From assembly GCF_037893015.1 (NCBI RefSeq), contig NC_133661.1:242584583-242648582 (forward strand): 64,000 nucleotides of DNA. Direction: 5' to 3'. Position numbers and translations under genes: made by a program. Origin of the DNA: Macrotis lagotis (taxonomy: Eukaryota > Chordata > Mammalia > Peramelemorphia > Peramelidae). The notes under the pieces are model-generated. The model ran no database searches and was not told the origin of the DNA. It saw nothing but the letters and a program-made list of their open reading frames with translations. This document shows, piece by piece, positions 1 to 64,000 of the stretch. The first letter of the stretch is position 1. Every line of letters begins with the position of its first letter.

Positions 1-1594
1 AGTATGAAAAAAAGAGAAAATGACAGGACAGAGTGCAGGCTTTCATCTACATTTGAAGAGTGGGAGCAAATGATGAAGCAAAAAGTAAATAATAAGAAGG
101 GTCTGGAAATTTGTAGAAAAACATCATGAAAATCCAAGGAAGAGACCATCTCTAGAAGGGGGAGGTAGGAAATATTTAATTTGAAACCTAAGGTAGCTTA
201 GTTGCTACTGAATCATAGGAGCATTTCTTTGCAAATCATTAAAGGATTTCTCCAAATCATTATGTTATGCCATTCTCATTAGGAATAAAATCATATTGTC
301 TATATAGGTGTTTCCACACAACAGGTGAAGATCCAATTATCTGTGACTAAGGCCATTCACTAAAAATCACATTAAGAGAAAGAGCTGTCAGACCAGAGAT
401 GAGGAAAGTTTCAGTGTTGTAGCTTTCATTACCTAAAATTGCAAAGCCATGATACTGTTGGCTAAAATGTAATGAAAATAAGAATGTTCCTGATTTCTGT
501 TTTAAATAAATGGCACAAATCCTACTTTTAAATACTTATAGATAGATGCTTACTGTGAACTCCTGATTATTCAAGGACTGATTATCAGTTTATGAATTAT
601 CCAAAAGGCTCTATCTCCTTCTTTCTTTCTCCTTCCTGAATGCTTGCTATTTCACTCCTCTTTAACATCTTCTCCAGAGGCTAAGCAGGGGAAATTAAAG
701 AAGAGAGGACTTAAGAAAGGCAATTTCACTACTGATTTGCAACTCCAGTTTAAAAAATGTCCCTGGGGAAGGCCACGAACGAATGACAGCCATGAGGGTT
801 TTCTATCATCTGAGGATTTTAATTATCTATGCTACTTGGGTCACTGCTGCCGTGAGAATCACAACCTTTCCTTATAGGATATATTCAGACACTTAGTACG
901 TTCAGGCACAGAAAGCATAATTTGATCCTTGAATCTGTGTGATTCTAGTATGAATATTGACCTCCACATATTATCAAGTATTTTGCTCACATTTAATACA
1001 GAATGTAAACTGTGCTAATAGTTACCAGTACATTCAGTTTGCAACATATAGTAATACAGCTCTGCACACATGTTATTCCAGCACAGACAAATCTTCTTTG
1101 CATTATAGAACTGAACTGATTTCTAAAAACTTCATAAAAGAAAATGCCCACACTCATATATGCATATGGGTATCCACAGAGTAGGTATATAATTTCCAAA
1201 AGTTTCAGTGCAGTTTTAACCTATTAACCTTGATATTTATCCACTCTCAACTTAACAAAAATTCAATTTTAAAATTGAAGTTTAATTTTCATTTTGCTGA
1301 TACAAATAAAAAATTCTGTCTTGGTCACCTGGTATATCAGAAAAAGAGTGAAAATGATATGTAATGCTCAGGGTAGGTAATTTATTATCATGTGGGAAAA
1401 GAGCTAAGTAGGCATCAGAAACTTACAATGAGGAAAAAATAGCTACTACTGAGAAGATAAACAAAGCACCAATAACACCCATCGAGTAAGTTTTGCAGAT
1501 TCCTATAATTTTAAAATTGAAAGATCTATCTTTGCTTAGTGATATCTAATCCATGCCTGAGGAATTGCTGCAAAAATCAGCCTTAGTTTGATGT
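1..1594. other. Unassigned intergenic DNA
   Basis: AT-rich sequence without a gene or recognisable repeat. Short ORFs here lack codon structure and homology that I can see. Confidence 0.6.
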
Positions 1595-2330
1595 CAGATC
1601 AAGACAACAAATATTTACTAAATACCTACTGTGTATCTATTTCTAAAGTAAGCCAGGGAATACATATAAAGAAATGAAGGAATAATTAGTTCATGCCTCT
1701 AAGCACAATGGAGAAGTCACAATGCAAACATCTATGCAGAAACAAGATTTATAGTGAATAAACGTGAGATAATCTCTAAGGGAAGTAAAGGAGATCAGGA
1801 AAGGATTCTCATAGAAGGTAGAATTTTAGGTGGTACTTGAGGTAAGGCAAAGAATCCAGAAAGCAGTGATGAGAAGGAACAGCCAATGAAATTTATCCCA
1901 GCTAGAGTATCTGATGTGAGGAATAGCAAGATTATGAGAAAAGGATAAGTGTAAAAATTTTGGAAAAGGAAGGAGTCAATTCTGAAGGACTTTAAAAGCC
2001 AAATAGAGGATTTTATTTTTAATCCTGGAGGGAAGAGGAAATCATTGAATTTTATTGAATACGGGGGCAAATAATATGATGAAATTTACATTTTTGGAAA
2101 AAGCACTTTGACAACTGAGTGAAGGATGGATTGAAGACATTTGCAGTAAGGAGACTAATCAGAAGATTAGTGCAATAGTTCAGATGATGAGAGTCTGCAC
2201 CAAGAAAGTAGCAGTATTGGAGAGAAGATGTTATATGCAAGATATGTTATAAAGGTCATATTGAAAGGAATTGGCAGCTAATTGGATATGATAAGATAAG
2301 AGAGACATTAAGTCAGAGGAAACACATTGC
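1595..2330 (+). repeat. Ancient interspersed repeat, class uncertain
   Basis: Starts with aacaaatatttactaaatac-type sequence and continues through a purine-rich body ending near ggatggattgaag and gtgcaatagttcag. Clearly homologous to 59570-60480. Probably an old LINE-derived mammalian repeat; I do not assign a family. Confidence 0.55.
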
Positions 2331-2457
2331 CTGCCTCTCAAGGCTGACCATTCCACTTTAAGATAGATCTCTCTCCTTAGTGTCAAGTATCAATTTGTCT
2401 CTTTACAATACCTGCCCATCTCTCTCTGTTTCTGGTTATGCTTCCTAGGGTCAATTT

Positions 2458-2710
2458 TTATTGTTCAGTGGTTTCAGTCATATACAACTCTTTGCGACTC
2501 CATTTGGAATTTTCCTGGCAAGAATTCTAGAGTAGTATGCCATTTCTTTTACCAGTTCATTTTCCAGGTAAGGAAACTGAGGCAAAAAGGATTAAGTGAC
2601 TTTCCAAGGGTCACACAGCTAATAAATGTCTAAGGTCAGATTTGAGCTCAGGAACATTAGCCTTCAGCTTCAAGTTCAGAATTTTATCTACTGGGTCACC
2701 TAGCTACTTA
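2458..2710 (-). mobile_element. MAR1-type marsupial SINE
   Basis: Antisense copy: from gtttcagtcatatacaactc through ggaaactgaggcaaaaagg and ggtcacacagctaataaatg to the reversed tRNA-like head (gggtcacctagct). Confidence 0.8.
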
Positions 2711-2789
2711 AAGAGAGATTGAACAAGTCTAATTCCTGTTTTAGGTTGATAGTTCTTTAAGTACTTAAAGTCTGCTCTAATGTTTCCAC

Positions 2790-3140
2790 TTAGTTGCCTT
2801 TATTCATTCAGGGCTAGATTGCTTGTTCACCATCCCAATTCTCTTTTTAAAATCCTCCCTGTCTTTTTAAGTTCAGTTCAAATGTCTTCTCCTTCATAAA
2901 GACTTCCCTGGTTCCCCAAATTCATAATAGTATTTCACTATAGCATCAAATATGATACTTTGTTTCACTTTTATGTTCTTATCCTATATTATTGTAAGAA
3001 TAGTAGGTGGATAGATGGTATTGTAAATATAGTACTAAATTTGGAATCATGAAGATTCTTTCCTCATCAGTTACTAGTAGTGTGACTTTGAACAAGTCAC
3101 TAATCTATCTATGGCTTTATCAATAATATAATGGAGTTGG
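2790..3140 (+). repeat. L2-like fragment followed by MIR fragment
   Basis: 2790-3010 resembles the pyrimidine-rich LINE2 3' region (gtcttctccttcataaagac). 3030-3140 keeps the MIR core (gtgtgactttgaacaagtca). Confidence 0.5.
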
Positions 3141-3334
3141 AAGATGACTTTTAAGGAACTCCAAATATATATAATTTTATGATGGCATTCATTTAATCCC
3201 TGAAAAATCACCCAGAAGAGATGCAAGTGAGTTATATAAAATCACACTCAGTTTCATATAAAACTCTTCTTTTGAAGATTAGTCACCTGTTCTGATCCAT
3301 CTTAACTCTAGTTTGGCACTATTACAATCAATCA

Positions 3335-3475
3335 ATAATTCAATCAGTCAACATTTATTTAGCTCGCCCTTTATCCTGGGTATTATGCTTGATGCTAGGG
3401 ATACAAAGGAAAAAATTAAAACCTTTGATCTCAAAGAGATTGCACACTCTTAGTAATATACATTTAAATATTGAA
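3335..3475 (+). repeat. Old dispersed repeat (L2/MIR-associated 'catttattt-agc' type)
   Basis: Has the sequence order caatcaatcaataattcaat, acatttatttagc, gatgctagggatacaaagg. Related fragments occur at 6695-6835, 25690-25840, 59570-59710 and 61110-61215. Confidence 0.5.
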
Positions 3476-3639
3476 AGTAGCTGGATTAGAACACTTTTCC
3501 ATGAAGCTGAGCATATAGGTTCTGGTGTTATGAAAAGGGGAACATGTTCTGGACCCATCCAAAAGAACATCTGTGACTAGAAGTTCAACCTGGCCTAGTA
3601 ATCAATGCCTTTTGGAACAGCATATTCCCTCTCCCAATG

Positions 3640-4400
3640 AGGACCAAGAGATCAATGTTCACACTATTTGACAAAGTAAAATCCAAATAGATAGATAACC
3701 TACATATAAAAGATCATATCATAAATGAATTAGAGGAGCAGGGAAGGGATACTGTGAACACTTTATGACCAAGCAAGAGATTGAGAGGATAATAGAAAAA
3801 TAAAATGATTTTTATTATATGAAATTAAAAAACTTCTGCATAAACAAAAAAAAAGATGCAGGTAATATTATAAGTGAAAGAATTAATTGTGGAAACTTCT
3901 ATGCAACAAGTTTCTCTGATAAAAAAGATAATCTGATATACATTATGTGTGATTACATGTAAATGTAAATATAAATTCATATGTAGGTAACTATATATAT
4001 GAATCATATGTAGACAGATATAAAAATCACTATATATACAAATCAGTTAAAATCTACATATATAATAAAGCCATTAATATAAATATAGAAGATTAAGAGT
4101 CATTCTTGATAGATAATCAAAAAATATGTGTAGGCAATTTTTAAAGTATGAAGTTCAAACTGCCAACAGCAAAACAAAAAATGCTAAAGTCCCTAATAAT
4201 GATAGAAAAGCAGACTAAAAGTCTGAGACTCCATTTCACCCATCAGATTAGCAAAAATGACAATAAAGAGCTGTTGGAGTGAAAGAGAGAGGCACACTAT
4301 TGCATGCTTGGTGGAGGAGTGACTTGATTCAGTTGTTTTGAAAAGCAATTTAGAACTGTGGAATTTATAGTTTCTCAGCAGTCTGGATCCCCAAAACACA
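3640..4400 (+). mobile_element. L1 ORF2 3' fragment, sense
   Basis: Diverged L1 sequence coding for the C-terminal ORF2 region. Landmarks are aaaagatcatatcataaatg, the 'catgacc-aag' segment, acccatcagattagcaaaaatg and caatttagaactgtgg. No intact frame. Confidence 0.7.
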
Positions 4401-6694
4401 TCTGAAGCACCTTTTCCTTCTTTTGATAACCTGAGATGCTATAGGGCTTTCTTTCTCTATAAGTGTAGTTCATGAGCTGTTATTCATTGTATTTTCCCCA
4501 ATATAAATAAACTGTGATTAATGTCCAGATTAATTTTATCAGATATGTTTTCAACCTGAATTAACCAATTAACATCAATTAGCTATTTACAAAGGAATAT
4601 TTACTGAGAAAAGAAAGCAAGAACCAAAATACAAAAAAAAAAAAAAACACCCCAAATTGGCCATTGACTCTCCTCTGCCACTTTGATCCCTGGAAAGAAT
4701 AAATTTAAGCAATTGTGTTGAGTACTAACATCCCCCCAAACCACTACATTTACTTCTGTATGTTGTATAACCAGTGGAATAATTACTTCCATGCATATAG
4801 GATAGAGTATCTTGGCTGCCGTCCTCTGTTAAGCTGGCAATTCATCTGGACTGGTTCAGATGTTGAGGATACAGTCTCTTTTGTAAACTCCTTATGTTTG
4901 GACTTCCAGTGATTCTTCTGATCTTTCAAAGCTAACACAATCATGCTCTAATTTGTTTTGTCTCTAATACCACTTCACCTAAGATAGAAAATGAGAAACT
5001 CAACTCTGAGAAAGAAATAAGAAATAACCACATTGTGGCATAGATGGAGAGATAAGTCATCTAGTCACTACAACACCTATTACCTCTCTGACAATTCAGA
5101 AGTTTATGGCACTATTCCCGACTCCTTATTCAGAAACCACCAGGAAGAAAGCAAGTTTTAATTTGCTTGTACCTTTTGTGTATAAAACCCTGCCTCAATA
5201 ACCAATTAAAAGATTTCCATCCTTTCACCTACTTCTGCAGTATCACACAGGACAGAGACTCAAAATTGTCAATGTGACACAGTTATCAAACCATACCACA
5301 TGTACAGAAAAATCCCAATTCCCCAAAATATTGGGTTATGTAGATTTAATAAAAAGAGATCTCACAAAATTTATTCAACTTGCTTAGTTTAAGTACAATG
5401 GACAGTCTTAGTATTTTGAATGGTTTTACCCAAACCAAAATAAGTATTGAGGGGGAAAAAAAGGAAAATAAAATTAAGCTTCCTCTCTCAGAAGGAAATA
5501 TGGTCCCCGGAGAACTTCTCAGAATATGTTGTTCTGTCTCTGACAGTATTTAGAGTCTAAAATTACTGGACCTCTCACCTTAAGGTGAGAAAGCAAACCT
5601 ATATGTCTTGTATCATTGTTATAGCAAAAATGGTACTGAATACACATGGAACTGGGGTTACTTATCCCTGCTCTCTCTCTGTCTCTCTCTCTCCCTCTCT
5701 GGGGATGTGTGAATTACTTGGTCTTTGTCATTGAGAATGTTCTTGTGATTTCATCCCTCTGTGATATCTTGTTAGGCAGGCTTTACACAAATACATTTAA
5801 TTTTCTATCTTCCTTAGTTCCCAGCATAGAACCCCTAAGTTCTTAAGAATAAGTACTTAAGAAATGTTTTGTTAAATGAATTCATGAAACAAATGAGCCA
5901 AGAAAAAATGTCAGGAACCAAAAGCCCCACTCATTTCAAGAGAAGAAACTGAGTCAAGGGGTCATGAGTGCTGAGTCAAGTTATTAATAGTTGTTGGCAT
6001 TTAATGTCAGAAATTGAAAATAATTATATAATTACACAATTACTAAATCTAGTTTAAAAAAAGATCTACAAGATAGAGGATCCAAGGTGGATCCAGCAAA
6101 TGGAGAGCAAACTGATGAAAGATGACCAGTTTTCATATTTGCAACATATACCTTTTGTTGACCCCCCTTTTTTTTAAATGGTAACTGACAGTGGAAACAG
6201 AAAGTCCCATGACAAGAGGGAGAAAGAAGATGGCCACAGGGAGTCTTATGTAGAAGAATAAGACCTATGAGAGTAATGAAGACTTCTGTGCTTCAGCAAG
6301 TCAATTTATAGGAAGGAAAGTTGATGTTACTAGTAATGAAAGAAGCAACAATAAGCACTTGGCCCTACTAAGGCATATAGTCAAATAATTTTCAATAAAA
6401 AAATCTGATTTGGTTTAATAAAAGTAGGATAAGTGATAGAATTTTCACCATTTCAGAACTCAAATGGTAGGTGGCAATTTATGAATCTGAAAAGATTCCT
6501 TTAGGGAGACCAATTTCTGATAATTTGAAAGTGAAGAATGAATTGTTGTCCTTGAGTTTTCACCTTGCCAAAGTTGCAATAGCTTCTTGTAAATGCTGAG
6601 TCTTGGCTGAATCTCAAATTTTCTGTGGATCAGTATTTTTTCTTTTTTTGGTCACTTCTTCTGCATACCCTCTACACATTGTTCTCAATGATAT
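4401..6694. other. Mostly unassigned intergenic DNA
   Basis: Nothing gene-like. A short (CT)n tract at about 5675-5700 and an L2-like end at about 5720-5890 are the only patterns I see. Confidence 0.5.
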
Positions 6695-6835
6695 TCAATG
6701 ACTCAGTTAACAAATATTTATTAAATGACTGCTTTGTTCCAAGCACTGTGCTAAGTGCGGAGGATACAAAAGATTTCAAATAATAGTCCCTGCCTCAAAA
6801 AGCTCAAGATCAAATGTCAATATGTATACAATAAA

Positions 6836-7834
6836 ATAGAAACAAGATAGAGAGAGAGAGATAAATAGAGACAGACAGACCTACATGCATATATACATAA
6901 TAGATTGAAGATAATCCAATTGGAGAATACCCCCAACTAAATCCACTCACCTAGATTCATAGATAGAAAAGCAACAACTATACCAGATGACTGTTAAATT
7001 CACCTAAGATTCTATTTTTGTGCAGACATATTTGGTGAAAAATAAAAATAAGGGAATAAAAACATGCAGCTCTCAGAAAATAATAGATTTTCAGGGCTTT
7101 CTTTTCAAATGCTTAAGAGATGTATTTTTTTATTTTTCTCTACAAAAGGCCTGCCAGTTAAATTCAATTCTGTTAAATCGAGGAGAATTTTCTCATATTA
7201 AAAGCTACCCATTTGCTGCTCTGAATTTTCCTTCTATTTGTTTTCAATGCAAAAGCTGCAGCAAATCTGAAATGGAAGAAGAGCCCTTATAGTCTAAAAG
7301 AAGCCCCCCCCCTTATATTCATCATTCTGGGATCCCAAGGAATGATGTCATGACTGACCCTGAACAAGAGTCCTTCCCAGCCAACTACAATGCCATCTCC
7401 TCCATTAAGTTTCCCCTAATCCCCATTAGGTGGAAAGTGATTTGATCCCAAGGTATTAGAGTTTGCAGGAGTTCACATGTAATTACTAAATTTCATAGGG
7501 ATCAAACCAGAATCCTGGTCAAAGAGAGCCCTAATCTTCACAAAAACCTGCCAACAAGATAAACCTCAGTGTAAATGTCAGTTTCAGGGGAGGTATCAAA
7601 AATGTAGTTGGATCAAGTCTAGGATTATAGCAAGAAGGGAAGTGGATATGAAAATACTGCCTTCTGATATTCTGGGGCCTGATGTTTCAGTGGGATCAGT
7701 GATAGGAAACCAGGCAGCAGGGGCTCTCAGTGGAAGGTTAATGGGGTTTGCTTACTGAGGTATAACAACATTATGTACATATAGCTTATTACAGTCTTAT
7801 TATCTGAGTTGTAATATATTTCTCTATGCTTCTA
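6836..7834. other. Unassigned intergenic DNA
   Basis: A short (GA)n/(TAGA)n patch at about 6848-6880 and a C8 run near 7303. No gene or assigned repeat. Confidence 0.5.
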
Positions 7835-7839
7835 GATTT

Positions 7840-8345
7840 CATATTATAGAATTAGAGATGAAAGGGAACATGGAAGTTATCTAGCTGAAATTCTTACAAA
7901 AGAGGAAACTGAGGCCCCCAAATAATGAAATTTCAAAGACTACACAAGTCTTTATTTCTTTTTTCCTAATCTGCAAGGCACATAGAGGTACTATCTAAAT
8001 ATTTTTAACTTTATATTTAAGAATCAGAAGAAAATAATTGTGGCACAGTGAATAAGTATTGACCTTGAGATGAGGAAAATCTACTTTCTAATCCTTTTCC
8101 AGATATTTGCAAGCAAACTACTTAATCCTTCTTAGTCTTGGTTTCCTCATCTATAAAATGAACCTAACAACTGTATCTATAACCTCTCTAAGTTGATGTA
8201 GAGAGGAAGCAATATATGTAAAATGCTTTGTAAATTGTGAAGTTTTGTATAAATGTTAATTGTAGTCATCATTAATATTTTCTCTCCAGTGGCTAGAATT
8301 GAGCTTCACACATAACAGATATTCAAAGCATGCTAGTGAATGAAT
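7840..8345 (+). repeat. Two adjacent MIR-type SINE relics
   Basis: 7840-7960 keeps gaggaaactgaggcccc. 8035-8275 runs from a 'cacagtgaataagtattgac' head through ggtttcctcatctataaaatg to aaatgctttgtaaat. An L2-like end follows to 8345. Confidence 0.6.
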
Positions 8346-8861
8346 GCTTACTTATGATTTATAGATTCATTTTTGTCCCCCAAATACCTGACTCTTAGTG
8401 AACTTAACCCTGTTAAACATTCTGGTAAAGTGGGACTTCTCAGCAATAATGACAGTAGTTCTGAATGCCATCCCTGAGAATCCTCCCTGCTGTGGGTGTG
8501 GGTGTAACTCTGGTATCATTTACTGCACGTGGTTCTTTGCAAAGTGTAGAGGTGGCAGAAGAGAGGAGTCCTGCAGAGACAGTCAGCTCCGGAAGATTTA
8601 TGTTCCTGCTGAGCAAAATTAGAACAAAGCCACTGACCTAAAGATGAGAAAGTTCCAGAACTTATTACTGAAGAGCAATATTTACCTGAATTTGAGAAAA
8701 GTCTCTTCACTAACAACACTTTATTCCACTCTGAAATGCTACTTTTGGATCAAAATGGACACCTGTGATTGAACACAGAAAACTGCCCCTGTAAATCAGC
8801 ACCACATTCTATCAGATAATTCCCTGTATGTTGGTTTCATGTTTTTTAGCAGCTAATTGGA

Positions 8862-9112
8862 ATAGTACATAGAATAATGGGTTCAGAGTCAGAAAGATCT
8901 GACTTTAAATTTAACTTAAGAAACTTACTTGCTGTGTGACCCTGGGCAAATCACAACTTCAGCTGCCTCAGTTTCCTCAACTGTAAAACTGGGATAGTAA
9001 TAAGAGCTACCTTCCAGGGTTGTTGTGAAAATCAAATATAGAATAATTATAAAGCATTTAGTATACTGTCTGGTATATATAAGAGCTATATAAATGTTAG
9101 CTATTATCAGTG
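8862..9112 (+). repeat. MIR/THER1 SINE, near full length
   Basis: Head aatagtacatagaataatgg, core ctgtgtgaccctgggcaaat, then cctcagtttcctcaactg, gggttgttgtgaaaatc and tataaatgttagctattatc, all in consensus order. Confidence 0.8.
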
Positions 9113-9794
9113 TCAAGGATTGAAATAGAGATAATTTAGCAGTTAGCATCTGAGGGAGGACAAAGATAACATCGTGTTTCATTTAGTTGAAGTCAAACAG
9201 CTTTTGTCTTTTGATGGGTAAGTCCCACTCTGATTTTCTTGGGTTTGACTTCATTCTCTTCAAAAGGGAAAAGAGGAATGTGAGATTTCTGTAAGGAATA
9301 AACTGCCTAATATTACAGGGAGAAAAGATGGCTAGGAGGTAGTCATAGCACTGAAAAGAGACTGGGAGACCCAGGAGTTGAAATTATGTACTTGAGCACA
9401 CAAAAGGCAAAAATGACATGATGTCGCCAACAGTGTTGATCATTTTAACAACCTGCAAAGCAAATTACATGATGTGGTGTACTGCTTTCCTCCCAAGTTA
9501 AAGAATCACATTAATCTGCACTCGCCTACACACAGCAATTATTGGAGTTATTGATTGCGTCTCCAGTCTGGTGACTCAGTAGATGGCATACTTCCCCTTA
9601 GCTCAGTACTCAAATAAAGGGCAGGAAGCTGTTATGGTAGGGTCCAATAAATGATCTTTTGGGGAGTAGTTTGGTATATACACTTTGCATGAAATAGTCT
9701 ATGTCCTCTTCCCTCCACAAACATATATGTGTATCTTTCTAGTCTTTTCATACCTTACTTGAAAACATGTACTCTTGATCCAGTGACATTGGCT
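9113..9794. other. Unassigned intergenic DNA
   Basis: No gene, RNA or repeat recognised. Confidence 0.5.
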
Positions 9795-10130
9795 TCCTGG
9801 ATGCTTCATGAATGAAGATACTCCATCTCTCAACTCAAGGCTTTTTCTCTGGCTGTCCCCACCCCAGATCTAGAATGTTCTTCCTGCGCTCTGACTGCTG
9901 ACCTACCTGACTTTGTTTTTGCCCTAACTTAAATCTGACCTTTTGTAGGAAGTCTTCCTTAACCAATGCTTTTTCTCTTTTGATTATTTCCAATTTATTC
10001 TGTTTATAATTTGCTTTGTATAAATTTGTCTGCATATTGTCTCCTCCTTTAGATTGTACATTCCCTTAGGGCAGAGACTATCTTTTTGCCTCTTTTTGTA
10101 TCCCTTGTGTTAAGTACAATTGCTGATATG
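9795..10130 (+). repeat. LINE2 3' end
   Basis: Pyrimidine-rich body (gctgtccccaccccagatct, aggaagtcttccttaacc), then the L2 tail ttagggcagagactatcttt and gcctctttttgtatccc. Confidence 0.65.
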
Positions 10131-10132
10131 TA

Positions 10133-10352
10133 GTTATTGTTGCTGTTCAGTAGTGTCCAAAACCCCTTTGGGTCATTTCTTGAAGTGGTTTGCTATTTTC
10201 TCCAACTCATTTTGCAGATGAGAAAATTGAGGGAAACAGGGTTAGTGATTTGTCCAGAGTCACACAGCTAGGAAATATTCCAGACCAGATTTGAACTCAG
10301 GGAGATAAATCTTTCTGACTTCAGGCCCAGCATGCTACCCATTGTGCCACTG
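10133..10352 (-). mobile_element. MAR1-type marsupial SINE
   Basis: Antisense copy with gttgctgttcagtagtgtcc, ctccaactcattttgcagatg, gtcacacagctaggaaa and the reversed head cccattgtgccactg. AT-only sequence follows (10365-10475). Confidence 0.75.
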
Positions 10353-10714
10353 ACATATAGTAGTTTTTATTTAATATTTTAATTATTAAATTAAATTAAA
10401 TATTTAATAATTGAATGTTTTATTTATTTAATAATAATGTTTTAAATAAATTTTATTTAATAAAAGTTTATTGAGTAAATGAGTATTGTAAATTCATATA
10501 AAAACTTCATTTCCTTCTTTTTTCTTCCTATCAGGGCAGTATAGAAAAATATTAATTGGAGAAGAGGAAAGAATATTTACCAAATTTCTCTGAAAAGATG
10601 GAACTTGGGAGAAAATGCATAGGAATAGAGAGTATGTGTGAGTAACAAATATTGTGGAGAGGAGAAGCAAGCTTTGAGTCTTCAAATTCTTCAAATATCT
10701 GGGGGTGACTTTTT

Positions 10715-11510
10715 TGCCTGCTTCCTCCCTCCCAAGCATCCCTCCTGCCCGCTCCCAAAGCACCTCCTTAGCTGCAGTACACTCACATTGAGCCCCAAAC
10801 CCAGCAGCACCTCACTCTTCTCTTCTGCCATCATGATCTTCTACTGGGACCTCAGCAGTCATGATGACATGTTCCCTGACAATTAAAAGATCCAGGAAAT
10901 TGTCAGTAGGAGAGAGGGACCATTGATGATTCACTTATCTATGGAAATGCCTCTGCTGAATGTCCTCTAGTTAAAGGAACAGATGCCATTGTAATCACTG
11001 GAAATGACACAGTAATAAACCATCATCTGCAAAAACTTGGTTTCACAAAAGTCTCCTACAAAAAGTACATCAAAGACTACATGAAATCAATCAAAGGCAG
11101 ACTAGAAGAACACAAGTCAGAGAGAGTAAAAATTTTTATGATGGGAGCTGCAGAGCAAATCAAACATACCCTTGCTAATTTTAAAAAACTATTAGGCAAA
11201 AACATGAATCCAGATGGTATGTTGACCCTCCTGCACATCGGGAGGATGGTGTGACCCAATAAGTGATTTTCTTCAAGGATGGTTTAGAAAGGGAAGAATG
11301 TTAACAAATTTAGCTGATTGCTTTGAATCACCTGTCATTATAATTGACTGCTGAGTTTTGTCATCTACACTTGGATAAACTTGTACTGATGTCATTTTGA
11401 GCTTTAATCTTTTGATTGAGCTTTATTATTGACCTTGATTTATTTGGAGTGGAGGTATTTTTTTTAAAAAAAAACATGTCATATAGGTTGTCTAGAATAA
11501 AATTCATTTG
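10715..11510 (+). pseudogene. TPT1P: TPT1 (TCTP) processed pseudogene
   Basis: Intronless copy of the translationally controlled tumour protein mRNA. A pyrimidine-rich 5' UTR relic precedes ATG at 10833 (MIFYWDLSSHDDMF). An in-frame TAA at 10884 and a deletion/frameshift near 10900 then break the frame. The body resumes as [14 protein letters not shown] and continues through TCTP blocks [27 protein letters not shown] and NMNPDGM before a second frameshift near 11240. The 3' UTR relic (tgatttatttggagtggagg, then aacatgtcatataggttgtc and AATAAA at about 11498) matches TPT1. No poly(A) tail or clear target-site duplication survives. Not functional. Confidence 0.93.
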
Positions 11511-12169
11511 AGAGAATTCCTTTTGGTCTAATGCTTTTTAAACTCAAATTACAGTAACTTGCTATAGTTGTACCTCAAAGATCAATGCAGAGATTATTGC
11601 CAGGTCTTAGGGTACATTTTAGCCTAAGACTCTTCAGATAGACATTTCTACAGTTAACTGCTTGTGAAACTGGAATCCAAATTCTATTTGCTAGGTAAAC
11701 CTGAGTCAAAGGAAGAGCTGCCCACAAATATATCAGCAATATGAATTGACATTTCTATATTTTTTATTTCATCTACTTGCTAAAGAAGAATTAACTCTGG
11801 AAGAAATTGCATCCAAACCGAATAGAATGAAACCATGTAAAACTAAAAAAAAAGTATCTGAGAATGATATCAAGTACAACAGTAAAAGATATTTGCTGTT
11901 GGGACAGGACCCAGGGTTCCTTTGTTGTAAGGAAGATTCTTTGGCAGTCTAAGTGATCTGGCTAACCTATATAAGTAGTTCCAATAGATTCAAAAGAGAC
12001 TAAAGAAAACAAAATAAATGTCTACTAAAAACAGAGATAGAGAATTTATGACAAGGTAAATGACAAAATGATCCTTGATTAAGATGCTTTTAACTCCATT
12101 CATATTTCATATGTCTTCCTATTGGAGTTGTGAGTACATTTCTTCTTTATTACACTTGGGTGATAGGAT
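11511..12169. other. Unassigned intergenic DNA
   Basis: No gene or clear repeat seen between the TPT1 retrocopy and the next SINE relic. Confidence 0.5.
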
Positions 12170-12380
12170 CATTAGCTTAGAACTGAATGAGAATTAATAG
12201 TCTTATCCCTTATTTTAAAGATGAACAGAATGAGGTTCAGCTATGCAAGCACAGAGAAACTTCTGTTAAGTGACTTGCTTAAGTCATTTGACTAGGTGAC
12301 TTGCCAAGGGCCTACTGCAAGTTAAGTAGGAGAGTTGGGATTTGTTTTCTATAATATTACACTGCTTCTGAGTCCATTTA
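12170..12380 (-). repeat. Decayed MIR/SINE relic
   Basis: Contains attttaaagatgaacagaatg and aagtgacttgcttaagtca, the antisense SINE core order; ends in tattacactgcttctgagtcc. Confidence 0.5.
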
Positions 12381-12394
12381 TATCCTTCCTTTCT

Positions 12395-13185
12395 TTTTTA
12401 ATTTTATTTATTTTTATATTTATTTGTTTTCACTGATATGTATATCCATATTTCCAATTTACAAAATTTCCCTCCCCCTTCCCTTCTCACCCCCCTCTTC
12501 TCAGCACGGAACAGTCAGGTTAGCATTTTACATACATATTTCGTTAAACATGTTTACAAATTAATAATTTTCACATGAGGAATTAGGATTGAGAGAAAGA
12601 GATAATTTTTATAAAGTGTTCATCAGATTCAGAAGGCTAGTTGTTTTTCTGTGTGTTTTGTTTTGTTTTGTTTTGGTTTGATTTTCTTCCTCTGGTTGGG
12701 GATAATATAGACTATTACCAGTATAATACAGCTGTCCTAACTCTCTGGACTGTCCAGAGGAGTCGTTTCCTTCAAGGTTGTTCATCTCACAATGTTGTTG
12801 AAATGTACATTATTCTCTTGTCTCTACTCCCTTTGCCCAGCATCAGATCACATAAGTCATTCCGTGCTTCTCTAGAGTTCAAGCATTTATGGTTTCTTAT
12901 AGAACAATAGGATTCCATAGTATTCATATACTATAACTTGCTTAGCCATTCCTCAATTGATGGGCATCCCCTCAATTTCCAATTCTTTGCCACTACAAAA
13001 AGAGCTGCTGTGAATATTTGGAACATGTGGGACTTTTTGCATTTTTTACAATTTCCTCTGGATATAATCCTAGAATTGGAATTGCTGGGTCAAAGGGTAT
13101 GAAAAGTTTTATTGGTCTTTGGGCATAGTTTCTTATTGCTTTCCAGAAAGGTTGGATCGGTTCACAACTCCTCTTATTTCTCTTT
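12395..13185 (-). mobile_element. L1 3' end (3' UTR and ORF2 C-terminal part), antisense
   Basis: Begins with the C-rich marsupial L1 3' UTR (ccctcccccttcccttctcacc). Then come ORF2-antisense landmarks aattgatgggcatcccctc, tttccaattctttgccacta, tgctgggtcaaagggtatg and ccagaaaggttggatcgg. Homologous to 18958-19850. 5'-truncated. Confidence 0.8.
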
Positions 13186-13979
13186 CAATCATATATTGTT
13201 AGCCTACTAACTGATTTAGATACACTAGAAGTGAGCTTAAGAGACAAAGAGAAGGTCTTTCATCTACAGATAAGACTAAACCAAAATGAGCTTATTATTC
13301 ATTGAAGATCACCTAAGATGGAAATTAATCTAACCTTTGAAATGTAGAGGGTTTTAGGATCTCCTACTTGATATTTATATTGAATATGTTTTTATTTTGC
13401 ATTTTTCCTCTTTAAGATACAACAAAAAAGCAGTGCACTGCTTCAGGAAGATGTCTGGAAATCATGTCAGCAACTTTTCATGTATTCTAAATCCCTAGGG
13501 CTGAACAATTCTGAGCATGAATCCTATTTGTCACTGAAAAAGTCCTTTTTTACTTACCATTTGCTATCAAGCCTCTTTCTTTATCAAGGCTCATCCTTTC
13601 CTCTGCTTCCTTTCTCTCATCAAATGACCTATATTACTGAAAGGAATGAAGCTATAACTTCTCCATCTACTTATCTAAAAATTTCTTTGTCTACTATTAT
13701 TCTATTCATTTCTGGTCCCAGTTCATTGTCTATTTGTAGGGTCTATACCAGATATGTGTATTGATGTAACACTTCAATGACAATACACACATTCTTTATA
13801 TACTAGTTTTTTTCACTTATAGAAATGATTAGATTGATCTCTTTTGAGGAGGCCTTATATTGTATGAGGATTTAATGCAATTAGTACAATATTATCCACA
13901 AATTGTGTTGTATACTTTGGGGGAACATGTATATTCCTCTCTTTTAAATGCATTGCTGGTTTTTCACATTTACTTCTTT

Positions 13980-14830
13980 TTTTTATTCCTTTGATTTGAT
14001 TTTATTGTTTCCTGATGTCTCATAAAATTATTAGCTTCCATTTATCTAATTCTAATTTTCAAGGATTTATTTTCATAAATGAGCTGTTGTACCTCTTTTT
14101 CCATTTTGTCAATTTTACTTTTTAAGGAATTCTTTTCTCCAGTGAATTTTGCTGAACTTCTTTTTCCATTTGACCAATTCTAATTTGTTTTGTTTGTTTT
14201 TTGTTTGTTTGTTTTCTGAGTCAATGGGACTAAGTGACTTGCCCAGGGTCACACAGCCAGTAAGTATCAAATGTCTGGGACCAGATTTGTACTTAGATCC
14301 TCCTGTGTTTTATCCACTATGCTAACTAGTTGCTGCCCTCCCATCCCCTTTCTTCTTTTTAAGCAGTTATTTTCTTCATCAGATTTTTACCAAACTGTTG
14401 ATTCCTTTTTCATGATTTTTTTTTGCATCACTCTCATTTTTCTTTCAATTGTTCCTTTACCTTTCTTATTTTTACTTGATTTTTCATTTTTTCATGGCCT
14501 GGGGGAATTTATATTTTTCTTTGAAGCTTTGGATATAGAAGTTTTGACTCTATTGTCTTTTTCTGAGTGTTTTGATCTTCCTTGTCACCTTTCGCTAACT
14601 TTCTATAGTATGGAACTTTTTCTACTATTTACTCCATTGATTTTAATTCTATGCAAAAGTAGGACTCTGCTTCTGGGGTGGAGTGGGCACTGTCCCAAAT
14701 TTCAGGGTGTTTTTGTGCAGTTATTTTCAGAGGTAATTCTGGGGACCTGTAAATTTTCAGTTCTTTCAATGTGTGATTTAGAAAAAAGGTGTGTTTACTA
14801 CTCTTTGGTATTGTGCATTGTTCTGTGAGT
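13980..14830 (-). mobile_element. Old L1/HAL1 ORF1-region fragment, antisense
   Basis: Same order as 24600-25110: attattagcttccatttatc, ttttccattttgtcaatttt, then catggcctgggggaatttat and gagtgttttgatcttcc. More decayed than the 23-25 kb copy and interrupted by a SINE at 14188-14340. The 185-codon open frame across it is a chance antisense ORF. Confidence 0.65.
14188..14340 (-). mobile_element. tRNA-derived marsupial SINE (WSINE1/MAR1-like)
   Basis: Preceded by a (TTTG)n-type tail. Antisense core gtgacttgcccagggtcaca and reversed head ttatccactatgctaacta. Confidence 0.75.
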
Positions 14831-14904
14831 AGACTTCTCCACCTCAAACATATTTTGTTTATATCTATAAATTCACATTCATTACTTTTATATATTATTA
14901 TATA

Positions 14905-15120
14905 ATCCCTCTGCTCAATCTAGAGTGAGGAAGACTTTCCAAATCCAGCCTCTGATACAATTACTCGCTGTGTGATGCTGGGCAAATAACTTAACTTCCT
15001 TAATCCTCAGTCTAAAATTGGATAATAATGATTATCTCAAAGGCTTATTGTAAAGATAGAATACGATATTATTTTTAAGTGATTTGCAAAACTTAGTACT
15101 TTTATTTGTTGTTATTATTA
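14905..15120 (+). repeat. MIR SINE
   Basis: Has tgtgtgatgctgggcaaat, ttaacttccttaatcctcag, aaaattggataataatg and gatttgcaaaacttagta in MIR order. Confidence 0.7.
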
Positions 15121-15769
15121 TCATTACAGTTTCTAGATAATCTGACAACTGTGATTATTAGCACCCTCTGCCCTGCTTCCTATATCTCTGCCATCATCAC
15201 CAAAGAAGTAGAAAGAAATGAGAATCATTTTGAACTTTTTCTTTGTATCCCATAACCAAGTGCCCCCAATCCTCCACTGATGATGAACTTTTCAGCCCTT
15301 AACTACTCCTTCAAAAAACTGATTTAGTCTTTTGCCAGGTCTACACTCAATGGACTTTACAGAAACTGCCAGAGATTACACAAAATTGACAATGTCTTCT
15401 GGGTCTCAGTGTTGCATACCAACAAGATCAGTTTTTGGAGTAGGGCTTTATGAAAGAAACCCAAGGTCTTCAACTATGTAAATGATGTGAATGCTTGAAG
15501 GAAGTTAAACTCTGAAAAACTGTACAGGTACTACTGCCCTTGGAAAATAAACAATGATATAGAGCTCTGTTGCCCTCCTCAGAGAGGAAGATGCCTACAA
15601 GGAAAGAATATAAAATACATTTTTAGACAAGTTAAGGTTCAATCCAGGGACTGAGTAGAGAGATTATATAATAATATATAAAAGTAATGAATGTGAATTT
15701 ATAGATATAAACAAAATATGTTTGATGATGTATAATGTGTGTATCATGTATGTATCATGATGATAATAC
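15121..15769. other. Unassigned intergenic DNA
   Basis: No gene or repeat recognised. Confidence 0.45.
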
Positions 15770-15960
15770 AACTAGCATATATAAAGTACCTACAGTCCAA
15801 GGTACTGTACTAAGTACTTTAAAAATATTATCTCCTTTGATTCTCACAACATCTCTATGTGGTATTTTTATCCTCATTTTAACATTGAGGAACCTTAGAT
15901 TAAGTGACTTGTTCAGTAAATGTCTGATGTTGGATTTGAACTCAAGTTTTCCTTTTCAAG
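15770..15960 (-). repeat. MIR-like SINE relic, antisense
   Basis: Order tatataaagtacctacag, ttatctcctttgattctcac, attgaggaaccttagatta and gtgacttgttcag, the antisense MIR arrangement. Confidence 0.55.
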
Positions 15961-16184
15961 TTATAGGCACTTATTTCTCTCTCTGTATCCATGAGACAGA
16001 GAGAATGGAAACTAATCATCTCTTCCTTCCCCCCTTCCCTGGTAAAATGACTGCACAATAGATTGAGATTGAATCAGGGACAACATAGGTGATACAAGCA
16101 AGATGTTACAACTAACTCAAGCACTTAGACTTTCATATACACACATATTTTGTGGATAGCCAAAGCAGTCTGGATCATCATCAT

Positions 16185-16335
16185 CATCATCTTAGTCCTA
16201 GATGGGAACTTGGAAGCTATTTAATGCAGCTCCTTCATTTTACAGATGAAGAAACTGAGGTCCAGGGAGATTAGCTAAGGTCACTCATAGATAGCCAACA
16301 TCACAAGTGGGATAGGAACCAAGGTCCCCTGACTC
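16185..16335 (-). repeat. Decayed SINE with gaggaaactgagg-type core
   Basis: Contains attttacagatgaagaaac and tgaggtccagggag. Similar relics occur at 30560-30640, 33960-34030, 34705-34880 and 58100-58240. A (CAT)n patch precedes it. Confidence 0.5.
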
Positions 16336-16981
16336 TACATAATAGATCTTCTCCCTCAGTCTTGCAGGATTTAAGTCAGGGTCAAAGTTAAAGCAGGAAA
16401 GAGAAAGGGAGAGTAGAAAAGGAGAGGTGAGGGAACAGAAAAGCAGAATTAAAACTTTCCAATTTTGCATCAGTACACAATTTCCTCTAGTTCTCTTCTC
16501 CATCCCCAATCCAATGCATTGCCTAGTGATACCAAAAGAAGGCTTTTTACAATTCAGGCCAGTCAGTTAAGTGGTGCTCATCTGGAACAGATGTTTTCAA
16601 AAAAAAAAAAACTATGATTTTTCACTGGTGAACATTCTCACTGCTCCTTGATAAATAAGCATTAGAATTCATAAAGTAGGTACAGGATGACCACACAGAT
16701 CTGCTGCTTAGTATCAACTCCACCCAGTCTTCCTCTTTACCACTCCTCTCCTTTCCAAAATTCGTTCCCCCCTCAAAGTTTTATTTTCAATTTATTTTTT
16801 TAGCAGATGCACAGCAAACATCTGAATGTGAGTTTTGTGCTAAGTACATTTCAGTTTCAGAACAGTTATCTCTTGCTGCCAGAATAGCCCTAAGGATTAA
16901 GATGGTTTATTGGGATCAAATGCCTAGGAGATTTATTATAGTGCAGACTGTTTACTCATCCACATTAAAATGCCGATTATG

Positions 16982-16985
<4 letters not shown>

Positions 16986-17067
<82 letters not shown>

Positions 17068-17070
17068 ACA
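16986..17070 (+). repeat. (CT)n(CA)n microsatellite
   Basis: About 26 CT units followed by CA units with one interruption. Confidence 0.97.
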
Positions 17071-18204
17071 GAAACCTCTTCCTCTCCCATTTTTTATATA
17101 ACCTGTCTTCTATTATTCTCTTCCTCCTCTATTTAAATGAATTCACTTGGATTTCTATCCCATATAAAAATTGAGTTCCTCAAAGACTGGAACAGGGGGG
17201 ATGAGGTAAGAAAGGGCATCTAGCCAGATATGTATGTCACGAAGGACTAGCTAACAACCTAAAGCAAACTATGCAATCACTGGTTAGTAACTGAAACTGA
17301 ATATGAAAAGAATTATCCAAGAAAAGTATTCTCCATCAGGACTGAAGAGATAGCTACAAACTTGAAAACTAGTTAAGTGGCTCCCCAACCTAAAGTAATA
17401 CAATAATTCTTAACAACAGAGAGGAATGATCATAGTGATTATTGGTGCCCTATGTCTCTTTCTTTCACAAATGAGAAGAGAGATTATGTAATTTGAAGTT
17501 AAACTCTATATTTGTGTATTCTAGAGGGCATTTGGGTTCTCATACAATATAGTTTCCTCTGATTGAATTGGGACTAGTCATAGAAAAATACAATTGTGCA
17601 TAGAAAGGTAACATGCCATTGTGGACTAAAAATTGGCAGAAAGATTCCATTATTTCCATATTTTCTGTTTGCAGAAAATTATTGACTCTTTTTTTAAACA
17701 TAATAATGAAAATCTTCCTTTCTCCTCCCTGCCTTTGTTCCTGTGGTTTGCTTTGGTCATCCAGATAAAACTGTATATGCCTCTAACACAAGGATTTTGA
17801 ACTTTGTATTCAATAATAAATAATATTTCCATAACAGTATTTCAATATAATTGTTTTCTTTTTAATCCTATTAATTTTATGCATTTACAAACATTTTCCT
17901 TGGAAGACTGACAAAGGAATTCATGTTTCATATATGTGTGTGTATAAACTATTTTTAGAACCACACTTTGGCATATACTTCTTAATTATTATGTTTGAAT
18001 GAAAGACAAAACCCTATTCCCCTTGCTCCTAGGGCCTAATTATGCTGCACCTAGGGTCAAATTAGCACTCACTTTATGTATGTATTTGTATGTATTTATA
18101 CTTTTATGTATATCTTTACATATGCTTTAAATATGTATATGTATATTAAAAATTTTACACATACATATATATCAGATCTCTTCAAGAAGGGTCATTTTAT
18201 TTTA
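17071..18204. other. Unassigned intergenic DNA
   Basis: Nothing recognised except an imperfect (TATG)n-like tract at about 18070-18170. Confidence 0.5.
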
Positions 18205-18320
18205 TGTAAACCAGTGGGGTTAAGTGACTTGCCCAGAGTCACAAAGTCAAAATGGAGACATGATCAGGTCCTCCTAACTTCCAGGCCAGTACTCTATGCA
18301 TTGCATCACCAAGCTGCCCC
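18205..18320 (-). mobile_element. WSINE1-like SINE, truncated
   Basis: Antisense core ccagtggggttaagtgactt and reversed head tgcattgcatcaccaagctg. Confidence 0.7.
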
Positions 18321-18957
18321 TAAGCAGGGTTGTTTTAAAGGACTATTTAAAACTTTAGGAACTGCAATCTGTCATCATTTATTTTGATTGACAGTACAAT
18401 ATAACCAGAATTTGCATCTTAATCAGAAAATTGAGATCATAATGTCTTAATAGGTCGTAGTATTTGCAGTAGTGTCCATAATTGCCACGATGTAACATAG
18501 AAATCAATTTCAAATGTTGTATATCAGTGTGAATAATGATACCTTCCAGAGTCTTATATCACCTAACCCATTGTTTAATGTTGTTGAGGCTCTTTATGGA
18601 GTCTTTAAGATTGCAGTGATTGCCCAGGTAACATGTTGGACATAGTCTTATGAATATACAATGTATATAGGAGTTCTTCATGGAGAAACTACTATCCTTG
18701 AAAGTATTTTTTTTTTTACAAATTATAAATCTAAAAATAAGCCTGCCATATTTGGCCAAACATTTAATGAATTCACCCCTAAAATGTTTCCAGATTTATT
18801 CAAGTCCCACCAGATATTGCCAGTTAGACATTTCCCTGATCTAAGGGTATGTTCTTTAAAAAAAAGTTGTTTTTAAATAAATCTGATACTTTTAAAATTA
18901 AAGTCTAATAATGTCACTTTTGGCTGGTAGTTGATACCTACTCTCTCAATAATTTCT

Positions 18958-19850
18958 TTTTTTTAAAGAAAAATTTTATTTATTTTAAATTTTACAATTT
19001 TTCCCCTATTCTTGCTTCCCTCCACCCCCCCCACAGAAGGCAGTCTGTTAGTCTTTACATTGTTTCCATTAAGTTGAATGTGAAGAGAGAGAAATCAAAT
19101 CCTTAAGGAAGAAAAATAAAGTATAAGAGATAGCAAAATTATACAATAAGATAACTTTTTTTTTCTAAATTCAAGGCAATAATCTTTGGTCTTTGTTCAA
19201 ACTCTATAATTCTTTCTCTGGATACAGATGTTATTCTCCATCACAGGTAGCCCAAAATCATCCCTGATTGTTGCACTGATGGAATGAGTAAGTTCATCAA
19301 GGTAAGTTTATCACCCCCATGTTGCTGTTAGGGTGTACAATGTTTTTCTGGTTCTGCTCATCTTGCCTCAGCATCAGTTCATGCAAATCCTCCCAGGCTT
19401 CCCTGAATTCCCCTCCCTCCTGGTTTCTAATGGAAAAATAGTGTTCCACAGTTTGTTAGCCATTCCCCAACTGAAGGACATTCACTTAATTTCCAATTCT
19501 TTGCCACCACAAATAGGGCTGCTATAAATATTTTTGTACAAGGGATGTTTTTACCTTTTTTCATAATCTCTTCAGGGTATAGACCCAGTAGTGGTTTTGC
19601 TGGATCAAAGGATATGAACATTTTTGTTGACCTTTGGGAGCAATTCCAAATTGCTCTACAGAAAGGTTGGATGAGTTCACAGCTCCACCAACAATGTATT
19701 AGTGTCCCAGATTTCCCACATCCCTTCCCTCTTTGATCATTGTCCTTTCTGGTCATATTGGCCAGTCTCAGAGGTGTGAGGTAGTACCTCAAAGATGCTT
19801 TAATTTTCATTTCTCTAATAAGTAATGATTTAGAGCATTTTTCATATAAC
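18958..19850 (-). mobile_element. L1 3' end, antisense
   Basis: Marsupial L1 3' UTR (tcttgcttccctccacccc, gtctttacattgtttcc), then ORF2-antisense landmarks gccattccccaactgaagg, ccaattctttgccaccacaa, agacccagtagtggttttgc, ctccaccaacaatgtatta and ggtgtgaggtagtacctc. Younger-looking than 12395-13185. 5'-truncated. Confidence 0.85.
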
Positions 19851-20154
19851 TATGGATCTTTTTGATTTCCTCAACTACAAATTGCCTTTGTATATGAAAG
19901 GATAATTTTTTTTGAAGAACTAGTTCATCCCACCTGGAAATATTGCCTGAGGCATTTAAACTATTACAACAGTTTAACCACAGATATCAAAGTTTGAGAG
20001 TTAGATTCAATGATCTCAAAATCTCCTTCATTTCTAAAACCCCATGATTCCAAAGGTCAACAAAATTTTCTCAGGGCATATTTCAAAGAACTTCAGTGGA
20101 ACAGAGAAGACATACAATTTATAGAACACTTAAGTTTAAGAATTCGTTATTTGG

Positions 20155-20350
20155 TTAAAATTGTTGGGAAAGCTAGAAAGGAATCTGGCAGAAATTAGGC
20201 ATAGATCATTATCATACTATTACTAAGATAAAATCAAAATTGAGACATGATCAATAAATAAGGAGAGCTATTAGAAGAAAAATCTGAAGAACATGGAATA
20301 TATTAACTATCATTTAAAGAAAGGCAAACTATGAATTTTATTTATTGAAA
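20155..20350 (+). mobile_element. L1 ORF2 internal fragment, sense
   Basis: Has aaagctagaaaggaatctgg, cagaaattaggcatagatca, actaagataaaatcaaaatt and aacatggaatatattaac in L1 ORF2 order. Disrupted. Confidence 0.65.
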
Positions 20351-22037
20351 ATCTGAAAATGAATTATTTTGCTTTAAAGAAAAACATTGAAGAAGTTAAG
20401 CATTCAAGTTATCTTCAAATTAGTTTAATAGGGGAACTTTAAGAAACTAGCCATTAAATCATTTTCATATCTCCAGACAATTCATTCCTTGCTATTTTGA
20501 TTGGGGGAATTTTTCTGTATAAGTTGACCTTACCAAAAATTATAAATAACTGATAATAACACATTAAATAGTCAAATGATCATAATTCAACCAGAAGTAC
20601 CCTGGGTTAAGCATCTTAAAGAAGTTTAAAATTACATTGACCTTCAAATTTTCCAATGTCCTTAAGAACCCTGATAAGTATGATTCCGATAAAAGATGAC
20701 ATGAGTTGACTAGCCTCACTTGTAGATTCTTGAATTATTCTCATAATGAATTTTATTGTTCCAAAGCCTAGAGAAATCTAGAGTATGTTTGAAAATTTTC
20801 TTTTTAATTTAATAAATTGCAAAGTTTTCATTAAAGTTTCAGTTTTTCCACTTCAGTTCATGAAACAGTTGATAAAACTTCAGAACTTACTTTTCCAAAT
20901 GCAATTAAATTAGTAATTGACTAATACTAACAAATTAAGTCATGTTAAAGAGAAACCAAAATCATTTATAACATGCTGATTTTGAAGATCACAGCCATTT
21001 ACTTCAGATTCTTAGCATGCTAGTAGATAACTTTAATTCTAGAAAAACAATTCCAGCATTTAATTCACTAGAGATATTTATTACATTCTCTAAATAAATT
21101 TTCTTCATATTTCTCTTCAAGTTAAGAATTAATTTAGTTTCTCTGGAAATAATTGTAAGCACTTTTTTTCCCTCTGATTTAGACATCATAGAACACACTA
21201 TTTGCCAACTTTTCATAGATTCTTTCTAGATTTCTAATTATTCATTTTCTTCAAAATACAGTATCTCCTCTGGGGCTATTCCCTCAACTTAAACTCACAT
21301 TCATAGGTTGGGTACCCAGAAGGCAGCTGAGGACTAATCATCTTATCATTCTAAGAATAATGCTGAGGGACTGGGGTTTCTAGTATTGTCACTCATCTTC
21401 CATCTGGTGTATTCAACATCAATTGACCAGTGGTATTTTATTAGCAAAAAGAAAAGATATTTACTGAAAACCTATTGTAAGAACAGTAGTTAATCAAAAC
21501 AATACTCTCCATAACAGTCAAGGAACCTTATGGAAAATAAGGTCAAACTTAGATAACCATACAGAAAATACTTGGAACTGAAGGAATATCTTAAGACGCC
21601 TGGCTCTGGGAATTTTCTTTTTTTGCAGAGTACGCATGATCTTGTCCTTGTAGTTCTGTCCTGGACTCTAGGGATGAATCACTTTCTAGTCATTTTCATA
21701 GACAGCATTTCTCTATATATACCAAGAATTTCTAAAGTCAACATTGCTTTCAGATACTTTCTTGACATATTCAACTGTAGGTAATTCCTTCATCTGTCAA
21801 TAGCCACTGTGTCTACCTCTAGTGACCTCTGCTACTGAAGGTAGATTGATTTAGCTCTTTTGACTATTTAAATTTATAAGGTCAGTTTTGTTGCTGGGTA
21901 TTGATTTATCTCATTGTCCCATTATTTCCCAGGGAATAACAAATACAAAAGAAACTCCAAGTGCTATTTACTCATGGGCATCCAATGGGAGGAAACACTC
22001 ATAGCAATTCTATCAAACTCACTGCCAAGATAGAACG
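20351..22037. other. Unassigned intergenic DNA
   Basis: A long stretch with no gene or repeat that I can name. Confidence 0.5.
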
Positions 22038-22052
22038 ACAGACAGACAGATG

Positions 22053-22106
<54 letters not shown>

Positions 22107-22143
22107 CAGAGACAGAGAGACAGAGAGACAGAGAGACAGAGAG
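22038..22143 (+). repeat. (GA)n / (ACAGAG)n microsatellite
   Basis: GACA units, a pure GA block, then GACAGA and GAGACA units. The Ser/Leu- and Arg/Glu-rich ORFs across it are artefacts. Confidence 0.95.
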
Positions 22144-22695
22144 GCTAATGGAGGACAGATCACTTCTTTTGTATACATGCTTGGCTCAAGGAGTAGTTTC
22201 TTATGAATCATCAGTCCTTCTAACTTTTTAGTTATTGAAAAGAATCTTTATCCCCAAATAGGATGAGCCTATCGGTTACTCATGCTCAGAAGTCAGTTCA
22301 CCAAGACTCCATAAATAGTTGGATAGGAAGCAGAAAGAGCATATAAGGACTGAAACCAAAAAAAAGGGCATTTGGCTCTGCTTCAGGGACTAGTTCCATA
22401 ATTGACACTAAAATGACAGGTAAGAGAGTTCTAAAGAGAAATGTTTCTTTTGTATCTTCTACAGATAAAAATTAATGAATGTAAACTTACTTTGATCCCA
22501 AAGGGAAAAGCACATCATAGCAATACATATTTCCAGCTGTATTAGATGGCTAGCACAAACTGTGTTTTCAACAGCAATATATTTATATATTTGACCTCTA
22601 ATTATGCACTAATAATCTCTCTGTGTCTCTCTTCCACTCTGTTTCTATCTGTCTCTATGGCCGTCTCTGTTTCTCTGTCTCTTCTCTCCATCACA

Positions 22696-22696
<1 letters not shown>

Positions 22697-22743
<47 letters not shown>
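22697..22743 (+). repeat. (TC)n microsatellite
   Basis: About 23 TC units with an imperfect TC-rich lead from about 22615. A GA-rich stretch follows at about 22860-22950. Confidence 0.95.
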
Positions 22744-22744
<1 letters not shown>

Positions 22745-23132
22745 ACACAAGTGTTATATTACCCATAAGGTCAACAGAAGATTAACTAATAGAAAGATTC
22801 TAGTCAACACTTATATAGCTGAAGCAACTGAAGCATGGACAGGGACTGTGGTGGGCTAAGAGACAGAGGAAGAAAGAGAGATTGAGATAGAGACAAAAAT
22901 ACACAGAGAGATGCCCAGAGAGACAGAGAGACAAAAAGAAGAGAAGAGAAACATTTATTACATTATAAAATTATAATGTAATTTTCTTCAGGGATTAGCT
23001 GATCAATCAAATCAGAGCAACACCTACTTCCAAAGCAAATTCTATCTTAATCTGCCTTCCTTTTCCTCCTCCCCCAAAGGGGATCAACAAAAAAACCAAC
23101 AAAACAGTCATTGATGAATTGTTTTCATTTTT

Positions 23133-25517
23133 TAAAATTATTTTTAAACTTTTTTATTTTTGTACAAGTGATATTTTTTATACATTACTAAAATATTCTT
23201 GCTTGAGAGTAAACATAATACCCCTCCTCCAAAACATATAGACCCTCATGAGAAATAAAGTAAAAAGAAAGAGAAAAAAATGTGCTTCAGTCTGTGTTTC
23301 AACATTACCAGCTTTGTCTCCGATGGATCACATTCTTTATGATAAGTCCATCACAAAAGCTACTTCCTTATTTTTCCACCTTTGCCCTTGTTGATCAAAA
23401 CTCCCTCCTTCCGTACCTACCCACTACCATATAATATATTTTCTCTCTCCTTTCACTCTGTCCCTCTATGCTATGGGGTAGCTGAATGGTGCAGCAAACT
23501 GATCACCAGCCCTGGGGCCACAAGGCCATAACCCTACATACCACTGCTGAGACCCCGCAACCATCTGGCCCAATGGTCACGGACAGGCCACCCAATCCCA
23601 GTCCCTTGCAAGAAGTAAAAAAGACAATGTGCTTTATCTGACCACTCTCCCCCCATGATCCACCCTCTCATCCATCACTCACATACCCCTTACCCCTTTC
23701 CCCCTTCTCTCCTTTTTACTCTAGATGTCTATACCCCATTGAGTATTCATACTGTTTCCTCTCTGAGCCACCTCTGGTGAGAGTGAAGGTTCCCTCATTC
23801 CCACTCACCTTCCCCTCTTCCATATCATTGCAATAGCTCATTGCAATAAAAAGAAATTTTATATGAAATATCTTAGCCTATTCCACCTCTCCTTTCTCTT
23901 ACTCCCAGTATATTTCCCTTTTAGCCATTGACTCCATTTTTATAATATATTATATCTTCAAATTCTCCTGTGCTTTATCTATATAAGCTTCTACTACCTG
24001 CTCTATTAAATGAGAAGGTTCATATGAGTATTATCGGTATCATTTTTCTATGCAGGAATACATGCAGTACATCATAATTAAGTCCCTCATATTTTACCCT
24101 TATCCTCCACTCTCTATGCTTCACCTGGGTCCTGTATTTGAAGGTCAAACTTTCTGATTAGCTCTGGTCATTTCAATAGGATCAATTGAAATTTCCCTGG
24201 TTCATTGAAAGTCCATCTTTTCCCCTGGAAGAGGATGTTCAGTTTTGCTGGGTAGTTGATTCACAGTTGAATTCCAAGCTCTTTTGCCTTCCAGAATATA
24301 TATTCCAAGTCCATCCAAGGACCTTAACTAGTTGCTGCTAAGTCCTATGTGTTCCTGACTGCAGCTCCACAATATTTGAATTGTGTCCTTCTGGCTGCTT
24401 GTATTATTTTCTCTTTTACTTGGGAGTTCTGGAACTTGGCTATAATATTCCTGGGGTATGTTTTTTGGATCTCAATTTCTATTTTGCCCTCCGCTTCTAG
24501 GATATCTAGGCAATTTTCCTGTAGGATTTCTTTAAAAATGAGGTCAAGGCACTTTTCCTGATCATGACTTTCAAGTATTCCAATAATTTTTAAATTATCT
24601 TTCCTGAATTTGTTTTCCAGATCACTTGTTTTTTTTTTTCAATGAGATGTTTCACATTTTCTTCTAATTTTTCATTCTTTTGGTGTTGAAGTATTGTGTC
24701 ATGATGTCTCCTAAAGTCATCAGCTTCCTTTAGCTCCATTCTACATCTGAGGGATTTGTTTTCCTCAGAAAGCCTTGTTATCTCCTTTTCCGCTTGGCCA
24801 ATTCTGCTTTTTTGAAGCATTCTTCTCCTCAAAAACTTTTTGAATTGTTTTATCCATTTGACCTATGCTGGTTTTTAACATGTTATTTTCTTCAGCAGTT
24901 TTTTGCATCTCCTTGACTAAGCTGTTGACTTCTTTTTCATTTTTCCCCTGCATCTCTTTCATTTCTTTTCCCAATTTTACTTCTATCTCCCTTACTTGAT
25001 TTTCAAAAATTTTTTTCAGCTCTGTCATGGCCTAAGCCCATCTTCTGTTTATCTTGGAGTCTTTAGGTGCAGAAGTTTATACTTCTTCATCTTTAAGGTT
25101 GAGTATTTTGATCCTTCTTGGGATCATAAGCAATATATTTCTCAATGTTTCTCTTTTTTTCTTCTGTTTACTCTTTTCTCCAGCCTGTGCCTGGTTTTGG
25201 GGTGCTTCCTGAGCTTTGAGTAGTATTGGGACACCTCCCTCCACAAGGATCTCAGTGTGTGAAGCTCTGACTGCCCTCCTGGTCTGTGAATGACCACAAG
25301 TGCACCCCTCTGCCACGGGGTTGGGGGGCCTGTTCTGTGGGGGGCCTAGACTGTGATCAGGATCTGAATGTGGTCAGAGCCCCAAAGTCTTGTTCCAGGT
25401 ACAGAGGACAAACCTCAGAAGTCCCCCCAACCTTTGGTGGGCTGAGCACTCAGGGCTCAGTTGCCTGGAGGCTCCTACTTGCCAGCTCCACACCTGCTTC
25501 CATTTCCTGGATCTCTA
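23133..25517 (-). mobile_element. HAL1-like half-L1 retrotransposon, nearly complete
   Basis: On the minus strand: a GC-richer 5' UTR (about 25200-25517), then an ORF1-like region with a long coiled coil (Glu/Lys-rich frames 25028-24590, several frameshifts). Next comes an L1 ORF1p C-terminal region (about 24560-24180) with EIQKTYPRNIIAKFQNSQVK and ESTTQQN-type remnants, then about 1 kb of 3' UTR. No ORF2 endonuclease or reverse transcriptase is present, the defining trait of half-LINE1 elements. It is bounded by an 11-bp direct repeat TTTTCATTTTT (23122-23132 and 25518-25528). The ORF is broken. Confidence 0.75.
23472..23622 (+). repeat. SINE-like tRNA-derived segment inside the HAL1-like element
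   Basis: The plus strand reads ggtagctgaatggtgcagc, then caccagccctggggcc, and ends near acccaatcccagtcccttgcaag. This parallels the head, middle and tail of the local WSINE family with many changes. It is either an old insertion or part of the HAL1 family's own 3' region; I cannot tell which. Confidence 0.5.
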
Positions 25518-25894
25518 TTTTCATTTTTGATGGAAAGAACTAATCTAATATTAAGATGACCTCATAGACCATCAGACCAAAAGCCTTCCTTCTAAGTATG
25601 TGGAGGAATTGAAGTGTACTTTCCAGAAGATCTAGCAGTGATTGATTTTTGAACTAATATATAGTTTGATGATAAAAGCCACTTTTATTTAAAATCAATG
25701 CAACATTGTGTATTACCTAGATGCCTACTATGCTAAGAACATTGTTCTAGATATTGCAGAGAATACAAAGTTGAGATAAAATATGGCCCCTATTGATAAG
25801 GACATTACAGTCTAATAGGTAGATGAGGTAGTAATACTATTTGGTACAATACACAATAAACATAGTGAGAGCATTGTATTTTGTTATGTTATTT

Positions 25895-26118
25895 TTAGCG
25901 TGCCTGACTTTATTTGACATCTTGGCAAACATCCTGGAATGATTTGTTATTTCCTTCTCCAGCTCATTTTTGCAGATAAGAAAACTGAGGCAAAGTGGGT
26001 TAAGTGATATGTCCAAGGTCAAGCAGTTAGTGCAAGAAGCCAGATTTGAATTCAGGAAGTTGATTCTTCTTGACTCCAGCTCCTATGTTCTATCCACTGT
26101 GCCACTTAGTTGCCCAGT
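25895..26118 (-). mobile_element. MAR1-type marsupial SINE
   Basis: Antisense: gacatcttggcaaacatcct, ttccttctccagctcattt, gaaaactgaggcaaagtgg and reversed head ctatccactgtgccactta. Confidence 0.85.
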
Positions 26119-26982
26119 AAGAACATTACAATGCTATTAACCTGAGATCTTGGTTAAACCTGATTCTCAAGTATCTTACAAACTACTGGGAGACTACAGG
26201 GAAGATTCTGGTGATAGGGCTTCAGGATTAGGATATGTTAGAATTAAAAATTTGGCTAAAAATCCAAGTGCTAAATAAAGTAAGTGACTTTCAGAGTGGC
26301 AGGATATTAAGTCTGACATACAGAGGCATGAAAGATATGAGAGTATTCTGCATTAGGTGGAAAATTTGGGGTGGAGCCTGATTGTGGAAATAGTTGAATA
26401 CCAGAATCCTAGGCAAAGAAACTTGAACATTATTCAGTAAGAAGTCACTGAATTTTTTTTAGGTATAAGTGATACTGCCAGAAGAAATATAGAAAGCATT
26501 ATTAAACATAACAAAACCCTATACAAAACAAAAATAAAGACACATATCAAAGCATTTAGGGACATAGGTAGTGTTTTTATCATATTCAAAAAACAATGTC
26601 AAAAATTGTTTGGAAAGAAGATTTCAAAAGTGAACAACTGATTAATAAAGTTGTATCTAATAATAAGGTTTAATTTGCTTGTGCATTGATGGTTTCATGG
26701 CCAGAAAATGGAGTATAATGGGAAAAAAAAACTCCAGAAAAATATATTTATCTGGAATCTCATAGTCAAAAGAAATTTAAACTGAAACAGGAAGGGGAAT
26801 GTTTCTATTCTGAGGTAGATAAAATAAAGAACAGTTACAGTTCTGAAAGGACAGAGTTAGAAAGATCCAATTTATATTACAGGAGAAAATAAATCTTACA
26901 AAGGAGCTAGTGATTAAGACAATAGTGGTTCCGAAGCATCTGAAGTATGAGTTGTCCCTACATATTTCTGCCCTGGACATTG
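26119..26982. other. Unassigned intergenic DNA
   Basis: No gene or named repeat. Confidence 0.45.
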
Positions 26983-27113
26983 TCTCAGCAGGTTCTACTC
27001 CTGTTCTTGCATTGATGAATCCTCATGGAAAACAAATATCCACTTTGTGAAGAGGCCTAGGATGACCTGACCTATCCCTTACTTTCTGAACTTCAAAATT
27101 ATGACTCCCATGC
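26983..27113 (+). repeat. 131-bp direct repeat, copy 1
   Basis: Matches 28193-28323 without gaps and with about 6 mismatches (about 95 %). Runs from tctcagcaggttctactcct to aattatgactcccatgc. Flanks differ on both sides. Confidence 0.92.
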
Positions 27114-27278
27114 TAATCTTGTGCATGTGCTTTGTCTCACATATGATCCCTACTAAACTTATCAATGGTCTAGTAAGATCAAAGCAAAGAAAGGACAATC
27201 TATTTCTCATTATTATTTCTAAATAATCTAAGGAGAAATATTATCTGTATTTTTTTAAAAAATAACTATTATGAGATT

Positions 27279-27301
27279 TTATATATATATATATATATAT
27301 T
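27279..27301 (+). repeat. (TA)n
   Basis: Short pure TA tract at the edge of an antisense L1 fragment. Confidence 0.9.
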
Positions 27302-27960
27302 TCCTTTTTTATTGACATTTTGGGGGCTTTTTGATGAGTTTACTAATGGTATGACTGAGTCAAAGCAAATGAACATTTTAGTAATTTTTTTGGCAAACTT
27401 CCTAAATGCTTTCCAAAATAAGTTACAATTGCTTTAATGTGCATTTATCTAATTATTAGTGACTTAAAGCATTTTGGGTGATTATTGAGATCTTGGATTT
27501 ATTTCTTTGAAAGTTCTGTAATATATACTCTGAGCATTTAATGAGGAATGGATATTATTCTTAAAAAGTTGAACCATTTCCTTATATTCCTTGCATATGT
27601 GACCTTTCACTCCTTGGATTTGCCAAAAAAAGTTTTGCTAATATTTTTACATTGTTGCCTTTTTATTTTGTAATTTATTATACCAGTTGGTGCAAAAGTT
27701 TTCAAATTTCATATAATCAACATTGTCCATTTTATCTTATGCTTAGTCACTTGTTTAGTCATGTATTCTTCCCCTGTCCACTCACCTGGAAGCTAATTTC
27801 TTCCTTGTTCCCCTAATATATGATGTGACCTTTTATAACTAGATCTTGTATTATTTTGGGGCTTAGCTTGGTGTATGGTGTGAGCTACTGGACTATACTT
27901 AATTTCTGCCAGGCTGCTATCATGTTTTCCCAGCAGTCAATCATGTTTCCCCCATCAATT
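27302..27960 (-). mobile_element. L1 ORF2 C-terminal region, antisense
   Basis: Order agrees with antisense L1: tgatgagtttactaatgg, gcatttatctaattattag, tgacctttcactccttgg, agttggtgcaaaagttttc and ttttcccagcagtcaatc. Ends where the inverted arm begins. Confidence 0.65.
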
Positions 27961-27974
27961 CTCTCCAGAATGAT

Positions 27975-28259
27975 TTTACCATTTTGCAAACCCATCAACA
28001 ATGTATTAGAGTCGTATCTATTGCCAGTAGTACCAACCACTTTTGAAAATCTGGCTTCATTCCCCTTCCAACCCTGTTACTGACCTTCTAGACTTAATCA
28101 TATCTCTATTGTTATGTCATCCTGGAACTTTACTTAGTACCTAGGCCCTCCTCATGCTGGAACATTCTACCACACTAGCATAATGGAATTTATCTCATCA
28201 GGTTCTACTCCTGTTCTTGCATTGATGAATCTTCATGGAAAACAAATATCCACTTTGTG
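27975..28259 (+). repeat. Inverted repeat, left arm (285 bp)
   Basis: By hand alignment, the reverse complement of 30024-30308 matches over 285 bases without gaps and with 4 mismatches (98.6 %). The last 67 bases also belong to the 131-bp direct repeat. It does not resemble the SINE or L1 families seen elsewhere in the window. Confidence 0.95.
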
Positions 28260-28323
28260 AAGAGTCCTAGGATGACCTGCCCTGTTCCTTACTTTCTGAA
28301 CTTCAAAATTATGACTCCCATGC
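28193..28323 (+). repeat. 131-bp direct repeat, copy 2
   Basis: Second copy, overlapping the end of the left inverted arm by 67 bases. A third partial copy of those 67 bases lies inverted at 30024-30090. Confidence 0.92.
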
Positions 28324-28329
28324 CAAGTA

Positions 28330-28490
28330 CCTTCATTCGCCTTCTCCTCCATTTTTCAGTTTCATTTATGTGGGCTCTTCTCTATTAGAATATAATTTTC
28401 TTGAAGACAGGGACAATCTTTTTGCCTGTATTTGTATCCTCAATGCTCAGATGATCTGCTGGCATATCAATAAAATATTAGTAAATGTTT
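28330..28490 (+). repeat. LINE2 3' end
   Basis: ttagaatataattttcttg, agacagggacaatctttttg, cctgtatttgtatcctcaat and tcaataaaatattagtaaatg follow the L2 tail order. Confidence 0.6.
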
Positions 28491-28559
28491 ATTTTCTTAC
28501 TTTCCATCTTTATTTCCTTCATTATAATATCCAATCTGCTGTTGTGAAAGTGATCTTCA

Positions 28560-29570
28560 GAATTGTTTTGATTTACTTTTTCTCTTATTATTGATAATTT
28601 GGAATATTTTCCCCATGTGATTGTTTTTTCAGTTGAGAATGTTAGCGAATGTCTCTGGTGCTTATGTACTTGTATCAAATATCAATATATGCTAGAAATT
28701 GATTTTATATCACAGAACTTTGCTGCAAGGAGTTTTCTAAAAAATGTTTTTCTCTATAATTCTAAATGTATTGCTTTTGTTGTTACAAAATTTTGCAAGT
28801 TTATATAACCAAAATTGTATATTTTATCATGCGTTCTCCTTTATCATGTGCAATCCTTTAACCCTTTCTTAGTCAATAGATCTTCTACTATCCTTAGTTG
28901 TGAAGAATATTTCCTTCAAGTATTCTCTTTTATTTATGTTATGATCTATTATATATCCAGCTTATATATCAATATGTAGCTTATTGTGTTGTATGATACG
29001 AAGTGTTTATCTAAATCCAATTCTACCTTCCTCTAATCTTCAGTTTTTTTATTGAATATTAAGTTCTTATTGAAGTAGTTGATGTTCTGAAATTTGTCAG
29101 TCATTTTGCTATTGTATTCAGTTATTCAACTGAAAGAGTCTTGGTATTGGAATCAGTATTCAAATTCTACCTCTGATGATTACCAACTGTACTTTAGTTT
29201 TCTCAACTACAAGAGGAAGGACTTATAGTAAAAGACTATATAATTCTTTCAACTTATTTAACAATGATCCTCACTAATCAGTCATATTGATTGACTTTTC
29301 TATTCTTAATTAGTAGTAAATTATTTAGATGATTGCTGCTTTTTAGTATAATTTGAGATTCCCTATAGTTAGTCCCAGTTCTTTCCCATTTGTTTTCATT
29401 TTTTCTACTTGAAATTCTTTACCTTTTGAACCTCCAGATGAGTTTTATTATAATTTTGTCCATATAGTTCTATAGTACTGTTTTGGTAGGTAGATTGATA
29501 ATCTATTAAAATTTTAACTGATTTGATATCGCTGTCACTTTTTATCAAATTATTAGAACTATGATTTCTC
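28560..29570 (-). mobile_element. Second antisense L1 ORF2 fragment
   Basis: Parallels 27302-27960 (gtttttctctataattctaa, aaaattttgcaagtttatat, ttatcatgtgcaatcctt) and continues further into ORF2 (cctccagatgagttttatta, ccatatagttctatagtact). Confidence 0.6.
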
Positions 29571-30023
29571 TTTATTTATACTAGTCTGTACTTCTCGATA
29601 TTGCTCTAACATGACCCAGAAATTGAGATCATTAAGTTTTGCTTATTGCAGTACTCTTGTAAAGCCCCAGTTCTACCACTTCCCATTTGTTGTTTTGTCC
29701 TTGATAGGAGCTTTGGGTTCATGAATCTTGTAGGGTTCTCTGCTCTTATTGCCTAGGCTCTAACCTGCAGTTCCAACCTCTCCATTCAAGCCTTTTAAAA
29801 GGTTTCATATTCCCTAGCCCTGTCTTCATGTTCAGTGAGCTATGGAAGATAGTGTTACCTTATTCCAGCAAGCCAGAGTTGAGATCCTGCTTACTTTATG
29901 TAACATATCTGCTTTATGTGACAGATCTAAGCTCCACATTTGTCCTTTTCTACTTAATTTTTGGTCAAAATGCTCCCAGGCTTCTTGCACACTTTTTTGT
30001 GTGAATCTGGACTGCATATTATC

Positions 30024-30308
30024 CACAAAGTGGATATTTGTTTTCCATGAAGATTCATCAATGCAAGAACAGGAGTAGAACCTGATGAGATAAATTCCAT
30101 TATGCTGGTGTGGTAGAATGTTCCAGCATGAGGAGGGCCTAGGTACTAAGTAAAGTTCCCGGATGACATAACAATAGAGATATGATTAAGTCTAGAAGGT
30201 CAGTAACAGGGTTGGAAGGGGAATGAAGCCAGATTTTTAAAAGTGGTTGGCACTACTGGCAATAGATACGACTCTAATACATTGTTGATGGGTTTGCAAA
30301 ATGGTAAA
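30024..30308 (-). repeat. Inverted repeat, right arm (285 bp)
   Basis: Inverted partner of 27975-28259, separated by 1,764 bases. The match stops abruptly at both ends. No terminal duplication is evident around it. Confidence 0.95.
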
Positions 30309-30956
30309 CTTTTTGCCTTTGTCCCTCTGGGACATTTTAAGAACTTTGTTGAAGTATTTATGGGAAATCTTGGTTCCACTAGGACTTTTATACTTTTCTG
30401 CCTTAATTAGAACTTCTTTCTCATTTTTCCAGAGGTCCCTAGATAGGTAAAATGATGGTATGGTTTTATCCAAGGTCGTAAAGAGAAAAAGGGAACAGTA
30501 AAAATTTGAACCCAGTACTCTGCCTGTAAAGTTCTCTATACTGCATTAGATCCACCATCTGGAAGGACTATCTGAATTATGTAGTTCAATTTCCTTTTTT
30601 AAAGATGAATAAACTCTAGCCCAGAAAACTGAAATGATCTATCAATGAAAATAAAGCTCATTTTGGAAAAGTTTAGTTGCTGTACTACTTCTCTTTTCCA
30701 TGTATAATTTTGATGTGGAAATTCTAGGTCAAATTTAGTAGGAAGATGAAACTGCAGAGGAAAAAATAATCACAAATTGCCCTATAGACAGAATAACAAT
30801 AATAAAAGCATAACACGAAAATTTGTCTAAAGTAGATTTATGCAGCCAGTACCCTTTTAATATTGTGAATCTAGGAATATGATCTTTGGGAAAGATCCTA
30901 GCCAATTTGTGATCATATATCTAGAGATGAAAGGAGGTAGATTGTTAGCTCTTAGT

Positions 30957-31092
30957 TAGCAATTAAAGTACCGGCCCTGGAGTCAGAAGTACCTGGGTTC
31001 AAATCCGGTCTGAGACACTTAATAATTACCTAGCCGTGTGGCCTTGGGCAAGCCACTTAACCCCATTGCCTTGCAAAAAATACCCTAAAAAA
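30957..31092 (+). mobile_element. WSINE1-like SINE, 5'-truncated
   Basis: Sense copy: ccggccctggagtcagaag, B box ggttcaaatccg, ttaataattacctagccgtg, gggcaagccacttaacccc and an A-rich tail. Confidence 0.85.
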
Positions 31093-31649
31093 AAAAAGCA
31101 AACTGAAAAATCATCTTTATTAGTTCAAAATATGTCTATCTGGTCCCCCCCAAAAAGAATGATTCTACTATTCATTGTTTCAAGTTATCCTCCACTGATA
31201 GCAATGAGAGCCTTTTTTGTTTTACCTTTCATGGTTGGCAGGTCAACACAATACGTAGCTTGTATCATAAATAGTGAGTTCAAAGCTTCCCCAAAGCCAC
31301 ATACATACCTATAAACTCAATTAAAGTTAGATGCAGAAAATGAGATTCAACTTCAATGAAAGCTAGGTAGTATAGTTACAAAGGGGAAGCAACAGTAATA
31401 AAAACATAAAAAAATGATAGCCTATGCAAATAGAGAGAGGAGTATAAAAAAGTCTAAGGGATCACAAGAAGGAAATTAATACTTCATAATACTAGTTAAA
31501 GAAAAAAGAAAAAGAAAAAAGACGCTTGGTGCAGAAAGGCACAATATGAGTTTTTGTACTGTGATCTATAATCATCCTACTTTACACAATGGTAAAGCTA
31601 ATCATGTTGAGAGTAAGAGGTTGAAGTTTTTCTACATTTTAAAAACTAA

Positions 31650-31830
31650 AACCTTGGAAGCAATGTAGCATAGTGAAAAGAACATTAGAATGAAGTTAAA
31701 AAACAACCGTCTTTGGATCCTGCAACTTGCTAGTTCTGAGACTATGAGTAAGTCATTAAATCACTTGGGCCTCATTTCCTTCTTTACCTGAAAAATGAAG
31801 GTGAATTCTCGTAATCCCTAGACAATCAAT
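31650..31830 (+). repeat. MIR SINE relic
   Basis: Head agcaatgtagcatagtgaaa, then agtctgag-like core and cctcatttccttctttacctg. Confidence 0.55.
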
Positions 31831-32324
31831 CTCTAAAGTAACATCTTTTGCAATTCTGGCATTCTGATAGTCTGTTATTTAGAGAAGTTAAAATGTTAAA
31901 AAAGTAGGTTTTAGAAATGTATATGATTATTATTTTATTGCTGCCTTTTGTCTTTACACCATAATTATTTCCCCTTTAAGATAAACCCTCCCCTTTTCTG
32001 AATTCTTCCTTGCACCATGGAAAAACATTTAAGCAATGTTGACTAACATGATGGTATGTGCCTAATTGTATATTCAAAACTCACAACTTTCTCACAAGAG
32101 CAGGGGACCTCCTAGACCCTCCATGATACTATAACCCTCTAACTCAAAGGAAGTGATGTCTCCTTCTTTCCAAGTAGGAAAACTCTTCTCCTGTCATTAT
32201 TCTCATTCTCTTTTTTATCCCCAAGCTTTCTCTTTCCAATGGCTGCTCTCTGACCTCAATCTAAAAACAGGCTTATTCTTCCCCATCCTAAGTGCATTTC
32301 TTTTGACCATGTTTCCTTAAGGCT

Positions 32325-32488
32325 TTTTTTTTTTAGGTTTTTGCAAGGCAAATGGGGTTAAGTGGCTTGCCCAAGGCCACACGGCTAGGTAATTATTAAG
32401 TGTCTGAGATGGGATTTGAACCCAGGTACTCCTGACTCCAAGGCCAGTGCTTTATCTACTAGGCCACCTAGCCCCCACCCCCACCCCC
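32325..32488 (-). mobile_element. WSINE1-like SINE
   Basis: T-rich tail, ggcaaatggggttaagtggc, ccacacggctaggtaattat, reversed B box ggatttgaaccc and head aggccacctagcccc. Possible 6-base target duplication AAGGCT at 32319 and 32489. Confidence 0.88.
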
Positions 32489-32889
32489 AAGGCTACTTTT
32501 TAAACTTCTAGGAAGAATAAGTTCATCGTCTCTTTAAAAGGACCAAGATCATTCATTATCATTTGTCAAAGTTTTGCTGCTTTTTTAGTCATATCATTTC
32601 TATTTTTCAGTCAAGTTCCTAAAATCTCAGTGAATTTTAAAGCTTTTAAAGCTTAAAACTGTATTGACTTAAAAGTTTAAAACTGATCTAAGAAATATTT
32701 TTGGGACAGCTTGTATTTTTTTTTTAAAATCTGATGAATTGGAAACTAATGACTTTAGATCTTCAATGAAAACTGAACCAAAACAATTTGGCTTGGAAAA
32801 CCAACAACAGGGTTAAAGACTCAAATAATGGAAAGACGATTGTCTTCCCTGACTAATGCCAAATAGTTTTAGATCACACTGAATGCCAT

Positions 32890-33380
32890 AGTGAACTATA
32901 GAAGTTAGAAGTGATCTGAAGTCAAATGCTATCTTAGACATATATTAAGGGCATGATCTTGAGCAAATCACTTTTCAGTTTTCTCATCTATAAAATGCTA
33001 ACATCAAAGGACATTTGCTAACATTTATATATCACTTTAATCATAAAAAAAGGGCTTTATAAAGATCTTATTTTAAAACTCACAGCTAAACTGGGAAATA
33101 GATGCCATTACTATTCCTATTTTATAAAAGCATAATCTGGGGTAGACAGAGGCTAAGTGACTTGTTTGGAGTCATAAATCCTAGGAACTAAATCAGAGGA
33201 AGAATTATGATCTTGGGTCTTCCTTTCTTCAGGTTCAGGGCTCCCTCCCCTGTGCCACCTCGTTGCCCTTAATAATGCCATTTACTTCACAGTGTTATTG
33301 TGAGAATCAAATGGTATAATATATTAGTAAAGCATTTTGCAAACATTAAAAACATGTTAAGTAATGATAGCTATTATTAC
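32890..33380 (+). repeat. MIR split by a second SINE
   Basis: The MIR head and core (32890-33000, ending cagttttctcatctataaaatg) resume at 33265 (cttcacagtgttattgtgag, aagcattttgcaaacatt). Between them, 33002-33262 is an antisense SINE (aggctaagtgacttgtttgg, ctcccctgtgccacctcgttg). Confidence 0.6.
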
Positions 33381-33689
33381 TTTTGATTTGATAATAGCTC
33401 CCTTTAAAAGTTTAAAGGTGTCTTCTATGCTTTAAAAGCATTTGTTTTTTGGAAACTAATCTAAATATTTAACTTCAGTTTTACTGGTTTCCCCCATATG
33501 AATCTTATGACCTAACTAGGCTGGATACCATGCTGTTCCCCACAATACAACATACCATTCTTGGTTCTTGGATTCATGAAATCATCTTTAGCATAAAACC
33601 ACCCATATTCTAGCTTAATTCAATCACTAAAAATAGGGGCAGGTTTCTTAAACCTTCTTGGTATTTGTACTATATCAACTTATTCTTTA

Positions 33690-33830
33690 ACACTCTACAG
33701 TTTTGAGTTGCTCTCTAAGGTAGTGAGATTTTATAATCTTTGAAGGCAGAGATTACATTTTTAACTTTTCATCTCTCCTCTTAGAGTCTGGCACTTAGGA
33801 AGAACTCAATAAATACCTTTTGGTTGATAC
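33690..33830 (+). repeat. LINE2 3' end
   Basis: ttgaaggcagagattacat, gtctggcacttaggaag and aactcaataaataccttttg match the L2 tail. Confidence 0.65.
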
Positions 33831-34030
33831 ACTTCGTTCTGAACAATAAGAGGCATAGTTTGAAGGCACAAATTATCTGTGCAGACTAGGACAAGCTTTT
33901 TGCCTACTCACCAAACCTAGAACTGATATGATTATAAATGAATGTGTTTATACCACTTGGGTTAGAATCATAGAAAGTTAGAGATGGAAGGGATTTTAGA
34001 GGCTTTCTTATTCAACTACCTTTCAGCTAA

Positions 34031-34704
34031 TATGCTTAGTTGTTCCATTAACACATTCATTTCATGCTCCTTTAGGAGTCTCTTTTAGGTCTATTATACC
34101 TAGTAATTCCAAGGCGTGCTGGAGATTTATTTGTATTGTTTTGTTTATTTCTTTAATGCCAGCAGTCAATACCTGACGACAAGGATTTATTTAGGCCTTT
34201 AAAAAGGTATAAATAACAATAACAAAGCACTCAATAATTTTTGTTCCATGCTTATGTAAGAAAGACCAAAGACAGAACTCTCTAAACATTATTTGGCTTC
34301 ATCAATTATCATCTTTACTCTCTTTTCAAAATAGGGCATAGTATATTCTTCACTGGTGAGATCTGGGATTTTTAGTTGCACATTGGGAAGCACTACTCCT
34401 ATTCAATAAGTTAGAAAATTAATGTCCTTTGGTTCAGGCTCCAAATTATTCATTATGCATAGTCATAGACCCATTCTTCATATAGGCAAAATACAAGATG
34501 CACTTAGAGTTCATGACAAACTTGTAGGATGATTACTGAAAGTGAACTCAAAAAAAAAAAAGGAAAATTTGCTTTATTCATTAATCAAATAGAATTAACA
34601 ATATTTCTGAATGACTATAGTACGGAACTGGATGATATCCATTGAAGGACCTATGGTGTTCTGAAATGTCCTTTGAATTATCAGAAATATTAGTGTTATA
34701 TATT
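34031..34704. other. Unassigned intergenic DNA
   Basis: No gene or named repeat, between two decayed SINE relics. Confidence 0.45.
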
Positions 34705-35439
34705 TCATGGGATCATAGATTTAGAACTGGAAGAACCTCGGAGTCATTTAATCCAACTTAATTTTTTTTTAGTTTGGAAAATGAGATCAAGATAAGTGAA
34801 GTGACTTTATTCAAGGTAACATAGATGACAAGTAGCAAGAGACTGGATTTGAACTTAGTTTCTAAGATTAAAATTGAAAGCTTCTTGTAGAATCACTGCA
34901 TTATAATTATGTAAACCTTTCTCATCGTTGTGTAGTTTAAGGATGACCATTTCCCAAGATTCCTTAGGATATCATCAAATTACCACTTCATTTCCCCAAG
35001 AAAACCCCCACTTCTCAATAACAGTTTATCATACCTCATACAGAGAAAGACTTTATTGCTGGTTAACACGAACTGGGCATCTTTTTTATTTATAAATAAA
35101 AGCATTCATGCTTTTTTCATATTTCTTGAGAAGCTATTCTCTAATTTTAATGCTTCTCTTCTGTATTTATAATGAAACTCTTGCTACTACTTTCTCATCT
35201 AGCTGTCTAGACTATAGTGTTTTGACCGATAATTATTATTGTTCACCATAATTAATCTGTTTTAAGTAAGTTATGTAAGTAGCTAGTCACTGATTAGATT
35301 ATTTGGTATCATGTTCATGGGTGCTTTTGAACTTTCATTCAGCTTTTATCCTTCTCAATTTGCAAGTCCTTCTTCCCCTTCCCCCACTTAATTTTTTGAA
35401 ATAAAAATACATCCACTTCCAGGGCTTTGGGAAGAACAT

Positions 35440-35445
35440 TTTATT
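35440..35445 (-). promoter_or_regulatory. NRXN3: Poly(A) signal AATAAA, distal NRXN3 end
   Basis: Minus-strand AATAAA, followed at the usual spacing by a GT-rich region (ggaagtggatgtattttta). It is the last hexamer before the sequence loses its UTR character, so I take cleavage at about 35415-35425. Confidence 0.6.
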
Positions 35446-37729
35446 GCTAAGCATATCCTTGAACAAAAATGCAAATATGAAAAAAAAGAGGAAAAGGGAA
35501 AAGAAAAAAGAGCAGTAACATCACAACAACATAAAAGAAATTCCTTAAGGTTCTGTCCATAAAACAGGGATATGGTAGAAGCCCACATACAGGATGCACA
35601 TGTTTCCAAAAAATTGTCCGAATAGAAACTTACACAAAAAATAACAGAACAAAGATTGTGTTTACTCAAAAATGAAAACAAAAAGGAAAAGAAAGCAGGA
35701 AAATCATTTCACAAGACTCCAAGAACAGCAATCTTTTACAGACATCGAGATATAATCAACTTCTTATAGGTTGGGCCATTTAAGTTGCTTAAAACTGAGC
35801 TTTCATACATTTTGTAATCTTTCTTTTAAAAGTCTTAAACAAAAAGAAAAATCCAAAAGAATCCCCAAACACTTACATCGAAAGGATCAGATAACCAGGA
35901 ACACCTCTTTCCATATACATTAGGGAAGGCTATCTTTATTTTAGAATACTTTCTTTTTGTTCCTGGATATTTCTTCAAAGTCAAATATTCATGCAACTTA
36001 CAAACACCAGCAAGAATAGATTTCTAAATCTAAACAGCTGATTGATTTTCATCTGTACACAAATAAAATTTATATTTCTGATATTCCAGAGTCTTCATTT
36101 TATTTTTGTCATTGTGTGTTGTTGTGTTTGCGTTGTTTCTTTTGTTTTTTTTTTTTTTGTATGCAATAGCCATGGCCACACAACCAATTTATTTTTTCTA
36201 TACATTAAGTTACCCCCTTTCAAAAAAAAAAAGGCAAAATTAAAAAAGAAAAAAATGGAAACAAAAAGAACTGTCAAACCTGAAAGCAGTATGTACATAG
36301 GTGGCTATCTAAGAAATTACACAAGCAAAAAAAGAAAAAATTAGCAAAAGATGTAAACAGAATCTGAGATTTTTTTTTTCTTTTGACACAGATGACTGTG
36401 ACAAAACTAAAACTCACACCATCTTCACATTTTTAAGGTTTACTTTTTTGTTGTTTTGTTATTTTCTTTTTAAAACAACATTCTCATTCTACTTTAAGAC
36501 TTTTTTAACAGATTTTTCGTTCCAGTCGTCCCATCAAACATACCATGATAAATATATCTGTATATATATTTATATATATTATACTATTAAATTCCTTTGT
36601 GTGTGTCACAGCAGCTTTATTCATTCATTTATTTATTTTTATAAAAGAGAGGGTGGGGGAAATGGGCAAATGGAAGGACAGAGTTATTTGTGTCAAGCTA
36701 CAAAATTAAAATTACATATGAAAAACATGTTGGAAAAAAACTATGCATTTTGTACTCTTTCATGATGTGTTTGGCTTGTGTGACCTTTTGTTCTGTCACA
36801 AGTTGAGCTCCCATGTTGTCTGGTTTGATTATTTAACTGATTTTTTTAAATTTTTCTTTTCTTTTTATTTTTGCATGCATTGCAATCATTCATGGAACCA
36901 GGCTCCCTCCCCCCACTTCCCCAGGAAAGGCTCATTTTAGTTTGTGGGTAGTTTCAGTTCCCAATAGCTGACCTTTTTCCCCTTTACCACAATTTGACTG
37001 TGCTAATGCATTTGAACAGTAGTGTCAATAAAGCCAATAACCCTGATGAAATCAGACATAAATCCTCTGTTCAGAGTTTGGTCTGCAAATACTGGAGTCA
37101 GATCCTAGGGTACCTGCTTTAAACCTCCCATCATCACCATCCCATGCATTTGCTGAATTTCCAGCAAAGCATCTCACTGAAAAACAATTGATTCTAGACA
37201 CACCACAACCTGATATGTAGAGTGAACACCATGTATAGTTTTTTGAGTTCATATATGGCAATAGTCTCTCACTTTTTTTTCTGAATTTTTTTTCTTGTCA
37301 ACTCATGTCCAGTTTAAGTCTCAAAAAAATAAACAAAAAAACCCAAAAGCCACTTTTTTTTTTTTCCCCTCAGATCTCGAAAAGTTACACACATACTGGC
37401 TGGGGGCCAGATCAGTTTGCTGTTGTTGTTGGTTTTTTTTTTTAATCTTTTTTTCTCCTTTTTTTAAAATAAAAAAAAAACTGAAAAATCATTGATACAG
37501 TCAAGGGTCACAAACATCATTAGGGACTCACTTGGAGTTATGAAACAAGTAAGCCATGAAGTCTTCTATCTTTTGTCCAAAGGTCCACAAAAGAGATGGA
37601 AACTTCAATGTCCAGCTAAAGTGGTAGAGCTGTGTCTGCTCCAAAATGCTAAGTATGCTTTATGATACAGTAGGGCAGACTTCTCTGTCTCCAGCTCATG
37701 ACTGATACAGGACAGCCATGTCTGAAAAT

Positions 37730-37779
37730 AAATATATATATATACACATATATATCTTTGTGTGTGTGTGTGTGTGTGT
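37730..37779 (+). repeat. (TA)n(TG)n microsatellite in the NRXN3 3' UTR
   Basis: On the transcript this is (CA)n followed by UA-rich sequence. It includes UGUAUAUA-type motifs. Confidence 0.9.
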
Positions 37780-37931
37780 TTTCTTTTTCTCCCACCAACT
37801 GTAGCTCCCAATCTCATTATAGGTATAGCAGTTCTTATAGCTGTTAAATCTTGTGTTTTTTTAAAAGTATTTATATATTTATATATAAATAATTCTGTTT
37901 TTAATTCTTTTTTATTTTTATTTTTTAAATT

Positions 37932-38860
37932 TTACACATAATACTCTTTGTCCTTGTTTTTCTGTTTCTTATGGCCACTCTTTGAGCTTTGCTGCTTCTC
38001 CTTGACGAGCATGCCGTTGCTCTGGGCAGAGTTGCTGATGTAGTTCCTCGTCTCGTCCACCTGATAGGACCCCTCGTCCCTGTTCCTGTACTTGTACATG
38101 GCGTACAGGAGGATCAAGATGCAGAGGGCGGCAGCAGCCACAATGCCGACGACCATCCCTGTTGTACTGCTCGACTCCCGGATCACCTCTGAGGCCCCCG
38201 GAACCCGTCTGATTCCTGGCTCTGTGGGGTTTGCTGTGGGCACATTACGGAACATGGGGGAAGTAATTAGTGGGCTCTTCAGCTTTGTGCTGTCTAGCTC
38301 ATAGGCAGTGGGCAACGGAAGCAAGACTATATCAGGCTGGGGTTTGAGCTCACGGTTATTCATTTTGCCAGCTGGCAATTTGGGCACCATCCCAGACGAG
38401 GAGGAAGCTGTGGAGCGGATCAGCTCAGGGGACAAAGATGTGGTAGTAGTAGTCCTACCAGTTTCGGAGACTTTGTTAGGTCTCAAGTTCTTGGATTCCC
38501 ACTTGGGCGCATGTGCTTTGTAGCCACCTTCGAAGACTGAAGTGGAAAGACTCTTATCTGTTACCAAGGAGAAGGTGGTGTAAAAATCTTCATCATCAGT
38601 AGGGGGCAGGTTAGAGTCAAAGGTTTCCCCTGAGCCATACCCAGATATCACCAAGCCATCATCATCACAACCATCGCTGCCTTGGTCCGACAAGCAAGGT
38701 AACCCCGCCTCAGAGGTCATGGACAGGGAATCTTTGGTGGTCTCAATAATGGTGAGGAGGGGGCGAAAGGTAGGGGGGAGTGTAATGAAAGGTGCACGAG
38801 TAGCAATAGGAGGGGGATTTAAAGGGTCTTCTACAAGTAGAGGGATAACTAATTCACCTC
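37932..38860 (-). CDS. NRXN3: Neurexin-3, last coding exon (3' end of the gene)
   Basis: Presynaptic single-pass adhesion receptor; this exon encodes the juxtamembrane stalk, membrane anchor and cytoplasmic tail. An acceptor (ctttccatctcag) precedes base 38860. The first two bases finish a codon begun in the previous exon, then 308 codons run open to TAA at 37932-37934. In order: [12 protein letters not shown] start; acidic stretch with [12 protein letters not shown]; Ser/Thr-rich stalk; transmembrane helix at about exon residues 234-254 ([19 protein letters not shown]); 54-residue cytoplasmic tail starting [11 protein letters not shown]-terminal EYYV, the PDZ ligand that binds CASK/Mint-type proteins in neurexins. 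The tail matches NRXN3 ([22 protein letters not shown]) rather than NRXN1. No frameshift or stop, so it is intact. The preceding coding exons are not in the window. Confidence 0.97.
38233..38240 (-). promoter_or_regulatory. NRXN3: Internal alternative 3' splice site in last exon (enters at ANPTEPG)
   Basis: Minus strand ttccgtaatgtgcccacag, then CA AAC CCC, exon start 38233. A donor G makes GCA (Ala), joining straight to NPTEPGIRR just before the transmembrane helix. This is the classic short NRXN3 stalk isoform. Frame and phase are identical to the main acceptor. Confidence 0.65.
38557..38562 (-). promoter_or_regulatory. NRXN3: Internal alternative 3' splice site in last exon (enters at DKSLST)
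   Basis: Minus strand ttctccttggtaacag, then AT AAG AGT. The AG is at 38559-38558 and the exon remnant would start at 38557. A donor G gives GAT (Asp), so the frame is kept and about 100 residues of the stalk region are removed. NRXN3 isoforms that begin this exon at DKSLST are known to me from the family. Confidence 0.6.
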
Positions 38861-39329
38861 CTGAGATGGAAAGAAAAACAAAAACAAAGGATTAGTACAT
38901 TACCAAATATGATCCTCTTACTAGATTCTAGGAGCGAATTTAGCCTAAATGGGTGGCAGGCATCTATCTATGTTTTATAAAAGTGACATAGACCCTTTTC
39001 TTGGAATCTATAGCCTCCAAAAGCCTCGTACAACCTTAGCCTGAAATCCCTGAAGCTTTTAATCTGAAGGGGAAGATCGCCTTTGAAGATACTCTCAAAC
39101 AACTACTTAGAATTCATATGTACGTTTCTAGTTGCAGATGAGATGGTAACATAATTCAATTATAGTTTTATGAACACGTGCTGCAGGTCCACAGAATCCC
39201 AGATTTTAAAGATGTGATTTTTCTAAAAAAAATGCCTCAGAAAGCTATATCATCTATTAAAACATTTTTAAAGCTTTTTGTTTCCTTTCTTGCTTCATTC
39301 ATTTTCCTTACTTTTGCAAGGATGGCAAT

Positions 39330-39700
39330 ACCAAATTATAGCTGGAAAATGCTTTACAATTTACAAAATGTGCTCATATATAAAGTATCTTTTGAATAAT
39401 ATGCTAAATCCTAAGCAGAGCAGCCTTTATTGCCCCCTTTCACAGATGGAGAAGGTAAGACTCAATATAGCTAAGCAGTTTAGGGACAAAGATTAGAAAT
39501 GAGATGGATCTCTGGTATTATCTTATTCAACTTATTTGATGAACATTCCCAAGGTCACACAGTTTGTAAGTGACAGAACTGGGTTGCACTCTTAGGTCCT
39601 TTGGAATGACTCGTTACCAAGGAGAAGGTGGTGTAAAAATCAGGTCCAGAATTCTCAGCTCTTTTCACTGAACCACATTTCCTCCAATATAAAATCATGT
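39330..39700 (-). repeat. Decayed SINE carrying the exon-derived 29-mer
   Basis: agctggaaaatgctttacaa, cctttcacagatggagaagg, caaggtcacacagtttgtaag and ttcactgaaccacatttcc are in antisense SINE order. The 29-mer interrupts the last section. Confidence 0.6.
39613..39641 (+). repeat. 29-base exact copy of NRXN3 coding-exon sequence in the intron
   Basis: Bases 39613-39641 are identical to 38560-38588 in the last NRXN3 exon, in the same orientation and 1,053 bases away. The piece sits inside a decayed SINE (about 39330-39700), between gaatgactc and aggtccagaatt, so it interrupts the SINE. Confidence 0.9.
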
Positions 39701-39704
39701 TGTT

Positions 39705-39995
39705 ATTTGTCCTTCATTTTTGAAGAAGACCATGGCATCAGAGGTGATGTCATAACAAGCTAGTGAATTGGATATGAATGAGGGAATATTGTGCTGAGAC
39801 ACCAGCTTCACTTTCTCCTCTGGAGTCATCTGGGTCCAGTGGTCAGATATGAATCAGGAAAAACTAGAGATGTCCTTGAATGCAAGGCAACTGGGGTAAA
39901 GTGACTTGCCCAGGATCAAACTAGTGTCAAGTGTCTGAAGTGAGATTGAGACTCAGGACCCCCGGATGCTCTAACACTGTACCACTTAGAGTGTG
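39705..39995 (-). mobile_element. Marsupial composite SINE
   Basis: atttgtccttcatttttgaa, gaagaccatggcatcagagg, ttggatatgaatgaggg, catctgggtccagtggtcag, gtgacttgcccaggatc and a reversed head. A common marsupial tRNA-core SINE subtype. Confidence 0.75.
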
Positions 39996-40669
39996 GTAGA
40001 ACCGACACTAGCCAGGGAATGACCTGAGCCCTTTGTTCAAGATATTATTTACTTTTCACTGTGGTCTGAGGCCATGTTCCTAATATAACAACAATGTCTG
40101 GTTATTGGAACCCAGCATAGAATGGATGTTTAATTTATGTATTTTCTTTTCTCAGTTCTTTACTTTCTAATTTACTTTTCTTAGTTGCATGCGTTGTCTT
40201 GCATATCTCTGGAATATACTGGGAGATAGTTGAAGGTCCTGACTTGTGGCATGTGAATTTCTTCCTTGAAATTCTAGAAATCAACTGTCAAATAGCAACA
40301 CTTTCTGATTTTGCTAGATAACTACATATTCTTCTTTACTTACATGCTAGGGAAGTGATTTATTTCATTTTTCATGAAAAATTTTCCACTGAATCTTTTA
40401 AAAATACCTGGTACATTTTATTTGGGGTCTATTGGAAATTGAGGATTTTAGAATTTGAAAGGAGAGAATTTTTAAATAACTGGGTTTTACACACAATAGG
40501 GACATAATAAATATGTATTGGTTGTTATTTTGCTTCTAACTTGGAGTTAAAGACACCATTTCTTACCTTTTTCAGAATGAATCAAAATTTCCTCTTCCCA
40601 AATGTACCTTTCCACACTACTTTCAAGCCAACAACAGTTATGCATATCTTAAAATCCTTTTACAACTTT

Positions 40670-40790
40670 GTAACTCATTCTAGTAGAATTCAAACTTCTT
40701 GGTCAGGAAGTATTTTTTTCCTTTTTTGTATTCCCATGACCTACTATGTATGATTCATTGTACATATTAGGTGCTTAATAATTAAATTCA
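40670..40790 (+). repeat. LINE2 3' end
   Basis: cttcttggtcaggaagtatt, tttgtattcccatgaccta and attaggtgcttaataatta. Confidence 0.5.
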
Positions 40791-41364
40791 GGAAATTGTT
40801 CCAAAAATTTAGTTCTAACACATAGTTAATTTGAATGGACTCTTTCTGGTGGTATGCATGTACCAGTCTCAGGTCTTAGCTATATCCTAGGGATAAAATC
40901 AAGGGATGAAATAATATTTGTGTTTCAGAAGAGAAAATTTGACTGTCATGGTATGAAGGCTAGATTTAAATGGCATTTCAATAAATCTATATCAATAATA
41001 CTTGAAAACTCATCATGGTCTTAGCTGAGGCAAACTCCACAAATATGTCTTTGTAGTGAAGATTTCAACTCAGGCCAGCAGCTCTGAGGATCACTCAGAA
41101 TGGCACAGCTTAGTCTTAGAGATATCCTTTTCTACAAATTAGAAATATAAGGAATGTCTAGGACTGGAAACTAACTTTTTTGACTCCCTCCCAACTTCCA
41201 AGATCTCCTTAATCCAACAGAACTGAATTAGAATTAAACATGTTTTAGGCTTTTCAAGGAAGGGCATCCTAATATCCATTGCCAATACCCTCACCAAGAT
41301 GTAGGTTTTGTACTTAGCTTCAAGTTAATTGATGGATATTAGCTTATATCAACAGGTTTAAGGC

Positions 41365-41770
41365 AGCATGATTTAATATAATGTATGCTAGATTTGGAAT
41401 CAGGAGATACCTGGATAAGACTTCACCCTCTAAGAATCAAAAATTATGTGATCATAGGAAGCCATTTAAACTTTTTGAACTTTTTTTCCTTCGTCTATTG
41501 AGTTTTTAGTGCATATATGTTTTTCTTCTCATCTACTTTATTTACCTTTATGTATCCTCTTGCACAAATATATAGAGAAATATTTGAAGGCTTTGATTTG
41601 TGCCATTTGAATTTCTTAATGGGAATAATCACATAAATAGGGACATTTGTGCTTATAGTACCTACCTACTTCACAAAACTGCTGCAAAAGTTAAATGAGA
41701 CACTGCATTAATATTTTTAAATAATACTAAGACTTCTGGAAAACTCTATGCATATTAGCTATTATCATTG
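41365..41770 (+). repeat. MIR interrupted by about 180 bases of unrelated sequence
   Basis: The MIR head is at 41365-41475 and its tail at 41655-41770 (cctacttcacaaaactgctg, gcatattagctattatcatt). The intervening stretch resembles 40130-40280 loosely; its class is unknown. Confidence 0.45.
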
Positions 41771-44700
41771 GGATCTATTTTCTGGACCTGTTGCAGGGCT
41801 GTGCTCTATAACTTACTAGAATGTTTGAGTACTTTAGATGAAGTGCTTCTGTATAAAGGGAGATGGGGGAAGAGTTCATAGAGAAGGGGGAAGAGAGGAA
41901 AAAGAAGAGCACTGTTGCATTTCAATACTTTAAATTACAAATTTGAAAACAAAATGTTTACATGTATTTTAATGCCATTTAGATTAGGCAAAGCCCTTCA
42001 TTCCTTATCCCCAGGAGTATGACAAAATGGTATACTCCTATCTCTTGACCTATTTTAAAATCATACAATAACTATCCAAACTAATCTGGAAGCACCTTGA
42101 GAATCACAAGACAACATTTTGACCCAAACCATGAACTCTGGATTCTCTATCAGCAAACAGACTTTGGAAATTATTGAGCAAAATCATCTTTGAAGATCTG
42201 TCCAAACTTCAGGTAAGCTTTACTTGGGTAGTGGTTACTCTTTACATTGAGGGCATATATAATTCATGTGCTTTGTGAGTTATTTAATGCATAATTTACA
42301 CACTTTTGCTACTTGTACAAATGAGAATATAGAGTTTGTATTCCTAAAGGTAAGCTAACCCTTTACTCTCAAAAGTAAACTATACATGAACTTTTCTCTT
42401 CTTCCATCTCGTTAAAAGGTGAAAATGCTAGATTGGGAGGTTAGGTGGGTTAAGAGAGAACTGCTTTTGGAAGAAGGAATACAGGAGAGGAAATAGAGAA
42501 TAAGAGTAATCTATCATAGATTTCTCATAAATCATTTAAATTTTTTACCTAACAAATCTCTATGTTGATTCTCCATCATATTGACATAATCAAGGATTAC
42601 AGTATTTAACGTTTTCTGGTCCTTATTCAGAGTCATTAGTTTTTCTTCTGTAATTAAAATAAATTTCTATGGAAAACTCATGGGTCTTAGTGTATTTAAA
42701 AAACTAAAGGGCACAAAAAGAATTTGCTGAAAAATTGGGAGATTCAGTAAGAAAATAAATAATTTTAATGAACAGGTCAAATTAATGTTGAGTAGTAAAT
42801 AAAAATTCAAGAGATGTGTGTATGTATGTACTTTCAATGTGTTGATGTTCCAATAAGTGAGATAAAGGTTAAAGTATCCATAATTTAATAATATTCATCT
42901 ATGATTTTAGTCTATAATGATACTCAACTGAAATTGTAAGTTTGTGGTTATTTTATTTTCTATTAGCTCATACAATGCTGCTAAAGTATCTTTTAAATGT
43001 ATATCTATAATCCTGACAAAAACTCCCCTCCAACCTTTAACCTACATATACACTTCCATGGCCATTGACTGCTTCCTCAGAAAGAGTCACAAGTTTTCAG
43101 ATTCAAAAAATTCAAGAGAGAAAGTCATTTTAAAACAGTGCTAAATTGAAGATTTGTTTTGTCCCCTAGATGTAGTGATCTAAATCATTATCTCACTAAA
43201 TTTAATATGGCATTTTAGTGTTTAAACAATAGATTCCATGAAGATTGTCTTCCAATTTTGGTTTTAATTTTGTTCATTCTTAGTAAACCTAATAAAGATG
43301 AAAATTATACCTCTGAGTGCAAGGCTTAAGACTTAACTATTGGTTTTTAATTTAGGAAATAAATTAATTAGTATAACATAAGCTCCTTGATTATAAGAAC
43401 TTTCTTTTCTTTATATCTTCAAAGCTTCATTAATACTCAATGCTTTTAAAAAGCCATTGAATTAAGTCAAATAAAGAGCTTCATAGTTTTCTTAAATTGG
43501 GATTTTAAGGCTGGGGGGGGGAGATTTAAAGGGAATTAAGTTGGAATGTAAATTGAGGAAGAAGTTTTACATCTAGCATGTTTAAAGATTTAACATGCCC
43601 TGCCATATTTGGCTTTAAGTGGTACATGAATATAAATACAATATGCTTAATAACACTTAATTACCATTTGACAAGGATGAATGTTCAAAGTAGCTTAAAT
43701 TATTGGATTATCAGTCTTCTTTCCTGTTGCCCAACACCCGATAGTTTCCTAGTTCCTCGTTGAAGGTAGACAACAAGGGTATCTCTAATATAAGATATCC
43801 CCACCCCCTTCTTATCCATTGTCTTTCCTTTCCAATTAAAGTTGAGAGCAGGTGATAATAGAAATTTTTTTTTCAAATTTGCATACAGTGATAATGCTCT
43901 AGATAAATTTGTAAAAGATAAAAGTAAGTCATTTTAAAAAGTAAATGATTGCAGGCACCATGATAAAAATCTATAATCTATCAAAACACTGATCTCCTAT
44001 AGCATCTTAGGATTTCTCTTAAACCTCAAACAAGAACTATATGTATTTCTTAAAGTTATCATTTTAAATCTGGCATGTATGCATTTTTTGGGTCAGATTT
44101 GTGTTGTCCTTTATACTTGAGAGATCACGGGGATATAAAAGGTCTATTTGAGCCTTGACAAGTTGCCTGGATTTTTGCTTTATGAGTGAGTATATTTATA
44201 GATATATAATTCATGCCTCTAGGGTTGATATCCAGGAAAGGACTCTGCTATTGGAAAAGATAGTGTGTTAAAATTTAATAGAACTTTTCAGAATTGTAAG
44301 AATTTTGTTAGTGAACAGGAATGTAGAGGGCCATCCACCAAAAAAAAAATCTTAGGTTTATGCTTTTCTTGATGCCTTGAGTTTTTGTCTAAAAGGAGTT
44401 ATTGAATGGATAATCACAAACTCAAACAGTTGGAAAGGAAAAAACAACAACCAATACATGTTTATTTTGTGCCATTCCATTGACCCACAAAAGAAACGAA
44501 AAATTCTTGAAAAATGGTCACTTTGAAAATTTTGATGGTGATACATTTTTTGTGTTCTCTTGTGTCCCATCTTTGTGGCTCTCTCTAAAATACTAAGTCT
44601 ATTTCATTGCACTTCATGCATGCACATTTAATGATTTAAACTGATCTTTCATTCACATGTTCCCAATTAAAATAAATCTCTTCTGATTAGAAATTGCCTT

Positions 44701-44797
44701 GCCAAGAAGGGAAATGTCCCTTCCTTCACTGAGTTGGGAATTCAAAAATAATTCAAAAATATTTTAAGAAAGCCAATAAATGTGGTAAAAAGGATTA

Positions 44798-44975
44798 GTG
44801 GATTGGGTTTAGGACTTATAATCAGGAAGACCTATGTTTGACTTGTATCTCTGGCAATCAATAGCTGAGTGACACTGGGCAAATAATTTAATCTCTCTAG
44901 ATTCTGTTTTTATTTGTTACACAAAGGCATTGGATTCAGAGATTTGTACATTCCTTTCTGATTCAATATGATTTT
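44798..44975 (+). repeat. MIR SINE relic
   Basis: aggacttataatcaggaag, tagctgagtgacactgggc and aaataatttaatctctct are in MIR order. Confidence 0.6.
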
Positions 44976-46194
44976 ATAACCTCAACTTAAAGTTCATCCT
45001 TGGTGGGCTAGAGGGATATCCACATCACAAATAATTATTGCAAACCTCTAATGATCCATTTTCTTCCCAGTTCAAGTTTATTAAAAATGGGGAATAAATG
45101 AGAAGAGAGGAGATACAAAATAAAAGGGAGAAGGGTGAGATCAGATCCTAAAAATAGAAAAGGTAAAATATTAGTGTCCCAAAGAACTGATAATTTTATC
45201 TCATTGTACCTAAAATGACTGGTCAGAAAAATAGGCTAGGTGAGTTGAGGCAGTTGAGGCAGTAAAGGCAGTAAGAGTTAGCTGTTGCATTTGTTTTCCA
45301 TTCCTCATCAGCAAAGGCTGACTATTAAAAGCTACAGGCTAATTCTTAGAATGGAGACTAGGACAAATGGTTTATTTGAATGACAGTTATGCTACACAGT
45401 ACAATATTTTAGGAAATAGCATATTATGTAATATTTAATGAAATTATCCTTTTTTGAGATTCAAAAATACTAAAATTTTCATTGTCTCTATGCTATACCA
45501 CATCAATTTTATTAATAAGAGGCAGTGACAAAAATAATAAATTTCTTCTGTTGTAACTTTTCTAAAAGATACAGAATTACAATAAAAGTATTGATGAGGC
45601 ATAGTCAAGTAGCTTAAAGTAGATAACTAAGGTTTTGCAGCAAAGTGAACAGATTTTTCTCTTATGGAAATGTTGAAGTAATCTTCCTTAAGCATAAAGA
45701 AAGCCATAGTTGGAATTCAAAACACTTAAAAGAGGTCTCAAAAGGTAAAATGTTATCATTTAAGAAGCTTTTCCTCTAAAATCCATAATACTTTTCTTTC
45801 TGGCAAACTAAGAATCAGAAAGGAAAAAGAACAGCTTCATATTACCCATTTCATGGGTTAAAGCTCTTATTATGCCAGAATCCAGCATTCCATTTTACTG
45901 TAATGTTTGGTAAGATAGAATGAAATAAAGATATAATTAGCCAACAATAATAACTTTTTTTAATCAATGAAAGGTATCTATACTATCTATATTTCTTTGG
46001 CTTTCTCTTAGCTCAATAAGCAGTAAGGCAAGACAGTATTTTTAGTGAATCTAAAGTTATTTAAACTCATCACCAAAAAGGAGGACTTGAAATATTGTTT
46101 TCTTTATTTGAAATCTTTGACATATCTGGATAAGAATGCTAATATTCCTTATGGAGTGCAGTTATTTTTTCTGGGATTTCCAAGTTCAAATCTT

Positions 46195-46354
46195 TTTGTT
46201 TTAGGTTATTTTTTTTTTGCAAGGCAGTGGGGTTAAGTGGCTTGCCCAAGGCTACACAGCTAGGTAATTAGAAAGTGTCTGAGGCTGGATTTGAACTCAG
46301 GTACTCCTGACTCCAGGGTCGGTGCTCTATCTACTGCACCACCCAGCCACCCTC
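46195..46354 (-). mobile_element. WSINE1-like SINE with 15-bp target-site duplication
   Basis: Antisense: tail ttttttttgcaaggcagtgg, core gttaagtggcttgcccaagg, reversed B box ggatttgaactc and head tctactgcaccacccagcc. Flanked by exact CCAAGTTCAAATCTT at 46180-46194 and 46355-46369. Confidence 0.95.
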
Positions 46355-46798
46355 CCAAGTTCAAATCTTGATAAAATTAATCAAGGATTCTCTTAATCCA
46401 TTAGATCCATGTGAGATTCCATTCTTTGAAGTCATCCATGTCACAGATTGATTTTGCAGACAGGTGGGTAAAGTGGTAAGAGTAGTAATATAAACATGGG
46501 AACCTGAATTCAACTATAGTCACTTGAGAGTATCTTTATGACCACTGCTTAGGAAAGGCAGTACAGGAATGATTTCCCTGAAAGGGCATATGTTAGATAA
46601 GACAGGGAAATGGTATCATTGACTGATTATTGGAAGCAGTTTTATCATTTTTTCCCCCCAGGTAGCCAAATCCCTCTAGGAAGTCTAACAGTATTTCTGA
46701 GGCTCAGAAATTAGTAGGAGAATGAAATCAACTGGGAGAAAGAATCTTCAATGGAGAGGAAAGAAACCCACCCACTCTGACGAAGAGCAAAATTTGCA

Positions 46799-46808
46799 TT
46801 TATTTACA
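46799..46808 (-). promoter_or_regulatory. NRXN3: Poly(A) signal of alternative NRXN3 exon, overlapping a Pumilio-type site
   Basis: The minus strand reads TGTAAATAAA. The last six bases are the AATAAA signal and the first eight, TGTAAATA, match the Pumilio consensus UGUANAUA. A GT-rich element lies 25-40 bases downstream. Confidence 0.65.
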
Positions 46809-47677
46809 TAAGCAATTCAGCACAAAAACATAACAGCAAACATTAAAATAGACTCAAATTAGGCAAATAATATAAAAAAAAGTAATTGTTAGAGTGAACA
46901 AAACTTGGGAGAAAGGGAAGCAAATAATACTAATAATAAGGTCATTCACTTTACCAGGTAGAAAAGGGATGAAAGTAAAGTTAAAATAAATTTTGCTTTG
47001 GGGGAAAAACAAATTTTAAAAATTCATTTCAAAGTATACAAAAATAATTGCAAAAAAAATCAGAAAAATAGCATACCACATTAATTCATAGTCAACTTAC
47101 ATCAACAAATTGCCCGCATGTTTTTTGGCATGAAAGAAAAATTTACAAAAGAAAGTTGTGTAAGAATGTTCTTGGACAAGTAGAATTGCCACATTCTTGT
47201 AACTTGCTTTTTTGTTGTCATTCTTAAAAACTTTTTAGCAAAATGTTTAGTTTTTGAAATATAATAATTATTTACGACAGAGGATGATACAGGGAGGCAA
47301 CAACACATACATCCACACCACATAACATGAAAAGAAAAAAAAATCTGCACTTGAAATAAATTTTTACTTTGGGGTTTTGTTTTTTGTGTATGTCAATTTT
47401 GTGTTTAATATATTTCAGATTGCAATGATTTTTTTAAAAATCCTGTACATTTAAATTTATAATTTCCATTTATTTTGAAGAAAAAAATCGTTAAAGCTTT
47501 TGAATGAATTTTTGCATTTTTAATTGTTTATATATTTTTTAAACATTTTCTTTTTGTAACATAAGTTTTAGATTTTTATTCATTTAAGTAATGGATGACA
47601 GCACATAAATTTTAACAATGCTAAAGAAAGGAGGAGGGGTTATGGGAAGAAAAGATGCCTAAAGGGGAGGGTCGTAT

Positions 47678-47787
47678 CTATGAGTGTACTACACAGGAGA
47701 TGAAGATGATAGGAGTAAATGTGTAAGTGAGTCGCCATGTCCATGTAAGGGCGGTACGAAGTGATCTAGCTGCATTAGAGCTTCTGG
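47678..47787 (-). CDS. NRXN3: NRXN3 alternative C-terminus, 35 codons with hydrophobic end
   Basis: Bases CC complete a split codon (Ala if the donor supplies G as for the last exon). Then 35 codons run to TAG at 47678-47680. The peptide begins RSSNAARSLRTALTWTWRL and ends TPIIFISCVVHS. I recall a nearly identical tail in mammalian NRXN3 isoforms that skip the usual membrane anchor. Small residues (SSNAA) are followed by a basic/aromatic spacer and a terminal hydrophobic run with nothing after it. That layout fits a GPI-attachment signal or a secreted form; which one is inference. No homologous ORF evidence beyond memory was available, but the combination of acceptor, phase, stop and poly(A) signal is strong. 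Confidence 0.85.
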
Positions 47788-48476
47788 CTGTAAGGAAGGG
47801 ATGGGCAATATACAAAAACAAATGAGCCTATACATGCCCATCACCAAAAAATAAAGAACAGAACTCTAACATTGACAGTCTCACAAACCCTAAGCTGCAA
47901 CTTCTTCAACATGCAAGTTACCCCCAAAAATCATTACAGTTTCATTAAAGATTCTCAAATGATAAAAACAGTTCAACTTTTTCCTATTAAAAATAGCAGC
48001 AAAAATACATAAAATAATAATATTAATTATTATGATCAAAAGGTTAAAAACAAAAACAAGAAAACTAGTCTTAGGCATTCATATAGAACAACTTCAACAG
48101 CAGCCACACTGACCACCTCCATCTTGAGATCTTGATGATGGAGAATTTTCAGTAATGACCAAATGAAGAAAAATAAAATTAAAAATCCTCAAGTCCTGAG
48201 TCCCTGGTTGCTTCAATTGAGAAGTTACCAGTTTAGTTTTATGAATAGATATATTTAATGATTTACCCCCCTCCCCAGAACTATCCCATTTTCAAAAGTA
48301 ATGAATGATCATTCTAATATGGATGTGAGGATACTGCAGCTGAAGTTGCTCCACATTTAAAGAGGGAATGGGGAAAAATTGCAGAAAACAATTCATAACT
48401 TTTTGTTGTTGTTCTCAGATTTTGGACAAAACCAAATCTAAAGATAGATATCTAACAATTGAAAAGAAATACATTG

Positions 48477-48520
48477 ATATATATATATATATAGATATAG
48501 ATAGATAGATAGATAGATAT
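48477..48520 (+). repeat. (AT)n(GATA)n microsatellite
   Basis: AT units, then about 7 GATA/TAGA units. Confidence 0.95.
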
Positions 48521-51500
48521 AAGAATAATCATAATACAAAAAGCACTTGATTCCCAAACAAGAAGGGAGGAAAGAATGATTTTTTTAAAGAAAAAATATT
48601 CCACACACTTTCAGAGATGAACAACTAGATGCATACATTGAAGAGGAACAGACAGAGCAGTCAAGGGACACTTTCATCTCTTTTGTTTTTCTGGCTCATT
48701 GATTCCCCTTTATAATTATCTTTGGTGTTATCAAAATAAAAAAATGAATATTGCCTTTTCTTTAAAAAAATGTTTTTGGATTTACTTAAAAAAACAAAAA
48801 TAAAAACAAAAAAAGACGTGCAGTCTGGATGTACGTCATAAATAGACATAGAAAAGAGCAGAAATTGGCTAAGACTGACATATGGGTTATAGTCTCATTT
48901 CCTTTAACTGTAGGATGTTAATCAATGTAATACATGCTTAAAGTAAGTTGCATTTAGGGAAAGTAGAAAAACAGAACAACAAGCTTTGGCTAAGGGAAGG
49001 TTAGCAAAGACAAGAACAGTTTGGAGGTGAGAGGGCAATAGGCAATATTCCACTTCATGCCTGTCCAGTAGGGGCAAAGATCATTCCAAGAATTATGCAT
49101 TGACTAAAAGGGATACTATAGGGGACAGGGAGGTAAAAGATTTAAGAAAGCAAAAGGGATATATACAAGGAAGCACACCCACATTTATTCTCTGCCCAGC
49201 AGTCATGTACTAAATGAATTTCACAGAGAGGTTATAATTTATTGGTGGTTTCAACTTATTCTTTAAGTTTGCAATCAGACTGGAAGCCAAAGGCTGAGTC
49301 AAGAGGAGTGCATGAGTACATATCTAATAAAGGCATAGCATATTCATTTTCAGTGGTTGAGTCTAAAGTATTTTCAGACCAATAAATTCAAGGTCAATAG
49401 TCATAAACCTAGCATATCTTCCAAGAAAAACAAAACAAAACTTCAAACCCCACCCACTTAGGTTGTTCGAAACACTTTGGAAAAAGTGTCCCAGCCTGCT
49501 AGAGCCCTTGGTGGGAAGAGAAAAGGTTGGTCTGGGCTGGGGTGGGAATAAGGAGAAATATGTATCAGATTTTGCCTCTATGCACAATTTACATTGAGAA
49601 AATTTGAAGGGATAGTGAATCATTGGGAATGGCTTATGCCTCTACTGGAAATCTATTCTATGGATCTCTATACTATATCTCTTCTGAGAATATACCGAGG
49701 GCAATTGGTTTAACCAAGGACTGGGAAACCTGGGTAGGCAAACCACAAAGGCAAGACACTCAAGAGGATCTGATTCTGAAAGCCAATCCAGCCATCTTCT
49801 CAGGGCAAATTGGGGTGACTGACAGAAAGAACAAATTGGGTAGATAATGCAGAACTGCAGTCCCTTCTGAAATTTCCCCCTCCTATTAAATTTATCTTTA
49901 AATCTTGAAACAGTTGTGTCCCCATGGGTCAGTCCATACCAAGATTTTAGTCTCTGGTTTGACAATGCTAATCACTACTTTGGAAATTCCACAAAGGGCA
50001 GTTTTTGTAAAAAGAAAAATAGATTATAAAACTTTTAGAGATTTTTTTTCATTCTTTTTTGTCTTTGAATGCTTTATAATATGGCATATGTATTTACTAA
50101 TTACCCTAATAATCCTAAATGTTTCTTCAAAGGATTTAACAAATACATTCTGTAGCATAATTTTTTTTCCAGTATGTAATTTGAAGATCTTTGGTTACTA
50201 TCACATCACAATAAGCCTCCATAATTGGGCTAAGTATCAAACATGATGAGTCAGATTCCTCCAGTACCCACAGATCTGTTTGCTTGGAAGCTCTACCAAC
50301 TATTTGAGGTCATGAACAATTCTGTATAGTAAGTTATTTTTTAAGTGTCAAATTTGCAACCAAAAAACCACTTACAGTCAAGGAAAGTTTGAGTTAGTGA
50401 ATTTTGTTCTTTACACTGATACTTTTAAGTCAAACTTTGAGAAAATATTATGATTTTTATACTCAGGAAAGCAGAGCCCAAAATATCTAACATACTTGAA
50501 CACAGATGTAGCATGAGTTTACTGTCTATATGTTCCTAAGCTTAATGGATCACCAGTCCATAAATACAAGATTCTTTTGATTTCTGATCTAGATCACCAC
50601 AACAATAACTTATGGTTGAATCTAATTGATCCATGTAGACTTCCCAGAATCATAGTTTCCCAGTGCTGAGGGAAATTTTTCTTTGGTTATTTGCAATGGT
50701 TCATTACTATTATGGTTCTTTCATGCTATCTAGATCAACATAGGATGGTGGGAGTAAAACAAATAAAACTAATATATATATATATATGTATAAATGAAGG
50801 TGATTATGAACTTTCCTCCAAACTTCCCACAAAATCAATGCATTATAATAATCATGGAAACTTAAGACTTGAGAAAAAAAGAAACTTAACCAACGAGATT
50901 TCCTTTCCTAGCACTATTCCAGTATTTCAGCTATTAGGGTCTGATCTTACCAGTTGGTAAGTCTTGTTTGGACTTTTTCATGACATAAGACAGAAAAGTT
51001 TGGACCATTCCAAAGACAATAAAGAAAATTTGTAAGCTATGGTAGAAGTATTTGAGTTTCAAAGGTCTTGATTTATAAAATGAAGGTATAGAAGAGTAGG
51101 AGAGAAGTCACATTTCATAGTACTGTTTCATAGAAAGTATTTTGTAGACCTTAAATTCCTACAAAAAATGTGCTAAGTTCAACTGTTATGTTTATTGCTA
51201 ACCTCAATGTTAAATGAATTGCTGATAAGGATTTTATATTTAAAATGTGTTTATCTAACATTATTCCTTAATTATTAAATTCCGGAATATTTGTTCCTGT
51301 ACACAATGGAAATTACCCAGTGTGCAATGAATGCAGCTGATTTAAAATCTTATTGGCTAATGTGGAACTAAGTCACAGCTTAACCAAGGTTCATAACTGC
51401 TATCATCTCTCATGAGAATATTATTTCAGTAAAAACAAAATAAATGCAATAGTTCTCTTGGTTCCTTCAGATCAGAGGCAAAGGATTTTAAAGGTTTTAG

Positions 51501-51544
51501 AGATTTTTTAAGTTCCATTGACTTTATATTTAGCTATACAAAGA

Positions 51545-51725
51545 AATAGAGGGTGAAGCAGTGTGGATAAAGAAAATTGACTTTAAATCAGAAAGTTCTG
51601 GGTTCAAGACTTGGCTGTTATATATTGGCTCTGTGTCGCTGGACAAATCATCCCACCTTTCAGTATTCTGACAACTCTCTTAAGTCTATTAAATTGTAAT
51701 GGTGCTATCTTGCATTGATAAAGTA
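51545..51725 (+). repeat. MIR SINE relic
   Basis: gaagcagtgtggataaagaa, gttctgggttcaagacttgg, ctgtgtcgctggacaaatc. Confidence 0.65.
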
Positions 51726-53147
51726 AGTTTTCTCACCTAATATTTTTTCTGTACTAATGAAATCACAGGTGAAGGCCTTATCCCAAAGATGTAGGTAGAT
51801 AGATAATAATGATGATAGATATATGTCAAGATATATGTCAAGATAAATGAAGAGAAGCTGATTGAATATGATAGAAAGCAAGGTAGTATTGTTGAGAGAA
51901 GTCTATGATATTTTGCCAAGTAGCATTATGAAGACAGTATTTTCTGCACCTGTCATAGAAGACAAGTTAACTCATTGAATTCAATGGAAATGACTTCTAG
52001 AAACTAGGAGAAGGTGGAATACACTGTATACTAGAAAGATAATGGAACTAGGAGTGCCACTCTTCAATTAATAAAACTTTGATCATGGATTAACCATTTC
52101 TCTGTATTTCTGTATTTTCCTGATCTACTTAGTTGCCTAGGACAGATAATTTTTAAGCTCCACAGACAGAGGCTGAACTCCTCATTTTAAAGATAATAAA
52201 ACTGAGTCAGAGATTAAGGGTCTAGTAAGTAGGGATGGTATCCTTTGAACCCCAAAGCAGGGAACTTTCTACAGCATTATATACTATGTGCTAAAATTCT
52301 ATATTTCTTTGACCTCCTGCTTAATTAATGCTTAGTAGTTAGTATGTAATCTTTCTCTCTGAGGATGTGCATATGTGTGTTATGTGATCATTACTTCATA
52401 AGAGTTTATTCTACAGTCAAAATTCATCCACTTGCAGATGACTAGACCCAAATGCACATGGCTAAATCAACCTTGCCAAAAAAAGAGTCAGTTATTAAGT
52501 TCTCTATTAACTATGATTTAAAATTTAACAAAATAAACAACTTTGCCTGAATAAGAAACTACTGTAGGTACCTCTTCTCTCTTTCAAAATGAATAAATCA
52601 AAACTTTAAACATATCTTAAATATTCTACTTTTGAGTGGGGTTGTCATAATTTAACATTTGTAATAAAATAACACTGATATTTAGTATTATTTAGTTAGA
52701 TGATTATTAATAATATTTATAGATATTTTTCCATTTTTCTTCCCTCACAATGGTCCTGTAAGGGAAGTCCTACTGGAATTATCACCATTTTATGAAGAAT
52801 CTAAGACAGAGATTTAGTGACTTGTTCAGCATTAAATAGCTATTAACTGTCTTGTACTTTATTTTCATTGTGAATCTGCCACATAATGATATCCCTTATC
52901 AAGTCAATTGGATTCAGTTTTGAATGGAACTCAATTGAGTCGTATCTTCTTAGTCAAGACAAAGTCTTTCTTTCCTTTCAACAAACATTTACTAAACAGT
53001 TAATTTTATTTAGTACCTACGTCAAGTAAGGTAACTAATACAAAGGAAATAGAAGATTGTTCCTAGAGGTACTTCTACCTCTATTCTGGCAGGTAGGAAT
53101 CATATCTTGATCTTCTGGACTCACAATTAAACCTAGATCATATATAA

Positions 53148-53151
<4 letters not shown>

Positions 53152-53192
<41 letters not shown>
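53152..53192 (+). repeat. (TA)n microsatellite
   Basis: About 20 pure TA units immediately before a SINE tail. Confidence 0.95.
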
Positions 53193-53195
<3 letters not shown>

Positions 53196-53202
53196 GATAG
53201 TT

Positions 53203-53445
53203 GCTGCAAAATCTATTCAGTCCTGTTTGACTCTTTATGACTCTATTTGAGATTTTTTTTAAAACAATACTGGAGTGGTTTGTCATCCTACTCCAGCTTA
53301 TATTACAGTTGAGGACACAGAGGCAAACTGGGTTAAGTGACTTGCCCAGGGTCACATAGGTAGTAACTAAAACTAGCTTTGAACTCACAAAAAATGAGTC
53401 TTCCTGAGTCCAGACTTTCTCTATCCAGGGTACCAACTAGCTATC
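53203..53445 (-). mobile_element. MAR1-type marsupial SINE
   Basis: Antisense: ttcagtcctgtttgactctt, actggagtggtttgtcatcc, gttaagtgacttgcccaggg and reversed head. The 133-codon ORF across it and the TA tract is spurious. Confidence 0.85.
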
Positions 53446-54473
53446 TGACAGCTGACAATACCTTCTTTCTAAAATCACATTCTATCTACTTTGTATATAT
53501 CTTAAATGAATATTTGTATGTATCTTAAATATTGTTTCCAATTTGTCTCCCCTGATAAAATGTGAAAGACTTTTCTTTATATCAGCAACACTAAACATAC
53601 TCCTGGTTTTGATTCCAGCAATAAATGATTGTTGACTTATTAAGCTGTTGAAAATGGCACATAGTACTCAACAACTAATTGTCTTGACAAATGGCTTGGA
53701 TGATATCTTATTTCATTTGCCTCTCTTCTCCTCAAAGTTTCATATCTTGTGTTTTGCATGTAGTTGGTGCTAAATAAGCACATTAAGTATTAAGCTTTCT
53801 GTCTTGGGTTCCTTTTTTCTTTCTCCCCTTATATACTCTGCTCTAAATGGACTGAAGCTCCCCTGAGGTCTAGTCAACAATTCTCATGCAAATTGGACTT
53901 TTCTATCCACAGCTGACTCAAGACTTCCTGAAATCCAATCTGAGAGTTCAACCCTCTTAAGAAATTCAATCTTAGAGTTCACTCTCTTACAAGGGGGCTG
54001 AAATACTTATTACAGACTCAGTCTTTTATCTGTAACCATGCAATCTAAGGACAAAATAATTAAGGACTTCAGGAATCATACTAACAGATTTGCTTATTGT
54101 CTTTAAAAGACTGGAGGAACTGGTCAGGGAAAGGGCAGGAGAGGAGCATTGGTAAGAGTTGATGAAGGAACAGGTATTAAATATATATACTCAACTGTCT
54201 CTGAATCATTTGACTTCGCTTGTGACTAAAGGTTTGGAATACAGCAGTGGAGAAACCATTTTGCCTGATTTAGTGAAAAAAGCACTTTATGATCATGTTT
54301 ATGCAGTTTTTAAATTATTCAAGAGGGTTTATTTTCCTTTTTTTTCTCTCTCTCCCACATGAAAAGTGATCAGCTGTGTCAATGTGGCTAGAACTCAGTT
54401 CAACTGATTTCTTTTTCCTGGGATACATTCCAAAATTGTCATCTTCCTCCTGCATGTTATAAGTGTTATTAGC

Positions 54474-54474
54474 T

Positions 54475-54522
<48 letters not shown>

Positions 54523-54525
54523 ATT
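54474..54525 (+). repeat. (ATACAT)n minisatellite-like tract
   Basis: About eight hexamer units of ATACAT/ATATAC. The Met-Tyr repeat ORF here is an artefact. Confidence 0.95.
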
Positions 54526-55229
54526 TTAAAAAGCTCATGAATCAGAAGAGATGACAGAGTTTGGCAATATTTTTAATTTAAAAGAATCATTACACCTTGA
54601 AGGATTTTCTCCCTATTCATAAAAGTCAGATGCATTTTCAGGGATATGAAACTTTCAGAAGACAAATATAAGCATCCTCTTTCCAACTTAATGGGAACTT
54701 GGCTTATAAGGAAAATCTGCTGAAATTTTGTCCTTAACCCTGAAAAGGCCAACCAAAGATTATTTGAATTCAATTATGTCTTAACTAGCCATTGAACTGC
54801 AAAATTGTTCAAGAAATTACAATTATCTGTGTGAAAAAACCATCATGTTTTATAAAACTGAGATGTTTTCAGGGAAAGTTGTCACTTTCTTCTCAGTGTG
54901 AGATTTAAATGATTTCACAACCACAGAAAAGGCTCACTCAAAGAGTGCTGTTGGAGTAATGTAAATGGAACAGTAGATATGAAAGCATGTGTTCAAACAT
55001 ATGACAAATTATCATTATTTTTTTCTATATAGGTGTGGTCATTGCAGCAAATAATTGTGATTTCATTGGCATGAAAACTCTCCTTTTGAGACTGAGGATG
55101 GTAACTTGAATATAATAGTAGATAAATTTTAGAAAAATGCCTAAGATTCCATAATTTGACCAGAGAGAAGCAAATAGTATCAGAAATGGAATTTGAACTT
55201 ACATCTTCCTAAATCTAATCCTAAATCAC

Positions 55230-55345
55230 TCTGACTTTAAGTGCAGGAGTAAAAATCTGAATTAGAATCAGAGGTCCTGATTTTGAATCCTTGCTCCATC
55301 ACATGGGAGTAATTCCCATCTCTAGATCTCAGTTTTCACATTTGT
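55230..55345 (+). repeat. MIR SINE relic
   Basis: aatcagaggtcctgattttg, aatccttgctccatcaca and ctagatctcagttttcac. Confidence 0.5.
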
Positions 55346-55439
55346 ATATGGGTTTTCCAGAATACCTATATATCCCCTTATTATCTAAACTAATGGTGAA
55401 TAAAAGAATGATTCCTATGGTAAAAAAACAACAACAGTA

Positions 55440-55700
55440 ATAATTAGAATAATAATAGCATTTACATAGTGGTTAGAGGTTTGCAAAGCACAGCATGCAT
55501 ATACATATATGTATGTAATATATATATATATATATATTTATGCACACATAATTTTTTTTATATCCTCACAATCACTGATGAGGTAGGTGTTAACATTTAT
55601 TTCCATTTTGCAAATAAGGTAACTAAGACTGAGAGTTTCACTGACTTGCCCAGGGTCACACAGTTAATATCTGAAGTTAAGATTTAAATTCTGGTCTTCT
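55440..55700 (-). repeat. SINE relic with internal (TA)n
   Basis: agcatttacatagtggttag, ggtttgcaaagcacagcat, a TA tract (about 55518-55538), atcctcacaatcactgatg and ctgacttgcccagggtcaca. Confidence 0.65.
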
Positions 55701-55711
55701 TGCCTGGAGAG

Positions 55712-55970
55712 CCACAACACAATGAATAGAGTGCCAGGTGTAGGGCCAGAAAGAGTCATCTTCTTCATTTCAAATCTGGTCTCAGATACTCATTAGCTGT
55801 GTGATCTTGAGTAAGTCATTTCACCCTCTTTGCCTTCATTTCCTTGGAGAAGGAAATGGCAAACTACTCCAGTAAAAATTCCAGATGGGGTCATAAAGAG
55901 TCACATACTAGTAGGAACAGATGTTTAGCCAAGTGATTGAGCATTTAGCCAAAGAATGACAAAATTATGA
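55712..55970 (+). mobile_element. MAR1-type marsupial SINE
   Basis: Sense copy: cacaatgaatagagtgccag head, caaatctggtctcagatact, ctgtgtgatcttgagtaagt, ggagaaggaaatggcaaact and catactagtagg near the end. Another antisense relic follows at 55975-56150. Confidence 0.85.
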
Positions 55971-56721
55971 TAACTTTAGGGTGAAAAGATTTTAGTAGTC
56001 ATCTATTTTTTTTCCTTTCAACATACAGTAGAAGAACCAAGTCCTTGCTCAAGATCACATGAGTAGTAAATGCCAGAACCAAGATTCAAATTCAGGTCTT
56101 CTGAATCTAAATTCTATGTTCTTTCCACCACTATGCTGTGTTCACAGATTCTACTAGGAAAGGTGTGAAAACAAACTTTTATTTAATTTAAGGAAGATTT
56201 TCAGTAGGATCTTAATGGTTCTCTAGTCAAATTTTGATTTTTCCTGAAAAGTCAATTAATCAGGATCTCTATCCATCCTTAACCCTATCATGAATATTTC
56301 TTTCACTAAATATTCCATTTAATTAATAAGGAAGGGAAAAAAAGCATAATTTTATAAATAAGGGCTTTCAATGGAAAAAAAAAAGAGTGCTTAGTTTCTT
56401 ACATAGTTCAAATTTCTCAACTAGCCAAAGAGCTTTAGAAATACTTTATAAACATACTAGTTTCTACATTTTAATGATTGCCATGGATTCCTGATAAGTA
56501 TATCAATTATTTTTCATATTCTTTTGATCTCTCTCTCTCTTTCTCTCTCTTCATCCCTCTTTCCTTACTTCCCTCCCTCTCTTCTTCCCTCCCTATATGA
56601 TAACTGTTTAGAATTCTTCAATTCCAGAACCATATCCTATTAGGTTATAAAAGTATTTATATTTTGTTAATGGGATTATCTCATTAACAAAGAACAAGGC
56701 TGCAGTTTCACCTGCTTTTTT

Positions 56722-56860
56722 AATGTTTTATTATTTTTCCCAAAGTACATGTAAAAACAATTTTTAACATTTTTTAAAAATTCTGATTTCCACATTCTCC
56801 CATCCCTTCCTCTCTTCCCCCTTCCTGAGACAATAAGCAATTTGATAAAGGTTATGAAGT
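56722..56860 (-). mobile_element. L1 3' UTR fragment, antisense
   Basis: tttttcccaaagtacatgta, aaaacaatttttaacattt and agcaatttgataaaggtta, a recurrent marsupial L1 3' terminus. A CT-rich tract precedes it (56525-56595). Confidence 0.6.
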
Positions 56861-58477
56861 AAAGAACATTGAGAAATATTTTAATTTTCTTTATGTATTA
56901 AAAACAAATCCTGTCATTTTTCTGTACTTTTAAAGTATTCTCCATTCTATTGGTTTTGGTAAACCCCATTTAGCAGTGAGACTGATAACAGACACTCCTA
57001 TTTATCCCCTTGTCTTTCTGTATGTCCTAATCCTAAACCACTCTGGACTTAACAGTAGTTGCTCATCTGCCTGTTCTTCGTCATATCCATTCATCCTTGG
57101 AGTAGGCATGATAGATGCTACTCATATCCAGTAGACTCTACTCCACATCAGATGCTAACAACTCCTTCCTTAAATGCTGTCCTAGTTCCTCCCACCACAG
57201 AAATGTTTTTAAACAGGATCTTGCCCCCTACTCAATCATTTTCTCTTTATCTATGTGACTAGATCAGGCATCTGGCTTGCCCTATTTATTACTGGTAAGT
57301 CTTCTCCACATGGCTGCTTCCCTTGTTTCTTTTTTCCTCCCTAACTGTCCTTGCTATTCTCCTCAGCTCAGCTTGTAGTTATCTCTTCTTCAGTTAATGT
57401 ATCTTCTTAAAAAAAAAGCTCTCTTGTATCTTGTTAAAAAACCTAATCTGTGAAATTTTGTAGTTAACTTGTGAACTTTTACAGCGCCCCTGTGAATTAA
57501 AACCTATGCCTTTTCTTACCCTCCTGAGTCAGAGAGATGATTTTGTTACCCCAAATGAACCACACTGTAGTCCTTTTCTCTGGAAGCAGTTATACATAGA
57601 TGATCATTATTGTCAGATCTTTAGAGAAGTTCTTACATTCTGCCTTCTCCCTTTTTTTATATGTATTCACATAATTTATTGATTTAAAAAATGCTTTACT
57701 CCATATATAAATATTTAACCCTGCTCCCCCTTCTTATACACTTAATGGAATGGTTCACAATTCTTAACCATTTTTTGCACTATGGACCTCTAAGGCAGAA
57801 GAATGATGAAATTATAACCCTCTGCTCAGGAAAAAAGTTTTAAAATGCATAAAAATTATACAGGCTTACAAAGGAAATGAATTATATATTGAAATACAGT
57901 TATCGGAATATTAAAAAAAATTCCTAGATATCCTAAAATCTATGTTCTATCAAACCCAGATAGCAAATTCCTCTCTAAGGCATTTTTCCTAATACTTAAA
58001 GCAAACATCAGTTACAGGCTTCAGGACATTGGGACAAAAATATCACCCAGAAAACATACTAAGCCATAGAGATATAAGATAACAGAGGCAGTGTTAGAAC
58101 AGAATTTAGAAAATATCTACTTCATTTCTCTCATTTTACAAATAACAAAAATGAGGTCCAGAGAGTGGAAATGGTCCCATAGGCAGTGAACTGAGCTGGG
58201 ATCCAAATCTAGGTCTTTAGAAGTCTAACTGTGTCCCACCTGAGAACAGTCTAAATCTGCCATGTACATTTGATGCCTGTAAGTGTCATGTCCCTTCTGA
58301 CCCAAACTCATAATCCCCTTTTACTCATCCTATGTACATTAATATATTCTCTTTGATTTCATATTTGTTTGTATGTCTAAGTTTCTCCTATAATACTACA
58401 AGTTCCTTTGGGGATAATGTAATGTCTCATTTATTTTTGTTCCCCCTTTCTAAAATCGAGCAAACTACATTGTGCAC

Positions 58478-58700
58478 TTGTTCAGTTATTATCAGACATA
58501 TTTGACTCTTTGTTACTTCATTTGGGGTTATCTTGGCAAAGATACCACTGGAGTAGTTTGCCATTTTCTTTTCCAACTCATTTTATAATTGAAGAAACTG
58601 AGATAAACAGGGTCACAATGATTTGCCCAGGATCACACAGCTAGTATTTTATGACTCCAGTCCTGGCACTCTATTCACTATGCCACCTAGCTGCTCTCAC
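58478..58700 (-). mobile_element. MAR1-type SINE, first of a tandem pair
   Basis: Antisense: ttcagttattatcagacat, actggagtagtttgccattt, gatttgcccaggatcacaca and head ctatgccacctagctgctc. Confidence 0.85.
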
Positions 58701-58794
58701 AGTATATAATAGGAGCTAAAAAATTTTTGTTACATGAATAATTGAATGAATGAATAAGTACAATCTGTATGATGACATGGCAAAGAAGAGCTAT

Positions 58795-59025
58795 TAGTGC
58801 TCAATCCTTTCAGTTGTATCTGATTCTTCAAGACCTCATTTAGGGTCTTGGCAAAGATACTAGAGCAATTTGCCATTTTCTTCTCCAGTTCTTTTTACAG
58901 ATGAGGAAACTGAGGCAAAAAGGGACACGTATTTTTCCCAAGGTCACACAATAAGATTTAAATACAGTAAAATAAGTCTTCCTGCCTCCTGGCACTCTAT
59001 TCACTGTGCCTCTAACTGCCCCAAT
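58795..59025 (-). mobile_element. MAR1-type SINE, second of a tandem pair
   Basis: Same orientation, about 95 bases further: ctttcagttgtatctgattc, gatgaggaaactgaggcaaa, and head ctattcactgtgcctctaac. Confidence 0.85.
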
Positions 59026-59569
59026 GTCATAGGAGTTGTATATTATGACATCCAGCTTCATTCCTACAAATTTTGCCTCTGATGATACCAGAATGGGATA
59101 GGGCCTAGGCTGCTATTAGCTAGCATATGTTCTCTATTGCTGCCTCTGGATATAGTGCAATAGCCAGGTAGCTAGAGGTGGCAGCTGTAGGCCAGGGCAC
59201 AGAGGAAAGGAAGAGGTCCTATGGGTACAATCTGATGTAGCCTATGTAACTGAGTAATAGAGACAAATCAAAGTGGAAAGATGCCACCCTCAGGAATAAC
59301 CCACAGCAGAAAATGGTTCTGTATTTTAACCTGGAAGCAATCTTCATTTTAAAGCTATTTCTAGTAACCCACAAACAAATTTATATGTTCAACATGCAAG
59401 AATCTAAAATCAAGGACCTGATGTATGTGGAGCCTAGAATAAAACAAATAAATAAGTTTCATCTCTTATACTTTAAGTGACTAATAACATGAGGTAACTA
59501 TCAATGTAAAAAATGATAATCTAACATAACAGTGTCATTTGGTATATGTGTTCCAAAAAGAAATCAGCT

Positions 59570-60480
59570 ATCATTTATCATGTGCCTATTTTGTGCCTCA
59601 CACCATGCTAAACTTTAAAGACACAAAACCCAGTTTAAAAAAACTGATATTTGCTCTCAAGATGCTCATAATCTAAAAGGGAAATCAACATGAAAACACC
59701 TAAGAACAAGCAAGGTATATATAGTCCAAAATGAGCACAGTTTCAAAGGAAAGGGAAGATTGACGAGTGGGAAAAGTTTTTGTACAACGTGAAACTTTAG
59801 CTATTATATTTGGTTTTTTTTTTAGTTTTTGCAAAGCAAATGGGGTTAAGTGGCTTGCCCAAGGCCACACAGCTAGGTAATCATTAGTGTCTGAGGCTAG
59901 ATTTGAACTCAGGTACTACTGACTTCAGGGCCAGTGCTCTATCCACTGTGCCACCTAGCTTCCCCTTTAGCTATTAAATTTGAAAGAAGACAAGGAAACT
60001 AGGAGGTGGAAATGAGAAGGGAGAGAAATACAAGTCTGGGGACAGTTAGTGAAAATTCATGGAGTTAGGAAATGGAGTTTCTTTTCTACAGAACAGTAAA
60101 GGGCACAGCATAATTGAACTGCTAGGGAGTAAGGTGAGAGAAGACCAGAAAATTTTTAAAAAATGGATCAGGTTATGACAGATTTTAAAAATCCAAATAG
60201 ATGATGAACTATTGAATTTTGTGAATATGGGGGCTGATTTAATCAAATCTACACATTAAGTAGGTCAATTTGACAGCTAAATGGAGGATGGATTGGAGTT
60301 GGGAAAGATCAGGCTGAGAGAACATCCAGCAAGTTATTTCAGTAGTCTAGACATGCATGGTGTTGGAGAGAGGTGTTATGAAGGTAGAAATAAGATTATT
60401 TTGCTACTGATTGGATATGAGGGATGCGAAAGAGGAGTTGAGAATTTTACCTAGATTGTGAGCATATGTTGTTATGAAGC
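59570..60480 (+). repeat. Ancient interspersed repeat, split by a WSINE
   Basis: 59570-59710 and 60010-60480 give the same order as 1595-2330 (ggaggatggattggagttgg, atttcagtagtctagacat, actgattggatatgaggg). The WSINE at 59813-59964 was inserted later. Confidence 0.55.
59813..59964 (-). mobile_element. WSINE1-like SINE with 18-bp target-site duplication
   Basis: Antisense SINE with T-rich tail and the core ggttaagtggcttgcccaag. Flanked by CTTTAGCTATTATATTTG (59795-59812) and CTTTAGCTATTAAATTTG (59965-59982), one mismatch. Confidence 0.95.
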
Positions 60481-61053
60481 TGGTGATACTCCTGCCAGCA
60501 ATAGGGAAATTAAGAGGAGGGGAGAATTTCAGGGGGGAAAATCATGGATTCCATTTTGGACACAATGAATTTAAGAAGTCTATAGCACCTAATGTTCAAG
60601 ATATCTAATAAGTAGTTGGGCATCTGGAGGTTAGGAGAGATGGAGGAAAGAAGAGCATCTGTGGAACACCCACCATTATGGGGCATGACAGGCATGATGA
60701 TCCAGCTAAAGAGACAGAGAAGGAGGAGAAACAGTTGAGCAGTTTCATAAAAACCTAGAGTGAAGAAGAAGAGGGTGATGGACAGGGTCATAGGTGGCAG
60801 AGAATTCAAAAAGGATAAGGACTGATAAAAGGTCATCAAGCTTATTAATTAAAGAAGCATTAATAATTTGGGAGAACAGTTTTGGTTGAATGATGAAGTT
60901 GAAAGTTAGGTTGCTATAAAAGTTAAGAAAAGAAGAGAGAAAGGGAGGTGGAGACATCAATTGTATATGATTTTCTCAAGAGTTTAGCCATTAAAGAGAG
61001 AGATATGGGATGATGGTAGAAATTATATGTGATTGCCAGAGAAAGAAGGCAAG

Positions 61054-61056
<3 letters not shown>

Positions 61057-61109
<53 letters not shown>
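61057..61109 (+). repeat. (TA)n microsatellite
   Basis: About 26 pure TA units. Confidence 0.97.
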
Positions 61110-61111
<2 letters not shown>

Positions 61112-61774
61112 GGGTTAATCAGTCTATAAACATTTAGTAAGCCATACTGTGTGTCAGATACTATGCTATGCACTGGGGAAATAAAGATAAAAATGTTTGC
61201 TCTCCCACTGGGTCAAGTTCAGCATTACTTAGTTATATAACATTCTACCAAAGTTAAGCATTACAGATCTGAGACCCCTGAAAATAAAGATAAATAGAAA
61301 TTATTGATTTTAGCCCTGCCTCTACCACTAACTAGCTTTGTGGTCTTTAGCAAAGCCTTTGTTTCTTTTGATATCATTTTTCTCATGCTTTGAGAGGAAG
61401 AATTGGTTAAATTAAGTCAATGGTTTAGAACTGAAAGGAAACAGAGAGACCCTCTAAGCCAAAGGTATCAAATTAACAACCTAACGGTGAGGGAGTTCCA
61501 GCAGAACCAGCTTAAATTTGATTTGGAAAATGTTTAACAACAAAAAATACATGATAGATAATGCTAATTTGTTGTTTTATAAAATAATTGGTGGATCTTG
61601 GAGATTCCTTTGTATTTGAGTTTTATACAATTGCTCTAAATCAAGGGTTCTTAATCCCTAAGGGGTCTATGGATGTATTTCAGGGGATTCATAAACTTGG
61701 ATGGAAAAAATAACTTTATTTTAATAACATCTAACTAAAATTGATCATTTCCTTCAATTGATAAATATACATGA

Positions 61775-61776
<2 letters not shown>

Positions 61777-61837
<61 letters not shown>

Positions 61838-61893
61838 CTTTCCCAAAGTACCAAAGGGACCCATTTCTCTCTCTGTCTCTGTTTCTATCTGTA

Positions 61894-61958
<65 letters not shown>

Positions 61959-61968
61959 CTCTTCTCTT

Positions 61969-61999
<31 letters not shown>
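61777..61999 (+). repeat. Compound microsatellite (AT)n ... (CT)n ... (AC)n
   Basis: (AT) 61777-61832, (CT) 61900-61953 and (AC) 61969-61999 with short spacers. Overlapping low-complexity ORFs in four frames are artefacts. Confidence 0.97.
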
Positions 62000-62264
62000 G
62001 ACAAATACATAAGAACTCTGTCTCTAAGGAGAATCCTTCATTTAATAATTTGATAGATTAGAAAACAGGTACCCAGAGGCATGAAGTGAGTTGCTAAAAT
62101 CATAGAGGTAGTAAGAAATGAAAGCAGAATTTAAATCGAGGACTTCGGGTTCCAAATTTAGTGCTTTTCCCACCATACTAGTAATCCCTTAAGGGTACCT
62201 CTATCCCCCAAATTCTATGAATTTAATCTCTGTTTCTAATATAGATCAGATCAAATCAGTAGTA

Positions 62265-62660
62265 TCATCTCTCTCACAGACCTTAAAATCAACGGAAGAT
62301 CTGGGTCCAAGGTTCACCTCTGATATACCCAGACTGTGTGAAATTGAGTAAATCCTTTAACCTCATGGTGTTGTAGGCAACTCTTTAAGAAATATAAGTT
62401 GTGAGGGGTGGCTAGGTGGTGCAGTGGATAAAACACAAGCCCTGGAGTCAGGAGTACCTGGGTTCAAATCCAGTCTCAGACACTTAATAATGACCTAGCT
62501 GTGTGACCTTGGGCAAGCCACTTAACCCCATTTGCCTTGCCAAAAAAACCTTAAAAAAAAGACATATAAGTTGTGGAGGAAGTATAAAACTACACTGATA
62601 GAGGGAGTTTCCTCATCTGGGAGTTCCCAAATAATAAAAACATAGGTCCAATCTCTCTAT
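62265..62660 (+). repeat. Older SINE (THER1/MIR-like) split by WSINE1
   Basis: ggtgttgtaggcaactcttt and aagaaatataagttgtg lie left of the insertion, and tagagggagtttcctcatct and gggagttcccaaat lie to its right, continuing the same element. Confidence 0.7.
62404..62563 (+). mobile_element. WSINE1-like SINE, full length, with 12-bp target-site duplication
   Basis: Sense copy: head gggtggctaggtggtgcag, pol III A-box-like region at about 62416-62427, B box GGTTCAAATCC at 62461-62471, gggcaagccacttaacccc and an A-rich tail. Flanked by exact ATATAAGTTGTG at 62392-62403 and 62564-62575. Confidence 0.95.
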
Positions 62661-64000
62661 CCCAGGGGTTCATAAATGGATGACATCTGGAGAGAGAGAG
62701 TTGGCATTTTCTTCAATTATTTAAAGTATTATTCTGCTAAGAGAAGTCATAGATGACAACAGATTACCCAGGGGCCCATAATATAAACAAGGTTAATGAC
62801 ACTAGCTTCTATCTCCTATCTCTATCTGGAATCCTGAAGAATTGTGGCTCCAATTTCATTGACTCCACAACCCTTATACTATGGCAAAAGTGTATGTTTA
62901 GGACCAAGAAGGTCTCAGGTCATTGTCCATTGACTGAACAATCACTCTATCCTCAGTGTATCTAAGCATGTATTACTTTTTATCTTTCTTTCAATGAGAT
63001 GAAAAAATTGCCTAACAATTCCCTGAATTGACAGTATCCCCATCAATTCACAGTGTGAGGCACTGAACAAAGCAATGCATATGGGGCAAGGTGGAATCAT
63101 TGGTTTATCCCATGTGAAAAGTCCATTGCTGACAGTATAATTCTGCAGAGTATGAAGAAAAGCAGTCACTCAACTATGAAATAGCACTTTTCACCAGAGG
63201 GAGGGGGAACTAACAGAGAGGCTGAGAACTTGGCATATTTTTCTAGTTGCTGTGTGATTAAGGAAAGCTTTTAAATCCAGTTGGTTCAGCCTTTGGTAGA
63301 AAGTGTTAGGCACTACTGGTTTTTATTGATTCAAAGAACTCTACCCATTCTCTCTCCTTCAATGTACTAATGTTTGGATGCACAAAGCTCTCTAGAGGCC
63401 TCCATCCAATTTGTGCAGAGTCTTCATGGCAACAATTACCCATCTGTACTTTGAAGCTTTGGGAAGTTCTTCCCCTGCTGGATGACTCTTCCAATAGTGG
63501 TAAAATATAATGAGACTGCTTCAAGTCTAAATAGTATAGCTCTGAAGCACAACAGGTAGCTTTATGTCATGGGGTCTTATGTCATCTGTGGTTTTGAACA
63601 GAGGGCTCAAAAGTCAGCTATGAGCAAAGCATGATGTTTCTAGTTATGTTTTTATGGTAGGAGAGATTGATCTATCAACCTATCTACTTGCCTTTCCATC
63701 AATCAGCCCATCAATCTAGCTTTCTCTATTGTTAAATATTAGATGATATTTGGAAAGGATCAACAAAGAAATACTTCAAGGTCCAGCTCTTCAGATTTGT
63801 GACAGAATTGGGAACTGCCAAGAGACCAACTGGGAAGACCCTGTGTGTTATTTGCTAACTGATCAGACTATAAAAACAATGGAGTTTCTTTCCTTTGCCA
63901 TATGGACTTTTCCTAGCACAGTTATGCTTTTAGGGAGCAGTAAAAACAACTACTTCACTCAAGATCTTAGGGAAAATTTCAAGAGAAGACATTCAAAGAT
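62661..64000. other. Unassigned intronic DNA at window edge
   Basis: No exon, RNA or clear repeat recognised. Confidence 0.5.

Follow-up and report, generated by a model that had tools for sequence, protein, structure and literature searches.

The NRXN3 locus and its alternative exon

The window analysed here, a 64,000-nucleotide stretch of the Macrotis lagotis genome on contig C4, carries on its minus strand the last exon of NRXN3 and, 8.9 kb before it, an alternative exon that opens at position 47787 (Table 1). Using a neurexin peptide as query, we located the end of the preceding exon (exon 23) at C4:242681175-242681249, on the same strand and 48.8 kb from the alternative exon, which thus has exon 23 before it and the last exon of the gene after it. 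The distance to the last exon agrees with the 9 kb or so given in the initial annotation. Two acceptors on the minus strand serve the last exon, a 25a-type site at 38860 and a 25c-type site at 38233, the labels being deduced from the protein.

Table 1. Features of the NRXN3 alternative exon and its surroundings, in window positions
Feature	Position	Strand	Basis
Alternative (AS5) exon 3' splice site: polypyrimidine tract and AG	47788..47830	minus	Pyrimidine-rich, mouse letters; upstream limit approximate
Proposed extent of the cassette exon (mouse exon 24/human exon 23 orthologue), 687 bases, mostly untranslated	47101..47787	minus	Proposed from best donor and paralogue conservation
Putative GPI-signal tail, 35 codons, RSSNAARSLRTALTWTWRLTYTFTPIIFISCVVHS	47681..47785	minus	Read from frame; mouse 3' arm 47/50
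TAG stop, removing the transmembrane and cytoplasmic parts	47678..47680	minus	Read from sequence
Paralogue-conserved element around the donor	47070..47172	minus	79% identical in NRXN2-like gene
Counterpart of mouse 'intron 24' guide-RNA site	46916..46938	minus	5 mismatches in 23; runner-up on minus strand 8
AATAAA, poly(A) signal of the initial annotation; in predicted intron 24	46799..46804	minus	Read from sequence
Last exon, coding part: transmembrane segment, cytoplasmic tail with EYYV end, stop	37932..38860	minus	Paralogue comparison

Exon 23 ends in ...GAA CCT AGT ACA G/GTAGGT (the slash marks the junction), so that one codon base is carried over. The two missing bases are supplied by CC at the start of the alternative exon, by GA at the 38860 acceptor and by CA at the 38233 acceptor. 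Because CC completes the codon left by exon 23, as do GA and CA, the 35 codons of the alternative exon stand in the true frame; the acceptor, the 35 codons in the right phase and the stop that had been proposed from the letters alone are all present on the minus strand. The acceptor itself, CCCTTCCTTACAG/CC, is pyrimidine-rich. In the frame carried from exon 23, the stop of the alternative exon precedes the transmembrane segment.

The 35-residue tail has an arginine mid-way and a rather short hydrophobic end, with an 11-residue maximum of 2.45 on the Kyte-Doolittle scale, and we would expect the tail sequence alone to give only a weak GPI call. In the animal's own genome (3.66 Gb, 607 contigs) the tail has one match at E <= 0.001. 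To see the exon in proportion, 118 acceptor-like sites on the two strands of the window are at least as pyrimidine-rich as the one at 47787; 13 of these open 30-60 codons in the same phase, and two of the 13, the 47787 exon included, have an equally hydrophobic end. By structure alone (acceptor, frame and hydrophobic end), the exon would be a modest finding. That it is certain follows from its match to mouse exon 24, described below, and not from structure alone. A scan of the window against Rfam gave no family at or above its gathering threshold. An origin of the exon from a transposon was considered and rejected: the DNA of 46700-47900 matched its own genome only at itself and at the paralogue element discussed below, in a search that skips very common words, scores only the best candidates and is not proof.

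Identity with mouse Nrxn3 exon 24

Hauser et al. 2022 (PMC9275415) give the letters of a donor construct with which they tagged exon 24 of mouse Nrxn3. Of the 31 bases in its 5' arm, which runs from the acceptor into the exon, 30 agree with the window, and 47 of the 50 in its 3' arm agree with the tail; the runner-up positions on the minus strand of the window have 12 and 24 mismatches, respectively. The 11 bases before the splice junction and the 12 after it show no difference from mouse (PMC9275415). The single mismatch in the 5' arm would amount to isoleucine for asparagine, but the second, recoded copy in the mouse donor has asparagine. At ...SLRTALTW and ...TYTF in the window tail, the printed mouse letters read as an alanine and as the start of a leucine-type codon, respectively. 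This comparison covers the printed donor arms, in which some bases have apparently been recoded, and the last third of the tail lies outside the printed letters.

Because both arms match so closely and the next best places so poorly, we consider it settled, on sequence grounds, that mouse exon 24 (the AS5 or SS5 exon, numbered 23 in human work) and the window exon are orthologues. The two exons share their position in the gene and the letters of their acceptor, and their coding letters are close over the printed part (PMC9275415). A stop within the exon and a downstream last exon with 25a- and 25c-type acceptors are likewise found in the window. The conservation of the tail in other mammals, which the initial annotation had put forward, thus holds for mouse, the one species compared. 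For the mouse guide site in intron 23 there is no good match in the window, and in the papers searched we found no printed protein motifs.

The window exon is therefore a known exon and not a new one. In mouse, inclusion of exon 24 gives a GPI-anchored neurexin-3 that lacks the transmembrane and PDZ parts; exon 24 carries a stop, and AS5+ mRNAs mostly join exons 23 and 24 to 25a (PMC9275415). The GPI-anchored form is needed at dendrite-targeting inhibitory synapses in mouse, which are otherwise impaired (PMC9275415). In human work the same cassette is exon 23 of SS#5 in an older numbering, and its product is called soluble or secreted (PMC6429815, PMC2872348). Like the window exon, human exon 23 is a stop-bearing cassette ahead of the last exon; the 2019 paper (PMC6429815) gives it four intra-exonal splice sites, and the likeness is drawn from such descriptions. 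A review regards the stop-bearing SS5 exon as unique to Nrxn3 and the truncated isoform as GPI-modified.

Where the exon ends

Two sequence features bear on the 3' end of the exon: (i) a splice donor and (ii) a possible poly(A) signal. The strongest donor in 47790-46600, as scored with a hand-entered matrix, is GAT/GTAAGT, with 47101 as the last exon base (8.39 versus 6.12 for the runner-up). This donor is conserved in the intron of an NRXN2-like gene, and the 25a-type acceptor at 38860 lies downstream of it, both being candidates from sequence. Shorter cassette forms that use other internal donors are possible. Between the donor and the AATAAA at 46804, the window aligns with a guide-RNA site that the mouse authors placed in intron 24 (PMC9275415). 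Because this alignment, at 46938, lies upstream of the AATAAA at 46804, the counterpart of that AATAAA is already intronic in mouse.

The initial annotation had ended the exon at the 46804 signal, with a GT-rich element downstream. The AATAAA is there and a G/T-rich stretch follows about 25 bases past it; the site did not pass a strict GT-rich filter, and an exon end at this point is not confirmed. The hexamer is also common, with 107 copies on the minus strand of the window. Two further copies on this strand, at 47580 and 47474, are closer to the stop than the one at 46804. From the sequence, an exon ending at the 46804 signal appears unlikely, and the window exon is most likely an internal cassette rather than a last exon. 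An occasional minor isoform polyadenylated in the intron near 46804 may nevertheless occur, and such a form, if real, would be without the translation silencer of exon 25a.

Proposed product and alternative explanations

We propose, with a probability of about 0.94, that the window holds the M. lagotis orthologue of the AS5 (SS5) cassette exon already described in NRXN3, the inclusion of which leads to a GPI-attachment tail and a lipid-anchored neurexin-3. With the alternative exon joined to exon 23 on one side and to the last exon on the other, the reading frame would stop after 35 codons. The small residues, spacer and hydrophobic end of the tail would act as a GPI-attachment signal, and the product would be an alpha- or beta-neurexin-3 ectodomain on a lipid anchor, devoid of the transmembrane segment and of the PDZ-binding EYYV end. 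The remainder of the alternative exon, together with the last exon that follows, would become 3' untranslated sequence. We infer that M. lagotis ends the exon at the same point as mouse and anchors the product in the same way. Two suggestions of the initial annotation are borne out at this point, namely that the locus encodes an alternative NRXN3 tail with loss of the transmembrane and PDZ parts, in keeping with the mouse exon 24 match and the published mouse work (PMC9275415), and that the C-terminus is GPI-like, as demonstrated in mouse by ethanolamine labelling and tail transfer (PMC9275415).

An exon that instead runs to the 46804 poly(A) signal would give the same 35-residue tail with a short 3' untranslated region that lacks exon 25a. 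The AATAAA followed by a G/T-rich stretch suits such an arrangement, as does the prospect that the mRNA would escape the silencing of translation by exon 25a seen in mouse reporters (PMC9275415). We consider this very unlikely, given that mouse AS5+ mRNAs mostly have the 23-24-25a structure (PMC9275415), that exon 22a-23a-24a is the predominant soluble isoform in human (PMC6429815), that the mouse 'intron 24' site has its counterpart at 46938, that the donor at 47101 is strong and conserved, and that the 46804 copy of a frequent hexamer failed the strict filter. The suggestion that the exon is terminal and separately polyadenylated is accordingly the part of the initial annotation that we set aside, the exon being an internal cassette in both mouse and human.

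The nature of the product can also be read in other ways. The exon might be used and its hydrophobic tail not be converted to a GPI anchor, so that a soluble neurexin-3 is secreted; the human literature does term the exon-included form soluble (PMC6429815, PMC2872348), and an earlier proposal of secretion is mentioned by Hauser et al. (PMC9275415). Yet in mouse hippocampus the endogenous tagged AS5+ protein remains with membranes after a salt wash, and in HEK293T cells the expressed mouse protein takes up 3H-ethanolamine and its tail anchors another protein (PMC9275415). The closeness of the window tail to that of mouse over the printed part extends the argument to the present species, and we regard secretion as improbable. 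Inclusion could alternatively serve chiefly to lower NRXN3 output through nonsense-mediated decay, as might be expected of a stop in an exon that is not the last; a proposal that the exon makes the mRNA a decay target is cited by Hauser et al. (PMC9275415). In the same work the endogenous mouse isoforms showed no translation-dependent decay in vitro, the protein was detected in brain, and deletion of exon 24 abolished that protein and lowered total hippocampal NRXN3 protein by 61% (PMC9275415). Over the printed letters, moreover, the coding tail of the window is conserved in mouse. Decay as the main role of the exon is thus extremely unlikely, and the lipid-anchored product is the reading that we retain. 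With such a product, the exon would set the state of neurexin-3, which either has a cytoplasmic PDZ-binding part or is a lipid-anchored ectodomain alone. The addition of a marsupial would date the conserved tail to before the placental-marsupial split.

A donor element shared with an NRXN2-like gene

When the exon and its flanks were compared with the animal's own genome, one match was obtained besides the exon itself, at C3:284208148-284208246 (79% identity, E 3.5e-10; a shorter query gave E 4.1e-11 for the same element). The element lies 0.57 kb before a 25a-type last exon, and exon 23 of this paralogue is 25 kb upstream of the element. With its 25a-type extension, the last exon of the C3 gene is 59% identical to that of NRXN3 over all 308 residues; we take this gene to be NRXN2. 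A second paralogue, on C1 and presumably NRXN1, matches residues 206-308 of the last exon only. The conserved stretch takes in the downstream end of the exon (56 of 73 columns) together with the initial intron bases (21 of 31), and a 15-base core common to NRXN3 and the NRXN2-like gene, TTTGTTGATGTAAGT, contains the donor. Among the papers listed in the literature searches we found no report of paralogue conservation around the exon 24 donor.

The SS5 segment of the NRXN2-like gene resembles that of NRXN3 in its 25a-type last exon and donor element but differs in the 35-residue tail, for which we found no counterpart there. A genome search covering the whole intron did not reveal one, and a local tblastn of the tail against the 10 kb before the C3 element, at E up to 100, returned weak scattered matches only (best E 1.3). 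In the NRXN1-like gene, the intron between exon 23 and the last exon, searched in four pieces, held 0, 2, 0 and 1 matches to the donor core at <= 3 mismatches. All had exactly 3 mismatches, and shuffled sequences gave about 0.8 to 1.1 per piece; there is no convincing counterpart of the core in this intron. Genome searches with the exon and donor region likewise gave no match on the NRXN1-like contig. Given the conserved element in the NRXN2-like gene, the AS5 splice module may be older than the split between NRXN2 and NRXN3.

In the 3 kb before the C3 element there are 15 acceptor-like sites, of which 7 satisfy the threshold applied to the acceptor-like sites of the window. One of the 15, at C3:284207289 and 0.93 kb upstream of the C3 donor, opens a frame of 38 codons in the correct phase, with a hydrophobic end. 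Its 11-residue maximum is 2.76, as against 2.45 for the NRXN3 tail and <= 1.47 for the other 14 sites. At the rate seen in the window (2 of 118 sites, the NRXN3 exon among the two), about 0.1 such frames would be expected, although the window DNA differs in composition. The DNA at C3:284207289 is rich in T and includes a short run rich in A and T, and the frame may have arisen by chance, given the abundance of T. No NRXN2 exon of the kind was reported among the matches listed in a literature search that addressed Nrxn2 only in part. It is conceivable, if doubtful, that an alternative exon with this donor at its end was present in the vertebrate gene from which NRXN2 and NRXN3 descend, and that NRXN2 still uses the conserved donor to make an unrecognised tail-less form, for which the 38-codon frame would be a candidate tail. 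With the conserved donor element, the idea that NRXN2 shares this switch, or did so in the past, becomes open to test.
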